A DNA stretch of 64,000 nucleotides from Candidatus Rokuibacteriota bacterium. Lineage in GTDB: Bacteria > Methylomirabilota > Methylomirabilia > Rokubacteriales > CSP1-6. Of the stretch, positions 1-64,000 are shown in pieces. A program made the translations under genes and the position numbers. Position 1 is the stretch's first letter. Every line of letters begins with the position of its first letter. The notes under the pieces are model-generated. The model did not search any database, was not told where the DNA came from, and saw only the letters and a list, made by a program, of their open reading frames with translations. Location of the stretch: assembly GCA_030647435.1 (NCBI GenBank), contig JAUSJX010000098.1, positions 1 through 64,000 on the forward strand, in the 5' to 3' direction.

Positions 1-118
1 GGCCAGTCGTGACACCCGACCTCGCGCCACGCCACTTCGGGCGCCCTTGCGACCCTGAAACCGCCTCGGTGGGGCCCCGGAAGGCCGCGAAATATTGGCG
101 GGACACCCCAACCTCGGG

Positions 119-136
119 AGTTTCGCGACAGAAACT
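119..136. promoter_or_regulatory. Perfect inverted repeat upstream of the cytochrome pair
   Basis: AGTTTC, a 6-base spacer (GCGACA) and GAAACT form a perfect 6-6-6 inverted repeat about 50 bases before the first cytochrome start codon. It could be an operator half-site pair or a small hairpin in the 5' leader. I see no convincing -35/-10 pair around it, so its role is open. Confidence 0.25.
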
Positions 137-185
137 AGCTAAGCGTCACCGCGCAACTCTACCTTCATCGCCGAGGAGGCCCCGT

Positions 186-992
186 ATGCGACATCGCTTC
201 GTCGTCCGAGCTGCGCTCGTGCTGGTGGCCCTGCTGTCAGCCGGGCCCGGGCAGGCCTACAACGGCGGCCCGCTGAGAAACGTGACGGACCTCACCCCGA
301 CCTGCGCCGGCTGCCATTCCTCTGTGGGCAAGGAGCAGCTGCGCGTCGAGCCTGACGCCTTCGCGGCCAGCATGCTCGTCGAGAACCGCCACTACAAGGT
401 GATCGAAGAGGGAGCCGGGCCCTACAAGGACATGAGCCCGGCCGACCGCCAGAAGCTCCTGGCGGACGTGAAGCTGATGGACCAGAACGCCTCGGCCGCG
501 CTCTCGGCGCCGCCCACCCTCAAGCCCGGCCAGGAAGCCCAGATCACCGCGACCGTGCGCGGCGGACACGGAGTCGTCGGCGTCTGGCTGATGGAGAGCG
601 ACCTGAGACTGCAGGGCCGCCCGGTCAGCGCCGACGGCTGGTTCATCGTCGGCGCGCCCAAGGTGTGGGGCGCCGACGGCAAGGAGCAGACGAAGTGGGT
701 GGACAGCCGCGGGCCGGGGCTCAAGAAGAACCTCAACGCCGTGCTGATCTTCGACCAGCAGGCGGACCTTGCCGCCAAGAAGTTCCCCGAAGGCAAGGTC
801 ACGTGGACCGTGCAGGCGCCTCACGCGCCGGGCACCTACACGCTGACCGTCGCGTTCCACTACGGCACGGAGAAGGCCTCGTCGGTCGGCACCGTGACAA
901 CGGTCGCGGGCGCCATTCTCCCGAGAGGCGGCCCGGGCGGCCCGTCGGGCCACATCATCTTCTCGAAGCCCGTCACCGTTACGGTCCGGTAA
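186..992 (+). CDS. Exported monohaem c-type cytochrome with C-terminal beta-sandwich domain
   Basis: 268 residues. The ATG at 186 is preceded by GAGGAGG at 173-179, a strong ribosome-binding site, so the longer in-frame opening from 9 is not used. Residues 1-24 form a signal peptide (basic start, hydrophobic core, A-x-A-like end at GQA). A single CAGCH haem-attachment motif follows at residues 40-44. The rest, from about residue 100, is rich in beta strands and Gly/Thr, and resembles the Ig- or Reeler-like domains attached to some periplasmic cytochromes; that fold assignment is inference. The protein should be periplasmic or anchored outside. It lies 19 bases upstream of a five-haem cytochrome on the same strand, so the two probably work in one electron-transfer chain. 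The substrate is unknown. Confidence 0.75.
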   Translation: MRHRFVVRAALVLVALLSAGPGQAYNGGPLRNVTDLTPTCAGCHSSVGKEQLRVEPDAFAASMLVENRHYKVIEEGAGPYKDMSPADRQKLLADVKLMDQNASAALSAPPTLKPGQEAQITATVRGGHGVVGVWLMESDLRLQGRPVSADGWFIVGAPKVWGADGKEQTKWVDSRGPGLKKNLNAVLIFDQQADLAAKKFPEGKVTWTVQAPHAPGTYTLTVAFHYGTEKASSVGTVTTVAGAILPRGGPGGPSGHIIFSKPVTVTVR

Positions 993-1011
993 GACAGGCG
1001 AGGCCTCGCCG

Positions 1012-1596
1012 GTGCGCCACCGCACCCTCGGATTGTGCGCTGTCGCCCTGGCGGGGCTCGTGCTGATCACGAGCATCACATTCGCCGGCCTGATCGCCAA
1101 GGAGCGAGACAACCGCTTCTGCTTTGCCTGCCACCTGCACGAGGAGAAGTTCAAGCGCTTCACCTCGGTCCCCTTCACCGACCTCAGCGGCCCGCACCAC
1201 GCCGAGCGCGTGCGCTGCATCGACTGCCACGGCGGGGCCGACGTGGTGATGCGCCTGCGCGTGTGGTCCCTCGCGGCCGTAGATACGGGCAAGTTCCTCG
1301 TGGGGCGCTATCGCGAGCCCGACCACATGAGGCTCCAGCTCCGCCCGAAGGAGTGCACCCAGTGCCACACCCCGATCCTCAAGCGCCAGCCGGCGCTCAC
1401 GGCCGAGCAAGAGGAGGCGCTGGAGGGGCGCGCGGGCAACGCGTACCACGCGATTCGGCCCCACGACGCTGTCCGGACAACCTGCGTGCAGTGTCACACC
1501 TCGCACACGACGGACGGCGACCCCAAGGCCCAGTTCGTTGCCCGGAAGCGCGTGGAGCCGATCTGCCGCGAATGCCACAAGACCCTCGGGGAGTGA
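1012..1596 (+). CDS. Membrane-anchored pentahaem cytochrome c, NapC/NrfH-like
   Basis: 194 residues from a GTG start. Residues 5-29 form one hydrophobic N-terminal segment that would act as an uncleaved anchor. Five CXXCH motifs follow: CFACH 37-41, CIDCH 69-73, CTQCH 115-119, CVQCH 158-162 and CRECH 185-189. NapC/NirT/NrfH quinol dehydrogenases share the layout of a single anchor plus four or five closely packed haems in about 180-200 residues. Their role is to pass electrons from the quinol pool to periplasmic reductases. Here the partner would be the monohaem protein just upstream or genes outside the window. The gene converges with nrdR 40 bases downstream; no clear terminator lies between them. 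Confidence 0.75.
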   Translation: MRHRTLGLCAVALAGLVLITSITFAGLIAKERDNRFCFACHLHEEKFKRFTSVPFTDLSGPHHAERVRCIDCHGGADVVMRLRVWSLAAVDTGKFLVGRYREPDHMRLQLRPKECTQCHTPILKRQPALTAEQEEALEGRAGNAYHAIRPHDAVRTTCVQCHTSHTTDGDPKAQFVARKRVEPICRECHKTLGE

Positions 1597-1636
1597 GGGC
1601 AGGTCGGCGTGTACCGCGTGGCGTGAGCCGGCGCGG

Positions 1637-2140
1637 CTACTTCTTGGGGGCGGGCTTGGGAGCGGGCTTGGAGGCCTTGAGCTTGTCGCCGTCCTTGATG
1701 AGCCCTTTGACCTCGTCCATGAACTGGTTGATGTCCTTGAACTGCCGGTAAACGGAGGCGAAGCGGACGTAGGCGACCTGGTCGAGCTTCTGGAGGTGCT
1801 CCATGACCACCTCGCCCAGCTCGAGGCTCGTGATCTCCTTCTCGGCCCGCTCGTGGAGCTTCGCCTCGATGTCGGCGACGACGTCGTCCACGGCCTGGAC
1901 TCCGACGGAGCGCTTCTCGCAGGCCTTCAAGATGGAGCCGCGCAGCTTCTGCCGGTCGAAGGGCTCGCGGCGGCCGTCGCGCTTGACCACGTGGGGCAGG
2001 ACGTCCTCGATGTACTCGTACGTCGTGTAGCGGCGGTGGCACTTGAGGCACTCGCGTCGCCGGCGGATGAACTCCCCTTCCCGTCCCACGCGCGAGTCGA
2101 CCACGCGGTCCTCGGTATGTCCGCAGAACGGGCACTTCAT
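1637..2140 (-). CDS. nrdR: Transcriptional repressor NrdR
   Basis: 167 residues. NrdR is an ATP/dATP-sensing repressor of ribonucleotide reductase genes that binds NrdR boxes. Visible features are a zinc ribbon with Cys3, Cys6, Cys31 and Cys34, then an ATP-cone domain beginning around [11 protein letters not shown] (residues 51-61) and the conserved [11 protein letters not shown] stretch near 124-134. The tail after residue 150 is Lys/Pro/Ala-rich and atypical. It is the last gene of rpiB-glyA-nrdR, with its ATG overlapping the glyA stop by four bases (ATGA). Pairing with glyA links deoxynucleotide control to one-carbon supply. No ribonucleotide reductase gene is in the window. Confidence 0.95.
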
Positions 2141-3384
2141 CTCAGGCGCTCAGCGTAGAGCGGGAAGCGGCCCGTCAGCTCCTGGACCTCGCCGCGCACC
2201 GCGGCCTCCACGGAGCCGTTGCCGAGGTTGGTCAGGACGCGGTCCATGAGCACGGCGATCTGCCCCATCTCGGCCTCGCCCATGCCGCGCGTGGTGACGG
2301 CGGGCGTCCCGATGCGGATGCCGCTCGTGACCATGGGACCCTTCGTGTCGAAGGGGATGCCGTTCTTGTTGACCGTGATCCAGGCGCGGTCCAGCGCCTC
2401 CTGCGCGTCCTTGCCCGTGACGCCCTTCCCCGTGAGGTCCACCAGCAGGAGGTGGGTGTCGGTGCCGCCCGAGACCAGCCGGTAGCCGCGCGCGAGCATC
2501 GCGTCCGCCAGCGCGCGCGCGTTCCTGACGACCTGCCCCTGGTAGGCGCGCCACTCCGGTGTCTGGGCCTCGCGGAAGGCGACGGCCTTGGCCGCGATGA
2601 CGTGCATGAGCGGCCCGCCCTGTATGCCGGGCAGGACTGTGCGGTCCAGATCTTTCGCATACCGCTCCCGGCACATGACCATGCCGCCGCGCGGGCCTCG
2701 GAGCGTCTTGTGCGTGGTCGTGGTGACGAAGTCGGCGTAGGGCACCGGAGTCGGGTGCAGTCCCGCCGCGACGAGCCCGGCGGGATGGGCGATGTCCGCC
2801 ATCAGCGCGGCGCCCGCCTCGTCGGCAATTTCGCGGAAGGGCTTGAAGTCGATGGCGCGGGGGAAGGCCGAGCCGCCCGCGATGATGAGCTTCGGCCTGT
2901 GCTGCTTGGCCAGGTCCCGCACCTGGTCCATGTCGATGCGCTCGGTGTCCCTGGTGACGCCGTAGGGCACGATCTTGTAGAGCCGCCCCGAGAAGTTCAT
3001 CGGGCTGCCGGCCGTCAGATGCCCGCCGTGCGCGAGGTTGGGTCCGAGCACGGTGTCACCCGGCTTGAGGACCGTGAAGTACACGGCCATGTTCGCCTGG
3101 GAGCCCGAGTGAGGCTGGACGTTGACGTGCTCGGCGCCGAAGAGATCCTTGGCGCGGCTGATGGCCAGCTCCTCCGCCACGTCCACGAACTCGCAGCCGC
3201 CGTAGTAGCGCTTGCCCGGGTACCCCTCAGCGTACTTGTTGGTCATCACCGAGCCGACGGCCTCGAGGACGGCCTCGGAGACGAAGTTTTCAGAGGCGAT
3301 CAGCTCGAGGTTGCGCGACTGGCGCACGGTCTCGTCGCGGATCGCCTTGGCGATGTCGGGATCGACCTGCTCGAGCCGGTTCAC
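2137..3384 (-). CDS. glyA: Serine hydroxymethyltransferase
   Basis: 415 residues. This PLP enzyme interconverts serine and glycine while forming 5,10-methylene-tetrahydrofolate, feeding purine, thymidylate and methionine synthesis. The PLP-binding lysine is Lys226 in [14 protein letters not shown] (221-234). The N-terminal LIASENF signature is at 28-34. I chose the GTG at 3384 because it gives the normal family N-terminus and a GTGA overlap with the rpiB stop; an upstream in-frame ATG would add 32 Arg/Pro-rich residues that look like rpiB read out of frame. The glycine and one-carbon units it makes are used directly by PurD, PurN and PurH, encoded in the same gene run. Confidence 0.96.
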
Positions 3385-3848
3385 GCCGCTCCCTCCCGGC
3401 CGCCGCGGCGACCTTCCATGTCGGCGATCTTGTCGACGCGCCGGGCGTGGCGGCCGCCGGCGAAGGCCGTCTCGAGCCACACCCTGAGCATCTCCTGCCC
3501 CGTGTCCGAATCGATCATGCGCCCCGCGAGGGTGAGGACGTTGGCGTCGTTGTGCTCGCGGCTCATGCGCGCCGTGTAAGCATCCCCGCAGAGGGCGGCC
3601 CGCACTCCCGCGACCTTGTTGGCGGCGATGGCCATGCCGATCCCGGTGCCGCAGACGAGCACACCGCGATCCACCTTGCCGACGGCGACGGCCTCGGCCA
3701 CCTGCGCGGCGTAGTCGGGATAGTCGACGGAATCGGGCGAGTGGGTGCCGAAGTCGAGGACCTGGTAGCCGGCGTCCATGAGCCAGCCCTTGAGCGCTTC
3801 CTTGAGCTCCCAGCCGGCGTGATCGGCCCCAAGGGCGACGGACAACAT
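3381..3848 (-). CDS. rpiB: Ribose-5-phosphate isomerase B
   Basis: 155 residues, normal for RpiB/LacAB proteins. It interconverts ribose 5-phosphate and ribulose 5-phosphate, supplying the sugar for PRPP. The N-terminal GADHAG motif is at 7-12, the catalytic Cys66 lies in VCGTGIGM (65-72), and [15 protein letters not shown] (96-110) is the conserved phosphate-binding/His region. It is the first gene of rpiB-glyA-nrdR and overlaps glyA by four bases. A TTGACA-type promoter lies just upstream. The C-terminus ends in an Arg/Gly-rich tail. Confidence 0.95.
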
Positions 3849-3857
3849 TTCGGCCTC

Positions 3858-3887
3858 ACGTTACGCTCTGTCGGGGTCGGGTGTCAA
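3858..3887 (-). promoter_or_regulatory. Putative sigma-70 promoter for rpiB-glyA-nrdR
   Basis: On the minus strand a perfect TTGACA (3882-3887) is followed after 18 bases by TAACGT (3858-3863). The -10 keeps the T1, A2 and T6 positions only. Transcription would start near 3850, at or just ahead of the rpiB ATG (3848), so the leader would be very short or absent. The MFS gene ends at 3918, so this sits in the only gap between the two transcription units. Confidence 0.4.
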
Positions 3888-3917
3888 GACGCCCCAAGAT
3901 GTGGTGCTCCGGGACGC

Positions 3918-5138
3918 TCAGCCGGCGGTGGGCCCGCCGGCCCGCACGCGGGAGAGGAGGCCGAAGCCGATCAGGAAGAAGAGCCCGATGGCGACGATGC
4001 CGAGCCGCTGGTTGCCGCCGGCTGCATGCGAGATCCCGCCGAAGACGAGCGGGCCCATGACGGCGGCGCTCTTGCCGCAAAGGCTGTAGAAGCCGAACAT
4101 CTCGGCCTCCATGCCGCGCGGAATCAGCGTGCTGAGGAACGTCCGGCTCGCCGCCTGGACCGCGCCGAGTCCCGTGCCCGCCACGACGGCCAGGACCCAG
4201 AACTGCCCCGGCGTCTCGACGAAGTAGGCCCCGATGACGATGGCGGTCCACTGGAAGAGCGTCACCATCACCACGCGCTTGGGGCCGAGCCGGTCGGTCG
4301 GCCTGGCCCAGGCGAGCGCCCCGAGGAGCGCAGAGACCTGAACGACAATGTACAGCACGATCAGGCGGTCCATCGGGAAGCCCAGCGTCTGGGCGGCGAA
4401 GATGGCCGAGAAGCCCACCACGGTGTTGACGCCGTCCTCGTACAGGAAGTAGGCGCCGAGGAAGCGGCGCAGGTCCCGGAGCCCCAGGATCTTGAGGGCC
4501 GTGGCGAGCACGTCCGCCCAACCCTGTCGCGCCGCCGCGAGGACGGGCAGCGTGCCGCGCGGCGGCTGGGGCAGCAAGACGAAGGCGGGAAGCGAGAAGA
4601 CGGCGAAGAGCGCGGCCGTGCAGAGAAAGGCGCCCCCGTACGCCTTGGCGCGCACGAAGGGCAGCGCCGCCAGGAGCGCCGCGATGGAGCCCGCGTAACC
4701 GACGGCGAAGCCCCACGCCGACACGCGCCCCTGGTGGCTGCGCGGCGCGAGCTCGGGCAGGTAGGCGTTGTAGTAGACGAGGGCACTCTCGTAGCCCACG
4801 TTGCCGAGCACGCCCAGGACGAATCCCCAGACGACCATGCCGGGCTCGACCGTGGCCATGAGCGCCGTCGCCGTCACCGCCAGCGTTGTGAAGCCGATGA
4901 AGAGCGGGCGTCGGATGCCCGCTCGGTCGGCGAGCCCGCCGAGGAAGGGCGAGGTTACGGCGACCATCGCCATGGAGACTGAGATGACGCGCCCCCACCA
5001 GAGGTCGCCCGCCCCCGCGTCGTTGCCCACGACGCCCATCGCGTAGTAGGCGCCATAGATCGTGGCAAAGATGACGGCCGCGAACGCCGAGTTGGCGAAG
5101 TCGTAGAGCGCCCAGGCGACGACGGCGCGGGTGTTCAT
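3918..5138 (-). CDS. MFS transporter, UMF1/Atg22-like family
   Basis: 406 residues, about twelve hydrophobic segments. The N-terminus WALYDFANSAFAAVIFATIY is typical of the UMF1 branch (Atg22-like vacuole effluxer family), and GLADRAGIRRP after segment 2 is the MFS loop motif. Relatives in yeast export amino acids from the vacuole; the bacterial substrate is unknown. The ATG at 5138 overlaps the stop of the upstream acyltransferase gene as ATGA, which decides the start over a much longer in-frame opening. It is the last gene of the mobA-thiI-MBL-plsC series. No terminator is obvious after it. Confidence 0.88.
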   Translation of the reverse strand: MNTRAVVAWALYDFANSAFAAVIFATIYGAYYAMGVVGNDAGAGDLWWGRVISVSMAMVAVTSPFLGGLADRAGIRRPLFIGFTTLAVTATALMATVEPGMVVWGFVLGVLGNVGYESALVYYNAYLPELAPRSHQGRVSAWGFAVGYAGSIAALLAALPFVRAKAYGGAFLCTAALFAVFSLPAFVLLPQPPRGTLPVLAAARQGWADVLATALKILGLRDLRRFLGAYFLYEDGVNTVVGFSAIFAAQTLGFPMDRLIVLYIVVQVSALLGALAWARPTDRLGPKRVVMVTLFQWTAIVIGAYFVETPGQFWVLAVVAGTGLGAVQAASRTFLSTLIPRGMEAEMFGFYSLCGKSAAVMGPLVFGGISHAAGGNQRLGIVAIGLFFLIGFGLLSRVRAGGPTAG

Positions 5139-6514
5139 TTGGCGGTTTTCTCCAGCACGGAAGCCGGCACCAGGCGCAGGAGTTCCTGAAACTCCGCCAT
5201 GATCGCGCGGCGGCGCGCGAGCAGGTGCGCGCGGAGGTCGCGGTCCACCAGGACCGTCAGGAGACCGCGCGCCTCGCGCCGGATCCGGTGGAGCCGCTCC
5301 GTCCAGGACAGCGCGAAGAAGCCCGTCGGGAGCAGCGCTATGAGGAAAACCGCAAGGAACGCTCCACCGCCGAGCCGCCAGGCGGTCCAGCCTTCGAGCG
5401 CCCAGCAGAGCGGAAAGAGCACGAGGCCGGCGACGACCTTGTACGTCGCCAGCACGTCCGCCTCGGGCTTGATCGCGCTCACGGCCAACCTCGTCGCCTG
5501 ATAGGGCACCACGTGACTGAGGACTCCCCAGAGCGCCAGCGGCAGGCCGAGCGCGAGCGCCAGACCCTCGCGGAAGGCGTAGCGCAGCACGGCGGCGGGC
5601 CGGTACCCCTCGGACAGGTCGCGGTCGGTCAGCCCCGCAAGCTCGAGGTCCTTCACATAGCGCTCGAGCCGCCCGCGCAACGCCGCCAGCCGCGCCGGCT
5701 CGGCGGCAGCCAGGTACTGGTCGGCACGAGCGGCGCGCTGCCGCCATGCCGCGCGGTCCTTCGGCTCACGCGCCGCGTCGGGCATCTCCTGTCGCCAGAT
5801 CGCCTCGGCGGCGTGGACCAGCTCGAGCGTGGCCCTGTCACGGGCTAGGACGATGAGCCGCTCTAGCGCTCCTCCGAGCCGCTCGGTCAGCTGCCGCACC
5901 GCCTCGTCGGCTGCCCCCGACGCGGGCGCCTCGAGATCGCCCGTGGGAACCGGCTCCCCGATGAGGACGAGGGCCGTTCCGACGCGGAAGGTGCCGGGCT
6001 CGTGGAACATGAGGCCTACAGGGAGAAGGGTCGTGGCAGCGAGTCGGCGAAGCTCCAGGCCGGCGACCCAGTCGGACCCAAGGACGAGACGCGCGGCGCC
6101 GGTGCGGAGAGGCATCAGGGCCGGCTCGGGCTGACTGACCCCTTCGGGGAAAATCAGGATCGCGGCCCCCTGGCCGAGCGCACGCTCCGCGGCGCTGAAC
6201 ATGGCCTGGTTGTCCGCCGCGCGCCCGCCCGAGTCCTGCCGCCGGTGGACGGGGATGGCGCCCGCGAGCCGCGCGATCTGGCCGATGACGGGGTAGCGGA
6301 AGAGCGGGGCCTTGGCGATCAGGCGAAGCCTCCGCGGCAGCGCTGCCGTGAGAAGGATCCCGTCCATCAGACCTTGATGGTGGTTGGCCGCCACGATGAG
6401 GGGCCCGGACAGGGGCACCCGCTCGAGCCCCGCCACCTCGACGCGGCGGTAGAAGAGGCCGGCCAGGAACCGCGCCAGCGACCGGAAGATCCGGTAGCCG
6501 GCAGGCTCAGCCAA
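5135..6514 (-). CDS. PlsC-type 1-acyl-glycerol-phosphate acyltransferase family protein
   Basis: 459 residues, about twice the minimal PlsC length. The acyltransferase core lies in the first 220 residues: NHHQGLMD carries the HX4D catalytic motif near residue 45, and FPEG near residue 125 is the glycerol-phosphate-binding motif. The C-terminal half contains two hydrophobic stretches (about residues 320-400) that should anchor it to the membrane. The likely role is acylation of a lysophospholipid or related acceptor. The TTG at 6514 gives an 8-base overlap with the stop of the upstream gene. The exact acceptor cannot be told from sequence. Confidence 0.85.
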   Translation of the reverse strand: MAEPAGYRIFRSLARFLAGLFYRRVEVAGLERVPLSGPLIVAANHHQGLMDGILLTAALPRRLRLIAKAPLFRYPVIGQIARLAGAIPVHRRQDSGGRAADNQAMFSAAERALGQGAAILIFPEGVSQPEPALMPLRTGAARLVLGSDWVAGLELRRLAATTLLPVGLMFHEPGTFRVGTALVLIGEPVPTGDLEAPASGAADEAVRQLTERLGGALERLIVLARDRATLELVHAAEAIWRQEMPDAAREPKDRAAWRQRAARADQYLAAAEPARLAALRGRLERYVKDLELAGLTDRDLSEGYRPAAVLRYAFREGLALALGLPLALWGVLSHVVPYQATRLAVSAIKPEADVLATYKVVAGLVLFPLCWALEGWTAWRLGGGAFLAVFLIALLPTGFFALSWTERLHRIRREARGLLTVLVDRDLRAHLLARRRAIMAEFQELLRLVPASVLEKTAK

Positions 6515-7889
6515 GATCGACGCGCTGCCCGTCTTGCGCCACGACGGCGCGCCACTTGAGCTGCGAGGCGATCAGCGCCTGGAGCGCCGCGGCCGCGTCG
6601 GGCTCGCCGTGGACGATGTAGGTCGTCTCGGGCGGGCGCGTGAATCCGCCGAGCCAGCGAAGGATCTCGCCCTGGTCGGCGTGGGCCGAATAGGAATCGC
6701 TGACCATGATGGTCGCCCGCACGGGCACGCTCTGCCCGAGCATCTTCATCTCGCGCGCGCCCTCTCTCAGCAGGCGGCCGCGCGTGCCTGCGGCCTGGTA
6801 CCCGACGAAGAGCACCGTGGTCCGCTCGTCCGGGAGCCGGCGGACGAAGTGGTGGAGGATGCGGCCGCCCGTCGCCATGCCGCTGCCGGCGATGATGATG
6901 CCGGGCCCGTCGGTGTCGTTCAGGCGCTTGGAGTCATCCGGCGTCTTGCAGATGCGCAGCTGCTTCGGCGCGAAGGGGCGCTCACTCGAGGCCTCGACGC
7001 GCTTGAGGTCCTGGTCGTGCTCCTCGGGATGCCTGGCGTAGATCACGGTCGCCTCGATGGCCATCGGGCTGTCGAGGTAGACGGGCAGCGAGGGGATGCG
7101 GGCGGCGTCCTCGCGCTCTCGCAGATCGTAGAGGATCTCCTGCGAGCGCCCGACCGCGAAGGCCGGGATCAGGAGCCAGCCCTTCTTCTGGACTGCTCGC
7201 TGGACTCCTGACACCAGCCGGTCGCGATGGTCGTCGGCCGGATGGAGGCGGTTGCCGTACGTTGACTCGACCAGCAGCACGTCGGCCGCGGGCACGGGAT
7301 CCGGGTCGCGCATGATGGGCACGCCGTAGCGGCCCAGGTCGCCCGAGAACACGAGGGTCCGCCCGTCGACCGAGACCTCGACCAGCCCCGCGCCCAGGAT
7401 GTGTCCCGCGTTGATGAAGCGCGCCGTAACGCCCTGCGCCGGGCTGAAGCTGTCGTTGAAGCCGACGGGCCTGACCTGGGTCAGGACCTGATCCGCGTCC
7501 GCGGTGGTGAAGAGCGGCAGCGCGGGCTGGTGCTTCGACGTCTGGTGGCGGTTGGCGAACTGGGCCTCCTCCTCCTGGAGATGCGCGGCGTCGGGCAGCA
7601 TGATCTTGAGGAGGTCGGCGGTGCCCGGCGTGCAGTAGATCGGCCCCCTGAAGCCCTCGCGGCCGAGGCGCGGGAGCGCGCCCGAGTGGTCGATGTGGGC
7701 GTGGCTCAGGAGGACGCCGCCGATGGTCGCCGCCGGCACGGGGCACGGCGCCCAGTTGCGTTGACGCAGCTCCTTGAGCCCCTGGAACAGGCCGCAGTCG
7801 AGGAGGAGGCGCGTCTGCCCCGATTGGAGGAAATGCTTGGAGCCTGTGACGGTCCCGGCTGCTCCTAAAAAGGTAAGCGTCGCGCTCAT
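6507..7889 (-). CDS. Metallo-beta-lactamase fold RNA-processing exonuclease, beta-CASP family
   Basis: 460 residues. The zinc-binding HAHIDH motif is at 63-68, after an N-terminal LTFLGAAGTVTGSKH strand typical of the YSH1/CPSF-73-like branch (COG1236). A beta-CASP insertion occupies roughly residues 200-340. The C-terminal SAHAD and HGEPDAA motifs are those of the RNA-specificity segment. Relatives are ribonucleases acting on RNA 3' or 5' ends. The ATG at 7889 overlaps the thiI stop by four bases and replaces a longer, implausible opening. Beside a tRNA-thiolation gene, a role in RNA maturation is reasonable but inferred. Confidence 0.88.
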   Translation of the reverse strand: MSATLTFLGAAGTVTGSKHFLQSGQTRLLLDCGLFQGLKELRQRNWAPCPVPAATIGGVLLSHAHIDHSGALPRLGREGFRGPIYCTPGTADLLKIMLPDAAHLQEEEAQFANRHQTSKHQPALPLFTTADADQVLTQVRPVGFNDSFSPAQGVTARFINAGHILGAGLVEVSVDGRTLVFSGDLGRYGVPIMRDPDPVPAADVLLVESTYGNRLHPADDHRDRLVSGVQRAVQKKGWLLIPAFAVGRSQEILYDLREREDAARIPSLPVYLDSPMAIEATVIYARHPEEHDQDLKRVEASSERPFAPKQLRICKTPDDSKRLNDTDGPGIIIAGSGMATGGRILHHFVRRLPDERTTVLFVGYQAAGTRGRLLREGAREMKMLGQSVPVRATIMVSDSYSAHADQGEILRWLGGFTRPPETTYIVHGEPDAAAALQALIASQLKWRAVVAQDGQRVDLG

Positions 7890-9133
7890 GCGACGGGTGG
7901 CGGGGCCACGCGCCGGCACGGCGCGGGCCGGGCGGGATGGGCGCCTGCGCCGAGCGGGAAGTCGAAGGTCTCCATGGTGGCGGCCTCGACGCCCGCCCTC
8001 ACGAGGGCCGGGATGTCGAGCCGGGACTCCATGTCGGCGACCTCCTCCTGGTTGAGCCGCGTGCTCGGGTGCGCCGGCACGAAGAGGGTGCAGCAGTCGG
8101 CGTCGGGCTCGTTGGAGATCTCGAGCGTGTCGAGCCGCCGGGCTTCGTCCGTGATCTCGATCTTGTCCATGCCGATCAGCGGACGCAGGACGGGCAGCAG
8201 GGCGGCCTCGTCGATGCGCGCCAGGTTGTGGAGCGTCTGCGAGGCGACCTGCCCGAGGCTCTCGCCCGTGACGAGCGCCTGCGCTCCCGACTGGCGCGCC
8301 AGCACTTCGGCGATGCGCACCATGAGGCGGCGGTAGACGACCACGCGGGCCATGGGGCTGACCGCGAGCACCACCTCGCGCTGGATCTCGCCGAAGGGCA
8401 CGAGGTAGAGGCGCGAGACGTACTGCCACTGGGTCAGTCGCCCGACCAGCTCCCGCACCTTCCGGATGGACGCGTCGGGTAGGTACGGCACGCTGTGGAA
8501 GTGGACGAAGAGCACGCGGCAGCCGCGCTTGATCATGCGCCAGGACGCCACGGGCGAATCGATGCCGCCGGAGATCAGCGCCGCCACCGTGCCGCCCGAG
8601 CCGACCGGCAGCCCGCCCGGGCCCGGCCGGCGGTCGGGATAGACGAAGGCCTCGTGGGGCAGCACCTCGACGTGGACGTTGAGCGCCGCGTGATGGAGGT
8701 CCACCCGCGCCTCGGGCCGTCTCGCCAGGACGTGGGCTCCCAGCTCGCGGTTGAGATCGGTGGAGGTCAGCGGGAAGGTCTTGAACGCGCGCCGCGCCGT
8801 AATCCGGAAGGACGCGAAGGTCTGCCCCTCGATCACGTGATCCACCGCGGCCTTGATCCTGTCGAGTGACGAGCCCGTCCGCACGGCGAGCGCCGTGTTC
8901 GCGATGCCGCAGACCCGGTCGAGCCGCTCGCGCACGCCCGGCGGATCCGGATTGCCCTCGAGGTCGAGCATGATGCGCCCCGGCAGCTGGATCACGCGAA
9001 CGGGCCCCAGGTCGCTCACCGCGCGCGCGAGATTTTCCCGGAGCCTGCGGAGGAAGAGCGGGCGGTTCCCGCGCTTGAGGCTGATCTCGTGGTAGTGGAC
9101 GATCACGCAGGGCGAGAGGCCCGCCCGGCTCAC
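7886..9133 (-). CDS. thiI: tRNA 4-thiouridine synthase ThiI
   Basis: 415 residues. ThiI adenylates and thiolates U8 of tRNA and can supply sulfur for the thiamine thiazole. An N-terminal ferredoxin-like and THUMP region covers about residues 1-165. The PP-loop SGGIDSP is at 188-194. The protein has no rhodanese extension; a DADCCTLFVPAHP segment near residue 350 supplies cysteines, as in Bacillus-type ThiI. The GTG start overlaps the stop of a 43-residue basic ORF as GTGA, and the stop overlaps the MBL gene. A cysteine desulfurase partner is not in the window. Confidence 0.93.
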   Translation of the reverse strand: MSRAGLSPCVIVHYHEISLKRGNRPLFLRRLRENLARAVSDLGPVRVIQLPGRIMLDLEGNPDPPGVRERLDRVCGIANTALAVRTGSSLDRIKAAVDHVIEGQTFASFRITARRAFKTFPLTSTDLNRELGAHVLARRPEARVDLHHAALNVHVEVLPHEAFVYPDRRPGPGGLPVGSGGTVAALISGGIDSPVASWRMIKRGCRVLFVHFHSVPYLPDASIRKVRELVGRLTQWQYVSRLYLVPFGEIQREVVLAVSPMARVVVYRRLMVRIAEVLARQSGAQALVTGESLGQVASQTLHNLARIDEAALLPVLRPLIGMDKIEITDEARRLDTLEISNEPDADCCTLFVPAHPSTRLNQEEVADMESRLDIPALVRAGVEAATMETFDFPLGAGAHPARPAPCRRVAPPPVA

Positions 9134-9261
9134 GGCTCGGCCTCCGGGCGGCGGGGATGCTTGGGACGCCGGCGGTACGTGGTCTTGGGCACCTCGACCT
9201 TCGGCGGCTTGCGCGGCATCGGCTTGCGGACGCGAGCGTGGACGGGCTTCTTTGCCTTCAC
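9130..9261 (-). CDS. Small very basic hypothetical protein coupled to thiI
   Basis: 43 residues from a GTG at 9261. Reading the strand gives a Lys/Arg/Pro-rich chain beginning MKAKKPVHARVRK and ending HPRRPEAEP, with only three acidic residues, all in the second half. The start lies four bases after the stop of the upstream gene, and its own TGA overlaps the thiI GTG as GTGA. That spacing matches neighbouring gene pairs and is the main evidence that it is translated. No known domain is recognisable; the composition suggests RNA or ribosome binding, which is inference. It could instead be a coupling leader for thiI. Confidence 0.5.
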   Translation of the reverse strand: MKAKKPVHARVRKPMPRKPPKVEVPKTTYRRRPKHPRRPEAEP

Positions 9262-9265
9262 CCGC

Positions 9266-10075
9266 CTAGTATATCCCGCCGGGGAACGTGTTCATGCCGG
9301 CGTGGCGGCCGGGGGCGCGATACATCTTCACGCCGCCCCACGCGCCCGGCGAGAGGCCGTCGTGGAGCGCCCAGCTCCTCCCCCTGACCGTGCTGCCGGC
9401 ATCGGGCGAGCGGAACGGTGACGAGCCGTCGAGCGCCGAAGCCAGCGGGCCGCCCGCGGCGAAGCCGTCGTGGATCGTGTCCATCACCTCGCGCCCGAGG
9501 AGATAGCCGCAGCCCTGGCGCTCGTACAGGACGGCCGAGTGGTAGAAGAGCGGCTCGACGAGGTAGAGCTCGGCGCCCATGAGACGGCAGAAGCCGTCCA
9601 TGGCATCGAGGACGCGCGGCAGGAGCTGCAGCCCCCGCCTCACCTGCCCCGGCGCCAGCCCGTCCTTGAAGGCCCGCAGTTCCTCGTCAATGTTGCGCGA
9701 GACCGTGCCGAAGAGCGTGTCGCGCCCTTCGAGGTCGCGGTCGATGCCGTAGCGGGCGCCTTGCGGGTTGGTGATCTGCACGAACGCGAGCTCCGGCACC
9801 GACAGCGGCGACATCTCGACGTCCACGAGGAGCGCCGGGTCACGGTCTTCGGTGGACGAGCGCACCTCGACGCGGGCCCAGGGCTTGTCGGCGGGCGCTG
9901 TGATCCTCACGAGGCGCGTGCCCTCCGGTCCCGTGAGCGTGCGCGGGTCGATGGCGAAGCGGTCGAGCATCTGCTCGGGCACGAGGCGGAGGTAGAGCGC
10001 CACGACCATCTCGCGCGGCAGGTGGTTGATCTCCTGGATCGAGGAGAGCCCGAGGCTGCCCGCCCGCGCGTCCAC
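9266..10075 (-). CDS. Conserved-looking protein of unknown function
   Basis: 269 residues from a GTG start one base after the mobA stop. I do not recognise the family. There is no signal peptide or membrane segment, so it should be cytosolic. An N-terminal helical part (to about residue 60) is followed by a strand-rich stretch. Near residues 170-200 a segment LVEPLFYHSAVLYERQGCGYL faintly resembles the end of GNAT acetyltransferase folds (tyrosine plus LYERQGF-like motif), but the acetyl-CoA loop is not evident. Tight packing between mobA and the small basic ORF argues that it is a real operon member. Confidence 0.7.
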   Translation of the reverse strand: MDARAGSLGLSSIQEINHLPREMVVALYLRLVPEQMLDRFAIDPRTLTGPEGTRLVRITAPADKPWARVEVRSSTEDRDPALLVDVEMSPLSVPELAFVQITNPQGARYGIDRDLEGRDTLFGTVSRNIDEELRAFKDGLAPGQVRRGLQLLPRVLDAMDGFCRLMGAELYLVEPLFYHSAVLYERQGCGYLLGREVMDTIHDGFAAGGPLASALDGSSPFRSPDAGSTVRGRSWALHDGLSPGAWGGVKMYRAPGRHAGMNTFPGGIY

Positions 10076-10076
10076 G

Positions 10077-10679
10077 CTAGCGCTCTGCCGAGGCCGCCGC
10101 GATGTTGCGCGCCCGCTCGAGGTCTTCTGGAGTGTTGACGTTCATGAACACGCGCTCCGGATCGGCGAGGCGGGCGACCTCGGGTTCGGGGATCTCGAGG
10201 ACGCGGACGTCGGGGAAGAAGCCCGTGATCTTGAGCTGCCCGGCTGCGATGCGCCGCTCCATGGGGCCGAGACAGGGCTTCGCGTAGCTCGCGTGGAGCG
10301 TCTCGTGGAACCCACCGACCAGGGGGATGACGACGTCGGCAAGACCCGCCCGAGACGTCACGAGCCGCGCCACGTCGGGCACGAGGAAGGGCATGTCGCA
10401 GGCGACCACGAAGGCGGCCTCACCCGGCGCGGCCTTGAGCCCGGAGTAGATACCGCCCAGCGACCCGGCGTCGGGGAAGACGTCGGGGACCATCGGGTAT
10501 CCCATCCACGCGTACCGTTCGGGCGTATTGGTCACGAGCAGGAGATCGTCGGTGACCTGCCGGAGGACGTCGGCCACGCGCTCGATGATGCGCCGGCCGC
10601 CCACGTCCATCAGGGCCTTTGGCTCGCCGCCCATGCGCTCGCTCCTGCCACCCGCCTGGATCACTCCGGTCAGCCTCAC
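10077..10679 (-). CDS. mobA: Molybdenum cofactor guanylyltransferase MobA
   Basis: 200 residues. MobA transfers GMP from GTP to molybdopterin to form the bis-MGD type cofactor of DMSO-reductase family enzymes. The nucleotide-binding signature GVIQAGGRSERMGGEPKAL is at 5-23 and the metal-binding ACDMPF at 93-98. A late GFFPDVRV segment also fits the family. The GTG start overlaps the purD stop as GTGA. Its presence implies that the organism makes molybdoenzymes, although none lies in the window. A related CTP-using MocA is the main alternative. Confidence 0.88.
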   Translation of the reverse strand: MRLTGVIQAGGRSERMGGEPKALMDVGGRRIIERVADVLRQVTDDLLLVTNTPERYAWMGYPMVPDVFPDAGSLGGIYSGLKAAPGEAAFVVACDMPFLVPDVARLVTSRAGLADVVIPLVGGFHETLHASYAKPCLGPMERRIAAGQLKITGFFPDVRVLEIPEPEVARLADPERVFMNVNTPEDLERARNIAAASAER

Positions 10680-11950
10680 GGCCTGGCCAGCGCCCTTCTG
10701 CCGATATCATGGCGAAACTGCACGCCATCGAACCGTATGCGTCCGACGGCCTCGTAGGCGGCGGCGATGGCGGCGCGAATATCGGGCGCCTGCGCCTGCA
10801 CGCCGAGAACGCGACCGCCCGCCGTCACGAGACTACCGTCGCGGCGCGCCGTGCCGGCGTGGAAAACGTTGACGCCGGGAAGCCCGCCGTCGGCATCGAG
10901 CCCCTGGATGCTGAGCCCCGTGCGCGGTGTTCCTGGATAGCCGGGCGAGGCCAGGACCACGCAGACGGACGCCTCGGCCCGCCAGCGGAGGGAGGCAGGC
11001 AGCTCCCCGCCCGCGGCGACAGCCTCGAAGAGTGGCAAGATGTCCTCGTCGAGCCGCGGCAAAATAGCCTGACACTCCGGGTCCCCGAAGCGGCAGTTGA
11101 ACTCGACGACGCGCGGCCCGTCCTTCGTCACCATGATCTGGACGAAGAGAACGCCGGAATACGGCGCGCCCTCCTTGGCCATCGCCGCCATGACGGGCGC
11201 GACAATCTCGCGCATGACCCGATCAGTCATCGCCTCGCCCATGGCGGCAACGGGCGAGTACGCGCCCATCCCGCCCGTCATGGGACCGCGGTCGTCGTCG
11301 AAGATGGTCTTGTGATCCTGAGCAGCCACGAGCGGCAGCGCATGGGTCCCATCGGCCATGACGAAGAACGAAGCCTCCTCGCCCTCCATGAACTCCTCGA
11401 TCACCACGACCCGGCCCGCCGCGCCGAAGACGCCGTCCTCGAGGCACAGGCGCAGGGCCTGGTCCGCCTCTTCGAGAGTGCGGCAGACCATGGCGCCCTT
11501 GCCGGCCGCCAGGCCGTCGGCCTTGACCACGAGGGGGGCTCCCAGGTCGCGACAGAAGCGGCGGGCGGCGGCGGAGTCCTCGAAGGTCCCGAATCGCGCC
11601 GTGGGAATATCGTAGCGCGCCATCAGGCCCTTCGAAAAAACCTTGGAGCTCTCGAGCCGGGCGGCCGCCTGGCTGGCGCCGAAGACGGCGAGGCCCGCAG
11701 CGCTCAGGCGGTCGGCGAGACCGAGCGAGAGCGGCAGCTCGGGGCCGACCACGACCAGGTCGGCCCGCTCGCGCCTCGCCAGGGCCACGAGGTCCTCGAT
11801 CGCGTCGTCCTTGATCGGCACGCACTCGGCATGGCGCGCGATGCCGGGGTTGCCGGGCGCGGCGACAAGGCGGCCGAGCCGCGGGCTCTGGGCGATCTTC
11901 CACGCGAGCGCGTGCTCGCGCCCGCCGCCGCCGACCAGGAGCACTCTCAC
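10676..11950 (-). CDS. purD: Phosphoribosylamine-glycine ligase
   Basis: 424 residues. PurD makes GAR from phosphoribosylamine, glycine and ATP, the second step of purine synthesis. The N-terminal GGGGREHALAWK (7-18) and an ATP-grasp core with the KADGLAAGKG loop and EFNCRFGDPE near residue 290 identify it. I chose the GTG at 11950 because it gives the standard [14 protein letters not shown] start and a GTGA overlap with the HTH-TPR gene upstream; a longer opening to 12430 runs back through that gene in another frame. It is the last purine gene in the series. Confidence 0.96.
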   Translation of the reverse strand: MRVLLVGGGGREHALAWKIAQSPRLGRLVAAPGNPGIARHAECVPIKDDAIEDLVALARRERADLVVVGPELPLSLGLADRLSAAGLAVFGASQAAARLESSKVFSKGLMARYDIPTARFGTFEDSAAARRFCRDLGAPLVVKADGLAAGKGAMVCRTLEEADQALRLCLEDGVFGAAGRVVVIEEFMEGEEASFFVMADGTHALPLVAAQDHKTIFDDDRGPMTGGMGAYSPVAAMGEAMTDRVMREIVAPVMAAMAKEGAPYSGVLFVQIMVTKDGPRVVEFNCRFGDPECQAILPRLDEDILPLFEAVAAGGELPASLRWRAEASVCVVLASPGYPGTPRTGLSIQGLDADGGLPGVNVFHAGTARRDGSLVTAGGRVLGVQAQAPDIRAAIAAAYEAVGRIRFDGVQFRHDIGRRALARP

Positions 11951-12882
11951 TGGCCGGCCTCGGGGCGGTGGTCGTCGCCCTCGTCGACACCGTCGCCCAG
12001 GCCCCCGTCGGCCTCTTCGAGGTGGGAGCGCGCGATCCTGGCCCACGGGCTGCCGAGATCGAGCTCGAGGTAGCGCCGCCAGTGGAGCGCCGCCGCGTCG
12101 GGCTGCCCCGCCTTGCCGAGCACCCCGGCCAGGTTGAAGTGCGCGTCCGCGTAGTCGGGCTCCATCTCGAGCGCGCGGCGGTACCACCCTATCGACGTCG
12201 AGAGATCGCTCAGGTCCTCGTGGAGCGAGCCGAGGTTGAAGGCGGCCTGGCAGCAGGAGTCGTCGGCCTCGAGCGCGGCGCGGTAGCAGGCCTGGGCGCG
12301 CTCGTAGCGCCCCATCCGGTGCTGGAGCAGGCCGAGGTTGTTCCACGCGGCGGCGTAGCCCGGGTCGATGTCCACCACGCGCTCGTAGGCATCGACGGCC
12401 GCCTCCCAGCGCTCGGGGTCGCCGTCCCACGCCGATGCGCGCGCGAACCAGATCTCGGCGGCGTCCGCGGGCGGGATGAGCGGGCGGACCATGCCCATCA
12501 GGAGCGACTCGCGGGTCTCACGCTCGAGGTCGCCGCTCTCGAAGTCCAGCAGCGCCTGGCCCGTGCGCGGATCGAGGCGCAGGCGGTCCTGCTCGACCAC
12601 GATCTGCTGGTCCTGTACGACCAGTCGGAGCTCGGCCAGCGGGGTTTCGGCGTCCGGGGCAAGTCGCCGCGCGCCGTCGAGCGCCTCGCGGACTTTGCGC
12701 ACCGTGGCGCCGCCCTCGAGGAGGGCCGACGCCGCGCGGGCCGCCACGAGCTCGCGGAAGCGGTAGCCGGCCGCATCGCTCCGCAGCAGGCCGAGGCGCT
12801 TGAGCTGTCCGGCGCGCTTCGGCGTCAGCCTCAGGAGCCGAGTCAGCTCCCGCAAGGTGAAAACCCGCTCAGGCCGAGCCAT
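11947..12882 (-). CDS. MerR-like HTH plus tetratricopeptide-repeat protein
   Basis: 311 residues. Residues 1-70 look like a MerR-type winged helix ([20 protein letters not shown] then a [11 protein letters not shown] wing-like stretch). A linker with a short acidic region follows. From about residue 155 there are three to four TPR units, for example [20 protein letters not shown] and [20 protein letters not shown]. It has no membrane segment. It sits between purH and purD, 12 bases after one and overlapping the other by four bases. Family knowledge suggests a DNA-binding regulator with a protein-interaction domain. Whether it controls purine genes is not known. Confidence 0.8.
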
Positions 12883-12894
12883 GGTCTCCCGTGA

Positions 12895-14451
12895 TCAGTG
12901 CTTGAAATGCCTGATACCGCATACGACCATCGCCATCCCGTGCTCATCGGCGGCCTTCCGTACCTCTTCGTCGCGGACCGAGCCGCCCGGGTGGATGACG
13001 GCCGTGGCGCCGGCCTCGGCGACAGCGTCGAGGCCGTCCCGGAACGGGAAGAAGGCGTCCGAGGCGCAGACCGTGCCCTTGGTCTCGAGGCCGTTGGCGC
13101 GCGCCCGCATGACGGCGATCCGCGCCGAGTCCACGCGGTTCATCTGCCCCGCCCCCACTCCCACGACCTGGTCGGCGCTGGTCAGCACGATCGCGTTGGA
13201 CTTGGTGTGCTTGGCCACCCGCCACGCGAAGCGGAGCGCCCTCAACTCGGCCTCCGTCGGCGCGCGCTGCGAGACGACCGTGAGCGCGGCCGGATCGAGG
13301 TCGGTGAGGTCGGAGTCCTGGACCAGGAGACCGCCCAGGACGCTGCGGATGTCGCGCATCCGCCCCGGGTAGTCGGCCGCGTGGCACGGCAGCCGCAGCA
13401 CCCGGCACTTCTTCTTGGTGCGCCTGAGCTCCTCGAGGGCGTCGGCGGCGAAGTCGGGGGCGAAGAGGATCTCGAGAAGAATGCCGGAGAGCTCCTTGAC
13501 CACGCCCATGTCGAGCGTGCGGTTGACCCCCACGATGCCGCCGTAGATGGACACGGGGTCGCAGGCCTTGGCCCGGCTCATGGCGTCGGCGACGCTCGTC
13601 CCAAGCGCCACGCCGCAGGGATTCGTGTGCTTGATCACGACGGCCGCCGGGTCGTCGAACTCGAACAGGAGCCCGAGCGCGGCCGACCAGTCGAGCAGGT
13701 TGTTGTAGGACAGCTCCGGCCCGTGCAGCTGCTCTGCCGCCGCCAGGCCTCGGGCGGGCCCCGCCGGACGATAGAACGCGGCCGACTGGTGCGGGTTCTC
13801 GCCGTAGCGGAGGTGCTGGAGCCGCTCGGCGACGATGGAGATGCGCTCGGGAAAGTCCGAAGCGCCGCCTTCGAGGTAGGCGGCGATGGCGGCGTCGTAC
13901 TGGGAGGTGCGCCTGAAGGCTTCGAGCGCCAGGCGCCCGCGCGTCCCGGCCGAGAGCGCCCCGCCGCTCTTCCTGAGCTCGTCAAGCACGGGGGCGTACT
14001 GCGAGGGATCCGTGACGACGCCGACGCCGCCGTGGTTCTTGGCCGCGCCGCGGATCATGCTCGGCCCGCCGATGTCGATGTTCTCGATGACCTCCTCGGC
14101 GGTCACGCCCGGCTTGGCCACGGTCTGCTCGAAGGGGTAGAGCGCCACCACCACGAGGTCGATGGGCCCGATGCCGTGGGCCTCGAGCGCCTGCATGTGC
14201 GCCGGCACGTCCCGGCGCGCCAGGATGCCGCCGTGGACCTTCGGGTGGAGCGTCTTGACGCGGCCGTCGAGCATCTCGGGGAAGCCCGTCACCTGCGCCA
14301 CGTCCACCACGGGCACGCCTGCGTCCCGCAGGAGCTTGGCGGTGCCTCCCGTTGACAGGATCTCGACGCCGAGGCCCGTCAGCCCCTTCGCGAAGTCCAC
14401 CACCCCGGTCTTGTCGTGCACGCTCAGAAGCGCGCGCCTCACAGTGCTCAT
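12895..14451 (-). CDS. purH: Bifunctional AICAR transformylase/IMP cyclohydrolase
   Basis: 518 residues, full length. It performs the last two purine steps, from AICAR to IMP, using 10-formyl-THF. The N-terminal MGS-like cyclohydrolase domain covers about 1-135 ([25 protein letters not shown]-like [14 protein letters not shown]). The transformylase domain carries [11 protein letters not shown] and [10 protein letters not shown]. The ATG overlaps the purN stop by four bases. It depends on folate made available by GlyA. No unusual features. Confidence 0.97.
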
Positions 14452-15068
14452 GGACTCTCCCTGATGTGGACCCTGCGTCCGTCTATGGTCAGCCGCCCTT
14501 CGGCGAAGAGCCGGACGGCTTCCGGGTAGATACGGTGCTCCTCGGCGAGTATCCGGCTCGACAGCGTGTCTTCGGTGTCGCCGGGCAGCACGGGCACCGC
14601 CGCCTGGAGCACGATGGGCCCCGTGTCCACACCTTCGTCCGCGAAGTGCACCGTGGCGCCCGCGACCTTCACGCCGTGCTCGAGGGCCTGGCGCTGGGCG
14701 TGCAGGCCCGGGAAGGCGGGCAGCAGCGAGGGGTGGATGTTGAGCGCCCGGCCTCGAAAGCGCTCGATATAGCCGGTGCCGAGAATCCGCATGTAGCCGG
14801 CCTGGCAGACGAGCCCGACACGGCGCAGGTCGAGCGCGGCGACCACGGCCTTCTCGTGGGCCTCGCGGCTCGGGAACTGCTTGTAGTCTACGCAGAGCGC
14901 CTCGATCCGGTGCGCCTGCGCGATGTCGAGCGCGGCGGAATTGGGCCGATCCGACACGAGGAGCGCCAGGGTAACCTTGAGTCTGCCGGCCTCGACCGCC
15001 CTCACGAGGGCCTCGAAGTTCGAGCCCTTGCCCGAGGCCAGGACGCCGACGCGGAGCGGCTCAGGCAT
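14448..15068 (-). CDS. purN: Phosphoribosylglycinamide formyltransferase, folate-dependent
   Basis: 206 residues. PurN formylates GAR with 10-formyl-THF, the third step. Catalytic residues align with the E. coli enzyme: Asn110 and His112 in LNIHPSLLPAFPG and Asp148 in HFADEGVDTGPI. The phosphate loop is ASGKGSN at 11-17. I chose the ATG at 15068, which gives the usual MPEPLRVGVLASG N-terminus and an 8-base overlap with the purM stop; 13 further upstream residues are possible but unlike the family. A PurT alternative is not needed in this genome segment. Confidence 0.96.
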   Translation of the reverse strand: MPEPLRVGVLASGKGSNFEALVRAVEAGRLKVTLALLVSDRPNSAALDIAQAHRIEALCVDYKQFPSREAHEKAVVAALDLRRVGLVCQAGYMRILGTGYIERFRGRALNIHPSLLPAFPGLHAQRQALEHGVKVAGATVHFADEGVDTGPIVLQAAVPVLPGDTEDTLSSRILAEEHRIYPEAVRLFAEGRLTIDGRRVHIRESP

Positions 15069-16089
15069 AGACGACCGACCGGGCGCCGGCCCGGATCTCG
15101 CCGACATCGAACACGCGCTCGCCAGCCGCCGACAGGGCCTGGGCCGCGCGCGCCGCGTCGCCGGGGCGCACCACCAGGAGGTAGCCCAGGCCCATGTTGA
15201 ACGTGAGCCGCATCTCCGCGTCCTCGACCCGGCCCGCCTCCTGGATGATCCGGAATATGGGGGGCACGGGCCACGCGTGCGGGTCGATCACCGCCTGGCA
15301 GCCCTCGGGCAGGACGCGCGGCAGGTTTAGGCTGACGCCGCCCCCCGTGACGTGGGCCATCGCGAGGACCGGCACGCTCTTCAGCAGCGCCAACACGGGC
15401 TTGACGTAGATGCGCGTAGGCTCGAGCAGCTCGTCGGCGGCGCTCCGACCAAGCGCGGGCACTCTATCCCCGGGCTTGAGACCGAGGCGCTCGAAGATCA
15501 CCTGGCGCGCAAGCGTGTAGCCGTTCGAGTGGAGGCCGGACGAGGCGAGGCCCAGCACGCGGTCTCCGGGCCTGACCTCTGACCCTGTGACGATGTCGCT
15601 CTTCTCCACCACGCCCACGGCGAAACCCGCCAGGTCGTACTCGCCAGGGGCATAGAGCTCGTTCATCTCGGCGGTCTCGCCCCCGACCAGCGCGCAGCCC
15701 GCGCGACGGCACCCCTCGGCGACGCCCGAGACGATGGCCTCGACCCGAGCGGGATCCACCCGGTGCACCGCCAGGTAGTCGAGGAAATAGAGCGGCTCGG
15801 CGCCGTGGGCGAGAACGTCGTTGACGCCCATCGCCACGAGGTCGATCCCCACCGTGTCGTGACGATCGGCCAGGAAGGCGACCTTCAGCTTGGTGCCGAC
15901 GCCGTCGGTGGAGGAGACGAGGACGGGCTCGCGGTAGCCGGCCGGGAGGGAGACAAACGACGCGAAGGCGCCGATGCCGCCCAAAACCTCGGGGCGTTTC
16001 GTGGAGGCGGCGAGGCGCGCGATCCGGCGCACAGCCTCGTCGCCGGCGCCGATGTCCACGCCGACCGATCGATACGTCAGTGGGTCCAT
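15061..16089 (-). CDS. purM: Phosphoribosylformylglycinamidine cyclo-ligase
   Basis: 342 residues. PurM closes the imidazole ring, converting FGAM to AIR with ATP. The SSTDGVGTKLKVA ATP-binding segment lies near residue 60, followed by GIDLVAMGVNDVLAHGAEPLYFLDY and the GGETAEM motif near 145. The family start YRSVGVDIGAGDEAV is intact. It lies 10 bases downstream of purF and overlaps purN. PurM and PurL belong to the same ATP-binding superfamily and act consecutively. Confidence 0.97.
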   Translation of the reverse strand: MDPLTYRSVGVDIGAGDEAVRRIARLAASTKRPEVLGGIGAFASFVSLPAGYREPVLVSSTDGVGTKLKVAFLADRHDTVGIDLVAMGVNDVLAHGAEPLYFLDYLAVHRVDPARVEAIVSGVAEGCRRAGCALVGGETAEMNELYAPGEYDLAGFAVGVVEKSDIVTGSEVRPGDRVLGLASSGLHSNGYTLARQVIFERLGLKPGDRVPALGRSAADELLEPTRIYVKPVLALLKSVPVLAMAHVTGGGVSLNLPRVLPEGCQAVIDPHAWPVPPIFRIIQEAGRVEDAEMRLTFNMGLGYLLVVRPGDAARAAQALSAAGERVFDVGEIRAGARSVVYA

Positions 16090-16099
16090 GAACTCCGGT

Positions 16100-17524
16100 C
16101 TACGAGTCGAAGAGCTTCAGCTGCGCGAGCCCCCCGTCATCGAAGCCGACCTTGTACTGCCCCGTGAAGCAGGCGTGGCAGAAGTGGGCCGGGTCGTTGC
16201 CGGTGGCCTTGAGCATGCCGTCCAGCGAGAGGTAGCCGAGCGAGTCCGCGCCGAGATACTTCTGGATCTCCGGCACCTCGTGGCTCGACCCGATCAGCTC
16301 CTTGCGGGTCGGCGTGTCGATGCCGTAGTAGCAGGGCCACTGGATGGGCGGCGACGAGATGCGCATGTGCACCTCGCGGGCCCCGGCGGCCCGAACCATC
16401 TTGACGATCTTGCGGCTCGTGGTGCCGCGCACGATCGAATCGTCCACGACGACCACGCGCTTACCCGCCAGCACCTCGCGGTTCGGGTTCAGCTTGACCT
16501 TGACGCCGAAGTGCCGGATGCCCTGCTTCGGCTCGATGAAGGTGCGCCCGACGTAGTGGTTGCGGACGAGCCCCAAGTCGTAGGGCAGCCCCGCCTCCTC
16601 CGCGAAGCCGAGCGCGGCCCCCACGCCCGAGTCGGGCACGGGGATGACGAGGTCGGCGGCGACGGGATGCTCCCGCGCCAGCTGGTGCCCCAGCGTCTTG
16701 CGGACGACGTGCACGTTCCGCCCCCAGAGGAGCGAGTCGGGGCGCGCGAAGTAGACGTACTCGAACACGCACTGCAGCTTCCCCTGGGGCCGGAAGGGCT
16801 TAAAACTGTGGAGCCCCGAATCGTCCACCACGACGATCTCGCCCGGCTCGATGTCGCGCACCACCTGCGCCTCCATGAGGTCGAGCGCGCAGGTCTCGGA
16901 GGCCAGCACCCAGGAGCTCTCGAGCTTGCCGAGGGTCATGGGGCGGAAGCCCGAGGGGTCGCGCACCGTGATCATCGAGGTCGGCGTCAGGAGCAGCAGC
17001 GTGTAGGCGCCCTTGACCTGGCTGAGCGCGCGCGCCAGCTGGTCCACGAGGGTCCCGCCCTCGGCTCGCGCCAGGAGGTGCAGGATCACCTCAGTGTCGG
17101 AGGAGGACTGGAAGACGGCGCCGTCGGCCTCGAGCTGGCTTCTCAACTCCTCGGCGTTGATCAGGTTGCCGTTGTGCGCGATCGCGACAGGCCCGTGGGC
17201 CGTGGTCGCGGTGATGGGCTGGGCGTTGCGCAGGTTGGAGCTGCCCGCCGTCGAGTAGCGCACGTGGCCGATCGCGCGGTGGCCCGGGAGACGTCTCAGG
17301 CGGTCGCGGCTGAAGACGTCGGCGACCCACCCCATGGCCTTCTCCACGTGGAAGGCCTGCCCGTCCGTCGCCGCGATGCCCGCCGACTCCTGGCCGCGGT
17401 GCTGGAGCGCGTAGAGCCCGAGGTAGGCGACGTTGGCCGCTTCCGTGTGGTTCCAGATGCCGAAGAGCCCGCACTCGTCGTGGAACTTGTCGTCGAGCCG
17501 GAACTCCTCGTCCTCAGGCGACAT
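16100..17524 (-). CDS. purF: Amidophosphoribosyltransferase
   Basis: 474 residues. PurF commits PRPP to purine synthesis by forming phosphoribosylamine from glutamine. From the ATG at 17524 a 17-residue propeptide ends at HDE, leaving catalytic Cys18 (CGLFGIW) at the mature N-terminus. The PRPP loop is [16 protein letters not shown]. Cysteines in [16 protein letters not shown] and CHAC match the four [4Fe-4S] ligands of the Bacillus-type enzyme, so it should be oxygen-sensitive and self-processing. The ATG lies inside the purL end (11-base overlap). A TTG three codons upstream is an alternative start. Confidence 0.96.
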
Positions 17525-19742
17525 GTCGCTCAAAGCCGGACCTCCACGCGTGGGCCATCCGATCGAGCGGCGCGGCGATCGCCACGGCACCGCCCCGGGT
17601 CACCACCAGCGCCTCGCCCCCAACCCGCCCTATCCAGCGCCACGGCAGCGCGAACTCGCCCATGAGCTGCTCGAAGTGCCGCTCGGCCTCCGGCGGCACC
17701 GACACGACGACCCGCGACGGCCCCTCACCGAAGAGTACCAAGTCCGCGCGCCGGCCGTCACCATCCAACTCCACGCTGGCGCCGATGGGCTTGGGCCCGG
17801 ACACGCAGCTCTCGCCGAGCGTCACGGCGAGTCCGCCCTCCGAGCAGTCGTGAGCCCCCCGCACGAGCCCGGCGGCGATAGCGGCGCGGCAGGCCTCGTG
17901 AACCCGGCGCTCCTGCTGGAGGTCCAGCGGCGCCAGTCGGCCGGCCATCTTGCCGTGAATCGCCCAGAGATACTCCGAGCCGCCGAGGCTCACGGCCTCC
18001 GGGCCCAGGAGGGCGATCCGGTCGCCCTCGCTCTCGAACCACTGCGTGCGCCGGCTCTCGGCCTCGTCGATGAGCCCCGCCATGCCGATGACCGGGGTCG
18101 GCAGAATCGCCTGCCCCAGAGTTTCATTGTAGAAGGAGACGTTGCCGCCGACCACAGGGATATCGAGGGCGCGGCAGGCTTCCGCGATGCCCGCTACCGC
18201 CTCCTTGAACTGCCAGAGGATCTCGGGCCGCTCCGGCGAACCGAAGTTGAGGCAGTCCGTCAGCCCGAGGGGCCGGGCGCCTGTCACGGCCAGGTTTCTC
18301 GCCGCCTCAGCCACCGCCATGGCTGCGCCGAGGCGTGGATTCAGATGGACGAAACGGGCGTTGCAGTCGGTAGTTACGGCAACCGCCTTTCGAGTTCCCT
18401 TGATACGCAGGACCCCAGCGTCCGAGCCCGGCATGACGAGCGTGTTGATCCCGACCTGCTGGTCGTACTGGCGGTAGACCCACTCCTTGGACGCGATGCC
18501 GGGAGAGCCCATCAGCGCCAGGAGCGTCTCCGCGAGATCGACTGGCGCGGGCAGCGACAGGGGATCAAAGGCCTCGAGCCCGTCCTGCCACTCGGGCCTT
18601 GAAATCGGCTTCTCGTAGACCGGCGCCTCGTCGGTGAGGGCGCGCACCGGCACTTCGGCGACCACGCGCCCGTCCATCTTGACCCTCAGGATCCCGTCGT
18701 CGGTGACGTGACCGATCTCGACCGCGTCGAGCTCCCACTTGGAGAAGACGCGCTTGATCTCCTCTTCCCGGCCGCGCGCGGCGACGAGGAGCATTCTCTC
18801 TTGCGACTCGGACAGCATGATCTCGTAGGGCGTCATGGCGGTCTCGCGCTGCGGCACGCGCGAAAGCTCCACCTCCATGCCCGTCCCGGCCCGCGCGGGC
18901 ATCTCGGAGCAGGCGCAGGCGAGCCCGGCCGCGCCCATGTCCTGGATGCCGACGATGGCGCCCGTCTCCATGGCCTCGAGACAGGCTTCGAGCAGGAGCT
19001 TCTCGGTGAACGGGTCGCCCACCTGCACCGTCGGCCTGCGCTCCTCGGCGCCCTCGTCGAAGGTGGCCGATGCCATGGTCGCGCCGTGGATGCCGTCGCG
19101 TCCTGTCTTCGCCCCGACGTAGAAGACGGGGTTGCCCGGACCCTCCGCGCGGGCGCGGAAGATCCTGTCCTTCCTGACGAGCCCGACGGCCATCGCGTTG
19201 ACGAGGGGGTTGCCCGCGTACTCGGGGGCGAAGCCGACCTCGCCGCCCAGGTTCGGGACACCGAAGCAGTTGCCATACCAGCTGATGCCCGAGACCACGC
19301 CTTCGATGAGGCGTCGGCTCTTGGGGTCCTCCGCGGCGCCGAAGCGGAGCGAGTCCAGGACGGCGATGGGGCGCGCGCCCATGGTGAAGATGTCGCGCAG
19401 GATGCCGCCGACCCCGGTGGCCGCGCCCTGCAAGGGCTCGATGAACGAAGGGTGGTTGTGGCTTTCGATCTTGAAAGCCAGCGCCAGCTCGCCGCCGAGG
19501 TCCACGATGCCGGCGTTCTCGCCGGGCCCCTGCAGCACGGCCGGCCCCGTCGTGGGCAGGCCCCGCAGGAAGACGCGCGAGTGCTTGTAGGCGCAGTGCT
19601 CGGACCAGAGGGCTGAGAAGAGACCGAGCTCGGTGAAGGAAGGCTCCCGGCCGAGGCGCCGGATGATGCGGTCGTACTCCTCGCCGGTCAGGCCTGAGGC
19701 AAGGGCGAGGTCCAGCGTGACCTTAGGCTCGGCCCCGGTCAC
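17514..19742 (-). CDS. purL: FGAM synthase, large subunit PurL
   Basis: 742 residues, the short form that works with separate PurQ and PurS. The complex converts FGAR to FGAM using glutamine and ATP. Visible motifs are [10 protein letters not shown] near residue 50, KIESHNHPS near 95, and [10 protein letters not shown] in the second half. The protein has two PurM-like halves. It starts with GTG 27 bases after purQ. The order purS-purQ-purL, all on one strand, is the expected arrangement for the three-protein enzyme. Confidence 0.97.
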
Positions 19743-19769
19743 CCCGTCTCCACCCCAAGGGCATGCCTC

Positions 19770-20483
19770 CTACCGCTTGAGGAACGAGCCATCCTCGACC
19801 ATGCTGCCGAGGAGCGAGTGGAAAATCAGCAGGCCGTCCGTGCCGCCCATGGCGTTCTCGCCGGCGCGCTCCGGGTGGGGCATGAGGCCGAGGACGGTCC
19901 CCTCCTCGTTGACGAGACCCGCGATGTTGTCCAGGGAGCCGTTGGGGTTGGCCTCCTTGACGACGCGGCCGTCCTCGCTGCAATAGCGGAAGACGATCTG
20001 CTTCTGATCGCGGACCCGGCGAAGCGTGTCCGCGTCGGCGTAGAACTTGCCCTCGCCGTGCGAGATGGGCATCTTGAGCACCTGCCCCGGCCGCATCGCC
20101 CGCGTGAACGGCGTCTCCGCGTTCTCGACGCGGAGCCATGTGGACTGGCAGCGGTACTGGAGGCACTCGTTGCGCGCGAGCGCGCCCGGCAGGAGCTTGG
20201 CCTCGCAGAGGATCTGGAAGCCGTTGCACGAGCCCAGGACGAGACCCCCCTTGGCCACGAACTCGGGCAGCGCCTCGACCACCGGGGAGCGCCCGGCGAC
20301 GGCGCCCGCGCGCAGGTAGTCGCCGTAGGAGAAGCCGCCCGGCAGGATCAGGCAGTCGAAGTCGGCCAGCTGGGCGTCCCGGTGCCAGACGTAGCGCACC
20401 GGCTGGTGGAGGACCTCGCTGACGATGTAGTGGAAATCGCAGTCACTCCACGTGCCCGGGAACACCACGACGCCGAAGTTCAT
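19770..20483 (-). CDS. purQ: FGAM synthase glutaminase subunit PurQ
   Basis: 237 residues. This class I glutamine amidotransferase feeds ammonia to PurL. The nucleophile is Cys86 in LGSCNGFQ, and the His-Glu pair lies in LMPHPERAGE near residue 205. The N-terminal FGVVVFPGTWSDCD is typical of PurQ. A small GTGGG/CCCAC stem lies in the 78-base gap between purS and purQ, about 23-38 bases ahead of its ATG; its role, if any, is unknown. Confidence 0.97.
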   Translation of the reverse strand: MNFGVVVFPGTWSDCDFHYIVSEVLHQPVRYVWHRDAQLADFDCLILPGGFSYGDYLRAGAVAGRSPVVEALPEFVAKGGLVLGSCNGFQILCEAKLLPGALARNECLQYRCQSTWLRVENAETPFTRAMRPGQVLKMPISHGEGKFYADADTLRRVRDQKQIVFRYCSEDGRVVKEANPNGSLDNIAGLVNEEGTVLGLMPHPERAGENAMGGTDGLLIFHSLLGSMVEDGSFLKR

Positions 20484-20561
20484 GGGGCTGAGTCATCCTC
20501 CCTGTGTGGGTGCAATCCCACTCTACCCTGCCCGTCGGCATCTGACAAGAGGTACCGGCCG

Positions 20562-20804
20562 TTAGCCCACCATCTCGACCGTGAAGTCCTCGATGACGGG
20601 GTTGGCGAGGAGTTTCGAGCACATTTCCTCGACCCGCCGCCGCGCCGCCTCGGCGCTCGTCCCGGCGACCTCGAGCTCGAGCAGCTTGCCCACCCGCAAG
20701 GCCTCGACCTCGGCAAAGCCCAGGCCCAGGAGCGCCCGCTGGACGGAAGCGCCCTGGACGTCGAGGATGCCGGGCTTGAGCCGTACGAAAACGCGGGCCC
20801 TCAC
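20562..20804 (-). CDS. purS: FGAM synthase small subunit PurS
   Basis: 80 residues, the usual size. PurS bridges PurL and PurQ and is needed for ammonia channelling. The sequence RVFVRLKPGILDVQGASVQRAL and the C-terminal LANPVIEDFTVEMV fit the family. The GTG at 20804 overlaps the purC stop as GTGA; the longer in-frame opening upstream lies within purC and is rejected. Confidence 0.95.
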   Translation of the reverse strand: MRARVFVRLKPGILDVQGASVQRALLGLGFAEVEALRVGKLLELEVAGTSAEAARRRVEEMCSKLLANPVIEDFTVEMVG

Positions 20805-21514
20805 GACCCCGACCCCACGATGCGTCGGTAGACCTCCTGGTACGCCTCCTCCACATTGCCGAGGTCGCGGCGGAAGCGGTCCTTGTCGAGCTTCTCGAGC
20901 GTGTCGGCATCCCACAGCCGGCAGGTGTCGGGGCTGATCTCGTCGCCCAGGTAGAGCCGGCCGCCGTGGCGGCCGAACTCGAGCTTGAAGTCCACGAGGA
21001 TCAGACCTTTTCGCTTGAGGAGAGGGCGGAGCACCGCGTTGACCTTGAGCGCCATGCGCCTGAGCCATGCGAGCTCCTTGGGTGAGGCGAGCTTGAGCAT
21101 GCGCACGTGGTCCTCGGTGATCATGGGGTCGCCGAGCGGGTCCGACTTGTAGAAGAGCTCGACGATCGGCGGCTTGATCGCCACGCCCTCTTCGAGCCCG
21201 GTGCGTTTGGCGAGCGTGCCCGCCACCATGTTGCGGGGAATCACTTCGATCTTGATGATGTCCAGCTTGCGGCAGAGCATCTCGCGGTCGGACAGCGTGG
21301 CGAGGTAGTGCGTCGGGACGCCCGCTTTGCCGAGGCGCTGGAACAGCGCCGCCGACATCTTGTTGTTGATCACGCCCTTGCCGACGATGGTGCCGCGCTT
21401 GAGTGCGTTGAAGGCCGTGGCGTCGTCCTTGAAGTACTGGATGACCTTGCCCGGATCGTCGGTCGCGTAGACGATCTTGGCCTTGCCCTCGTAGAGCTTG
21501 TCCCGCTTCTCCAT
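20801..21514 (-). CDS. purC: SAICAR synthetase
   Basis: 237 residues. PurC joins aspartate to CAIR with ATP. KLYEGKAKIVY near the start, IPRNMVAGTLAKR near residue 93 and GRLYLGDEISPDTCRLWD near 185 are family signatures. It lies 12 bases after purB, and its stop overlaps the purS start. CAIR itself needs PurE, which is not in the window and must be encoded elsewhere. Confidence 0.97.
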   Translation of the reverse strand: MEKRDKLYEGKAKIVYATDDPGKVIQYFKDDATAFNALKRGTIVGKGVINNKMSAALFQRLGKAGVPTHYLATLSDREMLCRKLDIIKIEVIPRNMVAGTLAKRTGLEEGVAIKPPIVELFYKSDPLGDPMITEDHVRMLKLASPKELAWLRRMALKVNAVLRPLLKRKGLILVDFKLEFGRHGGRLYLGDEISPDTCRLWDADTLEKLDKDRFRRDLGNVEEAYQEVYRRIVGSGS

Positions 21515-21526
21515 GTCAGGGAATCC

Positions 21527-22822
21527 TCAGAGCAAACCAGCTCGGCGATAGATGGCGTCTACGTTTCGGAGGTACCAAGCCGGCTCGAAGCAGGCCGCGA
21601 GGTCGGCGGCGGTGACGCGCGCCGTCACCTCGGGATCGGCGGCCAGCAGCGCGTGGAAATCGGTGCGCTCGCGCCAGGCGCGCATGGCGTTCTTCTGGAC
21701 GATCTCGTAGGCCTGCTGGCGCGGCAGGCCCTTGTCGGCAAGCTTGAGCAGCACGCGCTGGGAGAACATGAGGCCGTAGCTCCGCTCCATGTTCTCCTTC
21801 ATCCGCTCCGGATACACCTGCAGTCCGTCGATGATGCCGGTCATCCGGTGGAGCATGTAATCCACGAGGATGGTCGAGTCCGGCAGGATGACGCGCTCGA
21901 CCGAGGAGTGGCTGATATCCCGCTCGTGCCATAGGGCGATGTTCTCGAGCGCCGCGAGGGCATTGGTCCGGACCAGCCGCGCGAGCCCGCTCACGTTCTC
22001 GCTGCCGACCGGGTTGCGCTTGTGCGGCATGGCGCTCGAGCCCTTCTGGCCCTCCGCGAACGGCTCCTCGGCCTCCAGGATCTCGGTGCGCTGGAGCGAG
22101 CGGATCTCCACCGCGACCTTCTCGAGCGACGCGGCGACGATGGCCAACACCGCGCACAACTCCGCGTGGCGGTCGCGCTGGACGACCTGGGTCGAGATCG
22201 GATCGGGCTCGAGACCGAGCAGGCGGCAGACCTCCTCCTCGACATCGGGGTCGACGTGGGCGAAGGTACCGATCGCCCCGGAGATCTTCCCGACCCTCAC
22301 CGCCTCTTTGGCACGCCTGAGCCGCTCGATGTTGCGCCCGGCCTCGGCATACCAGAGAGCCGGCTTGAGCCCGAACACCATGGGCTCGGCGTGGACGCCA
22401 TGGCTGCGCCCTACGCAGAGAGTGCCCTTGTGGCGGAGCGCAAGCGTGCGCAGCGCGGCGCGGAAGCGCTCGAGGTCGCCCAGCAGCACCTCGCAGGCCT
22501 GCTGGAGCTGGAGGGCAAGCGCCGTGTCCAGGACGTCGGAGGACGTCATGCCGATGTGGACGTAGCGCGAATCTGCCCCAATCGACTCCTCGAGGTTGGT
22601 CAGGAAGGCGATGACGTCATGGCGCGTCTTGGCTTCGATCTCGTCGATCCGCGCCGCGTCCACCCGGGCCTTGGCTTTGATCCGGCCGAGGGCGTCGGCT
22701 GGGACAACGCCGCGCTTCGCGTAGACCTCGCACACGGCCAGCTCGACCTTGAGCCACGCCTCGTACTTGGCGTCCTGGCTCCAGAGCCGGGCCATCTCCG
22801 GACGCGAATAGCGCGGAATCAT
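21527..22822 (-). CDS. purB: Adenylosuccinate lyase
   Basis: 431 residues. PurB removes fumarate from SAICAR and from adenylosuccinate. The superfamily signature SSAMPHKRNP is at 262-271, with the catalytic serine in its flexible loop. His141 in GRSHGVHAEP and the TSSDVLDT stretch (93-100) complete the active site. The ATG overlaps the stop of the M16 peptidase gene as ATGA, joining the purine series to the translation/RNA series upstream. Confidence 0.97.
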   Translation of the reverse strand: MIPRYSRPEMARLWSQDAKYEAWLKVELAVCEVYAKRGVVPADALGRIKAKARVDAARIDEIEAKTRHDVIAFLTNLEESIGADSRYVHIGMTSSDVLDTALALQLQQACEVLLGDLERFRAALRTLALRHKGTLCVGRSHGVHAEPMVFGLKPALWYAEAGRNIERLRRAKEAVRVGKISGAIGTFAHVDPDVEEEVCRLLGLEPDPISTQVVQRDRHAELCAVLAIVAASLEKVAVEIRSLQRTEILEAEEPFAEGQKGSSAMPHKRNPVGSENVSGLARLVRTNALAALENIALWHERDISHSSVERVILPDSTILVDYMLHRMTGIIDGLQVYPERMKENMERSYGLMFSQRVLLKLADKGLPRQQAYEIVQKNAMRAWRERTDFHALLAADPEVTARVTAADLAACFEPAWYLRNVDAIYRRAGLL

Positions 22823-24102
22823 GTTTGGGCGCCAAACTCTCTCGGGAGGTTTCTCTTGTCCACGGGGCCCAGCGTGACGAGGCAGAGCTGCTCCTCGTCG
22901 AGCACGCGATGGATCAGGGCCTCGACCTCGTCGGGGCGCACCCGGTCGATCTCGCCGAGCATCTCGTCCACCGAGTGGAACGCGCCGAAGCGCAGCTCCT
23001 GCTTCGCCAGCCGGTTCATCCTGGAGGACGACGACTCGAGCGAGAGCATGAGGTTGCCCTTGAGGTGGTCCTTCGCGCGGGCGAGCTCGTCGGCCGTCAC
23101 CCCGTCCTTCTTGAGCGCCCGCACCTCGTGGAGGAAGGCCTTGAGCACCTTGCCGAAGTTGCCCGCTTCGGTGCCGGCGTAGAGATACACGACGCCGCTG
23201 TCGCGGAACTGCTGGGCGCCGGAATGGACGGAGTAGACGAGCCCCTGGCGCTCGCGCACCTCCTGGAAGAGCCGGGAGGACATGCTGCCGCCCATGATGT
23301 CGTTCAGGAGGTACAGCGCGTAGCGATCGGGCGCCGTGTCCGACACGCCGGGAAAACCCAGGACCACCTGCACCTGCTCGAGCGGCTTGGAGACCATGTG
23401 CACGCCCGGCAGCAACGTCGGGGCCACGCTCGCATGCTGGGCCGCGGGCCGGGTAAAGCCGTCGAAGCGCCTAGCGAAGGCGTCCACGACGCGCGCGTGT
23501 TCGGCGTTGCCGGCCACGGCAACGGTTATCTTGGCCGGGGCGTACTCGGCGTGGAAGTGGTTCAGGATGGTGTCGCGGTCGAGCGCCTCGACCACCTCGC
23601 GCCGCCCGAGGATGGGACGCCCGAGCGGGTGCCCCGGCCAGACCTTGTCCAGGAAGAGATCGTGGACCAGGTCGTCCGGCGTGTCCTCCACCATCTTGAT
23701 CTCTTGGAAGACCACCGCCTTCTCGCGCTCGATGTCGCCGGGGGCGAAGCGGGGCCGCAGGAGGACGTCGGCCAGGAGCTCGGCCGCCATCTCGAGGTGC
23801 TCGTCGAGCACGCTGACGTAGAAACACGTGTGCTCCTTGGCGGTGAAGGCGTCCATCTGCCCGCCCACCGAGTCGATCGCGCGGGCGATGTCCTCGGCCG
23901 AGCGGGTGTCGGTGCCCTTGAAGACGAGGTGCTCGATCAGGTGGGAGATCCCGCCGCGCTCGAGGGGCTCGACGCGCGAGCCCGTCTCGACCCAGATGCC
24001 GACGGCGACGGAGCGCACCCAGGGCAGCGACTCCGTGACCACGCGGATGCCGTTCGGCAGCACCGTCTTGCGGTACGCCTCCGCCCGGCTAGGCGATGCC
24101 AC
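22819..24102 (-). CDS. M16 family zinc peptidase
   Basis: 427 residues. The inverted zinc motif HLIEH is at 54-58 and a downstream glutamate in EKAVVFQEIKM (about 128-138) supplies the third ligand. The second half is the inactive M16C-type domain with the YSVHSGAQQFRDSGVVYLYAGTE stretch near residue 290. Relatives (mitochondrial processing peptidase, Bacillus YmxG/MlpA) degrade short peptides. There is no signal peptide, so it is probably cytosolic. Its place directly after pnp is the order also seen in Bacillus and many other bacteria. Confidence 0.93.
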   Translation of the reverse strand: MASPSRAEAYRKTVLPNGIRVVTESLPWVRSVAVGIWVETGSRVEPLERGGISHLIEHLVFKGTDTRSAEDIARAIDSVGGQMDAFTAKEHTCFYVSVLDEHLEMAAELLADVLLRPRFAPGDIEREKAVVFQEIKMVEDTPDDLVHDLFLDKVWPGHPLGRPILGRREVVEALDRDTILNHFHAEYAPAKITVAVAGNAEHARVVDAFARRFDGFTRPAAQHASVAPTLLPGVHMVSKPLEQVQVVLGFPGVSDTAPDRYALYLLNDIMGGSMSSRLFQEVRERQGLVYSVHSGAQQFRDSGVVYLYAGTEAGNFGKVLKAFLHEVRALKKDGVTADELARAKDHLKGNLMLSLESSSSRMNRLAKQELRFGAFHSVDEMLGEIDRVRPDEVEALIHRVLDEEQLCLVTLGPVDKRNLPREFGAQT

Positions 24103-24126
24103 GCGCCCTGCTCCTCTCCACCGGCG

Positions 24127-26280
<2,154 letters not shown>

Positions 26281-26403
26281 GAGATCAATCTTTCTCCAGC
26301 CAATAAGGCGTGGGCAGCCAACGAAGCGGCGGCGGCCGGCGATGAGGCGGCAGCAAGCGGTGCCCGGGCTGATTCAGGGGTGAGGGAAACGTGGGTCCTG
26401 CGC

Positions 26404-26420
26404 GCCCGGCACGTCCGGGC
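26404..26420 (-). other. Hairpin in the rpsO-pnp gap
   Basis: GCCCGG and CCGGGC form a perfect 6-base stem with a 5-base loop, about 125 bases before the pnp start. In E. coli a hairpin at this place is cut by RNase III to start autoregulation of pnp. Whether this much smaller stem does anything similar is speculation. No T run follows, so it is not an intrinsic terminator. I see no gene in 26281-26452. Confidence 0.3.
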
Positions 26421-26452
26421 CGTCGAGGGTCGACTCCAGTCGGGATCCGCGG

Positions 26453-26722
26453 TCACTTGCGGATTCCGAGCTTATCCGTCACGACTCGGTAGCGCTCCGT
26501 GTCCTTCTTGCGCAGGTACTCGAGCAGCCCACGGCGCTTGCCGATGAGCATGAGCAGGCCGCGACGCGAGTGGTGATCTTTCTGATGGGTCTTGAAGTGG
26601 TCCGTCAACCCGTTGATCCGCTCGGACAGGAGCGCGATCTGCACCTCGGGTGACCCGGTGTCCCCGTCGTGGGTCTTGAACTGCTCGATGAGGCCCTTCT
26701 TTTTCTCTACGGACAGCTTCAT
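26453..26722 (-). CDS. rpsO: 30S ribosomal protein S15
   Basis: 89 residues, standard length. S15 binds the 16S rRNA central domain early in 30S assembly. The motifs [21 protein letters not shown] and [18 protein letters not shown] are fully conserved. A GGAGG ribosome-binding site lies 7 bases before the ATG. S15 usually represses its own translation through a leader structure; the leader here has a CCAGGGCCCTGG palindrome (26765-26776) and a run of eight G next to CCCCC close to the binding site. Confidence 0.97.
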
Positions 26723-26833
26723 GCGCGGATCCTCCCGGGGGTTCCCCCCCCAATCGCCACGCCCCCAGGGCCCTGGCTGCGGCTCCGATGGGACGGGTTC
26801 GTGTGGATGGCCTAAACCTTCAAGGACAAAAGG

Positions 26834-26862
26834 AGTTTACCACGGGCGCGGCGAGGTGTAAA
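26834..26862 (-). promoter_or_regulatory. Putative promoter for rpsO-pnp
   Basis: On the minus strand TTTACA (26857-26862), a 17-base spacer and TAAACT (26834-26839) form a good sigma-70 pair. A TGG just before the -10 gives an extended -10 element. Transcription would start near 26828, leaving a leader of about 105 bases before rpsO. This lets rpsO and pnp be transcribed apart from the upstream rimP series. Confidence 0.5.
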
Positions 26863-26886
26863 GCCGCTCAGGACCCCGCGGCGCGA

Positions 26887-27849
26887 CTACGGGGCGCGCC
26901 GCGGGCCGGGCGCGCCGCGGGCCCGGCGCGCCCGCGCGGCCTCGATGTCGGTCGCCACCTGGCGCTTGAGCGCGTCCACCCCGGAGAACTTCATCTCGGG
27001 CCGGATGCGGTCCAGGAACTCGAGCCTGAGCGTCCGGTCGTAGAGGTCGCCCGAGAAATCGAGGAGGTTGGCCTCGACCCAGTACTGGTTCTCGCCGAAG
27101 GTCGGCCGGTAGCCGACATTGACCACGGCGTCGGCCGCCCCGCCATCCCCACTGCCGGCCCAAGTCGCCCGCGCGACGTAGACGCCCGGCGCCAGCGCCA
27201 GCGGCCTGTCGGGCCGGAGGTTGGCCGTGGGGAAGCCGAGCGTCCTCCCCCGCCCCGCCCCGCGCAGCACGGCGCCCGTGATGGCGTAGGGGTGACCGAG
27301 CAGCTCGGTCGCATGGGCGGCGTCGCCTTCGTGTAGCAGTGCGCGAATGGCACTCGAGGACACGATCTGCCCGCGCAACCTGAGCGGCGGCAGCACGCGC
27401 GCGGCGAAACCGTGTTGGGGCCCGAGCTCGGTCAGGAGTGCCGCCGTGCCGCGAGCGTCGTGGCCGAAGGTGTGATTGAAGCCCACGACGATCTCCTTGG
27501 CGCCGAGCGTGCCCGCGAGCACGTCCCGCACGAAGGCCTCGGCCTCCATGCGCGAGAATTCGAGCGTGAAGGGGATGACCAGCGCCGCATCGGCGCCCAG
27601 GCCGTCCATCCGCCCAAGGTTGTCCTCGAGGGTGGCGATGGGCAGCGGCGCCCGCTCCGGCCACAGCACGCTCGCCGGATGCGGGTCGAAGGTGCAGACG
27701 ACCGAGGGCAGGCCGAGGGCGCGGCCCCGCTCGACGGCCGTGGAAATGAGCTTCGCGTGGGCGAGATGGATGCCGTCGAAGGCACCCAGCGCCGCCACGC
27801 AGGGGCGAAGGTCAGGCGGGTAGGACGCGAGGCCGCGGAGGATCCGCAT
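26887..27849 (-). CDS. ribF: Bifunctional riboflavin kinase/FMN adenylyltransferase
   Basis: 320 residues. RibF converts riboflavin to FMN and FAD. The N-terminal nucleotidyltransferase domain has GAFDGIHLAH at about 22-31 (consensus GNFDGVHLGH) and VGFNHTFGHDARG. The C-terminal kinase has RTLGFPTANL near residue 205. The ATG at 27849 gives the family start MRILRGL and overlaps truB by 38 bases, the largest overlap in this stretch. A longer form from 27912 would add 21 residues of poor family likeness. The C-terminal 20 residues are Arg/Ala/Pro-rich. Confidence 0.93.
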   Translation of the reverse strand: MRILRGLASYPPDLRPCVAALGAFDGIHLAHAKLISTAVERGRALGLPSVVCTFDPHPASVLWPERAPLPIATLEDNLGRMDGLGADAALVIPFTLEFSRMEAEAFVRDVLAGTLGAKEIVVGFNHTFGHDARGTAALLTELGPQHGFAARVLPPLRLRGQIVSSSAIRALLHEGDAAHATELLGHPYAITGAVLRGAGRGRTLGFPTANLRPDRPLALAPGVYVARATWAGSGDGGAADAVVNVGYRPTFGENQYWVEANLLDFSGDLYDRTLRLEFLDRIRPEMKFSGVDALKRQVATDIEAARARRARGAPGPRRAP

Positions 27850-28738
27850 GGAGGAGCCGTTCAGGCTTGACGTGTGCGCCGCGCCGCGCGCCGATCCCGA
27901 GGAAGGCGCCATCCGGGCCGTACACGCGGACGGGGCCGGGCGCGCCGGGGTCCGTCACCGACTGCCCGTTGACGAAGGCGCGTGCGCCATCCGACGATAG
28001 CCGCGCCTCCTGCATGACCTCGAGCGCCGAGTCGGGCGGGAGCAGGCGGGGCCAGAGCGCGCCGCCGTCGCGGGCCTCGCGCACGGTCTCCCACGTCACC
28101 GCGTCTTCCAGGCGGTACGGGCCGACGCGGGTACGCACGAGCGTCGCCAGCGCGCCGCCGGGCCCGAGCGCCGCGCCCAGGTCGGCGGCGAGCGTCCGCA
28201 CGTAGAAGCCCTTGCCGCAGCGGACGCGAATGGTGAAGTCCGGCAGCGCGAGGGATTCGAGCACGATCGAGTGGACGGTCACCTCGCGCGGCCTTCGCTC
28301 GACCTCGACGCCCTCGCGCGCCAGCTCGTAGAGCCGGCGCCCCTCGTGGTGGAGCGCCGAGTACATGGGCGGCACCTGTGAGACGCTCCCGACGAAGGCG
28401 AGGAGCTCCCGCTCGACGTCCGCGGCGCCGAGGCCTGGCACCGGCCGCGTCTCGAGCACCGCCCCCGAGAGGTCCTGGGTGTCGGTGGCGACGCCGAGCC
28501 GCACCGTGGCGAGGTATTCCTTGTCGAGGTCCACGAGGTAGGGCGTGAGCTTCGTCGCCTCGCCGACCAGGATGGGCAAGAGGCCAGTAGCCGCCGGGTC
28601 GAGCGTGCCGCCGTGACCGATCTTGGGCGCGCGCAGTACCCGGCGCAGGTGCGCCACGACCTGGAAGGACGTGAGGCCGGCGCCCTTGTCCACCGGCAGC
28701 ACGCCGGAGCGCCCGGCCTGGATCACTTCTCGAGTCAC
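27812..28738 (-). CDS. truB: tRNA pseudouridine-55 synthase TruB
   Basis: 308 residues. TruB makes pseudouridine 55 in the T-loop of tRNAs. Catalytic Asp47 lies in GHGGTLDPAATGLLP (41-55). SQVPPMYSALHHEGRRLYELAREG and RVRCGKGFYVRTLAADLG are further TruB motifs, and a short PUA-like tail ends the protein. The GTG at 28738 overlaps the stop of nrnA as GTGA; a longer opening upstream is nrnA read out of frame. Confidence 0.96.
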   Translation of the reverse strand: MTREVIQAGRSGVLPVDKGAGLTSFQVVAHLRRVLRAPKIGHGGTLDPAATGLLPILVGEATKLTPYLVDLDKEYLATVRLGVATDTQDLSGAVLETRPVPGLGAADVERELLAFVGSVSQVPPMYSALHHEGRRLYELAREGVEVERRPREVTVHSIVLESLALPDFTIRVRCGKGFYVRTLAADLGAALGPGGALATLVRTRVGPYRLEDAVTWETVREARDGGALWPRLLPPDSALEVMQEARLSSDGARAFVNGQSVTDPGAPGPVRVYGPDGAFLGIGARRGAHVKPERLLHADPPRPRVLPA

Positions 28739-29724
28739 GGCCGCGCGGCGCCCAGCGACTCGCGCACGACTTTGAGCAGGGCCGTCGAGGCCTCGGCCAG
28801 CGTACCCGAGAGCGTGCAGCCTGCGGCGTTCTCGTGGCCGCCGCCGCCGAATCGATGGGCGATGGCGTTGACCGGCACGTCGCCCTTGCCGCGCAGGCTC
28901 GCCTTGATCTTCCCCGGCGCCTCTTCGCTGAACAGCACCGCGACCTTGACCCCGCGCACCGAGCGCGGATAACCGACGAGGTCCTCGGCCTCGAGGAACT
29001 CGCGCGAGACGAGGCCGCGCGGTACGCAGAGCCACGCGACCTGCCCGTCGTCGCTAATCTCGACCCGCCGCAGGACCTCGCCAAGCTGGACCAGCGAGTC
29101 GCCGGCGCGCTGCTGGTAGAGGCGGTCGGAGACGAGGGCAGGGTCCGCGCCGGCCGCTGCCAGCTCCGCCGCGATCCTGAACGTGCGGGGCGTCGTGTTG
29201 GAGTAGCGGAAGGAGCCCGTGTCGGTGTGGATGGCCGTGAAGAGGTTGAGCGCCACCGCGGGCGTCACCCGGAGCCCGAGCGCGCGCACGAGGTCGAAGA
29301 CCATCTCCCCCGTCGCAGCCGCGGACGGATCGATCCAGTCGACCGTGCCGTAGCGCCGGTTGTCGGGGTGATGGTCGATGTTGAGCACCCGGGTCTGCGG
29401 CCCGCGCGCACCCTCGAGCAGCCCCTCCGAGCGGTCGGGATTGGGACAGTCGGTCATGACGATGATCTCGAACGTCCCCGGCGCCGCCCTCCACACCTGC
29501 CAGCGATCCGCGCCTGGAAGGAAGGAGAGCGTGTCGGGAACCGGGTGCGGCCCGGCAAAGGTCACCGACGCGCCGGCGGCGCCGAGGGCGAGCCCGAGGC
29601 CAAAGAGCGTGCCCAGGACGTCACCGTCGGGGTGGACGTGGCCGAGACAGAGCACCCTGCCGGACGGCTCCGAGAGGGTCTCGAGCAGTTGCGGCGGAGG
29701 GGTGACCGAGAACCCCTGGCTCAC
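28735..29724 (-). CDS. nrnA: DHH/DHHA1 phosphoesterase, nanoRNase/pAp phosphatase NrnA-like
   Basis: 329 residues. These manganese enzymes degrade 2-5 nucleotide RNAs and dephosphorylate pAp. Metal ligands are in HVHPDGD (29-35), MTDCPN near 90 and NIDHHPDN near 115; GGGGHENAAG near 297 is the DHHA1 substrate-binding motif. It lies between rbfA and truB, the standard place of nrnA-like genes in this operon type, and overlaps both neighbours by four bases. Substrate preference among nanoRNA, pAp and cyclic dinucleotide products cannot be read from sequence. Confidence 0.9.
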   Translation of the reverse strand: MSQGFSVTPPPQLLETLSEPSGRVLCLGHVHPDGDVLGTLFGLGLALGAAGASVTFAGPHPVPDTLSFLPGADRWQVWRAAPGTFEIIVMTDCPNPDRSEGLLEGARGPQTRVLNIDHHPDNRRYGTVDWIDPSAAATGEMVFDLVRALGLRVTPAVALNLFTAIHTDTGSFRYSNTTPRTFRIAAELAAAGADPALVSDRLYQQRAGDSLVQLGEVLRRVEISDDGQVAWLCVPRGLVSREFLEAEDLVGYPRSVRGVKVAVLFSEEAPGKIKASLRGKGDVPVNAIAHRFGGGGHENAAGCTLSGTLAEASTALLKVVRESLGAARP

Positions 29725-30089
29725 TCGTCACCTCCGGCGGGCGCATCGCCGGGCCGGAGCCCGGCCAGCAGCGATTGGATATGCGCCGCATGCTCCATGG
29801 AACGGTCGGGCCGGAAGGCCAGCTGGGGCGTGACGCGCAAGTCGAGGTGCTTCCGCAGCCAGTTCCAGACGAAGCCGCGGGCGCTCTCGAGCGCCGTGAA
29901 CGACTTGGCCCACTGCTCCTCGGGCCCGAGGACGGAGACGTAGACACGAGCGAGCTTCAAGTCGGCCGTCGTGTCCACCTCCGTCACGGTCACGAAGCCC
30001 AGCCGTGGGTCCTTGACCTGGCGCTGGAGGACGGCGGAGATCTCCTCCTTGATGAGCTGGTTGACGCGCTCGAGCCTCTTGCCTTGCAT
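29721..30089 (-). CDS. rbfA: Ribosome-binding factor A
   Basis: 122 residues. RbfA is a KH-fold 30S maturation and cold-shock factor acting on the 5' region of 16S rRNA. RLERVNQLIKEEISAVLQRQVKDPRLGFVTVTEV is the family N-terminus, and the central ARVYVSVLG strand fits. It follows ylxP by three bases, and its stop overlaps nrnA. Confidence 0.95.
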   Translation of the reverse strand: MQGKRLERVNQLIKEEISAVLQRQVKDPRLGFVTVTEVDTTADLKLARVYVSVLGPEEQWAKSFTALESARGFVWNWLRKHLDLRVTPQLAFRPDRSMEHAAHIQSLLAGLRPGDAPAGGDE

Positions 30090-30092
30090 ACC

Positions 30093-30383
30093 CTATAGAA
30101 TCTCCACCTGAATATCGGTGACGTATCCGTCCACGTTGTCCTCGATGTAGTCGAGCGCCTTGGAGATGACCTCGTTGGCGTGGCGCGAATCGCCGGAGAC
30201 GCAGGCGACGGCGAGCGTGGCCCGCTGCCAGGCGTCGTGGTGGTCCACTTCCGCGACGGAGATCTCGAAGCGCTGGCGGAGCTTGTCCTTGAGGCCCTTC
30301 AAGACGTGGCGCTTGCCCTTGAGCGAGCCCACATCCGGCAGGTGCAGCTCGACGGTGCCGACCGCCACCCGCGCCGCCGACAC
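30093..30383 (-). CDS. ylxP: YlxP/DUF503 family protein
   Basis: 96 residues, GTG start. DUF503 proteins are short ferredoxin-like folds found between infB and rbfA in many bacteria. VGTVELHLPDVGSLKGKRHVLKGLKDKLRQRF and the later VACVSGDSRHANEVISKALDYIE are typical. A role in ribosome assembly is suspected in Bacillus, but the biochemical function is not settled. Confidence 0.9.
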   Translation of the reverse strand: MSAARVAVGTVELHLPDVGSLKGKRHVLKGLKDKLRQRFEISVAEVDHHDAWQRATLAVACVSGDSRHANEVISKALDYIEDNVDGYVTDIQVEIL

Positions 30384-30384
30384 G

Positions 30385-32817
30385 CTAGAGGCTCCGAGCG
30401 ACTTCCTCGGTCGTATAGGCCTCGATGATGTCGCCGGGCTGGACGCCCTTGACTCCCTCGACCCCGATGCCGCACTCGAGCCCCTGCAGGACCTCGCGGA
30501 CGTCGTCCTTGAAGCGCTTGAGGGTGGCGATGGTGTTCTCGCCGAGCAGGGTGTCGCCCCGCTTGATGCGGACCCGCGCCGTCCTGATGATCTTGCCCTC
30601 GATCACGGCACAGCCGAAGATCGTCCCCACCTTGGAGATGGGGAAGAGCTGCTTGACCTGAGCGCGGCCGTGGACCGTCTCGCGGATCTCCGGCGCGAGC
30701 ATGCCGCTGAGCGCCGCCTTGACGTCGTTGATGACGTCGTAGATGACGGTGTAGTTCCTGAGGTCCACGCCGTCGGACTGGGCCTGGCTCGCGGCCTTGG
30801 GCTCGGCCTTGACGTTGAAGCCGAGCACGATGGCGTTCGAGGCCGAGGCGAGCATGACGTCGGATTCGTTGACCGCGCCCACTGAGCCGTGGATGACCTT
30901 GAGACGCACCTCGTCGGTCGACAGCCGCTCGAGAGACTCAGTCAGCGCCTCGACCGAGCCCTGCACGTCGGCCTTGAGCACGAGCCGCAGCTCCTTGACC
31001 TCGCCCGCCTCGATCTGCTTGTGCAGGTCCTCCAACGTGATCCGCGCGGTGCCCTTGCCCTTGAGACGGTCACGGTCGGCGCGCACGGTCGCGATCTGCC
31101 GCGCCTTGCGCTCGTCCGCGACGACCAGCAGGGTGTCGCCCGCCTGGGGCACGCCCGACAGGCCGAGGATCTCGACCGGGTCCGAGGGCTCGGCCTTGGT
31201 GACTTTCTTGCCGCGATCGCTGAACATGGCGCGGACTCGGCCCGAGTGCTGGCCAATGACGACCGCGTCGCCTTCCTTGAGCGTGCCCGACTGGATCAGC
31301 ACCGTCGCCACCGGGCCGCGGCCCCGATCCAGCCGGCCTTCGACAATGATGCCGCGGGCGGCCCGGTTCGGGTTGGCGCGCAGCTCGAGCACCTCCGCCT
31401 GGAGCGCCGTCATCTCGAGCAGTTGCGGGATCCCGTCGCCGCGCTTGGCGGAGGTCGGGATGAAGATGGTCTGGCCGCCCCAGTCCTCGGGCACGAGCCC
31501 GAGGTTCGACAGCTCGCGCTTGACGCGGTCGGGGTCGCTGCCGGGCTTGTCGATCTTGTTGACCGCGACGAGGATCGGCACGTTCGCGGCCTTGGCATGG
31601 TTGACGGCCTCGACCGTCTGCGGCATCACGCCGTCGTCGGCCGCCACGACCAGGATGACGATGTCTGTCGCCTGGGCGCCGCGGGCGCGCATGGCCGTGA
31701 AGGCCTCGTGACCCGGGGTGTCGAGGAACGTGACCTTGCCGTGGGTGGTCTCGACCTGGTAGGCGCCGATGTGCTGGGTGATGCCTCCAGCCTCCTTCTC
31801 CGCCACCTTGGTGGTCCTGATCGCGTCGAGGAGTGACGTCTTGCCGTGGTCGACGTGGCCCATGACGGTGACCACGGGCGGACGTAGCTTGAGCTGACTG
31901 GGATCCGTCTCCTCCTCCTCCAAGATGTCGCCTTCGAGCGAGCGAATCTCCACGTCGAAGTGGAACTTGTCGGCGACGAGCTTGGCCGCCGTCGGGTCCA
32001 ACACCTCGTTGACGGTGGCCATGACGCCCAGGTCGAGGAGCGCCTTGATCACCTCGCCGGACTTGTGACGCATGGCCGCCGCGAGCTCGCCGACGGTCAC
32101 GGACTCCGGCAGCTTGATCAACTCGCGCTTGATCTCGACGGGCGGCTCGGGCGGGGTCGGCGCGGGCCTGGGCTCTCGCTTGACCTCCACCTTGGGAGGT
32201 GCGGCCGGCGCGACAGGCGCCACGGCGGCAGGACGCGCGGGCACGGGCGGCGCTGCGGGACCGACTGCCGCAGGCGGCATCCCGGTCCGCGCCGGTGTCG
32301 TCGGGGCTGGGGTTGGCGCCGTCGGACGGAGAAGCGTCGGCTCCTTCCTGAGGACCATCGGCGCCGGAGGCGGAGCGACGGGAGTCGGATCAGCCGCAGG
32401 AGCGGGAGCGGGGACCGGCTCCGCGATCGGAGCGGCCGTGTGGCGGAAGAGCGTCGCCGCGGGCCTGATCTCTTCCGCGGGCTCCGGCGCCAGAGGCGTC
32501 TCGGCCTCGATCGTCACGACCTTCTTGCGCGTGCCCTTGGGTGCCGTCGCTGACCCGGCGGCTTTCTTCTTCGCGACAGCGGGGTCCTTGGCCTCGCCCG
32601 GTGCGGGCTTGGCCTTGGGCACCCGCTTGGGCTTGACCTCTTCGGGCAAGTCCCGGCCGCGGCCCAGCTTGACCCGCAGCTCATTCGCCGTCGCCGGTTG
32701 CAGCGGGCTCATCGCCCGCATCGCTTTCTGGCCCATCGCCTCGAGGGCGACGATCAAATCCTTGCTGGTGACACCCAGCTCCTTCGCGAGGTCGATGACC
32801 TTGACTCGTGCCGCCAC
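30385..32817 (-). CDS. infB: Translation initiation factor IF-2
   Basis: 810 residues. IF-2 is the GTPase that brings fMet-tRNA to the 30S subunit and promotes subunit joining. A short N-terminal IF2N helix domain (1-50) is followed by a long Pro/Ala-rich linker (about 110-228) and a second IF2N near 235. The GTPase P-loop GHVDHGKT is at 320-327, and NKIDKPG and DTPGHEAF are intact. GTG start. The linker is low-complexity and probably flexible. It lies seven bases after ylxR. Confidence 0.97.
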
Positions 32818-32824
32818 AGCCTGC

Positions 32825-33106
32825 TTACCTCCTTGCCTTGTCGTTCACGACCCGGCCGTTCAGAATCGCCGCCGCGCCCGATGCGGGCGGCTCGCAGGGC
32901 CGCTTGAACGCATGCCCGAGCCGGCCCGCGTGGAGGGCCTTGCCCAGGCACCCGGGTTCAGGGCACACGTACGCACCCCGCCCCTCGGCCCGACCACCGT
33001 CATCCATCTGTACCCGCCCGTCCGCGCCGCGCACCAGCCGCACGAGCGCGGCCTTGGGCCGGACCTTCCGGCACCCGATGCAGGTCCGCTGGGGCGCCGC
33101 CGTCAC
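32825..33106 (-). CDS. ylxR: YlxR (DUF448) RNA-binding protein
   Basis: 93 residues. RTCIGCRKVRPKAALVRLVR and GRGAYVCPEPGCLGKAL are the family motifs (four cysteines in two pairs). YlxR proteins lie between nusA and infB in many phyla and are proposed nucleoid- or RNase P-associated factors; the exact role remains uncertain. The GTG start overlaps the nusA stop as GTGA. Confidence 0.93.
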   Translation of the reverse strand: MTAAPQRTCIGCRKVRPKAALVRLVRGADGRVQMDDGGRAEGRGAYVCPEPGCLGKALHAGRLGHAFKRPCEPPASGAAAILNGRVVNDKARR

Positions 33107-34515
33107 TCAGCGGAGGTCCTCGCCACGCTCTCTGGAGGCCCCTCGGCTACCGGGACTTGCTCCGCTGGCGGGACATCGTCCGCCGCCGGGAGCGCATCGC
33201 CCGCGACTTCCTCGACTGCTTCAGGCGCAGGATCCACGCGCGGGTGCTGCTCGATCCACTCCTGCGCGCCGGCGAGGATCCCCGCCGCCTTCTTCTCGCC
33301 GAGGCCGGGCACGGCCTCGAGAGCCTCGAGCCCCGCCTGGACGATGCGCGCCGGGGAAAAGAGGCCGTGCTCCACGAGCCGCTCGATCAGCTGCGGACCG
33401 ACGCCCGGGAACTCCGCGAGCGCCTCCCGGCCGTGGGCCAGCTCCTCCTCTACGAGGCGGCGCTCCTCCACGACCTCGCCCTCGCTCTTGATGTCCACGT
33501 GCAGCCCGGTCAGCTTGGCCGCGAGGCGCGCGTTCTGCCCCCGTTTCCCGATGGCGAGCGAGAGCTGGTTGTCCGGCACGATCACCAGCGCCGAACGCGG
33601 TCCCCCGCTCTCGTCAGCCGGGCCGAGGGTCACCGACGAGACCTTGGCCGGGGACAGCGCCCGCGCCATGAAGGTCGCCGGGTCCGGCGCCCACTCGACG
33701 ATGTCGATCTTCTCGCTCCGCAGCTCGCGGCTGATCACCTGGATCCGGGTGCCGCGGAGCCCCACGCAGGCGCCGATGGGATCGACGTCGCGCTTGGTGG
33801 ACATGACGGCGACCTTGGCGCGCTCCCCGGGCTCGCGCGCGGCGGCCTTGACCTGCACGATGCCCTCCGCGATCTCGGGGATCTCGGCCTCGAAGAGACG
33901 GACGAGGAATCCCGCGTCGGCACGCGACAGCAGAATTTGCGGTCCCTTGGCGGTCTTCTTGACCTCCTGAACGTAGGCGCGGACGCGATCGTTGGGGTTG
34001 TAGCGCTCCCCCGGGATTTGCTCGCGCTCGGTGATCACCGCCTCGGCCTTGCCGAGGTCCACGATCACGTTGCGCTTCTCGATCCGGTGCACCGTGCCGC
34101 GGATGATCTTGCCTTGCTTGTCGATGAAGTCCGAGTAGACCGCGTCGCGCTCGGCGTCCCGCACGCGCTGCAAGATGACCTGCTTGGCCGTTTGCGCGGC
34201 GATGCGGCCGAACTCCTGGGTCGGCAGCCCGATCTCGATCTCGTCCTCGAGCTCCGCTTCGGCGTTGAGCGTCCGCGCCTCGGTGAGCGCGATCTCGAGC
34301 TTCGGGTCCGCGACGGCCTCGACCACCTTCTTGCGCGCGAAGACCTTGAGCACCCCCGTGTGGCGGTCGAGCTCCATCCGCGTGTTGTCGGCCACGCCCA
34401 TGGTCTTCTTGGACGCCGACAGGAGGGCGGACTCCAGCGCCTCGAAGAGGATCTCTTTGTCGATCCCCTTCTCCGTGGCCATTTGCCCGATGACGTAGAT
34501 CAGTTCTTTGTTCAT
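33103..34515 (-). CDS. nusA: Transcription termination/antitermination factor NusA
   Basis: 470 residues. NusA binds RNA polymerase and RNA and governs pausing, termination and antitermination. An N-terminal polymerase-binding domain (1-130), S1 domain, and two KH domains (GLRGTRIQVISREL and AIGKRGQNARLAAKLTG) are followed by a helix-hairpin-helix region (FPGVGPQLIERLVEHG, VPGLGEKKAAGIL) near 385-425 and an acidic tail. It is 15 bases after rimP. The terminator-like hairpin at the head of this operon is a plausible target of NusA itself. Confidence 0.97.
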   Translation of the reverse strand: MNKELIYVIGQMATEKGIDKEILFEALESALLSASKKTMGVADNTRMELDRHTGVLKVFARKKVVEAVADPKLEIALTEARTLNAEAELEDEIEIGLPTQEFGRIAAQTAKQVILQRVRDAERDAVYSDFIDKQGKIIRGTVHRIEKRNVIVDLGKAEAVITEREQIPGERYNPNDRVRAYVQEVKKTAKGPQILLSRADAGFLVRLFEAEIPEIAEGIVQVKAAAREPGERAKVAVMSTKRDVDPIGACVGLRGTRIQVISRELRSEKIDIVEWAPDPATFMARALSPAKVSSVTLGPADESGGPRSALVIVPDNQLSLAIGKRGQNARLAAKLTGLHVDIKSEGEVVEERRLVEEELAHGREALAEFPGVGPQLIERLVEHGLFSPARIVQAGLEALEAVPGLGEKKAAGILAGAQEWIEQHPRVDPAPEAVEEVAGDALPAADDVPPAEQVPVAEGPPESVARTSAE

Positions 34516-34530
34516 CGTGTCGCTGCCCGT

Positions 34531-35019
34531 TCACTTCCGCCTGAACGCCGGGTCGAGACGCGCCTTCGTCAGCAGCGCCCGCGGAACCTCGGCGGTCTGC
34601 CCGTCCGGCGCCGCGATGGCCAGCCGCTCGGGCCCGGCCGCTTCCAGCCGCCCCGCGAATTCCAGCCGCCCGTCCACCGGCTCGCGCACCCAGCACCGCA
34701 CGTCCTTGCCTAACGCCCAGGTGAACTCGCGGTCGGTCCTGAGCTCGCGGTCGAGCCCCGGAGAGGACACCTCCAGGTCGTAGCTCTCCGGAATCAGCCC
34801 GGATACGTCGAGCACGTCACCCGCCTCGTGGCTCAGGCGCTGGCAGTCGACGATCCCCGCCCCGCCCGGCTTGTCCACGAAAAACCGCAGAACCCAGCGC
34901 CGCCCCTCCCGGCACCATTGCAAATCCACCAGCCGGAGCGCGTGGGCCGCCAGGACCGGCGAGACGACAGCCTCGACCTTGGCCACGAACGCTTCCCCGT
35001 CACCCGCCCGAGGGTCCAT
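34531..35019 (-). CDS. rimP: Ribosome maturation factor RimP
   Basis: 162 residues. RimP is needed for late 30S maturation. AHALRLVDLQWCREGRRWVLRFFVDKPGG and the YDLEVSSPGLDRELRTDREFTWALGKDV stretch are the family motifs. The ATG at 35019 (MDPRAGDGEAF) is preferred; an upstream in-frame opening would run through the terminator-like hairpin. It is the first gene of the rimP-nusA-infB series, which this leader probably controls. Confidence 0.93.
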   Translation of the reverse strand: MDPRAGDGEAFVAKVEAVVSPVLAAHALRLVDLQWCREGRRWVLRFFVDKPGGAGIVDCQRLSHEAGDVLDVSGLIPESYDLEVSSPGLDRELRTDREFTWALGKDVRCWVREPVDGRLEFAGRLEAAGPERLAIAAPDGQTAEVPRALLTKARLDPAFRRK

Positions 35020-35049
35020 CTCCGTCCACCCCCCTGCCCCGTAGAGAAC

Positions 35050-35074
35050 AAAAAAGTGGGCGGCGCCCACTTTT
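35050..35074 (-). terminator. Terminator-like hairpin in the rimP leader
   Basis: On the minus strand AAAAGTGGGC, loop GCC and GCCCACTTTT form a perfect 10-base stem, with six consecutive T (35055-35050) closing it and continuing TTTTTTGTT. This has all features of an intrinsic terminator, yet it lies only about 30 bases before the rimP ATG and just downstream of a promoter. It could end proS transcripts and also attenuate the rimP-nusA operon. From memory, terminator-like rimP leader hairpins have been described in other phyla; I could not check. Confidence 0.75.
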
Positions 35075-35080
35075 GTCAAA

Positions 35081-35109
35081 ACTTTAGCACATGTAGCCAC
35101 CACCCGCAA
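35081..35109 (-). promoter_or_regulatory. Putative promoter of the rimP-nusA-infB operon
   Basis: TTGCGG (35104-35109), a 17-base spacer and TAAAGT (35081-35086) with TGC immediately before the -10 (extended -10). A start near 35074 would place the terminator-like hairpin at the very 5' end of the transcript. The -35 is weak (TTG only), so confidence rests on spacing, the extended -10 and location. Confidence 0.45.
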
Positions 35110-35163
35110 GGCTCACCGAGCGTCATAGGGTGACCAAAGGAGTTGGGGCCGCGCAGGGGTGCC

Positions 35164-36867
35164 TCAAGCCATGGCGAGCCTCTTCCCGATGTCGCGGACG
35201 GCGTCAAGGACCCCGTCACGGGGCACCTTCCGGTCCGCCCGCGTCGCCCGCTCGCGGATCTCGACCACACCCTCCTTGGCGAGCGCGTTGCCGACCGTGA
35301 TCCGGATCGGCACGCCAAGCAGGTCGGCGTCCTTGAACTTGACGCCCGCGCGCTCGTCGCGGTCGTCCATCAGGACGTCGAAGCCGGCCCCCGCCAGCGC
35401 CCGCTCGATCTCCTCGGCGGCCGCCATCTGGGCGGCATCCTTGACCGCGATAGGTACGAGGTGCACGTGGAAGGGCGCGATGGCCCAGGGCCAGATGATC
35501 CCGTCGGCATCGTGGTGCTGCTCAACGGCGGCGGCCGCGATCCTCGCGGGGCCGATGCCATAGGAGCCCATCACGATCGGCTTCTGCTGCCCCTGCTCGT
35601 CGAGATACATGGCGCCCAGGGGCTCAGAGAACTTCGTGCCGAGCTTGAAGATGTTGCCCACCTCGATGACGCGCTCGACCGCGAGCGGCTTGCCGCACAT
35701 GGGGCAGCCTTCGCCCGGCAGCGCGACCTGGAGGTCGGCCCAGTCGCAGGCGAAATCCTTCCCCGGCGTGACCCCGACCAGGTGGTAGCCGTCGCGGCCG
35801 GCGCCCACGACGTAGGCTCCGCTCTTGAGCGACTCGTCCGCCACGATGCGGGCCACACCGTTCGCTCCCACGGGCCCGACAGAGCCCACTGAGACGCCCA
35901 AGTGCCGGACGACCTCCTCCGGGTGGGCGGCGCGCGCCTCCGCGCGGAGCGCACGGGTCAACTTCCGCTCGTGCAGGTTGTGATCGCCGCGCACGAGGAC
36001 CAGCACCGCCTGCTCACCGGCCATGAAGACGAGCGACTTGATGGTGCAGGCGGGGTCTATCTGAAGCATGGCCGAGACCTCTGCGATAGTCCGGGCCCCG
36101 GGTGTCGCGACTTCCCGGCGTCCTGCCTCTGGAAGCCCGGCCGGCAGGGGCACACCGCGGGCCAGCTCGACGTTGGCGCCATAACCGCAGCCGGCGCACA
36201 GGGCGACGTCGTCCTCTCCGGCGTCCGACGGCGCCATAAACTCCTCGGAGCCCGAGCCTCCCATCATGCCGGGATCCGAGTTGACAATGACGTAGCGCAG
36301 GCCGCTGCGGTCGAAGATCTTGCAGTAGGCCTGCCTGTGGGCGCTGTAGGAGACGTCGAGCGCCGCCGTGTCGGGGTCGAGGGTGTAGGAGTCCTTCATC
36401 AGGAACTCCCGCGTGCGGAGCACGCCGGAGCGCGGCCGCGCCTCGTCGCGCTCCTTGGTCTGGATCTGGTACCAAATCTGCGGCAACTCGCGGTAGGAGC
36501 GGATCTCGCGCGCGGCGAGCCAAGCCACGACCTCCTCGTGGGTCATGCCGAGGCACATGTCGCGCTGGTTGCGGTCCTTGAGCCGGAACATCTCCCCGCC
36601 GATCACGTCCCAGCGCCCCGACTGCCGCCAGATCTCGGCCGGGTGCAGCACGGGCATCGTGATCTCCTGCCCCCCGATCGCGTTCATCTCCTCGCGGATG
36701 ATCGCGTTGACCTTGTCGATGACGCGCTGTCCTAGCGGCAGGTATACGTAGATCCCCGCGGCCAGTTGGCGGACGAGCCCCGCCCGGACCATGAGCTTGT
36801 GGCTGATCGCCTCGGCGTCGGCAGGGTCCTCCCGCAGCGTCGGGATGAGCGAGCGGGTCCAGCGCAT
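35164..36867 (-). CDS. proS: Prolyl-tRNA synthetase, bacterial type
   Basis: 567 residues. ProS charges tRNA-Pro. It is the long bacterial form with an editing (INS) domain between motifs 2 and 3 (about residues 230-380, including EARAAHPEEVVRHLGVSVGSVGPVG). Motif 1 is in KVNAIIREEMNAIGGQEITMPVLHP, motif 2 in KERDEARPRSGVLRTREFLMKD, and motif 3 in GSYGIGPARIAAAAVEQ. A GEGCPMCGKPL pair of cysteines near residue 385 is common in this form. It is the last gene of the uppS-proS series, three bases after the ferredoxin gene. Confidence 0.97.
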   Translation of the reverse strand: MRWTRSLIPTLREDPADAEAISHKLMVRAGLVRQLAAGIYVYLPLGQRVIDKVNAIIREEMNAIGGQEITMPVLHPAEIWRQSGRWDVIGGEMFRLKDRNQRDMCLGMTHEEVVAWLAAREIRSYRELPQIWYQIQTKERDEARPRSGVLRTREFLMKDSYTLDPDTAALDVSYSAHRQAYCKIFDRSGLRYVIVNSDPGMMGGSGSEEFMAPSDAGEDDVALCAGCGYGANVELARGVPLPAGLPEAGRREVATPGARTIAEVSAMLQIDPACTIKSLVFMAGEQAVLVLVRGDHNLHERKLTRALRAEARAAHPEEVVRHLGVSVGSVGPVGANGVARIVADESLKSGAYVVGAGRDGYHLVGVTPGKDFACDWADLQVALPGEGCPMCGKPLAVERVIEVGNIFKLGTKFSEPLGAMYLDEQGQQKPIVMGSYGIGPARIAAAAVEQHHDADGIIWPWAIAPFHVHLVPIAVKDAAQMAAAEEIERALAGAGFDVLMDDRDERAGVKFKDADLLGVPIRITVGNALAKEGVVEIRERATRADRKVPRDGVLDAVRDIGKRLAMA

Positions 36868-36870
36868 GGA

Positions 36871-37203
36871 CTACGGCGCCGCCTTGACCTTGTTGGCCCC
36901 GGGCACGCCCGGGTCGTAGATCAGGCGCTGGACAGGCTTCCCGCCCAGGATATGGGAGTCCAGAATCTCCTGGAGGTCGGACTCCTTGACGCCCGCGTAC
37001 CAGACGTTGTCCGGGTAGACGACGATCATCGGGCCGTGGCCGCACTGCGAGAAGCAGCCGGCCTTGTTCACGCGCACCTCGGCGTGCTTGCCCGCCGTGG
37101 CGGCAGCCGCCCGGAGTGTCTTGACGTACTTCTCCACGTCGCCCTGCTGAGGGCACGTCTCGCCGGAGGTGCATACAAACACGTGGCAGCGGTACTGGCC
37201 CAT
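36871..37203 (-). CDS. Thioredoxin-like [2Fe-2S] ferredoxin
   Basis: 110 residues. HVFVCTSGETCPQQGD supplies Cys11 and Cys17 and NKAGCFSQCGHGPMIVVYPDNVWY supplies Cys50 and Cys54, the layout of thioredoxin-fold ferredoxins (Aquifex Fd4 and NuoE-like proteins). It should be a soluble electron carrier. The ATG at 37203 gives the family start. It lies between rseP and proS, the place where many genomes carry ispG; the partner enzyme is not known. The C-terminal 20 residues are extra and Pro/Lys-rich. Confidence 0.88.
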   Translation of the reverse strand: MGQYRCHVFVCTSGETCPQQGDVEKYVKTLRAAAATAGKHAEVRVNKAGCFSQCGHGPMIVVYPDNVWYAGVKESDLQEILDSHILGGKPVQRLIYDPGVPGANKVKAAP

Positions 37204-37214
37204 GAGCGCTCGCC

Positions 37215-38576
37215 TCAGCGGAAGAATCGGTCGAAGACGTCGAGCCGCGAGAGATCGTTGTACACGGCGTAGACCATCAGCATCATCAGGAGCACAAAGC
37301 CGACCTGCTGGGCGATCTCGCGCTTGCGCAGCGAGATCGGCCGCCCGAGGACCGCCTCGCAGGCGAAGAACAGCAGGTGGCCGCCGTCGAGCATGGGCAC
37401 GGGCAAGAGGTTCAGCACGGCGAGGTTGACGCTGATCAGCGCGGTGAACAGCGTGAGGTAGTTGATCCCCTGCCGCGCCTGCTCGCCTGCCGCCGCGGCG
37501 ATCTGGATCGGGCCCCCGATATTCGACGGCGCCAGCTGCACGGTCACGAGCTTGTACATGCCCTTGACCGTCAGGTACGTCCACTCCCAGGTTTTCAGCG
37601 CGCCTTCCCAGAGGGCGGTTGCCGGGTTGGAGCGGACGAACACGACACCGGCGCCCGGAGCCATCGAGTGGCTGACGCCGATCCGCCCCTTGCCCTCGGG
37701 ACCGGTCGGCGCGGGCGTCACCGACAGCGTCAGCGTCTGCTCCCCGCGCTTGATCCCGAGCTCGGTCGGCTGCCCCGCGCGCCTGCTGATCGCGTCGGCG
37801 AAATCGTCCCACGAGCCGAGGGGCTTGCCCTCGAGCGAGACGACGAGGTCGCCGGCCTTGAGCCCGGCCTTCGCGGCCGGCCCGCCCGACACCACGTCCC
37901 CTATCTTCGCCTGGTCCGACACCGCCTGCCGGGCGCCGAGGTCCCAGTAGTCCTGCTCGTCGCCGAAGATGTCGCGCCCCGCCACCCGCTGCGGCGTCAC
38001 CGCGAGCGTACGCTCCCCGCCCGCGCCGGCGACCTTCAGCTCGAGCTTGCGGCCGCGCCCCTCCTGTACGAGCGACTGCACCTCGTCCCAGTACTGGACG
38101 GCGCGGCCGTCCACGGTCAGTATCTTGTCGCCCGCCATGATCCCGACCTGTGCCGCCGCGCTGCCCTCGGCCACGCGGCCGACGACGGCTGGCACCACGG
38201 GCTTGCCCCAGATCATGAAGGCGAGCGCCGTCAGCACCACGGCGAGGACGAAGTTCATCCCGGGGCCCGCGAACACGATCAGAAAGCGCACCCACACGGG
38301 CTTGAGGTTGAAGGCGCGCGCGGGGTCCATCGCCCCGGTCTTGCCGCCTTCGAGCGGGTTCTCGTCGTCGCCCATCATCTTGACGTAGCCGCCCATGGGG
38401 ATGGCCGAGAGACAGTACTCGGTCTCCTTGCCCTTGAACCGCCACAGCACGGGGCCGAAGCCGATGGAGAAGCGCTCCACGCCCACGCCGGACAGGCGGG
38501 CCACGATGAAATGGCCCCATTCGTGGATGAGGATCAGGATGCCCAGCACCGCGACGAAGGCCACGATGGTCGTCAC
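37215..38576 (-). CDS. rseP: Site-2 intramembrane zinc protease RseP
   Basis: 453 residues. RseP cleaves membrane-bound anti-sigma factors or signal-peptide remnants within the membrane. The zinc motif HEWGH is at 18-22 in the first membrane segment, with the PMLDGGHL motif near residue 390. Two PDZ domains lie between (about 125-205 and 205-290). GTG start at 38576, overlapping the dxr stop as GTGA. The gene's place after dxr is conserved in many phyla. No anti-sigma target gene is visible here. Confidence 0.95.
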   Translation of the reverse strand: MTTIVAFVAVLGILILIHEWGHFIVARLSGVGVERFSIGFGPVLWRFKGKETEYCLSAIPMGGYVKMMGDDENPLEGGKTGAMDPARAFNLKPVWVRFLIVFAGPGMNFVLAVVLTALAFMIWGKPVVPAVVGRVAEGSAAAQVGIMAGDKILTVDGRAVQYWDEVQSLVQEGRGRKLELKVAGAGGERTLAVTPQRVAGRDIFGDEQDYWDLGARQAVSDQAKIGDVVSGGPAAKAGLKAGDLVVSLEGKPLGSWDDFADAISRRAGQPTELGIKRGEQTLTLSVTPAPTGPEGKGRIGVSHSMAPGAGVVFVRSNPATALWEGALKTWEWTYLTVKGMYKLVTVQLAPSNIGGPIQIAAAAGEQARQGINYLTLFTALISVNLAVLNLLPVPMLDGGHLLFFACEAVLGRPISLRKREIAQQVGFVLLMMLMVYAVYNDLSRLDVFDRFFR

Positions 38577-39772
38577 CGGCCCACCCTCCCGGACACGCCC
38601 GCCGCGGCGGCGTTCGCCCCGCCGGGCAACCGGCCCTCGACGAAGCGGCGCGTCTCGGCGTCGACGCCCACGCATGTCTCGATGCTGTCGAGCGCGCGCG
38701 CGGGCACCCGCTCGAGCGCCAGGGCGATGAGCCCGGCGATCTGTGTGTAGCGGATCCTTCCTGCGAGGAAGGCGCCGACGGCGATCTCGTTCGCCGCGTT
38801 GAGGACCGCCGGAGCGCAGCCGGCCGCGGCCAGGGCCTGGCGGCAGAGCGACAGGCACGGGAAGCGCTCGACATCCGGCTCCTCGAACGTGAGCGAGCCG
38901 ACCTTCGTCAGGTCGAGCCGCTCCCCCGGCCACGGCAGACGATCGGGATAGTTGAGCGCGTACAGGATCGGGATGCCCATGTCGGCCACGCCCAGCTGGG
39001 CGATGACCGAGCCGTCCACGTATTCGACCATGGAGTGAATGATGGACTGCGGGTGCACCACCACCTGCACCTGCTCCGCAGGGAGGCCGAAGAGCCAGCG
39101 GGCTTCGATGACCTCGAGCCCCTTGTTCATGAGCGTGGCCGAATCCACCGTGATCTTGGCCCCCATCTTCCACGTAGGATGATTGAGCGCGTCCTCGACG
39201 GTGACCGAGGCCATGTCGGCCTTCGACATCCGGCGGAACGGTCCGCCCGAGGCCGTGAGGAGGACGCGATGGACCTGGCTCCGCTGCTGCCCCTCGAGGC
39301 ACTGGAAGATGGCGCTGTGCTCGGAGTCCACGGGCAGGAGCGGCGCCTTGTGCCGTCTCGCGGCCGCCGTCATCAGGCTGCCCGCCATGACGAGCGGCTC
39401 CTTGTTCGCGATGGCCACGGCTTTGCCGGTCTCGATGGCGGCCATGGTGGGCAAGAGCCCGGCGCCGCCCACGATTGCCGAGAGGACGACGTCGGCTGGG
39501 ACGTCGCGCGCCAGGACGACGAGCCCGCGCGCGCCGCCCAAGATCTCCGGGCGCGGATGCCCGAGAACCCGGGCCAGGACGTCCACCGCGCGCTCGTCGG
39601 CGAGCGCGACGACGCGCGGCCGGTGAGTCCGGCACAACTCCGCCACGAGGTCAGGGTTCGTGCCGCGCGCGGCCAGGCCCTCGACGCGGAACTGACCGGG
39701 GAAGTGCTCGATCAGCTCCAGCGCGCGCCGGCCCACCGAGCCCGTCGCCCCCAGCACCGTCAGCCGTTTCAT
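38573..39772 (-). CDS. dxr: 1-deoxy-D-xylulose 5-phosphate reductoisomerase
   Basis: 399 residues. Dxr makes MEP, the first committed step of the non-mevalonate isoprenoid pathway, with NADPH. GATGSVG is at 8-14 and KMGAKITVDSATLMNKGLEVIEA (near 200) holds the metal ligands. I chose the ATG at 39772 because it overlaps the cdsA stop as ATGA; an ATG nine bases earlier would add three residues. Its product pathway feeds UppS in the same operon. Confidence 0.96.
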   Translation of the reverse strand: MKRLTVLGATGSVGRRALELIEHFPGQFRVEGLAARGTNPDLVAELCRTHRPRVVALADERAVDVLARVLGHPRPEILGGARGLVVLARDVPADVVLSAIVGGAGLLPTMAAIETGKAVAIANKEPLVMAGSLMTAAARRHKAPLLPVDSEHSAIFQCLEGQQRSQVHRVLLTASGGPFRRMSKADMASVTVEDALNHPTWKMGAKITVDSATLMNKGLEVIEARWLFGLPAEQVQVVVHPQSIIHSMVEYVDGSVIAQLGVADMGIPILYALNYPDRLPWPGERLDLTKVGSLTFEEPDVERFPCLSLCRQALAAAGCAPAVLNAANEIAVGAFLAGRIRYTQIAGLIALALERVPARALDSIETCVGVDAETRRFVEGRLPGGANAAAAGVSGRVGR

Positions 39773-40638
39773 GCGCTCCATGCCCTTCCGTACGTCACAT
39801 AGTAGAACAGCACCGGCGCGTTGAAGAGGAAACCGTCGATCCGGTCGAGAATGCCGCCGTGCCCGGGGATGAGATGCCCGGTGTCCTTGGTGCCCACGCT
39901 CCGCTTCAGCGCGGACTCGACCAGGTCACCCACCTGTCCGAGCACGCCCAGCAGGAGGCCGACGGCGAGGGCGTCGCGCATCCGCAGGCCCGGGAAGAGC
40001 CACCCGCCGGCGGTCAGCGCCGCGAGCAGCGAGGCCGCGAGCTGTGCTGTGGCGCCCTCGACCGTCTTGCCCGGACTGATGCCGGGAGCCAGCTTGTGGC
40101 GGCCGAGCAGCGAGCCAACGGTATAGGCGGCCGTCTCCCCTATGCACGTCACCCAGACCAGCAGCAGGACCCAGAGGATGCCGTCGGGTAGCGCGCGAAG
40201 CGAGATCGCGTGGCCGAGGAGCCAGTTGACGTAACAGACGCCGAGGAGCGTGACCGCCACGCGCTGCCAGCGGGCGGGGCCGGCGGCGCCCCTGTCGAGG
40301 CTGGCGGCCAGGAGCCCCAAGACCACGATCGCGAAGGCCGCGCCCGCGCGGTCGGGACGCACGAAGGCGAGCGTGATGAGCCCTCCCCAGAGAAGCCCGG
40401 CCTCGCGGAGGACCGGCACACCCGCGCGGTGGAACATGCGCGTGAACTCCCAGTTCGCGAGCATGCCGACGCCGACGATCATCAGCGTGAAGAGCCAGGC
40501 AGGCCCGCCGATCAGGATCCAGACGAAGATCGGGACGAGAACGATGGTGCTGAGGACGCGCTTGCCCAGCTCGGTCATGCGCGACGGCGTGGGGGCGTCC
40601 ACAGGCGCCTGCAGCGGCACGCCCCGGGCTTCGGACAT
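39769..40638 (-). CDS. cdsA: Phosphatidate cytidylyltransferase
   Basis: 289 residues with about eight membrane segments. CdsA forms CDP-diacylglycerol from phosphatidate and CTP, at the branch point of phospholipid synthesis. The C-terminal signature SVGTKDTGHLIPGHGGILDR(I)D is complete. The ATG at 40638 shares one base with the uppS stop (TGATG). The first 20 residues before the membrane part are cytosolic. Confidence 0.95.
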   Translation of the reverse strand: MSEARGVPLQAPVDAPTPSRMTELGKRVLSTIVLVPIFVWILIGGPAWLFTLMIVGVGMLANWEFTRMFHRAGVPVLREAGLLWGGLITLAFVRPDRAGAAFAIVVLGLLAASLDRGAAGPARWQRVAVTLLGVCYVNWLLGHAISLRALPDGILWVLLLVWVTCIGETAAYTVGSLLGRHKLAPGISPGKTVEGATAQLAASLLAALTAGGWLFPGLRMRDALAVGLLLGVLGQVGDLVESALKRSVGTKDTGHLIPGHGGILDRIDGFLFNAPVLFYYVTYGRAWSA

Positions 40639-41420
40639 CACACGCGCCCGAAGCGCCGGTCCCGCTGCTGGAAGTCCGCCACCGCGAGGTAGAGGTCGCG
40701 CGGCCCGAAGTCGGGCCAGCGCGTGGGCGTCACCCACAGCTCGGTGTAGGCGACCTGCCAGAGCAGAAAGTTGGACAGGCGCATCTCGCCGCTCGTGCGG
40801 ATCAAGAGGTCGGGATCGGGGACGCCGTCGGTGTAGAGCGCGCGGCCGATCCGCACCTCGTCGATCTCCTCGGGCTCGACCCGCCCGTCCCGGACGTCGC
40901 GCGCGAGCTGCCGGCAGGCGTCCACGATCTCGTCGCGCGCGCCGTAGTTGAACGCCATCACAAGCGTCAACCCGCTGTTGGCCGCCGTCGCATCTACCAC
41001 GTGGCCGATGCGCCGCTGGACCGCGGGCGGCACGCCATTCGGGCGGCCGATGACGCGGAAGCGGACGTTGCGCGCCATGAGCTCCGGCAGCTCCCGGTCG
41101 ATCGACCGCTCGAGCAGGCTCATCAGCGTCGAGACCTCGTGGCTCGGCCGGTTCCAGTTCTCCGAGGAGAAGGCATAGAGCGTCAGGTACCCGATGCCGA
41201 CATCGCCCGCAGCCCGGACGGTGTTGCGAACCGCCTTGACACCCTCGCTGTGTCCGGCCACGCGGGGCAGGCCGCGCGAGGTCGCCCAGCGGCCGTTGCC
41301 GTCCATGATGATCGCGACGTGACGAGGCAGCGGGCGCGTGAGGATGCGGTCACGCAGCTCGCGCTCTCCGAGTGTCGTCAACTCCGCCGCCGCGGCATCG
41401 GTCCCAGCCTTGAGCGCCAT
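40638..41420 (-). CDS. uppS: Undecaprenyl diphosphate synthase
   Basis: 260 residues. UppS adds eight isopentenyl units to farnesyl diphosphate to make the lipid carrier for cell-wall synthesis. HVAIIMDGNGRWA includes catalytic Asp40, and RTSGEMRLSNFLLWQVAYTEL is the C-terminal signature. I chose the ATG at 41420 (MALKAG); 14 more upstream residues are possible but Arg-rich and atypical. First gene of the uppS-cdsA-dxr-rseP-ferredoxin-proS series. Confidence 0.96.
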   Translation of the reverse strand: MALKAGTDAAAAELTTLGERELRDRILTRPLPRHVAIIMDGNGRWATSRGLPRVAGHSEGVKAVRNTVRAAGDVGIGYLTLYAFSSENWNRPSHEVSTLMSLLERSIDRELPELMARNVRFRVIGRPNGVPPAVQRRIGHVVDATAANSGLTLVMAFNYGARDEIVDACRQLARDVRDGRVEPEEIDEVRIGRALYTDGVPDPDLLIRTSGEMRLSNFLLWQVAYTELWVTPTRWPDFGPRDLYLAVADFQQRDRRFGRV

Positions 41421-41451
41421 ATCGCGCCATTTTACGTGACGGCGGGGGCAA

Positions 41452-41482
41452 ATTCTACGCAAATCGCCGCGATACAGGGCAA
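41452..41482 (-). promoter_or_regulatory. Weak putative promoter for uppS
   Basis: TAGAAT (41452-41457), a five-of-six -10 match, lies 19 bases downstream of TTGCCC (41477-41482) on the minus strand. The spacing is longer than ideal. Transcription would start about 25 bases before the uppS ATG. The 139-base gap 41421-41559 otherwise shows nothing I can name. Confidence 0.3.
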
Positions 41483-41559
41483 AAGCGGGGAGAACGTCAG
41501 GGCAATTGAGGCGCCGGAGGGAGTACGAGGGTCACTGGTCGCCCCCGTCGCCGAATAAT

Positions 41560-42114
41560 CTACATCGCCAGGATTTCCTGCTCCTTCTTCTTCGCCAGCT
41601 CATCCACCTTGGCGGTGAACTTGTCCGTCGCCTTCTGGATGGAATCGTGTCCGCGGCGCTCCTCATCCTGTGAGACGTGCTTGTCCTTGGCCATGGCCTT
41701 GAGCCTCTCGTTGGCCTCGCGGCGGACGTTGCGGATCGCCACGCGGGCATCCTCCGCGTACTTGCCCACCGTCTTCGCCAGCTGCTTGCGGCGCTCCTCG
41801 GTGAGCGTCGGCATGGTCAGGCGCAGGACCTTGCCGTCGGACGACGGCGTGATGCCGAGGTCCGACTTATGGATGGCCTTCTCGATATTCCCTATCTGGG
41901 AAGCGTCCCACGGCTGGATGACGAGCGTTTTGGGATCCGGCACCGACAGCGAGGCCAGCTGGTTGAGCGGCGTCACGTTGCCGTAGGCCTCGACCCGGAG
42001 GTTGTCGAGCAGCGCCGTGTTGGCGCGGCCCGTGCGCACCCCGGAGAACTCGCGCGCGAGAAGATCGACGGCCGCCTGCATCCGCGTTTCGAGATCCTTG
42101 ACGACGTTTTGCAT
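41560..42114 (-). CDS. frr: Ribosome recycling factor
   Basis: 184 residues, standard length. With EF-G it splits post-termination ribosomes. FSGVRTGRANTALLDNLRVEAYG, PLNQLASLSVPDPKTLVIQPWD and RVAIRNVRREANERLKAM are family motifs. It lies four bases after pyrH and ends the rpsB-tsf-pyrH-frr series. Confidence 0.97.
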   Translation of the reverse strand: MQNVVKDLETRMQAAVDLLAREFSGVRTGRANTALLDNLRVEAYGNVTPLNQLASLSVPDPKTLVIQPWDASQIGNIEKAIHKSDLGITPSSDGKVLRLTMPTLTEERRKQLAKTVGKYAEDARVAIRNVRREANERLKAMAKDKHVSQDEERRGHDSIQKATDKFTAKVDELAKKKEQEILAM

Positions 42115-42118
42115 GGCG

Positions 42119-44279
<2,161 letters not shown>

Positions 44280-44398
44280 CTCATTCTCCTCTTCGGTTGG
44301 CCTCCGATCGGGAGCGGCAAGGTCCGTGCCTTGCACTCCCCTGCGGCGCATGCCGCAGGGACCGAAGCTCGCGATCGTGCGATTTAGACTGCCTGTTG
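44280..44398 (-). promoter_or_regulatory. Structured rpsB leader, candidate autoregulatory RNA
   Basis: Between argJ and rpsB the minus strand folds into two adjacent hairpins. The first has a perfect 9-base stem CCCTGCGGC/GCCGCAGGG with a 4-base loop (44339-44360). The second has a 6-base stem GCAAGG/CCTTGC with a 6-base loop (44317-44334). GGTCC at the 5' side of the first could instead pair with GGACC inside the second, giving mutually exclusive folds. Ribosomal protein S2 represses its own mRNA in several bacteria, so this is a reasonable S2 target. No T run follows, which argues against a terminator. Confidence 0.5.
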
Positions 44399-45613
44399 CT
44401 AGGTCGTGTACTTGCCGTTGATCCGGACGTACTCCTCGCTGAGATCCGATGTCCACACCCGGTCCTGGCCGCGGCCGAGACCCAGGTCTATGCTGATCGA
44501 ATACTCGGGCTCCGCCATGAGCGCGCGGATCTTGTCGAGCCGCGCGCCCGCCTTGAGCATGCCCTTCTCCACCAGCGCTTCGTCGCCTACGCTGATCGCA
44601 ACCTTGTCCTGCGCCACGCGGGCCGGCGACTTGCCCAGCGCCATCATGATCCTGCCCCAGTTGGGGTCGGCGCCGTTGACCGCGGTCTTGACGAGCGGCG
44701 AGTTCGCGACCGATCGCGCGGCCAGCAGCGCCTCGCGCCGCGTCCGCGCCCCGCTCACGCTCACCTCGACCACCTTGGTCGCGCCCTCGCCATCGGCCAC
44801 AAGCATGCGCGCGAGCTTCGCCACGACAGCCTCGAGCCCGCGCGCGAACTCCCGCAGGCCCCGGCTGCCGCGCTCGAGCGGCGCGTTCTCCGCGAGCCCG
44901 TTCGCCAGCACCGCGACCGTGTCGCTCGTGGACTGGTCCCCGTCCACCGTGATCCGGTTGAGCGACCCGTCGACCGCCCGCTTGAGCACCCTCGGCAGCG
45001 CGTCCGAGGCGACCATCGCGTCCGTCGCCAGGAAGCAGAACATCGTCGCGAGGTGCGGCTCGAGCATGCCCACGCCCTTGGCGATGCCCCCGATCGTGAT
45101 CGGGCGCCCGCCGATCTCGATCCGGAGGGCCGCTTCCTTGATCCGCGTGTCGGTCGTCATGATCGCCTCGGCGGCGCTCCGGCCGCCCTGGGGCGAGAGA
45201 CCCTTGACGAGCTTCGGCAGCGCCGCGCGGATCTTGTCCATCGGCAGCGGCTGGCCGATCACCCCCGTCGCGGCGATCAGCACCTGGCCGGGCTTGATAC
45301 GCAGGAGCTCGCCGACCGTCTTGGTCATCTCGCGAGCGTCCTTGATCCCCTGCTCACCCGTGCAGACGTTCGAGCAGCCGCTCGAGGCGAGAATGGCCTG
45401 GGCCCGGCCGTCGCGGATGTGCTCCTGCGAAACGACCACCGGCGCGCCCTTGACCTGGTTGGTGGTGAAGACCGCGGCGGCCCGCGCGGGCGCCGAGGAG
45501 TAGATCAGGGCGAGGTCCTTCTTGCCGCTGGGCTTGATGCCGGCCGCCATGCCCGAGGCCAGGATGCCCGGGACGGCCGTGATGCCTCCGTCGAGCCACT
45601 GCATGTCCGCCAT
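44399..45613 (-). CDS. argJ: Bifunctional glutamate N-acetyltransferase/ornithine acetyltransferase
   Basis: 404 residues. ArgJ moves acetyl groups from N-acetylornithine to glutamate and, in bifunctional forms, uses acetyl-CoA. It cleaves itself before Thr190 in [14 protein letters not shown] (the usual form is PNMATML), producing alpha and beta chains. [14 protein letters not shown] and the C-terminal [12 protein letters not shown] are conserved. Cys80 and Cys84 lie in [10 protein letters not shown], typical of ArgJ. It follows argC by seven bases. Confidence 0.95.
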
Positions 45614-45620
45614 GCGGACC

Positions 45621-46670
45621 CTACGGGTACACCGGTGGCGCTTCGAGACCCGTCCGCTCGTCCCACCCCATCATGATGTTGAGGTTCTGGATGCCGTTGG
45701 CCGAGCCGCCCTTGCCCAGGTTGTCCAGGGTCGAGACGCAGACGGCGCGCCCCGTGCGCGGATCGGAGACGACGGCGATGTCGCAGAAGTTGGAACCGGT
45801 CACGGAGCGGGTCGTCGGCCGCTCACCCTCGGGCAGCACCCGCACGAAGGGCTCGCCCGCGTAGAACTCGCGGTAGAGGGCGAGGAGGTCGGCCGTGCCC
45901 GCGCTCTTCGCGAGCGGCACCGAGGCCGTGATCAGGATGCCGCGGTTGAGCGGCACAAGATGTGGAGTAAAGCCGACCACGACGGGCTTGCCCGCAAGGG
46001 CCGAAAGCTCCTGTTCCATCTCGGGCGTGTGGCGGTGAGTCCCGATGGCGTACGCCTGCACGTTCTCGTTGGCCTCGGCGTACAGGTACATGGGGTCGAT
46101 CGTCCGCCCCTGCGCCCCTGCCCCCGTCACGCCCGACTTGCCGTCTATCACGATGCCCTCGACCCGCCCGAGCCCGCTCTTGAGCAGCGGCGCCGTCGCC
46201 AGGATCGCGCCCATGGCGTAGCAGCCGGGGTTGGCCACGAGCGAGGCGCCCGAGATGGCCTTCCTGTACAGCTCCGGCATGCCGTACACGGCTTCCCCGA
46301 GCCCTGCGGCGTCGATGTGGCCCGCCTTGTACCAGGTCGCGTAGAGCGCGCCGTCGCGCAGCCGGTAGTCGGCCGAGAGATCGATGACCTTGCGGCCGTG
46401 CTTCCGGAGGACGGGCACCGCACGCTGGGACTCCATGTGCGGCAGCGCGAGGAAGACGAGGTCGGCCTCGTCGCTGATGCGCGCGGGGTCGAGCTCGCTG
46501 AACACCAGCGCCGAGAGGCCGCGCAGGTGCGGGAAGACCTTGTCGAGCCGCTCGCCGGCCAGCCGCTCGGATGTCACCGCGACCAGCTGGAGCTTGGGGT
46601 GGACGCAGAGCAGGCGGAGGGCTTCCGCCCCCATGTAGCCGCTCGCCCCGGCAACCGCCACGCGCAGCAC
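45621..46670 (-). CDS. argC: N-acetyl-gamma-glutamyl-phosphate reductase
   Basis: 349 residues. ArgC reduces acetylglutamyl phosphate to the semialdehyde with NADPH. The Rossmann start VAVAGASGYMGAE is at 4-16 and the catalytic Cys150 is in ANPGCYAMGA. HRHTPEMEQEL near 215 supplies the active-site His. GTG start at 46670, five bases after rpsI. Acetylglutamate kinase (argB) is not in the window. Confidence 0.96.
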   Translation of the reverse strand: MLRVAVAGASGYMGAEALRLLCVHPKLQLVAVTSERLAGERLDKVFPHLRGLSALVFSELDPARISDEADLVFLALPHMESQRAVPVLRKHGRKVIDLSADYRLRDGALYATWYKAGHIDAAGLGEAVYGMPELYRKAISGASLVANPGCYAMGAILATAPLLKSGLGRVEGIVIDGKSGVTGAGAQGRTIDPMYLYAEANENVQAYAIGTHRHTPEMEQELSALAGKPVVVGFTPHLVPLNRGILITASVPLAKSAGTADLLALYREFYAGEPFVRVLPEGERPTTRSVTGSNFCDIAVVSDPRTGRAVCVSTLDNLGKGGSANGIQNLNIMMGWDERTGLEAPPVYP

Positions 46671-46675
46671 GGCGC

Positions 46676-47071
46676 CTACCGCTTGGAGTACTGGAACTTC
46701 GACCGCGCGCCCGGCTGGCCGTACTTCTTGCGCTCCTTCATCCGCGGGTCGCGCGTGAGAAGGCCCGCCCGTTTGAGCGTCGGCCGCAGGTTGACGTCGA
46801 ACTCGAGCAGCGCCCGGGCGATGCCGTGGCGCACCGCGCCTGCCTGGCCCGACGGCCCCCCGCCGCCCACGTTGATGGTGGCGTCGAAGGTCCCGAAGGT
46901 GTTCGTCACCTGGAGCGGCTGCGCGATGATCATGCGCAGCGTCTCCCGCGGGAAGTAGTCCTCGAATGGGCGGCGATTGACCAGGATCCGGCCGCCACCC
47001 GGCCGGAGCCATACGCGCGCCACCGACGTCTTCCGCCTTCCCGTACCGTAGAACTGCGTCGCTGCGGCCAT
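46676..47071 (-). CDS. rpsI: 30S ribosomal protein S9
   Basis: 131 residues. [18 protein letters not shown] and the C-terminal [24 protein letters not shown] are S9 signatures; the C-terminal arm reaches the P-site tRNA. It follows rplM by 23 bases, the near-universal L13-S9 pair. Confidence 0.97.
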
Positions 47072-47094
47072 TCGCTCTCCTCTTGGACCCTGCG

Positions 47095-47541
47095 TCAGTT
47101 CTTGGTCCGGCCGCCGGTCGGCAGGGCTTCCGGCTTCTGCGCGGCGTGCGGGTGATCGGATCCCTTGTAGACCTTGAGCTTGCGTGCCATGGCCCGGCCG
47201 AGGCGCCCCTTGGGGAGCATGCCCTGGATGGCCCACTCGACCACGCGCTCGGGATGGCTCTTGAGCATGCGCTCCGCGCTCACCTCGCGCAGACCGCCGA
47301 TATAGCCGGAGTGCCACCGGTACATCTTGTCGGTGAGCTTGCGTCCCGTCAGATGGATCTTCTCGGCGTTGATCACCACCACGTGGTCGCCCACGTCGAG
47401 GTTTGGAGCGAACGTGGGCTTGTGCTTGCCGCGCAGCACGTGCGCCACCCGGCTGGCCAGCCTTCCCAGTACCTTGCCGCTGGCGTCCACCACGAACCAC
47501 TTCCGCTCGATCTCGTCTTCCTTCGGCATTACCGTCGCCAT
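47095..47541 (-). CDS. rplM: 50S ribosomal protein L13
   Basis: 148 residues. [30 protein letters not shown] and [19 protein letters not shown] are L13 motifs. AGGAGAAGG lies 10-18 bases before the ATG at 47541. An internal ATG four codons later is possible. It is the first gene of rplM-rpsI-argC-argJ. Confidence 0.97.
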
Positions 47542-47612
47542 GATCTCAGTCCTTCTCCTGCTTTAGAAGTCAGCTACTTGGCGTTCGCTCTTCCGGAAAT
47601 TGTCAACGGGTA

Positions 47613-47641
47613 ATGCTATAGGAAATCGGCAGCTGAGTCAA
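47613..47641 (-). promoter_or_regulatory. Putative promoter for rplM-rpsI-argC-argJ
   Basis: TTGACT (47636-47641), a 17-base spacer and TAGCAT (47613-47618) on the minus strand. The -35 matches five of six and overlaps the nth stop codon. The -10 keeps T1, A2, A5 and T6. The predicted leader is about 65 bases and contains a TTCCGGAA palindrome at 47591-47598. Confidence 0.5.
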
Positions 47642-48300
47642 CCACGCTCTGCCCGCGTCTTGCCGGACCAGGGGCACATGGCCAGAACCGGGCAGCGGGG
47701 GCAGTCGGGCTTGCGCGCGCCACAGGTACGCCGCCCGTGGATGATCAGAAGATGGGTCGCCCGGGTCCACTTCGGCTTCGGGATGAGCGCGCAAAGATCG
47801 TCGTGGATCTTCAGAGGCTCGTCGGCCCGCGTGAGCGCGAGCCGCTGTGATACGCGGGTGACGTGGGTGTCCACGGCCAGGGCCGGAATGCCGAAGGCGT
47901 TTCCGAGGACGACGTTGGCCGTCTTCCGGCCTACACCCGGCAGCGCCGTCAGCTCGTCGACGGTTCGCGGCACGTCACCGCCGTGGCGCTCGCAGAGGGC
48001 CCGGCCCATCCCGACGAGCGAGCGCGCCTTGGCCTTGAAGAAGCCCGTCGAGTGGATCTCCCGCTCGAGCGTGGGCGGGTGGGCCCGGGCGAAGTCCTCC
48101 GCCTTGCGATAGCGGTCGAAGAGCGCCGCCGTCACGGCATTGACCCGCTCGTCGGTGCACTGCGCCGAGAGAATGGTCGCCGCCAGGAGCTCGAGCGGAG
48201 TCCTGAATCGCAGCTCGATCCCGGCGTCGGGATAGGCTTTCCCGAGCCGCGCCAGGATCTTGGCGGCCCTTGCCCTTTTCGCCTGCGCCGGCTCGGGCAC
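47638..48300 (-). CDS. nth: Endonuclease III
   Basis: 220 residues. Nth excises oxidised pyrimidines and cuts abasic sites. The helix-hairpin-helix LPGVGRKTANVVLGNAFG contains catalytic Lys126, Asp144 lies in AVDTHV, and the [4Fe-4S] ligands are Cys193, Cys200, Cys203 and Cys209. All are offset by six from the E. coli enzyme. I chose the GTG at 48300, 11 bases after the HIT gene stop; no strong ribosome-binding site is visible. Confidence 0.95.
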   Translation of the reverse strand: MPEPAQAKRARAAKILARLGKAYPDAGIELRFRTPLELLAATILSAQCTDERVNAVTAALFDRYRKAEDFARAHPPTLEREIHSTGFFKAKARSLVGMGRALCERHGGDVPRTVDELTALPGVGRKTANVVLGNAFGIPALAVDTHVTRVSQRLALTRADEPLKIHDDLCALIPKPKWTRATHLLIIHGRRTCGARKPDCPRCPVLAMCPWSGKTRAERG

Positions 48301-48311
48301 GGTGGCGCGCT

Positions 48312-48731
48312 CTACGCGAGCGCCACGCGGATCAGCGCGACGCGCCGCGCGGCCTCGCCGGCCGGAAGCGGCTTGGAGTCGTGAGACACGCGCCACACCG
48401 GCCAGCGGGGCTCGGGGTCGTCCGGAAGGCGCGGCACCAGGTGCCAGTGGATGTGCGGCACCTGGTTGCCGAGCAGCTCGTAGTTCATCTTCACGGGCCG
48501 ATAGACCTGCGCCAGCGCCTGCGCCACGCGGTTCACGTCCTCGATGAGCGCCGCCCGCTCGCCGGCCTCGAGGTCGTACAGCTCGACGGCGTGGCGCTTG
48601 AGCACGACGAAGACCCAGCCGGGGAAGAACTGGTCTTCGTTGAGATAGGCGCGGCTCGTTCCGAGGTCGGCGATGAAGAGCGGGCCTTCGGCGGCGACAC
48701 GCGCGCACATGACGCACTCGGCAGCCGTCAT
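48312..48731 (-). CDS. HIT family nucleotide hydrolase
   Basis: 139 residues. The histidine triad HIHWHLV is at 93-99. An N-terminal CVMC pair (Cys6, Cys9) suggests a structural zinc site. HIT proteins hydrolyse or transfer nucleoside monophosphates from dinucleotides or nucleoside phosphoramidates; the substrate here is unknown. The ATG overlaps the stop of the aminotransferase gene by four bases. Confidence 0.92.
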   Translation of the reverse strand: MTAAECVMCARVAAEGPLFIADLGTSRAYLNEDQFFPGWVFVVLKRHAVELYDLEAGERAALIEDVNRVAQALAQVYRPVKMNYELLGNQVPHIHWHLVPRLPDDPEPRWPVWRVSHDSKPLPAGEAARRVALIRVALA

Positions 48732-49873
48732 GGCCGCCGCTCCCGCAGGTACCGCCCGATTCGCTCGACGGCTTCCTCGATGCGCCCGAGCGAGTTGGAG
48801 TAGGAGAAACGGAGGAACCCCTCGGCGCGGCTGCCGAAGTCCACCCCGGGCGTTACCCCTACGTGCGCGTGCTCCAGGATGTCGAAGGCAAGGGTCTTGG
48901 AGTCCGCTCCGAAGCGCTTGGCATTGGCCAGGACATAGAAGGCGCCCGTCGGCGGCACCGCGACACCGAGCCCGATGCGCCTGAGCCCCGCCACCATCGC
49001 CTGCCGCCGCTGGTCGAAGATCGTGCGGAAGCGCGCGGTGTCCTCCCCAGCCTCCGTCAGCGCCGCGAGCGCCGCCCACTGGACGAACTCGTTGGTGGAG
49101 ATGAAGAAGTTGCCGTGCGCGGTCTGGAGCGCGCGCATGAACTCGCGCGGCGCGATGACATACCCGAGCCGCCACCCCGTCATGGCGTACGCCTTCGAAA
49201 AGCCGTTGAGCACGAAGGCATGGTCCGTGTACTCGAGGATGGTGTGCTCGGCTCCCTCGTAGGTCAGGCCATGGTAGATCTCGTCGGAGACGATCCAGGG
49301 ACCGAGCCCCGCCACCGCCTTGAGGGTCTCGGCGGTCATCACCGAGCCGGTGGGGTTGGCGGGCGAGTTGATGAGGACGGCCCGCGTCCGGGACGACAGG
49401 CGGGACGCGAACTCTGCGGGCCGGCACTGGAAGCCGTCCTCCTCCCAGGTCGGCGCCTCGACGCACTCGCCGCCCGGATAGCGGACCAGGTTCGGGTAGA
49501 CGGCGTATCGCGGGTCGGTGAGCAGCACCTGGTCGCCCGGGTCGAGCAAGCTCGAGAAGAGCAGCAGCATGGCGGGCGAGGTCCCGGCGGTCACGAGCAC
49601 CTGCTCCGGCGAGACCGTGACGCCGTAGCGCGCGCGGTAGTGCTCCGCGATCGCCTCCCGCAGCGGGACGAGTCCCAGGCTGTGCGCGTAGCGCGTCCGG
49701 CCGTCCTTGAGCGCCTTCTCGGCCGCTTCGCGGATCACCGGCGGGGTGTCGAAGTCGGGCTCGCCGAACTCGAGATGGATGATGTCCTTGCCCTCGCGCT
49801 CGAGCTCCTGCGCACGCTGGAAGACCTCGACAGCAAGAAAGGGCTCGATGACCTGTGAGCGCTTCGACGTCAC
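48728..49873 (-). CDS. PLP-dependent aminotransferase, class I/II
   Basis: 381 residues. The PLP lysine is Lys227 in LNGFSKAYAMTGWRLGY, with NSPANPTGSVM (169-179) and SDEIYHGLTYE (196-206) completing the site. The family transfers amino groups from aspartate, alanine or aromatic amino acids; specificity cannot be fixed. GTG start at 49873, overlapping the stop of the glycosyltransferase gene as GTGA; an in-frame extension to 50122 is rejected. Confidence 0.92.
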   Translation of the reverse strand: MTSKRSQVIEPFLAVEVFQRAQELEREGKDIIHLEFGEPDFDTPPVIREAAEKALKDGRTRYAHSLGLVPLREAIAEHYRARYGVTVSPEQVLVTAGTSPAMLLLFSSLLDPGDQVLLTDPRYAVYPNLVRYPGGECVEAPTWEEDGFQCRPAEFASRLSSRTRAVLINSPANPTGSVMTAETLKAVAGLGPWIVSDEIYHGLTYEGAEHTILEYTDHAFVLNGFSKAYAMTGWRLGYVIAPREFMRALQTAHGNFFISTNEFVQWAALAALTEAGEDTARFRTIFDQRRQAMVAGLRRIGLGVAVPPTGAFYVLANAKRFGADSKTLAFDILEHAHVGVTPGVDFGSRAEGFLRFSYSNSLGRIEEAVERIGRYLRERRP

Positions 49874-50613
49874 CGCCGCGTCTCCCCGATCCGCGCCAGC
49901 CGCCGGCGCGCCGCCAGGATTTGAACCAGCATCCGCGGGCCGTCCGTGAGCACGCCGACCTTCGAGCCCGGCTGGTCGGCCCAGTTGATGGCGACCTCCG
50001 TCACCCGATAGCCGAGCCGGCGCGCCAGGAGGAGCAGCTCCACATCGAAGCCGAAGCCCTCCGTCCGCAGCTCCCCGAACAGCGCCTCGGCGGCGGCGCC
50101 CCGGAAGAGCTTGAAGCCGCACTGCGTGTCGCTGACCTCGGGGACGCCCAGCCGTCTCACCAGGAAGTTGAAGACGTCGCCCGAAAGCTTCCGGTGCAGC
50201 CGCACGTGCCGGCTCACCGACGGGTCGGCCAGGGCGCGCGAGCCGATGGCGACATCGGCGCCCGCGTGGATCGCCGCCTCGAGGCGCTTGACCTCGCCGA
50301 TGGGCGTGGCGCCGTCGGCATCGGCCATGAGCCGGAGCTCGCCGCGCGCCGCGCGCATGCCCGCCCGGACGGCGAAGCCCTTGCCGTGGTTCGCGGCCAG
50401 GCGGTGGAGCGTCACCGAGGCATTCGCAGCCTGCGCTTCGAGCACTCGCGCGGCCGTCTCGTCGCGGCTGCCGTCGTCCACCACCAGGATCTCGTACGGC
50501 TCGTCACGCCCGTCGAAGTAGGCGATGACCTCGCCGAGGTACACGGGCAGGCGCAGCGCCTCGTTGTAGGCGGGGATGATCACGGACCAGCGCGGCTCGC
50601 CCACGGCCCGCAC
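49870..50613 (-). CDS. Family 2 glycosyltransferase, ALG5/dolichyl-phosphate sugar synthase-like
   Basis: 247 residues. SVIIPAYNEALRLP and EILVVDDGSRDET form the GT-A nucleotide-binding part, MADADGATP the metal-binding DXD-like site, and DTQCGFKLFR the later signature. This pattern matches ALG5-type enzymes that put glucose or another sugar on polyprenyl phosphate. No transmembrane segment is present. I chose the GTG at 50613, five bases after the malic enzyme stop; another GTG at 50604 is possible. Confidence 0.85.
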   Translation of the reverse strand: MRAVGEPRWSVIIPAYNEALRLPVYLGEVIAYFDGRDEPYEILVVDDGSRDETAARVLEAQAANASVTLHRLAANHGKGFAVRAGMRAARGELRLMADADGATPIGEVKRLEAAIHAGADVAIGSRALADPSVSRHVRLHRKLSGDVFNFLVRRLGVPEVSDTQCGFKLFRGAAAEALFGELRTEGFGFDVELLLLARRLGYRVTEVAINWADQPGSKVGVLTDGPRMLVQILAARRRLARIGETRR

Positions 50614-50618
50614 GGCGC

Positions 50619-52055
50619 TCAGGACCAGATGGGCGAGTCGGCGCGCGCGCGGCGGCGGGCGACGCCGGTCCGCTGCGCCGCGCGGGCGACCTCGCTCGCC
50701 ACGGCCGGGGCGACCTTCTTGTTGAACACGCTGGGAATGATGTACTCGGGCCCGAGCTCCTGCTTGGCCACGCAGGAGGCGATGGCATGCGCCGCCGCGA
50801 GCTTCATCTCGTCGTTGACGAGCCGGGCGCGGATGTCGAGGCGCCCGCGGAACAAGCCGGGGAAGCAGAGCCCGTTGTTGCTCTGGGTCGGGTAGTCGCT
50901 GCGCCCGGTGGCCATGACCCGCACGTGGCGCAGCGCCTCCTCGGGCTGGATCTCGGGCACCGGGTTGGCCATGGCGAAGACGATGCGGTCGCGCGCCATG
51001 CGCTTGAGGTCGCGTAGGCTCAAGGCGCCCGGCACCGAGAGGCCGATGAAGACGTCCGCGCCCCGCATCGCGTCGGCCAGCTTGCCCTTGACCTGCTGGG
51101 GGTTGGTCGCCTCGCTGACCCACGTCTTCATGAAGTCCATGCCCACAGTGCGCCCGCGGTAGATCGTCCCGTGCTCGTCCACCCCGATGATGTGCCTGAC
51201 ACCGTGCGCCTGGAGCATCTTGATCACGGCCGTGCCGGCCGCGCCCACGCCGCAGACGACGACCTTGAGACGCTTCGGGTCCTTGCGGACGATCTTGAGC
51301 GCGTTCAGGAGCGCCGCCATGACGACGACGGCCGTGCCGTGCTGGTCGTCGTGGAAGACCGGGATGTCCAGCTCCTTGCGCAGCCGCGCCTCGACCTCGA
51401 AGCAGCGCGGGGCCGAGATGTCCTCGAGGTTGATGCCGCCGAAGGCGGGGGCGATGATCTTCACGGTCTCGACGATCTTGTCGGGGTCCTTGGTGTCGAG
51501 GCAGATGGGGAAAGCGTCCACCCCGGCCAGCTCCTTGAAGAGCATGGCCTTGCCCTCCATGACCGGCATGGCCGCCTCGGGGCCGATGTCGCCAAGCCCG
51601 AGCACCGCGGTGCCGTCGGTGACGATGGCGACGGTGTTCTGCTTGATGGTCAGCGAGAAGGCGCGCTGCGGGTCTTCCTTGATCGCCAGGCACACGCGGG
51701 CCACGCCCGGCGTATAGGCCATGGAAAGGTCGTCGCGCGTCCTGATCGGCACCTTGCTACGCACCTCGATCTTGCCGCCGAGATGCATGAGGAACGTGCG
51801 GTCCGAGATGTTGGCGATCTTGACGCCATTGAGGCGGCGCAGCTTGTCGATGATGCCCTGGCCATGCTCGCTGTCCCGCGCCTTGATCGTGATGTCTCGG
51901 AAGACGCGGTCGCGCGTCATCTCGACCAGGTCTACCGCGCCGATGTCACCACCGGCCTTGCCGATGACCATCGTGACCCGTCCCAGCATGCCGGTGCGGT
52001 TCAGGATCGCCAGGCGGACCGTGAAGCTGTAGGAAGCGCTCGGCGCGACGGCCAT
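50619..52055 (-). CDS. NAD-type malic enzyme with N-terminal ACT domain
   Basis: 478 residues. Malic enzyme oxidatively decarboxylates malate to pyruvate. An ACT domain (about 8-80, YSFTVRLAILNRTGMLGRVTMVIGK) precedes the catalytic part, suggesting allosteric control by an amino acid. Conserved parts are AYTPGVARVC, HDDQHGTA and the Rossmann VVCGVGAAGTA. I chose the ATG at 52055, with GGGAG about eight bases before it; an ATG seven codons upstream lacks such a site. A TTGACA promoter lies upstream. Confidence 0.92.
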   Translation of the reverse strand: MAVAPSASYSFTVRLAILNRTGMLGRVTMVIGKAGGDIGAVDLVEMTRDRVFRDITIKARDSEHGQGIIDKLRRLNGVKIANISDRTFLMHLGGKIEVRSKVPIRTRDDLSMAYTPGVARVCLAIKEDPQRAFSLTIKQNTVAIVTDGTAVLGLGDIGPEAAMPVMEGKAMLFKELAGVDAFPICLDTKDPDKIVETVKIIAPAFGGINLEDISAPRCFEVEARLRKELDIPVFHDDQHGTAVVVMAALLNALKIVRKDPKRLKVVVCGVGAAGTAVIKMLQAHGVRHIIGVDEHGTIYRGRTVGMDFMKTWVSEATNPQQVKGKLADAMRGADVFIGLSVPGALSLRDLKRMARDRIVFAMANPVPEIQPEEALRHVRVMATGRSDYPTQSNNGLCFPGLFRGRLDIRARLVNDEMKLAAAHAIASCVAKQELGPEYIIPSVFNKKVAPAVASEVARAAQRTGVARRRARADSPIWS

Positions 52056-52097
52056 CAGTCCAACTCCCGCAAACATGCGGTCATATGTGGGTTTTTC

Positions 52098-52127
52098 ACG
52101 ATAGGACCCTTCCTTGGGTCGTGTCAA
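52098..52127 (-). promoter_or_regulatory. Promoter of the malic enzyme gene with an inverted repeat in its spacer
   Basis: Minus-strand TTGACA (52122-52127), an 18-base spacer and TATCGT (52098-52103). The spacer contains GACCC-N6-GGGTC, a 5-base inverted repeat placed where a repressor would block polymerase. The predicted leader is about 36 bases. Confidence 0.5.
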
Positions 52128-52160
52128 CCAAATTCCCGGGCTCGAGCCCGTCCCTCCCGA

Positions 52161-52190
52161 TTGACCCGTGCGGCGCGGCCGTGCTATCCA
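52161..52190 (+). promoter_or_regulatory. Putative promoter for the YceI gene, possibly leaderless
   Basis: TTGACC (52161-52166), 18 bases, then TATCCA (52185-52190) preceded by TGC. Transcription would start at about 52196-52197, at the ATG itself, and no ribosome-binding site is visible before the ATG. The -10 is weak beyond TAT. Confidence 0.35.
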
Positions 52191-52195
52191 CGCCC

Positions 52196-52789
52196 ATGCG
52201 CTCGAGTAGAGCCCTCGCGTGGCTCGTCCTCCTAGTACCGCTGGGAGCGTCCCCGGCTTTCGCCGAGCCGGCCCGCTGGATGCCGGTCCGAGGACAGAGC
52301 CTCGTGTCCTTCGACGCGGTCTTCCCGCCGGCCGACTTCAGCGGCTTCGGCCGCGACCTTTCGGGCGAGTTCGAGGCGGACGCCGCCGATCTGAGCCAGG
52401 GCGTCAGCGGCAACCTGACCGTGCAAGTGCTCGGCATCAGCACCGGCAACGAGGGGCGCGACAAGGAGATGTGGAAGGCGCTGGCTGCCGACCGCCACCC
52501 GACCATGTACTTCGTGATCCAGACCATCGAGGCGCCCTCGTTTCCCCCGGGCGCCGCGGAGCACACCGACACGCTGCTGACCATCCAGGGACGGCTGTCC
52601 ATCGCGGGGGTCGAGCGCGTGAAGCGCTTCTCGGGACGCGTCCGCCTGAAGCAGGGGCGGCTCTGGGTGCGAGGCGAGAGCCGCTTCAAGATGAGCGACT
52701 TCGGCATCAAGCCTCCGCAGTATCTACTCCTTCCGGTCAAGGACGAAGTCGGCGTGGGCTTCGATCTCCTACTCGAGCGTCAACCCTAG
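52196..52789 (+). CDS. YceI family periplasmic lipid-binding-like protein
   Basis: 197 residues with a signal peptide cut after AFA (residues 21-23). The mature part is a beta-rich YceI/lipocalin-like fold: SLVSFDAVFPPADFSGFG near the start and the family's late SRFKMSDFGIKPPQYLLLPVKDEVGVGFDLLL. YceI proteins bind isoprenoid quinones or fatty-acid-like molecules in the periplasm; the ligand here is unknown. The ATG at 52196 is chosen for the signal peptide. Transcribed divergently from malic enzyme. Confidence 0.88.
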   Translation: MRSSRALAWLVLLVPLGASPAFAEPARWMPVRGQSLVSFDAVFPPADFSGFGRDLSGEFEADAADLSQGVSGNLTVQVLGISTGNEGRDKEMWKALAADRHPTMYFVIQTIEAPSFPPGAAEHTDTLLTIQGRLSIAGVERVKRFSGRVRLKQGRLWVRGESRFKMSDFGIKPPQYLLLPVKDEVGVGFDLLLERQP

Positions 52790-53058
52790 TCAAAGCTAGA
52801 GGGATCGCCGCAGGAGGTCGAGCGCCAGGGCGGCGAACTCGCGGGAGATCACGGCCGAGTTCGCGTAAACGATCTGCCCGAGAGAAACGTCCTAACCCAC
52901 CACGCGGCCGAGAATAAAGCCCGGCTGGGCGCCGTCAACAACAAAAACGCCGGATTACGGAACGCCGGCGCGGCCGCGGGAGTTTTATTCCCGAGGGAGA
53001 ATCCCGCAACCGGCGGGCGTTCGTAAGCATCTAAAACGGCAGAGGAGATCATACGAGC
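52790..53058. other. Longest intergenic gap, upstream of the sigma factor gene
   Basis: 269 bases without a supported gene. It contains a CGCCGG/CCGGCG stem (52948-52953 with 52965-52970, 11-base loop) followed by a CGCGGCCGCG palindrome and a short T-rich stretch, which may end the YceI transcript. An ATTC-N8-GAAT repeat lies further down. No clear promoter for the sigma gene is visible; GAGGAGA about 10 bases before 53059 is its ribosome-binding site. Confidence 0.35.
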
Positions 53059-54582
53059 ATGACGTTCAGAGAAGCTGGCGATCCAGAATCCCCTGAGGCC
53101 ATCCATTCGGAGGCCGCTCTCGCTCAGCCAAAGTCCAGGCTGCGGAAGGGCGCCCTACCCAGGGTTGAGGCTGAGCCGTCCGGGGTCGAGCTCGAGGACG
53201 AGGAGAAGGCCGCGGCCGTCGTCCTCGAGGAAACCCCTGCCCTGTCCGAGGAAGCGCTGCGACCCAGCGCGGCCCCGGCCGAGGATCCCGTCCGCCTCTA
53301 CCTCAAGGAAATCGGCAAGGTCCATCTGTTGACGGCCCAGCAGGAAGTCAGCCTCGGCCGCCGGATCGAAGTGGGCCAGATCCAGCTCCGCCGGGCGCTG
53401 GCGGGCATTCCCGTGGCGACAACGCAGATGCTGGCCCTGGTGGACCGGATCCGGCACGCCGAGCTCGGGCTGGACGAGGTCATCGTGCTGCCCGAGGGCG
53501 GCCTACCCAAGCCCGACGAGATCAAGCCCCTGCTGGCGGTCTTCACGCGCATCCGGCGGCTCGAGCGCGAGATCGAACGGCTGCAGGAGCCGCTCCACGA
53601 CAAGCGCCGCGGGAAGACCACGCGCGCGAACTACCACAAGTGGGTCGCGCAGAACCGCGCCGCGATCCAGACCGCGGTCGAGAAGCTCCCGCTCAAGCCC
53701 GCGCTCGTGGACCGGCTGGTCGGCGACGTCCGCCGCCAGGCGAAGCGCCTCGCCGAGCTCCGGACACCCAAGGACATCCGCGCCCTCGAGGGCGAGATCG
53801 GGCTGGGCAAGAAGGCGCTCCAGGCCGCGCTCCACGAGATCGAAGGGCACGACCGCATCGTGCGCCAGGCCAAGCGCGAGCTGATGGAGGCCAACCTGCG
53901 GCTGGTCGTCTCGGTCGCCAAGCGCTACCTCGGCAGCGAGCTGACGCTCCTCGACCTGGTCCAGGAAGGCAACATCGGCCTCATGAAGGCGGTGGACCGC
54001 TTCCAGTACCGGCGCGGGTTCAAGTTCTCGACCTATGCGACCTGGTGGATTCGCCAGGCCATCACGCGCGCCATCGCCGACCATTCGCGCACCATCCGCA
54101 TCCCGGTGCACATGGTCGAGACGCTGAACCGCATCTCGCGTGTCAACCGCGCCCTCGTCAACGAGATGGGCCGCGAGCCGACGCCCGAAGAGCTCGCCAA
54201 GAGGACCGGCGTGCCCGCGCGGAAGGTCCGCCTGATCCTCGAGTCCTCGCGCAAGCCGCTCTCGCTCGAGACGCCGATCGGCGAGGACTCGGAGCTGGGA
54301 GACTTCCTGGAGGACAAGAGCACCGAGTCGCCGAACGACACCCTGATCAGCCAGGACCTGACGAATCAGGTGGAGCGGGCCCTCGGCATGCTCTCACCCA
54401 AGGAGAAGACGATCCTGCGCCTGCGCTTCGGCATCGGCGAAGAGGGCGAGCACACGCTGGAGGAAGTCGGCAAGCGCTTCTCGGTCACCCGCGAGCGCAT
54501 CCGCCAAATCGAGACCAAGGCGCTCCGCAAGCTGCGCCACCCGCTGCGCGGCCGGGCGCTCAAGGCCTTCGTCGAGAACTGA
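53059..54582 (+). CDS. rpoD: RNA polymerase sigma-70 family factor, RpoD/primary type
   Basis: 507 residues. Region 1.2 begins at [12 protein letters not shown] (75-86). A long non-conserved insert (about 105-265, basic around [14 protein letters not shown]) separates it from region 2 ([34 protein letters not shown], with [14 protein letters not shown] of 2.3-2.4). Region 3 and region 4.2 ([29 protein letters not shown]) are complete. The first 70 residues are acidic and lack a recognisable region 1.1. A group 1 or group 2 factor is possible; other copies may exist elsewhere. Confidence 0.9.
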
Positions 54583-54586
54583 TCCC

Positions 54587-56872
54587 CTACCCGCCGCCCG
54601 TGGAGCACCCGCGGGCGGCGGGCGCTGACCCCCACCGGCACAGGCGCGCGAGCGGCGCCGGCACCCACCAGTTCCACCGCCCCATCAGCCGCATCGTCGC
54701 CGGCACCAGCAGGGCACGCACCACGGTGGCGTCCAGGATGACGGCGATGCCGATCCCGATGCCCACGGCCTTGATGATCACCGAGTCGGCGAGCGCAAAG
54801 GCGAAGAAGACTCCCGCCATGATGGCCCCGGCCCACGTGATCAGCCGGCCGGTCCGCTCCAGCCCCGCGCCCACGGCCAGCACATTGTCTCCTGTGCGCT
54901 CGTACTCTTCCCGCACGCGGCTGAGCAGGAGGACCTCGTAGTCCATCGACAAGCCGAAGATCAGGCAGAACATGATGATGGGCGTGGCGGTCTGGATCGG
55001 CCCAGGAGTGAAGTGGAGCCACTGGGCCAAGTGGCCCTCCTGGAAGATCCAGACGAGGGCCCCGTACGAGGCGCTGATGGACAAGAGGTTCACGACGACG
55101 GCCTTGAGGGGCAGCAGCACGGACCGAAGCAGCACCAGCAGCGCCAGGTAGGTCGCGACGACGACGAGGGCGATGGCGAGCGGGGCGTTGTCAGCCACGA
55201 CCCTCATGAAGTCCAGGTCGAAGGCCGTTGGGCCCGTCACGAGCAGCTCGCCGTCCACCGGCGGGTGTGAGGCGCGGATGGCGTGGACGAGGGCGCGCGC
55301 CTCATCACTGCCGGCCGGCAGGTCCGTGGATACCGCGAGAATCATGATGCGCTCGCCGACGACCCGCGCCACGGCGGCTTGCATCTCCTCAGGCCACAGG
55401 GCGGTCGGCACCTTGACCATCCGCTGGTAGTCCTCGCGGCTCATGTCCGGAGCGAGGTCCATCACACTCTGCACGCCGGTGACTCCGGGCTGCCCCGCGA
55501 GCCAGCGGCTCAGGTCGTAGGCCTGTCCCACGCGCGGGGGTGACAGCGGTGATCCGTCGTCGTACCTGAGCACCACGACGACGGGCGTCGCACCCTCGCC
55601 GGGGAACTCCTTCCGGAGCAGCTCGGCGCCGCGGCGGGCCTCGGCCCACGGCGGCAGCGACGATACGTCACCCGCGCCGAGCCGGATGTGAAGGAACGGC
55701 AGCCCCAGCAGAAGGAGGAAACCAGCGACCGGTAGAAAGACGCGCCACGGGTGCGCCATGACCAAAGCCGCCAGTCGATGCCAGAAGCCCGACCCGGCAC
55801 CAAGCTTCGCGGGACGGAAAAAGGGAAGCGACAGGGCGTTGACCCGCGGGCCCAGGATGGCCAGGGCCGCGGGAAGGAAGGTCAAGCCGTAGACGACCGA
55901 CAGCGCCACGACAATGGTGCCCGCGAGCCCAAGCGAGCCGATATTGCCCAGCCCCAGCACCAGCATGCCGAGGAGCCCGATGGCCACCGTCACGCCCGAA
56001 AAGAGGATCGCGCGCCCCGTGGTCGCCAGCGTCGCCGCGAGCGCCTCGGGCACCGGATGGCGCACGATCTCCTCCCTGAAACGGTTCACGATGAAGAGCG
56101 AATAGTCGATGGCGACGCCGAGCCCGATCATGGTGACGATGTTCGGGGCATATGCGGATACCGACATGTATCGGGCCAAGAGGGTCGTGCCCGCCATGCC
56201 GCCGACCATGGCGAGCATCCCGACGCCTAGAGGCAGCAGGGCCGCTACCACCGAGCCGAAGGCCAGGAGCAGGAAGACGGCCACCACCGGCAGGATCACC
56301 AGCTCCGCGCGCTCCAGGTCCTGCTTCGCCACCTCGACGAAGTCGTGGTTGAGCGGGACCATGCCGGCCGCCACCACGTCGAGCGTGCCCGACCGCACCA
56401 GCGCGCGGAGCGAAGCGTACACGGCGGGGGGAACCGACGAGAACTCCAGCGAGGCCTGGCCCGTGGAGCGGGCCTTGAGCTCGACGACGGCGCGGGTGCT
56501 TTGCCTATCGCGCGAGAGATAGGCGGGATCCGGCGGCTCCGCATCGTACGCCGTGCGGATCCGCGCGACCTTCGCGTCCGCCTTGAGCGGCGCCAGGGCC
56601 CGCGCCACCTCTTCCCGGAACGCGCGATCGGTGGCGCGCAGCGTGGGGCTGCTGAATATCAGGTCGAAGGAGACGGGCTGCCCGGGCAGCTGCCGCGCCA
56701 TCAGGTCGGCGGCGCGTCCCGACTGCGTGGTCGCGAGCACGGTGCCGGCTTCGAGCCTGGCGCCTTGCGCCAGAACGATGATCGCAGGAACAAGCGAGAG
56801 GACCGAGAGGCCGAACAGCCACCAGCGGAGGCGATACACCTGCCACCCCCACCGTCCGAGAACATTGCTCAT
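54587..56872 (-). CDS. MMPL/RND-family transporter
   Basis: 761 residues with two repeats of a hydrophobic segment, a large external loop and about five further segments, roughly 12 membrane helices. GVAIDYSLFIVNRFREE and GLSMDYEVLLLSRVREEYE are the paired MMPL motifs in helix 4 and helix 10, carrying the proton-relay Asp-Tyr. Such proteins export lipids or hydrophobic compounds using the proton gradient. The ATG at 56872 is chosen; upstream residues to 57067 lack membrane character. Converges with the sigma gene, four bases apart. Confidence 0.9.
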   Translation of the reverse strand: MSNVLGRWGWQVYRLRWWLFGLSVLSLVPAIIVLAQGARLEAGTVLATTQSGRAADLMARQLPGQPVSFDLIFSSPTLRATDRAFREEVARALAPLKADAKVARIRTAYDAEPPDPAYLSRDRQSTRAVVELKARSTGQASLEFSSVPPAVYASLRALVRSGTLDVVAAGMVPLNHDFVEVAKQDLERAELVILPVVAVFLLLAFGSVVAALLPLGVGMLAMVGGMAGTTLLARYMSVSAYAPNIVTMIGLGVAIDYSLFIVNRFREEIVRHPVPEALAATLATTGRAILFSGVTVAIGLLGMLVLGLGNIGSLGLAGTIVVALSVVYGLTFLPAALAILGPRVNALSLPFFRPAKLGAGSGFWHRLAALVMAHPWRVFLPVAGFLLLLGLPFLHIRLGAGDVSSLPPWAEARRGAELLRKEFPGEGATPVVVVLRYDDGSPLSPPRVGQAYDLSRWLAGQPGVTGVQSVMDLAPDMSREDYQRMVKVPTALWPEEMQAAVARVVGERIMILAVSTDLPAGSDEARALVHAIRASHPPVDGELLVTGPTAFDLDFMRVVADNAPLAIALVVVATYLALLVLLRSVLLPLKAVVVNLLSISASYGALVWIFQEGHLAQWLHFTPGPIQTATPIIMFCLIFGLSMDYEVLLLSRVREEYERTGDNVLAVGAGLERTGRLITWAGAIMAGVFFAFALADSVIIKAVGIGIGIAVILDATVVRALLVPATMRLMGRWNWWVPAPLARLCRWGSAPAARGCSTGGG
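54590..54622. terminator. Strong hairpin at the convergent sigma/MMPL gene ends
   Basis: CCCGCCGCCCG and CGGGCGGCGGG form a perfect 11-base stem with an 11-base loop, starting eight bases after the sigma stop and lying within the last codons of the MMPL gene. It could end transcription from both sides. No T run follows on either strand, so it is not a classical intrinsic terminator. Confidence 0.4.
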
Positions 56873-56967
56873 CGCGTGGTGCGCTCCCCCGGCGCGCAGC
56901 TTCGGCTTCGCCGCAGCCAGTCGCCGCGAGCCCGCTTCAAGAGTAGCAGGAGACGGGATTGCCAGGC

Positions 56968-56997
56968 ATTGGACTTTGCTTCCATCTGCCGCTAGAC
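56968..56997 (+). promoter_or_regulatory. Putative promoter for the LLM oxidoreductase gene
   Basis: TTGGAC (56968-56973), 18 bases, TAGACT (56992-56997). The start would be near 57004, giving a 35-base leader that contains the AGGAGG site at 57029-57034. In the 166-base divergent gap 56873-57038 I see no matching promoter for the MMPL gene. Confidence 0.4.
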
Positions 56998-57038
56998 TGC
57001 CCTCGACCGCGGTACACCAGACCACCCAGGAGGATTCC

Positions 57039-57878
57039 ATGCACATCGGCGTCTGCATGTTCGCCACCGACTACGCGATCCGCATCGACGAGCTGGCCCG
57101 GGAGGCCGAAGCGCGCGGCTTCGAGTCGCTCTTCGTCCCCGAGCACACTCACATCCCGGTGAGCCGGCGCACCCCCTTCCCGAGCGGCGGCCCGATCCCG
57201 AAGGAGTACTCCCACACCTTCGACCCGTTCGTGTCGCTCATGGCCGCCGCGGCGGCGACCAAGCGCATCCGGATCGGCACCGGCATCTGTCTCATCATCG
57301 AGCGCGACACGATCACCACGGCCAAGGAGGTCGCGAGCCTCGACGTGCTCTCGGGCGGGCGCTTCGAGTTCGGCGTCGGCGGCGGCTGGAACGTGGAGGA
57401 GATGGAGAACCACGGCACGGTCTTCGCGTCCCGATTCAAGCGGCTGGGCGAGCAGGTGCGGGCGATGAAGGAGATCTGGACCAAGGACGAGGCGGAGTTC
57501 CACGGCCAGCACGTCAACTTCGACAAGGTCTGGTCCTGGCCAAAGCCCGCGCAGAAGCCGCACCCGCCCGTCCTCCTGGGCGGCGAGAGCGGCCACACGC
57601 TCCAGCGCGTGGTGGACTTCTGCGACGGCTGGTTCCCGCGCGGCCGCGCGGCCGAGGTCATCATGCCGGCCCTCAAGGACCTCCGGGCTCGCGCCGCCAA
57701 GGCCGGGCGCGACATGAAGACCATCTCGACGTCCGTCTTCGGCGCCAAGCCCGACGAGGCGATGCTCGAGTCCTACGCGGCTGCCGGCATCACGCGGGCC
57801 ATCCTCAGGCTGCCGTCCGAGGGGCGCGAGGGAGTGCTGCCGCTCCTCGACCAGTGGGCCAAGCTCATCAAGAAGTAG
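57039..57878 (+). CDS. LLM class F420-dependent oxidoreductase
   Basis: 279 residues. A luciferase-like monooxygenase barrel: the start MHIGVCMFATDYAIRIDELA, SLFVPEHTHIP, GTGICLIIERDTITTAKEVASLDVLSGGRFEFGVGGGWN and the later PHPPVLLGGESG are typical of the TIGR03619-type F420-using branch. FMN cannot be excluded. AGGAGG five bases before the ATG fixes the start. The substrate is unknown. The gene converges with the carboxyltransferase gene, 10 bases apart. Confidence 0.88.
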   Translation: MHIGVCMFATDYAIRIDELAREAEARGFESLFVPEHTHIPVSRRTPFPSGGPIPKEYSHTFDPFVSLMAAAAATKRIRIGTGICLIIERDTITTAKEVASLDVLSGGRFEFGVGGGWNVEEMENHGTVFASRFKRLGEQVRAMKEIWTKDEAEFHGQHVNFDKVWSWPKPAQKPHPPVLLGGESGHTLQRVVDFCDGWFPRGRAAEVIMPALKDLRARAAKAGRDMKTISTSVFGAKPDEAMLESYAAAGITRAILRLPSEGREGVLPLLDQWAKLIKK

Positions 57879-57888
57879 CGCGGCCGGG

Positions 57889-59439
57889 CTATACCGGCAT
57901 CACTCCGTGCTTCTTCCAGGGGCGGTCGACCTTCTTGGTGGCGGCCATCTCGAGGGCGCGGATCAGGACGGGCCGGGTCTCCCGCGGGTCGATGACGTCG
58001 TCGATGAAGGCGCCGGCGGCGGCGATATAGGGGTTGATGAGCTTGCGGAACTCCTCGACCCGGCTCGCGCGCTCTTCGTCGGGGTTGGCGGCGGCGGCGA
58101 TCTCCTTGCGGAAGATGATGTTGGTGCCGCCCTCGGGACCCATCACTGAGATCTCCGCCGTAGGCCACGCGACGATCAGGTCGGGTTCGTATGCCTTGCC
58201 GCACATGACGAAGTAGCCTGCGCCGTACGCCTTGCGCACCACCACCGTGACCTTCGGCACCGTCGCCTCGCTGACGGCGTAGAGCATCTTGGCGCCGTGT
58301 CGGATGATCCCCTGCTTCTCGACCTTGGAGCCGACCATGAAGCCCGGGACGTCCTGGAGGAACACCAGGGGGATGTGGAAGGCGTCGCAGAGCATGATGA
58401 AGCGCGCGGCCTTGTCGGCCGAGTCCACGTCCAGCGCCCCGCCCAGCACCATGGGCTGGTTGGCGACGATGCCGACGGAGCGGCCGCCCAGGCGGGTGAA
58501 GCAGGTGATCAGGTTCTTCGCCCAGCCCGGCTTGATCTCGAAGAAGTGTCCGCGGTCCACGATGGCCGCGATGACCTTCTTCATGTCATAGGCCCGGCGC
58601 GCGCTGTCGGGCACGATAGAGAGCAGCGCCTCGTCCATCCTGTCGGCGGGGTCGTCGCTCGGCAGGATCGGCGGCTGCTCGAGGTTGGACCCCGGGAAGT
58701 AGGACAGGTACTCCTTGATCGCGTCGATGCATGCGGCGTCGTCGGCCACTTCGAGATCGGCCACGCCGGAAATCTCCGTGTGGACCTTGGAACCGCCCAG
58801 CTCCTCCGCGGTGATGTCCTCGCCGACGATGGCCTTGACGAGCGGCGGGCCGCCCAAGGCCATGTGGCTCGTGCCCTTGACCATGGGCACGAAGTCCGAC
58901 AGCGCCGGGATATAGGCCGTGCCCGCCGCGCCCGGGCCCATCATGGCCGCGACCATCGGCACGACGCCCGACATGATGGATTCTTCCCGGAAGAGGAACC
59001 CCGACTGGGCGAAGGTGGAGCCGATGGCCTCCTGGATGCGCGCGCCCGCCGAGTCGATGAGCCAGATCATCGGCATGCGCTTGGAAAGCGCGGTCTCGCG
59101 CGCGCGGTTGCACTTAACCTCGGCCGTGCGCCCCATGGAGCCCGCCATCACCGTGAAGTCGTAGGCGATCAGCGAAGCCGGCCGGCCGTTGATCTTGCCG
59201 AAGCCCGTCACGACGCCGTCGGCAGGCGTCTCCTTGCCCTTCATGGCCGGCGAGATGTTGGCGTGGGTCGCGAGGAGCCCGATCTCGTAGAAGGAGCCCG
59301 GGTCGAAGAGGCGGTCGATCCGCTCGCGGACCGTCAGCTTGCCCTCAGCGTGCTGCTTGGCGATCGCTTCCGCCCCGCCCATGGCGAGCGCGCGCACGCG
59401 CCGCGCCTTGAGATCTTCAACCAGATCCTTCATGCCCAT
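57889..59439 (-). CDS. Acyl-CoA carboxylase carboxyltransferase subunit, PccB/MmdA type
   Basis: 516 residues, full length. Two crotonase-like halves: GRPASLIAYDFTVMAGSMGRTAE near 85-107 and the GPGAAGTAYIPALSDF oxyanion loop near 168-183 in the first, and FLQDVPGFMVGSKVEKQGIIRHGAKMLYA with RKAYGAGYFVMCGKAY in the second. The subunit moves CO2 from carboxybiotin to an acyl-CoA such as propionyl-CoA, acetyl-CoA or a methylcrotonyl-type substrate. The carrier and carboxylase genes lie just upstream. Substrate cannot be settled from sequence. Confidence 0.92.
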   Translation of the reverse strand: MGMKDLVEDLKARRVRALAMGGAEAIAKQHAEGKLTVRERIDRLFDPGSFYEIGLLATHANISPAMKGKETPADGVVTGFGKINGRPASLIAYDFTVMAGSMGRTAEVKCNRARETALSKRMPMIWLIDSAGARIQEAIGSTFAQSGFLFREESIMSGVVPMVAAMMGPGAAGTAYIPALSDFVPMVKGTSHMALGGPPLVKAIVGEDITAEELGGSKVHTEISGVADLEVADDAACIDAIKEYLSYFPGSNLEQPPILPSDDPADRMDEALLSIVPDSARRAYDMKKVIAAIVDRGHFFEIKPGWAKNLITCFTRLGGRSVGIVANQPMVLGGALDVDSADKAARFIMLCDAFHIPLVFLQDVPGFMVGSKVEKQGIIRHGAKMLYAVSEATVPKVTVVVRKAYGAGYFVMCGKAYEPDLIVAWPTAEISVMGPEGGTNIIFRKEIAAAANPDEERASRVEEFRKLINPYIAAAGAFIDDVIDPRETRPVLIRALEMAATKKVDRPWKKHGVMPV

Positions 59440-59446
59440 AGCGGCT

Positions 59447-59962
59447 TCAGGCCTTGGGCAGACGGTAGTAGAGCACCATGTCGGTCGGCGCCGGCGAGCC
59501 CTTGGTCATGGTCACCATGGTCGCGACCTCGCTGCGGTGATGGGTCGCGTGGTTGACCACGTGCTGGAGGAGCTGCCAGAGCGGCTGGCTGAAGGGCTTG
59601 CCGTCCGTCGCCTTGTAGTCCAGCGTCCTCTTGAGGTCTGCCGTCCCGAGGGCCGTCATGAAGGCCTTCTGCTCGGCCTCGAGCGCGTTCCAGCTCTTCC
59701 TGAGATCAGCCAGGCTCGCGAAGTCGGCGTCGCCGTAGAGCTTGGTCGGCGAATTTCCCTTCCAGCGTTCGAGCCAGATCCGGTCGGCGCCGTAGATGTG
59801 GGCGAGCATGCCCTTGAGCGTCGGGAAGCTGAACTGCTTGCCGACTTCCTTCCTGGCCGTATCTTCGCCCAGCGCCGCCACCTCGTCGAAGTGCTTGCGG
59901 TTGCCCCACCAGTGATAGCCCCAGATACCCCGAATCAGCTCACGGTCCAGCTCGAGCTCCAT
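59447..59962 (-). CDS. DinB/YfiT-fold metal-binding protein
   Basis: 171 residues. The four-helix DinB fold with the metal-binding histidine triad His55 (GMLAHIYGAD), His138 and His142 (VVNHATHHRSEV). Characterised relatives are nickel- or zinc-dependent thiol transferases using bacillithiol, mycothiol or glutathione. Here it lies between the carboxyltransferase and biotin carrier genes, eight and ten bases from them, so it is likely co-transcribed. Its role in acyl-CoA carboxylation, if any, is unknown. Confidence 0.88.
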   Translation of the reverse strand: MELELDRELIRGIWGYHWWGNRKHFDEVAALGEDTARKEVGKQFSFPTLKGMLAHIYGADRIWLERWKGNSPTKLYGDADFASLADLRKSWNALEAEQKAFMTALGTADLKRTLDYKATDGKPFSQPLWQLLQHVVNHATHHRSEVATMVTMTKGSPAPTDMVLYYRLPKA

Positions 59963-59972
59963 GGTCCGCCTC

Positions 59973-60188
59973 CTAGTCCAGGACGGCGACCGTGTCGCCT
60001 TCCTGCACGGTCTGCCCCTCGGCCACCTTGATCTCCTTCACCTTGCCGGCCCGCGGCGCCTCCACCGGGATCTCCATCTTCATGGACTCCAGCACGATCA
60101 CGGGATCTCCAGCTGCCAGCGAGTCGCCGACCTTGCTCGTGATCTGGAAGACCACGCCCGTGATGTGCGCCTTGACGTCTTCAGCCAT
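59973..60188 (-). CDS. Stand-alone biotin carboxyl carrier protein
   Basis: 71 residues, only the biotinyl domain. The biotinylated lysine is Lys37 in LESMKMEIPVEA (33-44). The ATG overlaps the end of the biotin carboxylase gene by eight bases (ATGGCTGA). A separate minimal carrier, rather than one fused to the carboxylase, is seen in several anaerobic and archaeal systems. Confidence 0.93.
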   Translation of the reverse strand: MAEDVKAHITGVVFQITSKVGDSLAAGDPVIVLESMKMEIPVEAPRAGKVKEIKVAEGQTVQEGDTVAVLD

Positions 60189-61524
60189 TGAACGCTCCTT
60201 GTTCGACCATCTGGGTATGGGTGCGTCCCTCGCGGAACGCCGCGCTTCGCATCACGCGCAGGTGGAACGGAATGGCGGTCTTGGGCCCCTCGACGACGAA
60301 GGCTCTCAACGCCGCCTCCATGCGGGCGATCGCTTCCTCGCGCGTCGCGCCCGCGGCCACCAGCTTGGCCAGCAACGGGTCGTAGTGTACCGAAACCTGG
60401 CAGCCTTCGGCGACCCCGCTTTCGAGGCGGATGCCGGGGCCTTGGGGCGGGCTCCAGCGTGTAATCGTCCCCGGCGAGGGCATGAAGTTCTTGGCCGGGT
60501 CCTCAGCGTAGATGCGGCACTCGATGGCGGCGCCGCGCTGGAGAATATCCTCCTGGCGCCACGGCAGGGCCTCCCCGGACGCCACCTTTAACTGAGCCTG
60601 GACGAGGTCGAGCCCCGTCACCTCTTCGGTCACGGGGTGCTCTACTTGAAGCCGCGTGTTCATCTCCAGGAAGTAGAACTCCTCACCCTGGACGATGAAC
60701 TCCATCGTCCCGGCGTTGACGTAGCCGACCGACCTGGCGCCCTGGACGGCCGCCGCCGTCAGGCGCTCCTTGAGGCCCTGCGGCAGGCACGGAGCCGGGC
60801 TCTCTTCGATGAGCTTCTGGTGGCGCCGCTGGATCGAGCACTCCCTCTCGTGCAGGTGCACCACCTGCCCGCCTCCGTCGCCAAAGACCTGCACCTCGAC
60901 ATGGCGCGGCTCGGTGAGATAGCGCTCCACGAAGAGCGCGGCCGAGCCGAAGGCCGCCTGCGCGCGGCGCTCGGCCGTCGCGTACGCCTGCGCGAGCGCC
61001 GATTCGTCTGCGACCTTGACCATGCCGATACCGCCTCCGCCTGCCGCGGCCTTCAGCATCACCGGGTAGCCGATCTCCCCCGCAGTCTGCCGGGCCAGGT
61101 CGAGCGAGGCGACGGGGCCTTCGCTGCCGGGCACGACGGGCACGCCGGCCCAGAGCATCTGGCGCCTCGCACCGACCTTGTCGCCCATCTGCTGGATCAC
61201 GCGCCATGGAGGCCCGACGAAGACGAGCCCCGCCTCCTCGCACGCCTTGGCGAATCCCCAGTTCTCGGAGAGGAAGCCGTAGCCGGGATGGATCGCCCCG
61301 GCGCCTGTCCGGCGCGCGGCCTCGAGTACGCGCTCGACGCTGAGATAGCTCTCCCGGGCGGGCGCGGGGCCGATCAGGACGGCTTCGTCGGCTTCACGCG
61401 CGTGGGGCCAGTCGGCGTCGGCCTCGGAGTAGACGGCGATCGTGCGGATACCGAGGGCCCTGCAGGCGCGGAAGATGCGGCGGGCGATCTCCCCGCGGTT
61501 GGCGACGAGGACGCTCTCGAGCAC
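60181..61524 (-). CDS. Biotin carboxylase subunit
   Basis: 447 residues. Carboxylates biotin with ATP and bicarbonate. VLVANRGEIARRIFRACRALG is the N-terminal domain signature, AAAGGGGIGM the ATP-grasp glycine loop, and FLEMNTRLQVEHPVTE the catalytic part near residue 285. It is as long as AccC and lacks the carrier domain found in PccA/MccA. The GTG at 61524 lies two bases after the stop of the upstream ferritin-like gene. Confidence 0.95.
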   Translation of the reverse strand: MLESVLVANRGEIARRIFRACRALGIRTIAVYSEADADWPHAREADEAVLIGPAPARESYLSVERVLEAARRTGAGAIHPGYGFLSENWGFAKACEEAGLVFVGPPWRVIQQMGDKVGARRQMLWAGVPVVPGSEGPVASLDLARQTAGEIGYPVMLKAAAGGGGIGMVKVADESALAQAYATAERRAQAAFGSAALFVERYLTEPRHVEVQVFGDGGGQVVHLHERECSIQRRHQKLIEESPAPCLPQGLKERLTAAAVQGARSVGYVNAGTMEFIVQGEEFYFLEMNTRLQVEHPVTEEVTGLDLVQAQLKVASGEALPWRQEDILQRGAAIECRIYAEDPAKNFMPSPGTITRWSPPQGPGIRLESGVAEGCQVSVHYDPLLAKLVAAGATREEAIARMEAALRAFVVEGPKTAIPFHLRVMRSAAFREGRTHTQMVEQGAFNG

Positions 61525-61526
61525 GC

Positions 61527-62498
61527 TCAGGCGGGCTGGGACTGCTCGATCTTGACCAGATCGAGGGCGCCGACCCGCCATCCGGCCTCGCCCTGCTCCC
61601 AGCGGGCGTTGAGCGTGACGGTGCCGCGCGCGCCCTCGAGCCGATACTTCACGATGCGGTGGCGGCCCAACTTCGCGAAGGCGGCCATGTGGTGCCGCGC
61701 GAGACGGACATCGTTGAGGGCCAGCAGCAGGGCCGCGTCGGGCGCTGCGTCGAGAAACCGGCCCAGCGCGACGCCGTCGCAGGCGACGAGAGCGTCGCCG
61801 AAGGCGCGTGCGCGCGTCTCGAGGTCCTCCGGGATGGACCACTTCTCACCGGCGCGCTCGAGACGGATGAACTCGCTCGCGTCGTCCGATATGGGCGGAG
61901 TCGCGCTCGCGTGCGCGCCCGCAGTCGGAGGCACCCCCTGCCCCGCCACGCCAAGGGCGGCCTCGAGCATCCCCGCAAGCTTCGCTTGCCAGGCCGCGAC
62001 GCGCGCCTGCACCTCGGGCGCCGCGGCGAGATGGCGGAGGATGGTCTCGCCGGCCCCGATGTGGCGCCGCTCGTCTTCGATGCAGCGGGCGAGAATCCTG
62101 CACGTGGGCGGCTCGTAGATCGGATTGGCGCTCTCGAGGTGCCTCACGTATACGGCGAGCAGGTGCGGCTTGAGCACGCGGTAGACGCCGGCCAGACGCT
62201 CGGCGGTCTCACCCGGCGCCTCGGGGGCCTCGATGGCATCCATGAACGCGACGAAGGTGTCGTTGGCCGGCTCGGATTCCTGGGCGTGAGCGCGCAACTC
62301 CGGCAGCCGCCTGCCCCACGCATCCGTGTGCTGGGCGTTGTCCCAGACGTGGCGGCCGAGCAGGAGCTTGGCCGAGAGCTCAGGCGTGAGCGCGATCCAG
62401 CCGGCCATGATGCGCGTCATGCGCTCGGCGGCGTAGCGGTAGTTGCGGCAGAGGCGGGCGGAGTCGTCCGCCGAGAAGTGACCTTCGAGGATCTGCAT
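61527..62498 (-). CDS. Degenerate ferritin-like protein with C-terminal NTF2-like domain
   Basis: 323 residues. Residues 1-160 are four helices parallel to those of the next gene's product. The second-helix EXXH becomes N54-A-Q-H57, and I find no third-helix glutamate at the equivalent place; E143-R-R-H146 in helix four is kept. After a Pro/Ala-rich linker (about 180-210), residues 225-318 look like a small NTF2/SnoaL-type sheet domain. It may be a non-catalytic partner. Two bases from the biotin carboxylase start. Confidence 0.7.
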   Translation of the reverse strand: MQILEGHFSADDSARLCRNYRYAAERMTRIMAGWIALTPELSAKLLLGRHVWDNAQHTDAWGRRLPELRAHAQESEPANDTFVAFMDAIEAPEAPGETAERLAGVYRVLKPHLLAVYVRHLESANPIYEPPTCRILARCIEDERRHIGAGETILRHLAAAPEVQARVAAWQAKLAGMLEAALGVAGQGVPPTAGAHASATPPISDDASEFIRLERAGEKWSIPEDLETRARAFGDALVACDGVALGRFLDAAPDAALLLALNDVRLARHHMAAFAKLGRHRIVKYRLEGARGTVTLNARWEQGEAGWRVGALDLVKIEQSQPA

Positions 62499-62535
62499 GG
62501 GAATCAGGGCTCTTTGGAATCAGTGCTCTGGGGGA

Positions 62536-63291
62536 TCAGTAGACCTGGGAGCGCTGTGTCGTCTTGATCAGGCGCTCGATCTCCTCGTCGGTGAAGCCCG
62601 CGAGCTTCCGGGCCTCGATCGCGATCGAGATGGGCACGACCTCGTGGTCACCCAGCTGCCTGGCGCCGCCGAGGTTGAAACGTTCGTCGATGGTCTCCTG
62701 GAACTCGATCGCCTTGCGCCGGCGCTCCGGGTCGCCCTCCGTCAGCTTCGTCAGCCACTTCGAGCCCATCCGCACGTGGGTAATCTCGTCGGCCAGCACG
62801 AAGTCCACGGCGCGCTCCAGGATGGGGTCGCCCATTTTCCGGCCGATGTAGACCAGCTGGTTGAAGACGTCGCAGGCCAGGCCCTCGAGGCCCCGGTTGA
62901 CGCCGGCCACGCGCGCGGCGGCGTCCTCGGCGCAGGCGCAGCGCCAGAGGATGGTCGTCTCTGGGTACTCGCCGATGTAGCCGCCGAGGTGCTCGAGGAG
63001 GCGGATGTAGATCTCGACGTGGCGGGACTCGTCCCAGACCTGGCGCGCCATGTCCATGGTGAACTCCCACGGCGCGTCGGGGAAGTCGTAGACACTGCGG
63101 CCGGCGCCCTCCATGGCCTGCATCTCGCCGACCAGGATGCCGTGGGCGCGCTCCTTGATGGACTCGCGGCTCGTCAACTCGGGGAAGGGCGTGAGCCCCT
63201 GGGAGACCTTGCTCTCCGCGACCTCCCGGGCCCGCATCCGGACGAAGCGGTCCTCGCGGGCCAGCTTGTCATACGCGATCTGACGCTCCAT
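62536..63291 (-). CDS. Ferritin-like diiron protein (DUF455-like)
   Basis: 251 residues, almost all helix, no signal peptide. A full diiron ligand set is visible: Glu57 or Glu61 in GEMQAMEG, E88-S-R-H91 in VWDESRHVE, Glu136 in RGLEGLACD and E169-I-T-H172 in ADEITHVRMG. Relatives include DUF455 proteins and the wider group of diiron oxygenases and oxidases. Reaction unknown. It lies 37 bases upstream of the degenerate paralogue on the same strand. A gap of 76 bases separates it from LivH. Confidence 0.8.
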   Translation of the reverse strand: MERQIAYDKLAREDRFVRMRAREVAESKVSQGLTPFPELTSRESIKERAHGILVGEMQAMEGAGRSVYDFPDAPWEFTMDMARQVWDESRHVEIYIRLLEHLGGYIGEYPETTILWRCACAEDAAARVAGVNRGLEGLACDVFNQLVYIGRKMGDPILERAVDFVLADEITHVRMGSKWLTKLTEGDPERRRKAIEFQETIDERFNLGGARQLGDHEVVPISIAIEARKLAGFTDEEIERLIKTTQRSQVY

Positions 63292-63367
63292 CGTGCCTCC
63301 CGGCGCTCAATGAACGGCTGTTCAGCGAGAGTCTAGCCGAACCCGCCGACGAAGGCAAATCGAAGGC

Positions 63368-64000
63368 TTACACGCGTTCCTTGAACTCCTTGCCGAGGAG
63401 GCCTTCGGGGCGGATGAGCAGGACCACGATGATGATGACGAAGGCGAGGGTGTTCTTGAACTGGATGCTCAGGTAGGCCCCGGTCAGGCTCTCGGCCACG
63501 CCGAGGATGAGCGCGCCCAGGACGGCGCCGGGCAGGCTGTTGAGACCGCCCAGCACCGCGGCGGCAAAACCCTTCAGGAACGGGTCGAGCATGAAGAACG
63601 GGTCGAGCAGGAGCGCGGGCGCGAGAAAGATACCCGCCACGACGCCGAGGGCGGACGCCACCCCCCAAGAGACGGACAGGACCATCCGGGTCGGGATGCC
63701 GAGAGTCTGGGCGGCCATGACGTTCTCGGAGGTCGCGCGCATGGCCAGGCCGAGCCGCGTCTTCTGGACGAGGAGGTAGAGCAGCAGGCTGCCGACGAGC
63801 CCCGCGGCCATGGTCGCCAGCGACAGCTGGCTCACCACCACCGCCCCCATCTTGTACGTCTTGGTGTCGGAGATCGGAAAGGGCAGCGCGACGGGCTCGG
63901 CGCCCCACTTCCAGACCACCAGCCCCTGGATGATGAGCGCCAGCCCCAGGGTCAGGATGATCATGCTGAGGAGGTTCGCCCCCCGCCGCTGCGCCTTCAC
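63368..64000 (-). CDS. Branched-chain amino acid ABC transporter permease LivH-type, partial
   Basis: The visible 210 codons are the C-terminal part; the gene runs off the right edge, so about 80 residues are missing and the GTG at the edge is probably an internal valine. Several hydrophobic segments and the sequence TRLGLAMRATSENVMAAQTLGI, followed by FLKGFAAAVLGGLNSLPGAVLGALILG, are the LivH/LivM EAA-like loop and later helices. It would import branched-chain or related amino acids, or amides, with LivM/G/F and a binding protein outside the window. Confidence 0.88.
   Translation of the reverse strand: MKAQRRGANLLSMIILTLGLALIIQGLVVWKWGAEPVALPFPISDTKTYKMGAVVVSQLSLATMAAGLVGSLLLYLLVQKTRLGLAMRATSENVMAAQTLGIPTRMVLSVSWGVASALGVVAGIFLAPALLLDPFFMLDPFLKGFAAAVLGGLNSLPGAVLGALILGVAESLTGAYLSIQFKNTLAFVIIIVVLLIRPEGLLGKEFKERV

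Follow-up and report, generated by a model that had tools for sequence, protein, structure and literature searches.

The window, by which we mean the whole stretch of DNA that was analysed (64,000 nucleotides), comes from a Candidatus Rokuibacteriota bacterium of the order Rokubacteriales. On its minus strand lie two neighbouring genes for ferritin-like proteins, which we call A and B and which an earlier note had read from the letters alone; both open reading frames are where that note placed them. The genes of a carboxylase follow. The features are listed below, with the fraction of orthologues that keep each group of residues.

62536..63291, minus strand: gene A, an intact DUF455 (PF04305) ferritin-like protein of 251 amino acids with a 2His/4-5Glu metal site
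63109..63126, minus strand: gene A helix 1, with E56 (63124-63126) and E61 (63109-63111), 39/39
63019..63030, minus strand: gene A helix 2, E88xxH91, 39/39
62884..62886, minus strand: gene A helix 3, E136, 39/39
62776..62787, minus strand: gene A helix 4, E169xxH172, 39/39
61527..62498, minus strand: gene B, a degenerate ferritin-like partner of 323 amino acids with a putative C-terminal NTF2-like domain; 39 orthologues
61941..62498, minus strand: gene B residues 1-186, degenerate four-helix domain (aligned by hhalign to the first half of the fused protein described below)
62424..62426, minus strand: gene B E25, the helix-1 Glu, kept in 38/38
62328..62339, minus strand: gene B N54xxH57, where the helix-2 Glu position is lost (38 orthologues scored)
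62169..62171, minus strand: gene B K110, opposite E136 of A when R127..E136 is aligned with R101..K110; Lys in 39/39
62061..62072, minus strand: gene B E143xxH146, both residues kept in 39/39
61542..61829, minus strand: gene B residues 224-319, putative NTF2-like domain (helices and four strands in the model; Foldseek)
60181..61524, minus strand: biotin carboxylase, with a GTG start at 61524, 2 bp after the stop of B
59973..60188, minus strand: biotinyl carrier protein of 71 amino acids, whose gene shares 8 bp with the biotin carboxylase gene
59447..59962, minus strand: DinB-superfamily protein (Pfam DinB, E = 1e-15)
57889..59439, minus strand: carboxyltransferase of acyl-CoA carboxylase (Pfam E = 3e-174; the closest NCBIfam model is mmdA, below cut-off)

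Gene A matches the Pfam model DUF455 at E = 2e-26 and 93.5 bits, above the gathering cut-off of 34.3. This is its only Pfam match, and it has no rubredoxin domain; 3 of 38 orthologues also match the R2-like ligand-binding oxidase model weakly. The 39 orthologues (78-99% identical) all keep the seven residues E56, E61, E88, H91, E136, E169, and H172 (“EEEHEEH”), so the ligand set of a diiron-carboxylate protein (E / ExxH / E / ExxH) is complete in A. These are the ligands that the earlier note had listed, except that it gave the first one as Glu57: residue 57 is a methionine, and the glutamate is E56. Gene A is under purifying selection (dN/dS of about 0.05-0.07), and both A and B have coding-type GC3. 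The ligand motifs of A are common to the DUF455 family, for which we found no described function in the literature. The other DUF455 proteins that we examined are standalone and about 30% identical, and a degenerate partner was seen with none of them.

In gene B, two glutamates of the diiron-carboxylate set are missing in every orthologue, and the site reads E-[CLN]-[HQL]-K-E-H. Position 54 corresponds to the helix-2 Glu of A, and the 38 orthologues have Cys (20), Leu (14), or Asn (4) there but never Glu. The replacement by Asn54 was thus read correctly in the earlier note, and since the column varies, the asparagine itself is incidental. At position 57, most orthologues have His (33), with Gln in four and Leu in one. 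The same note had seen no clear helix-3 Glu in B and had seen E143xxH146 retained; both observations hold in all 39 orthologues, with Lys110 at the helix-3 position. B is also under purifying selection (dN/dS of 0.23-0.26). Because all of the B orthologues are degenerate, the loss of the site is old and fixed, while the protein itself is still under selection.

The register between the two proteins comes from a profile–profile alignment, which pairs E88xxH91 with N54xxH57, E136 with K110, and E169xxH172 with E143xxH146 and is ungapped across R127-E136/R101-K110. The score is weak (E of about 1e-3), but the register is credible because of the spacing of the motifs and the likeness of VWDE-RH to VWDN-QH. 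Aligning B with an intact relative (which has GDEAKH) gave the same register at position 54. That alignment has a gap at the helix-3 position, so the match of K110 to E136, which depends on the A–B alignment, is less certain. B also matches DUF455 weakly (E = 0.0042 and 17.1 bits, below the gathering cut-off), 4 of 36 B orthologues match it at E < 0.01, and the A and B proteins of some relatives have weak mutual matches. Judged by these alignments, B is a distant relative of A.

Intact homologues of B were to count against the proposal of a degenerate partner. We found such proteins only as distant paralogues: a family of 220-amino-acid ferritin-like proteins from the same order (L105-L112 and L123) that are 27-32% identical to B. 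None of the orthologues of B is intact. Since this family is closer to B (E = 3e-8) than A is, an origin of B by duplication of A is not favoured. Distant relatives of B have weak scores with the Ferritin and Rubrerythrin models. Weak NCBIfam matches of B to macrolide phosphotransferase and Wzb phosphatase were far below cut-off and are due to chance.

An AlphaFold2 model of B (pLDDT of 69.5, from an alignment of four rows) has a helical bundle at residues 10-180 and an alpha/beta domain at the C-terminus. Its closest partial folds are TenA, CADD, and chain B of toluene 4-monooxygenase hydroxylase. The C-terminal domain had been called NTF2-like from the letters, and NTF2-like/KSI/AtzH folds are indeed its best Foldseek matches; with a probability of 1.00 but an E value of about 1e-2, in a moderate-confidence model, the assignment is suggestive. 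This region has no Pfam match in B or its orthologues. When A, B, and their profiles were compared with the sequences of solved structures, only chance-level matches came up.

If A and B work together, then they should stay together. In the window, the two genes are on the same strand with a gap of 37 bp. The earlier note would have dropped the pairing if the genes were rarely neighbours; in fact they are adjacent, on the same strand and with A before B, at all 38 of the Rokubacteriales loci that include readable copies of the two. The gap ranges from 11 to 581 bp, and no same-strand gene was called within it at any of the 38 loci. In the 60 genomes that were sampled from the order, both genes are present in 46 and both are absent from 13, while one shows B alone (at a contig end); no A orthologue without B was found where the contig continues. 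The co-occurrence gives P = 3e-12 by Fisher's exact test, which ignores shared ancestry, and as the species do share ancestry, this is not a true probability. A stronger argument is that the flanking genes change while A–B stays: upstream of the pair there may be DNA polymerase IV, other genes, or a liv transporter, which is found in some genomes only and can point either way, and downstream, five genomes have lost the biotin carboxylase gene. In a plasmid collection, there was no gene B, only distant DUF455 proteins.

The pairing also occurs in another form. When the B profile was compared to genomes from other families (388 genomes were searched in all), the single match was in genome G370 (E = 1.8e-17); this reading frame was matched by the A profile as well (E = 8.7e-13). 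The gene is preceded by a GGAGG site, has GC3 of the coding type, and encodes a protein of 466 amino acids. The N-terminal half aligns to the helical domain of B (residues 3-194; hhalign probability 99.1, E = 5e-19), and the C-terminal half aligns to A (probability 97.7, E = 1.4e-12). The fusion is present in 11 of 68 genomes of this second phylum, at 74-92% identity to the G370 copy. In the A-like half, all seven ligand residues are present in each of the 10 fusions with a complete C-terminus. In the B-like half, the first-helix Glu is the sole residue kept of those that align with the B site. The fusion protein has no NTF2-like domain, and we saw no conserved neighbours of the fusion genes and recognised no carboxylase near them. 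A further 386 genomes contained no third lineage with the pair or the fusion; since the genomes sampled cover less than 1 percent of the species in the genome collection, the pair may be more widely spread. The strongest evidence for joint action is this fusion of the same intact and degenerate partners in a second phylum, and it implies that the importance of the pairing does not depend on the operon of Rokubacteria.

Because A and B are never separated within their lineage and are fused elsewhere, they very probably make up one two-part metalloenzyme. Specifically, we think it probable that they are subunits of one heteromeric ferritin-like metalloprotein, with the metal site on A and with B as its degenerate partner. 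Judging from its residues, A would hold a complete dinuclear site of two His and four Glu (plus E61), most likely diiron, and by analogy it is probably here that O2 is activated for an oxidation. (Sites of this type are also used by oxidases, by peroxidases, and in the storage of metal.) B would be the homologous subunit without a site, the structural or regulatory half of a physical complex: it might complete the heterodimer and the substrate pocket, or it might gate a reductase. Its NTF2-like domain may add a docking or small-molecule site. The invariant Lys, Glu, and His of B may form a buried salt bridge that replaces the metal, or they may have another role; if B were purely structural, there would be no need for K110, E143, and H146 to be strictly conserved.

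By analogy, the pair is best read as a heteromeric diiron-carboxylate oxidase or oxygenase with a metal-free partner, working in the manner of PaaA/PaaC. The oxygenase chemistry is by analogy only, given that DUF455 lacks a described function in the literature that we found. The ligands of PaaA are Glu42, Glu72, His75, Asp126, Glu155, and His158 (E..ExxH..D..ExxH), and PaaC is a structural subunit with the same fold as the catalytic PaaA (PMC4498308). An intact A with a degenerate B would have the same design, and the earlier proposal of a catalytic subunit with a degenerate partner is supported by the pattern of the sites and by the adjacency at 38 of 38 loci. A heterodimer of intact and degenerate subunits like that of PaaA/PaaC would be in keeping with this adjacency and with the fusion. 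The likeness is fair as an analogy of design but does not extend to family membership: A has no match to PF05138 up to E = 1, and only 1 of 36 B orthologues matches it (E = 0.003). The NTF2-like domain of B is another difference, and we recognised no equivalents of PaaB or PaaE at the 38 loci, where genes were named by their similarity to the window and by eye.

Bacterial multicomponent monooxygenases have a similar division of labour, in that the alpha subunit of the hydroxylase carries the diiron site and the beta subunit has the same fold without a site. In the structural model, chain B of toluene 4-monooxygenase hydroxylase (T4moH) partly superposes on the helical domain of B. However, A and B are much shorter, and neither matches Phenol_Hydrox. 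No ferredoxin, effector, or reductase gene was recognised beside A–B, and within the conserved block neither a reductase nor an effector was recognised. The pair adds another example of a presumed diiron subunit with a degenerate homologue, and we found none reported for DUF455 in the literature. It also gives DUF455 a concrete unit, either A with B or the natural fusion of 466 amino acids, that can be expressed directly.

Could the pair act on the substrate of the carboxylase that it adjoins? The earlier note had remarked that the pair abuts a biotin carboxylase and had proposed to check the conservation of the neighbourhood. The biotin carboxylase gene is indeed 2 bp from B in the window, and it is the next gene after B at 33 of 38 loci; the carrier gene follows at 37 of 38. 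In Rokubacteria, the adjacent carboxylase is probably co-transcribed with A–B, although this does not have to mean that the two are linked in their chemistry. A monooxygenase of CoA esters (acyl-CoA) that feeds or drains this carboxylase would fit with its being specialised, which it could be, as the same genome encodes a distinct AccD, which scores above the cut-off of its family, and two other close paralogues of the biotin carboxylase. (With a true AccD encoded elsewhere, we do not favour this carboxylase as the genome's sole acetyl-CoA carboxylase.) On the other hand, five genomes (L070, L075, L085, L091, and L093) have lost the biotin carboxylase and kept A–B, and there the first gene recognised downstream of B is that of the carrier; at many loci, the stretch that was read lacks the carboxyltransferase gene; and no CoA-binding feature was identified. 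Given those five genomes and the lack of a recognised carboxylase near the fusion genes, the CoA-ester or amino-acid-derived oxidation that the earlier note suggested is not established, and we consider an acyl-CoA monooxygenase unlikely. A DinB-superfamily gene lies between the carrier and carboxyltransferase genes, and it is retained in most relatives.

A rather unlikely reading is that A stores metal, scavenges peroxide, or is of the rubrerythrin type, with B as a non-metallated cage or partner subunit. A 2His/4Glu site is common to rubrerythrins and ferritins, which is consistent with this, as are the weak Ferritin and Rubrerythrin scores of the distant relatives of B and the Isc cluster that is upstream of the pair in many genomes. 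Yet A itself matches DUF455 only (the weak oxidase matches are those of three orthologues), the rubredoxin domain is absent, and the Isc genes were not seen beside the pair in many other genomes, nor near the fusion.

It is improbable, in our view, that B is not inert and that E25, K110, E143, and H146 make up a second functional centre, metal-free or mononuclear. The invariance of these residues points in this direction, and there is precedent: in the metal-free class Ie R2 proteins (R2e; VPK/QSK variants), metal-binding glutamates are lost, one of them to lysine, and the site, with its lysine among carboxylates, is still functional (PMC11846895), and PaaA has a lysine bridge (PMC4498308). 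B shares the loss of Glu and the replacement by Lys, although it loses two glutamates while R2e loses three, and it lies outside the R2 proteins and comes with an intact partner. But H57 varies among the orthologues, and in the fusion lineage only the first Glu of the cluster is left, so such a centre would be dispensable there.

That A is a complete enzyme by itself, with B an independent protein held nearby by the operon, seems quite improbable: many standalone DUF455 proteins elsewhere do have an intact site (L125, L126, and L139-L142), but every A orthologue on a contig that continues is accompanied by B, and the same partners are fused in another phylum. We give the least credence to a class of two-component oxidases in which a metal-free Lys/Glu/His centre for redox or radical relay in B faces the diiron site of A and the fusion is a derived form that has lost this centre.

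Returning to the proposed heteromeric metalloprotein and its surroundings, we note that an iscS-iscU-iscA-hscB-hscA-ferredoxin cluster (named by eye) lies upstream of A at L066, L067, L069-L071, L073, and others. A second cysteine desulfurase, a serine acetyltransferase, and DNA polymerase IV (also named by eye) are upstream of A in many genomes as well. Rokubacterial genomes also encode diiron-type proteins that resemble AurF (PF11583) and contain ExxH motifs, such as L117:4824-5864 (G000:C78) and L121:4755-5717. Finally, in the 220-amino-acid family of intact relatives of B (L105-L112, L123, L114, and L124; for example, L107:4753-5406), a C-terminal AGIHHAPGC is invariant in all 10 of the members that were aligned, and this tail could possibly be metal-binding or anchoring.
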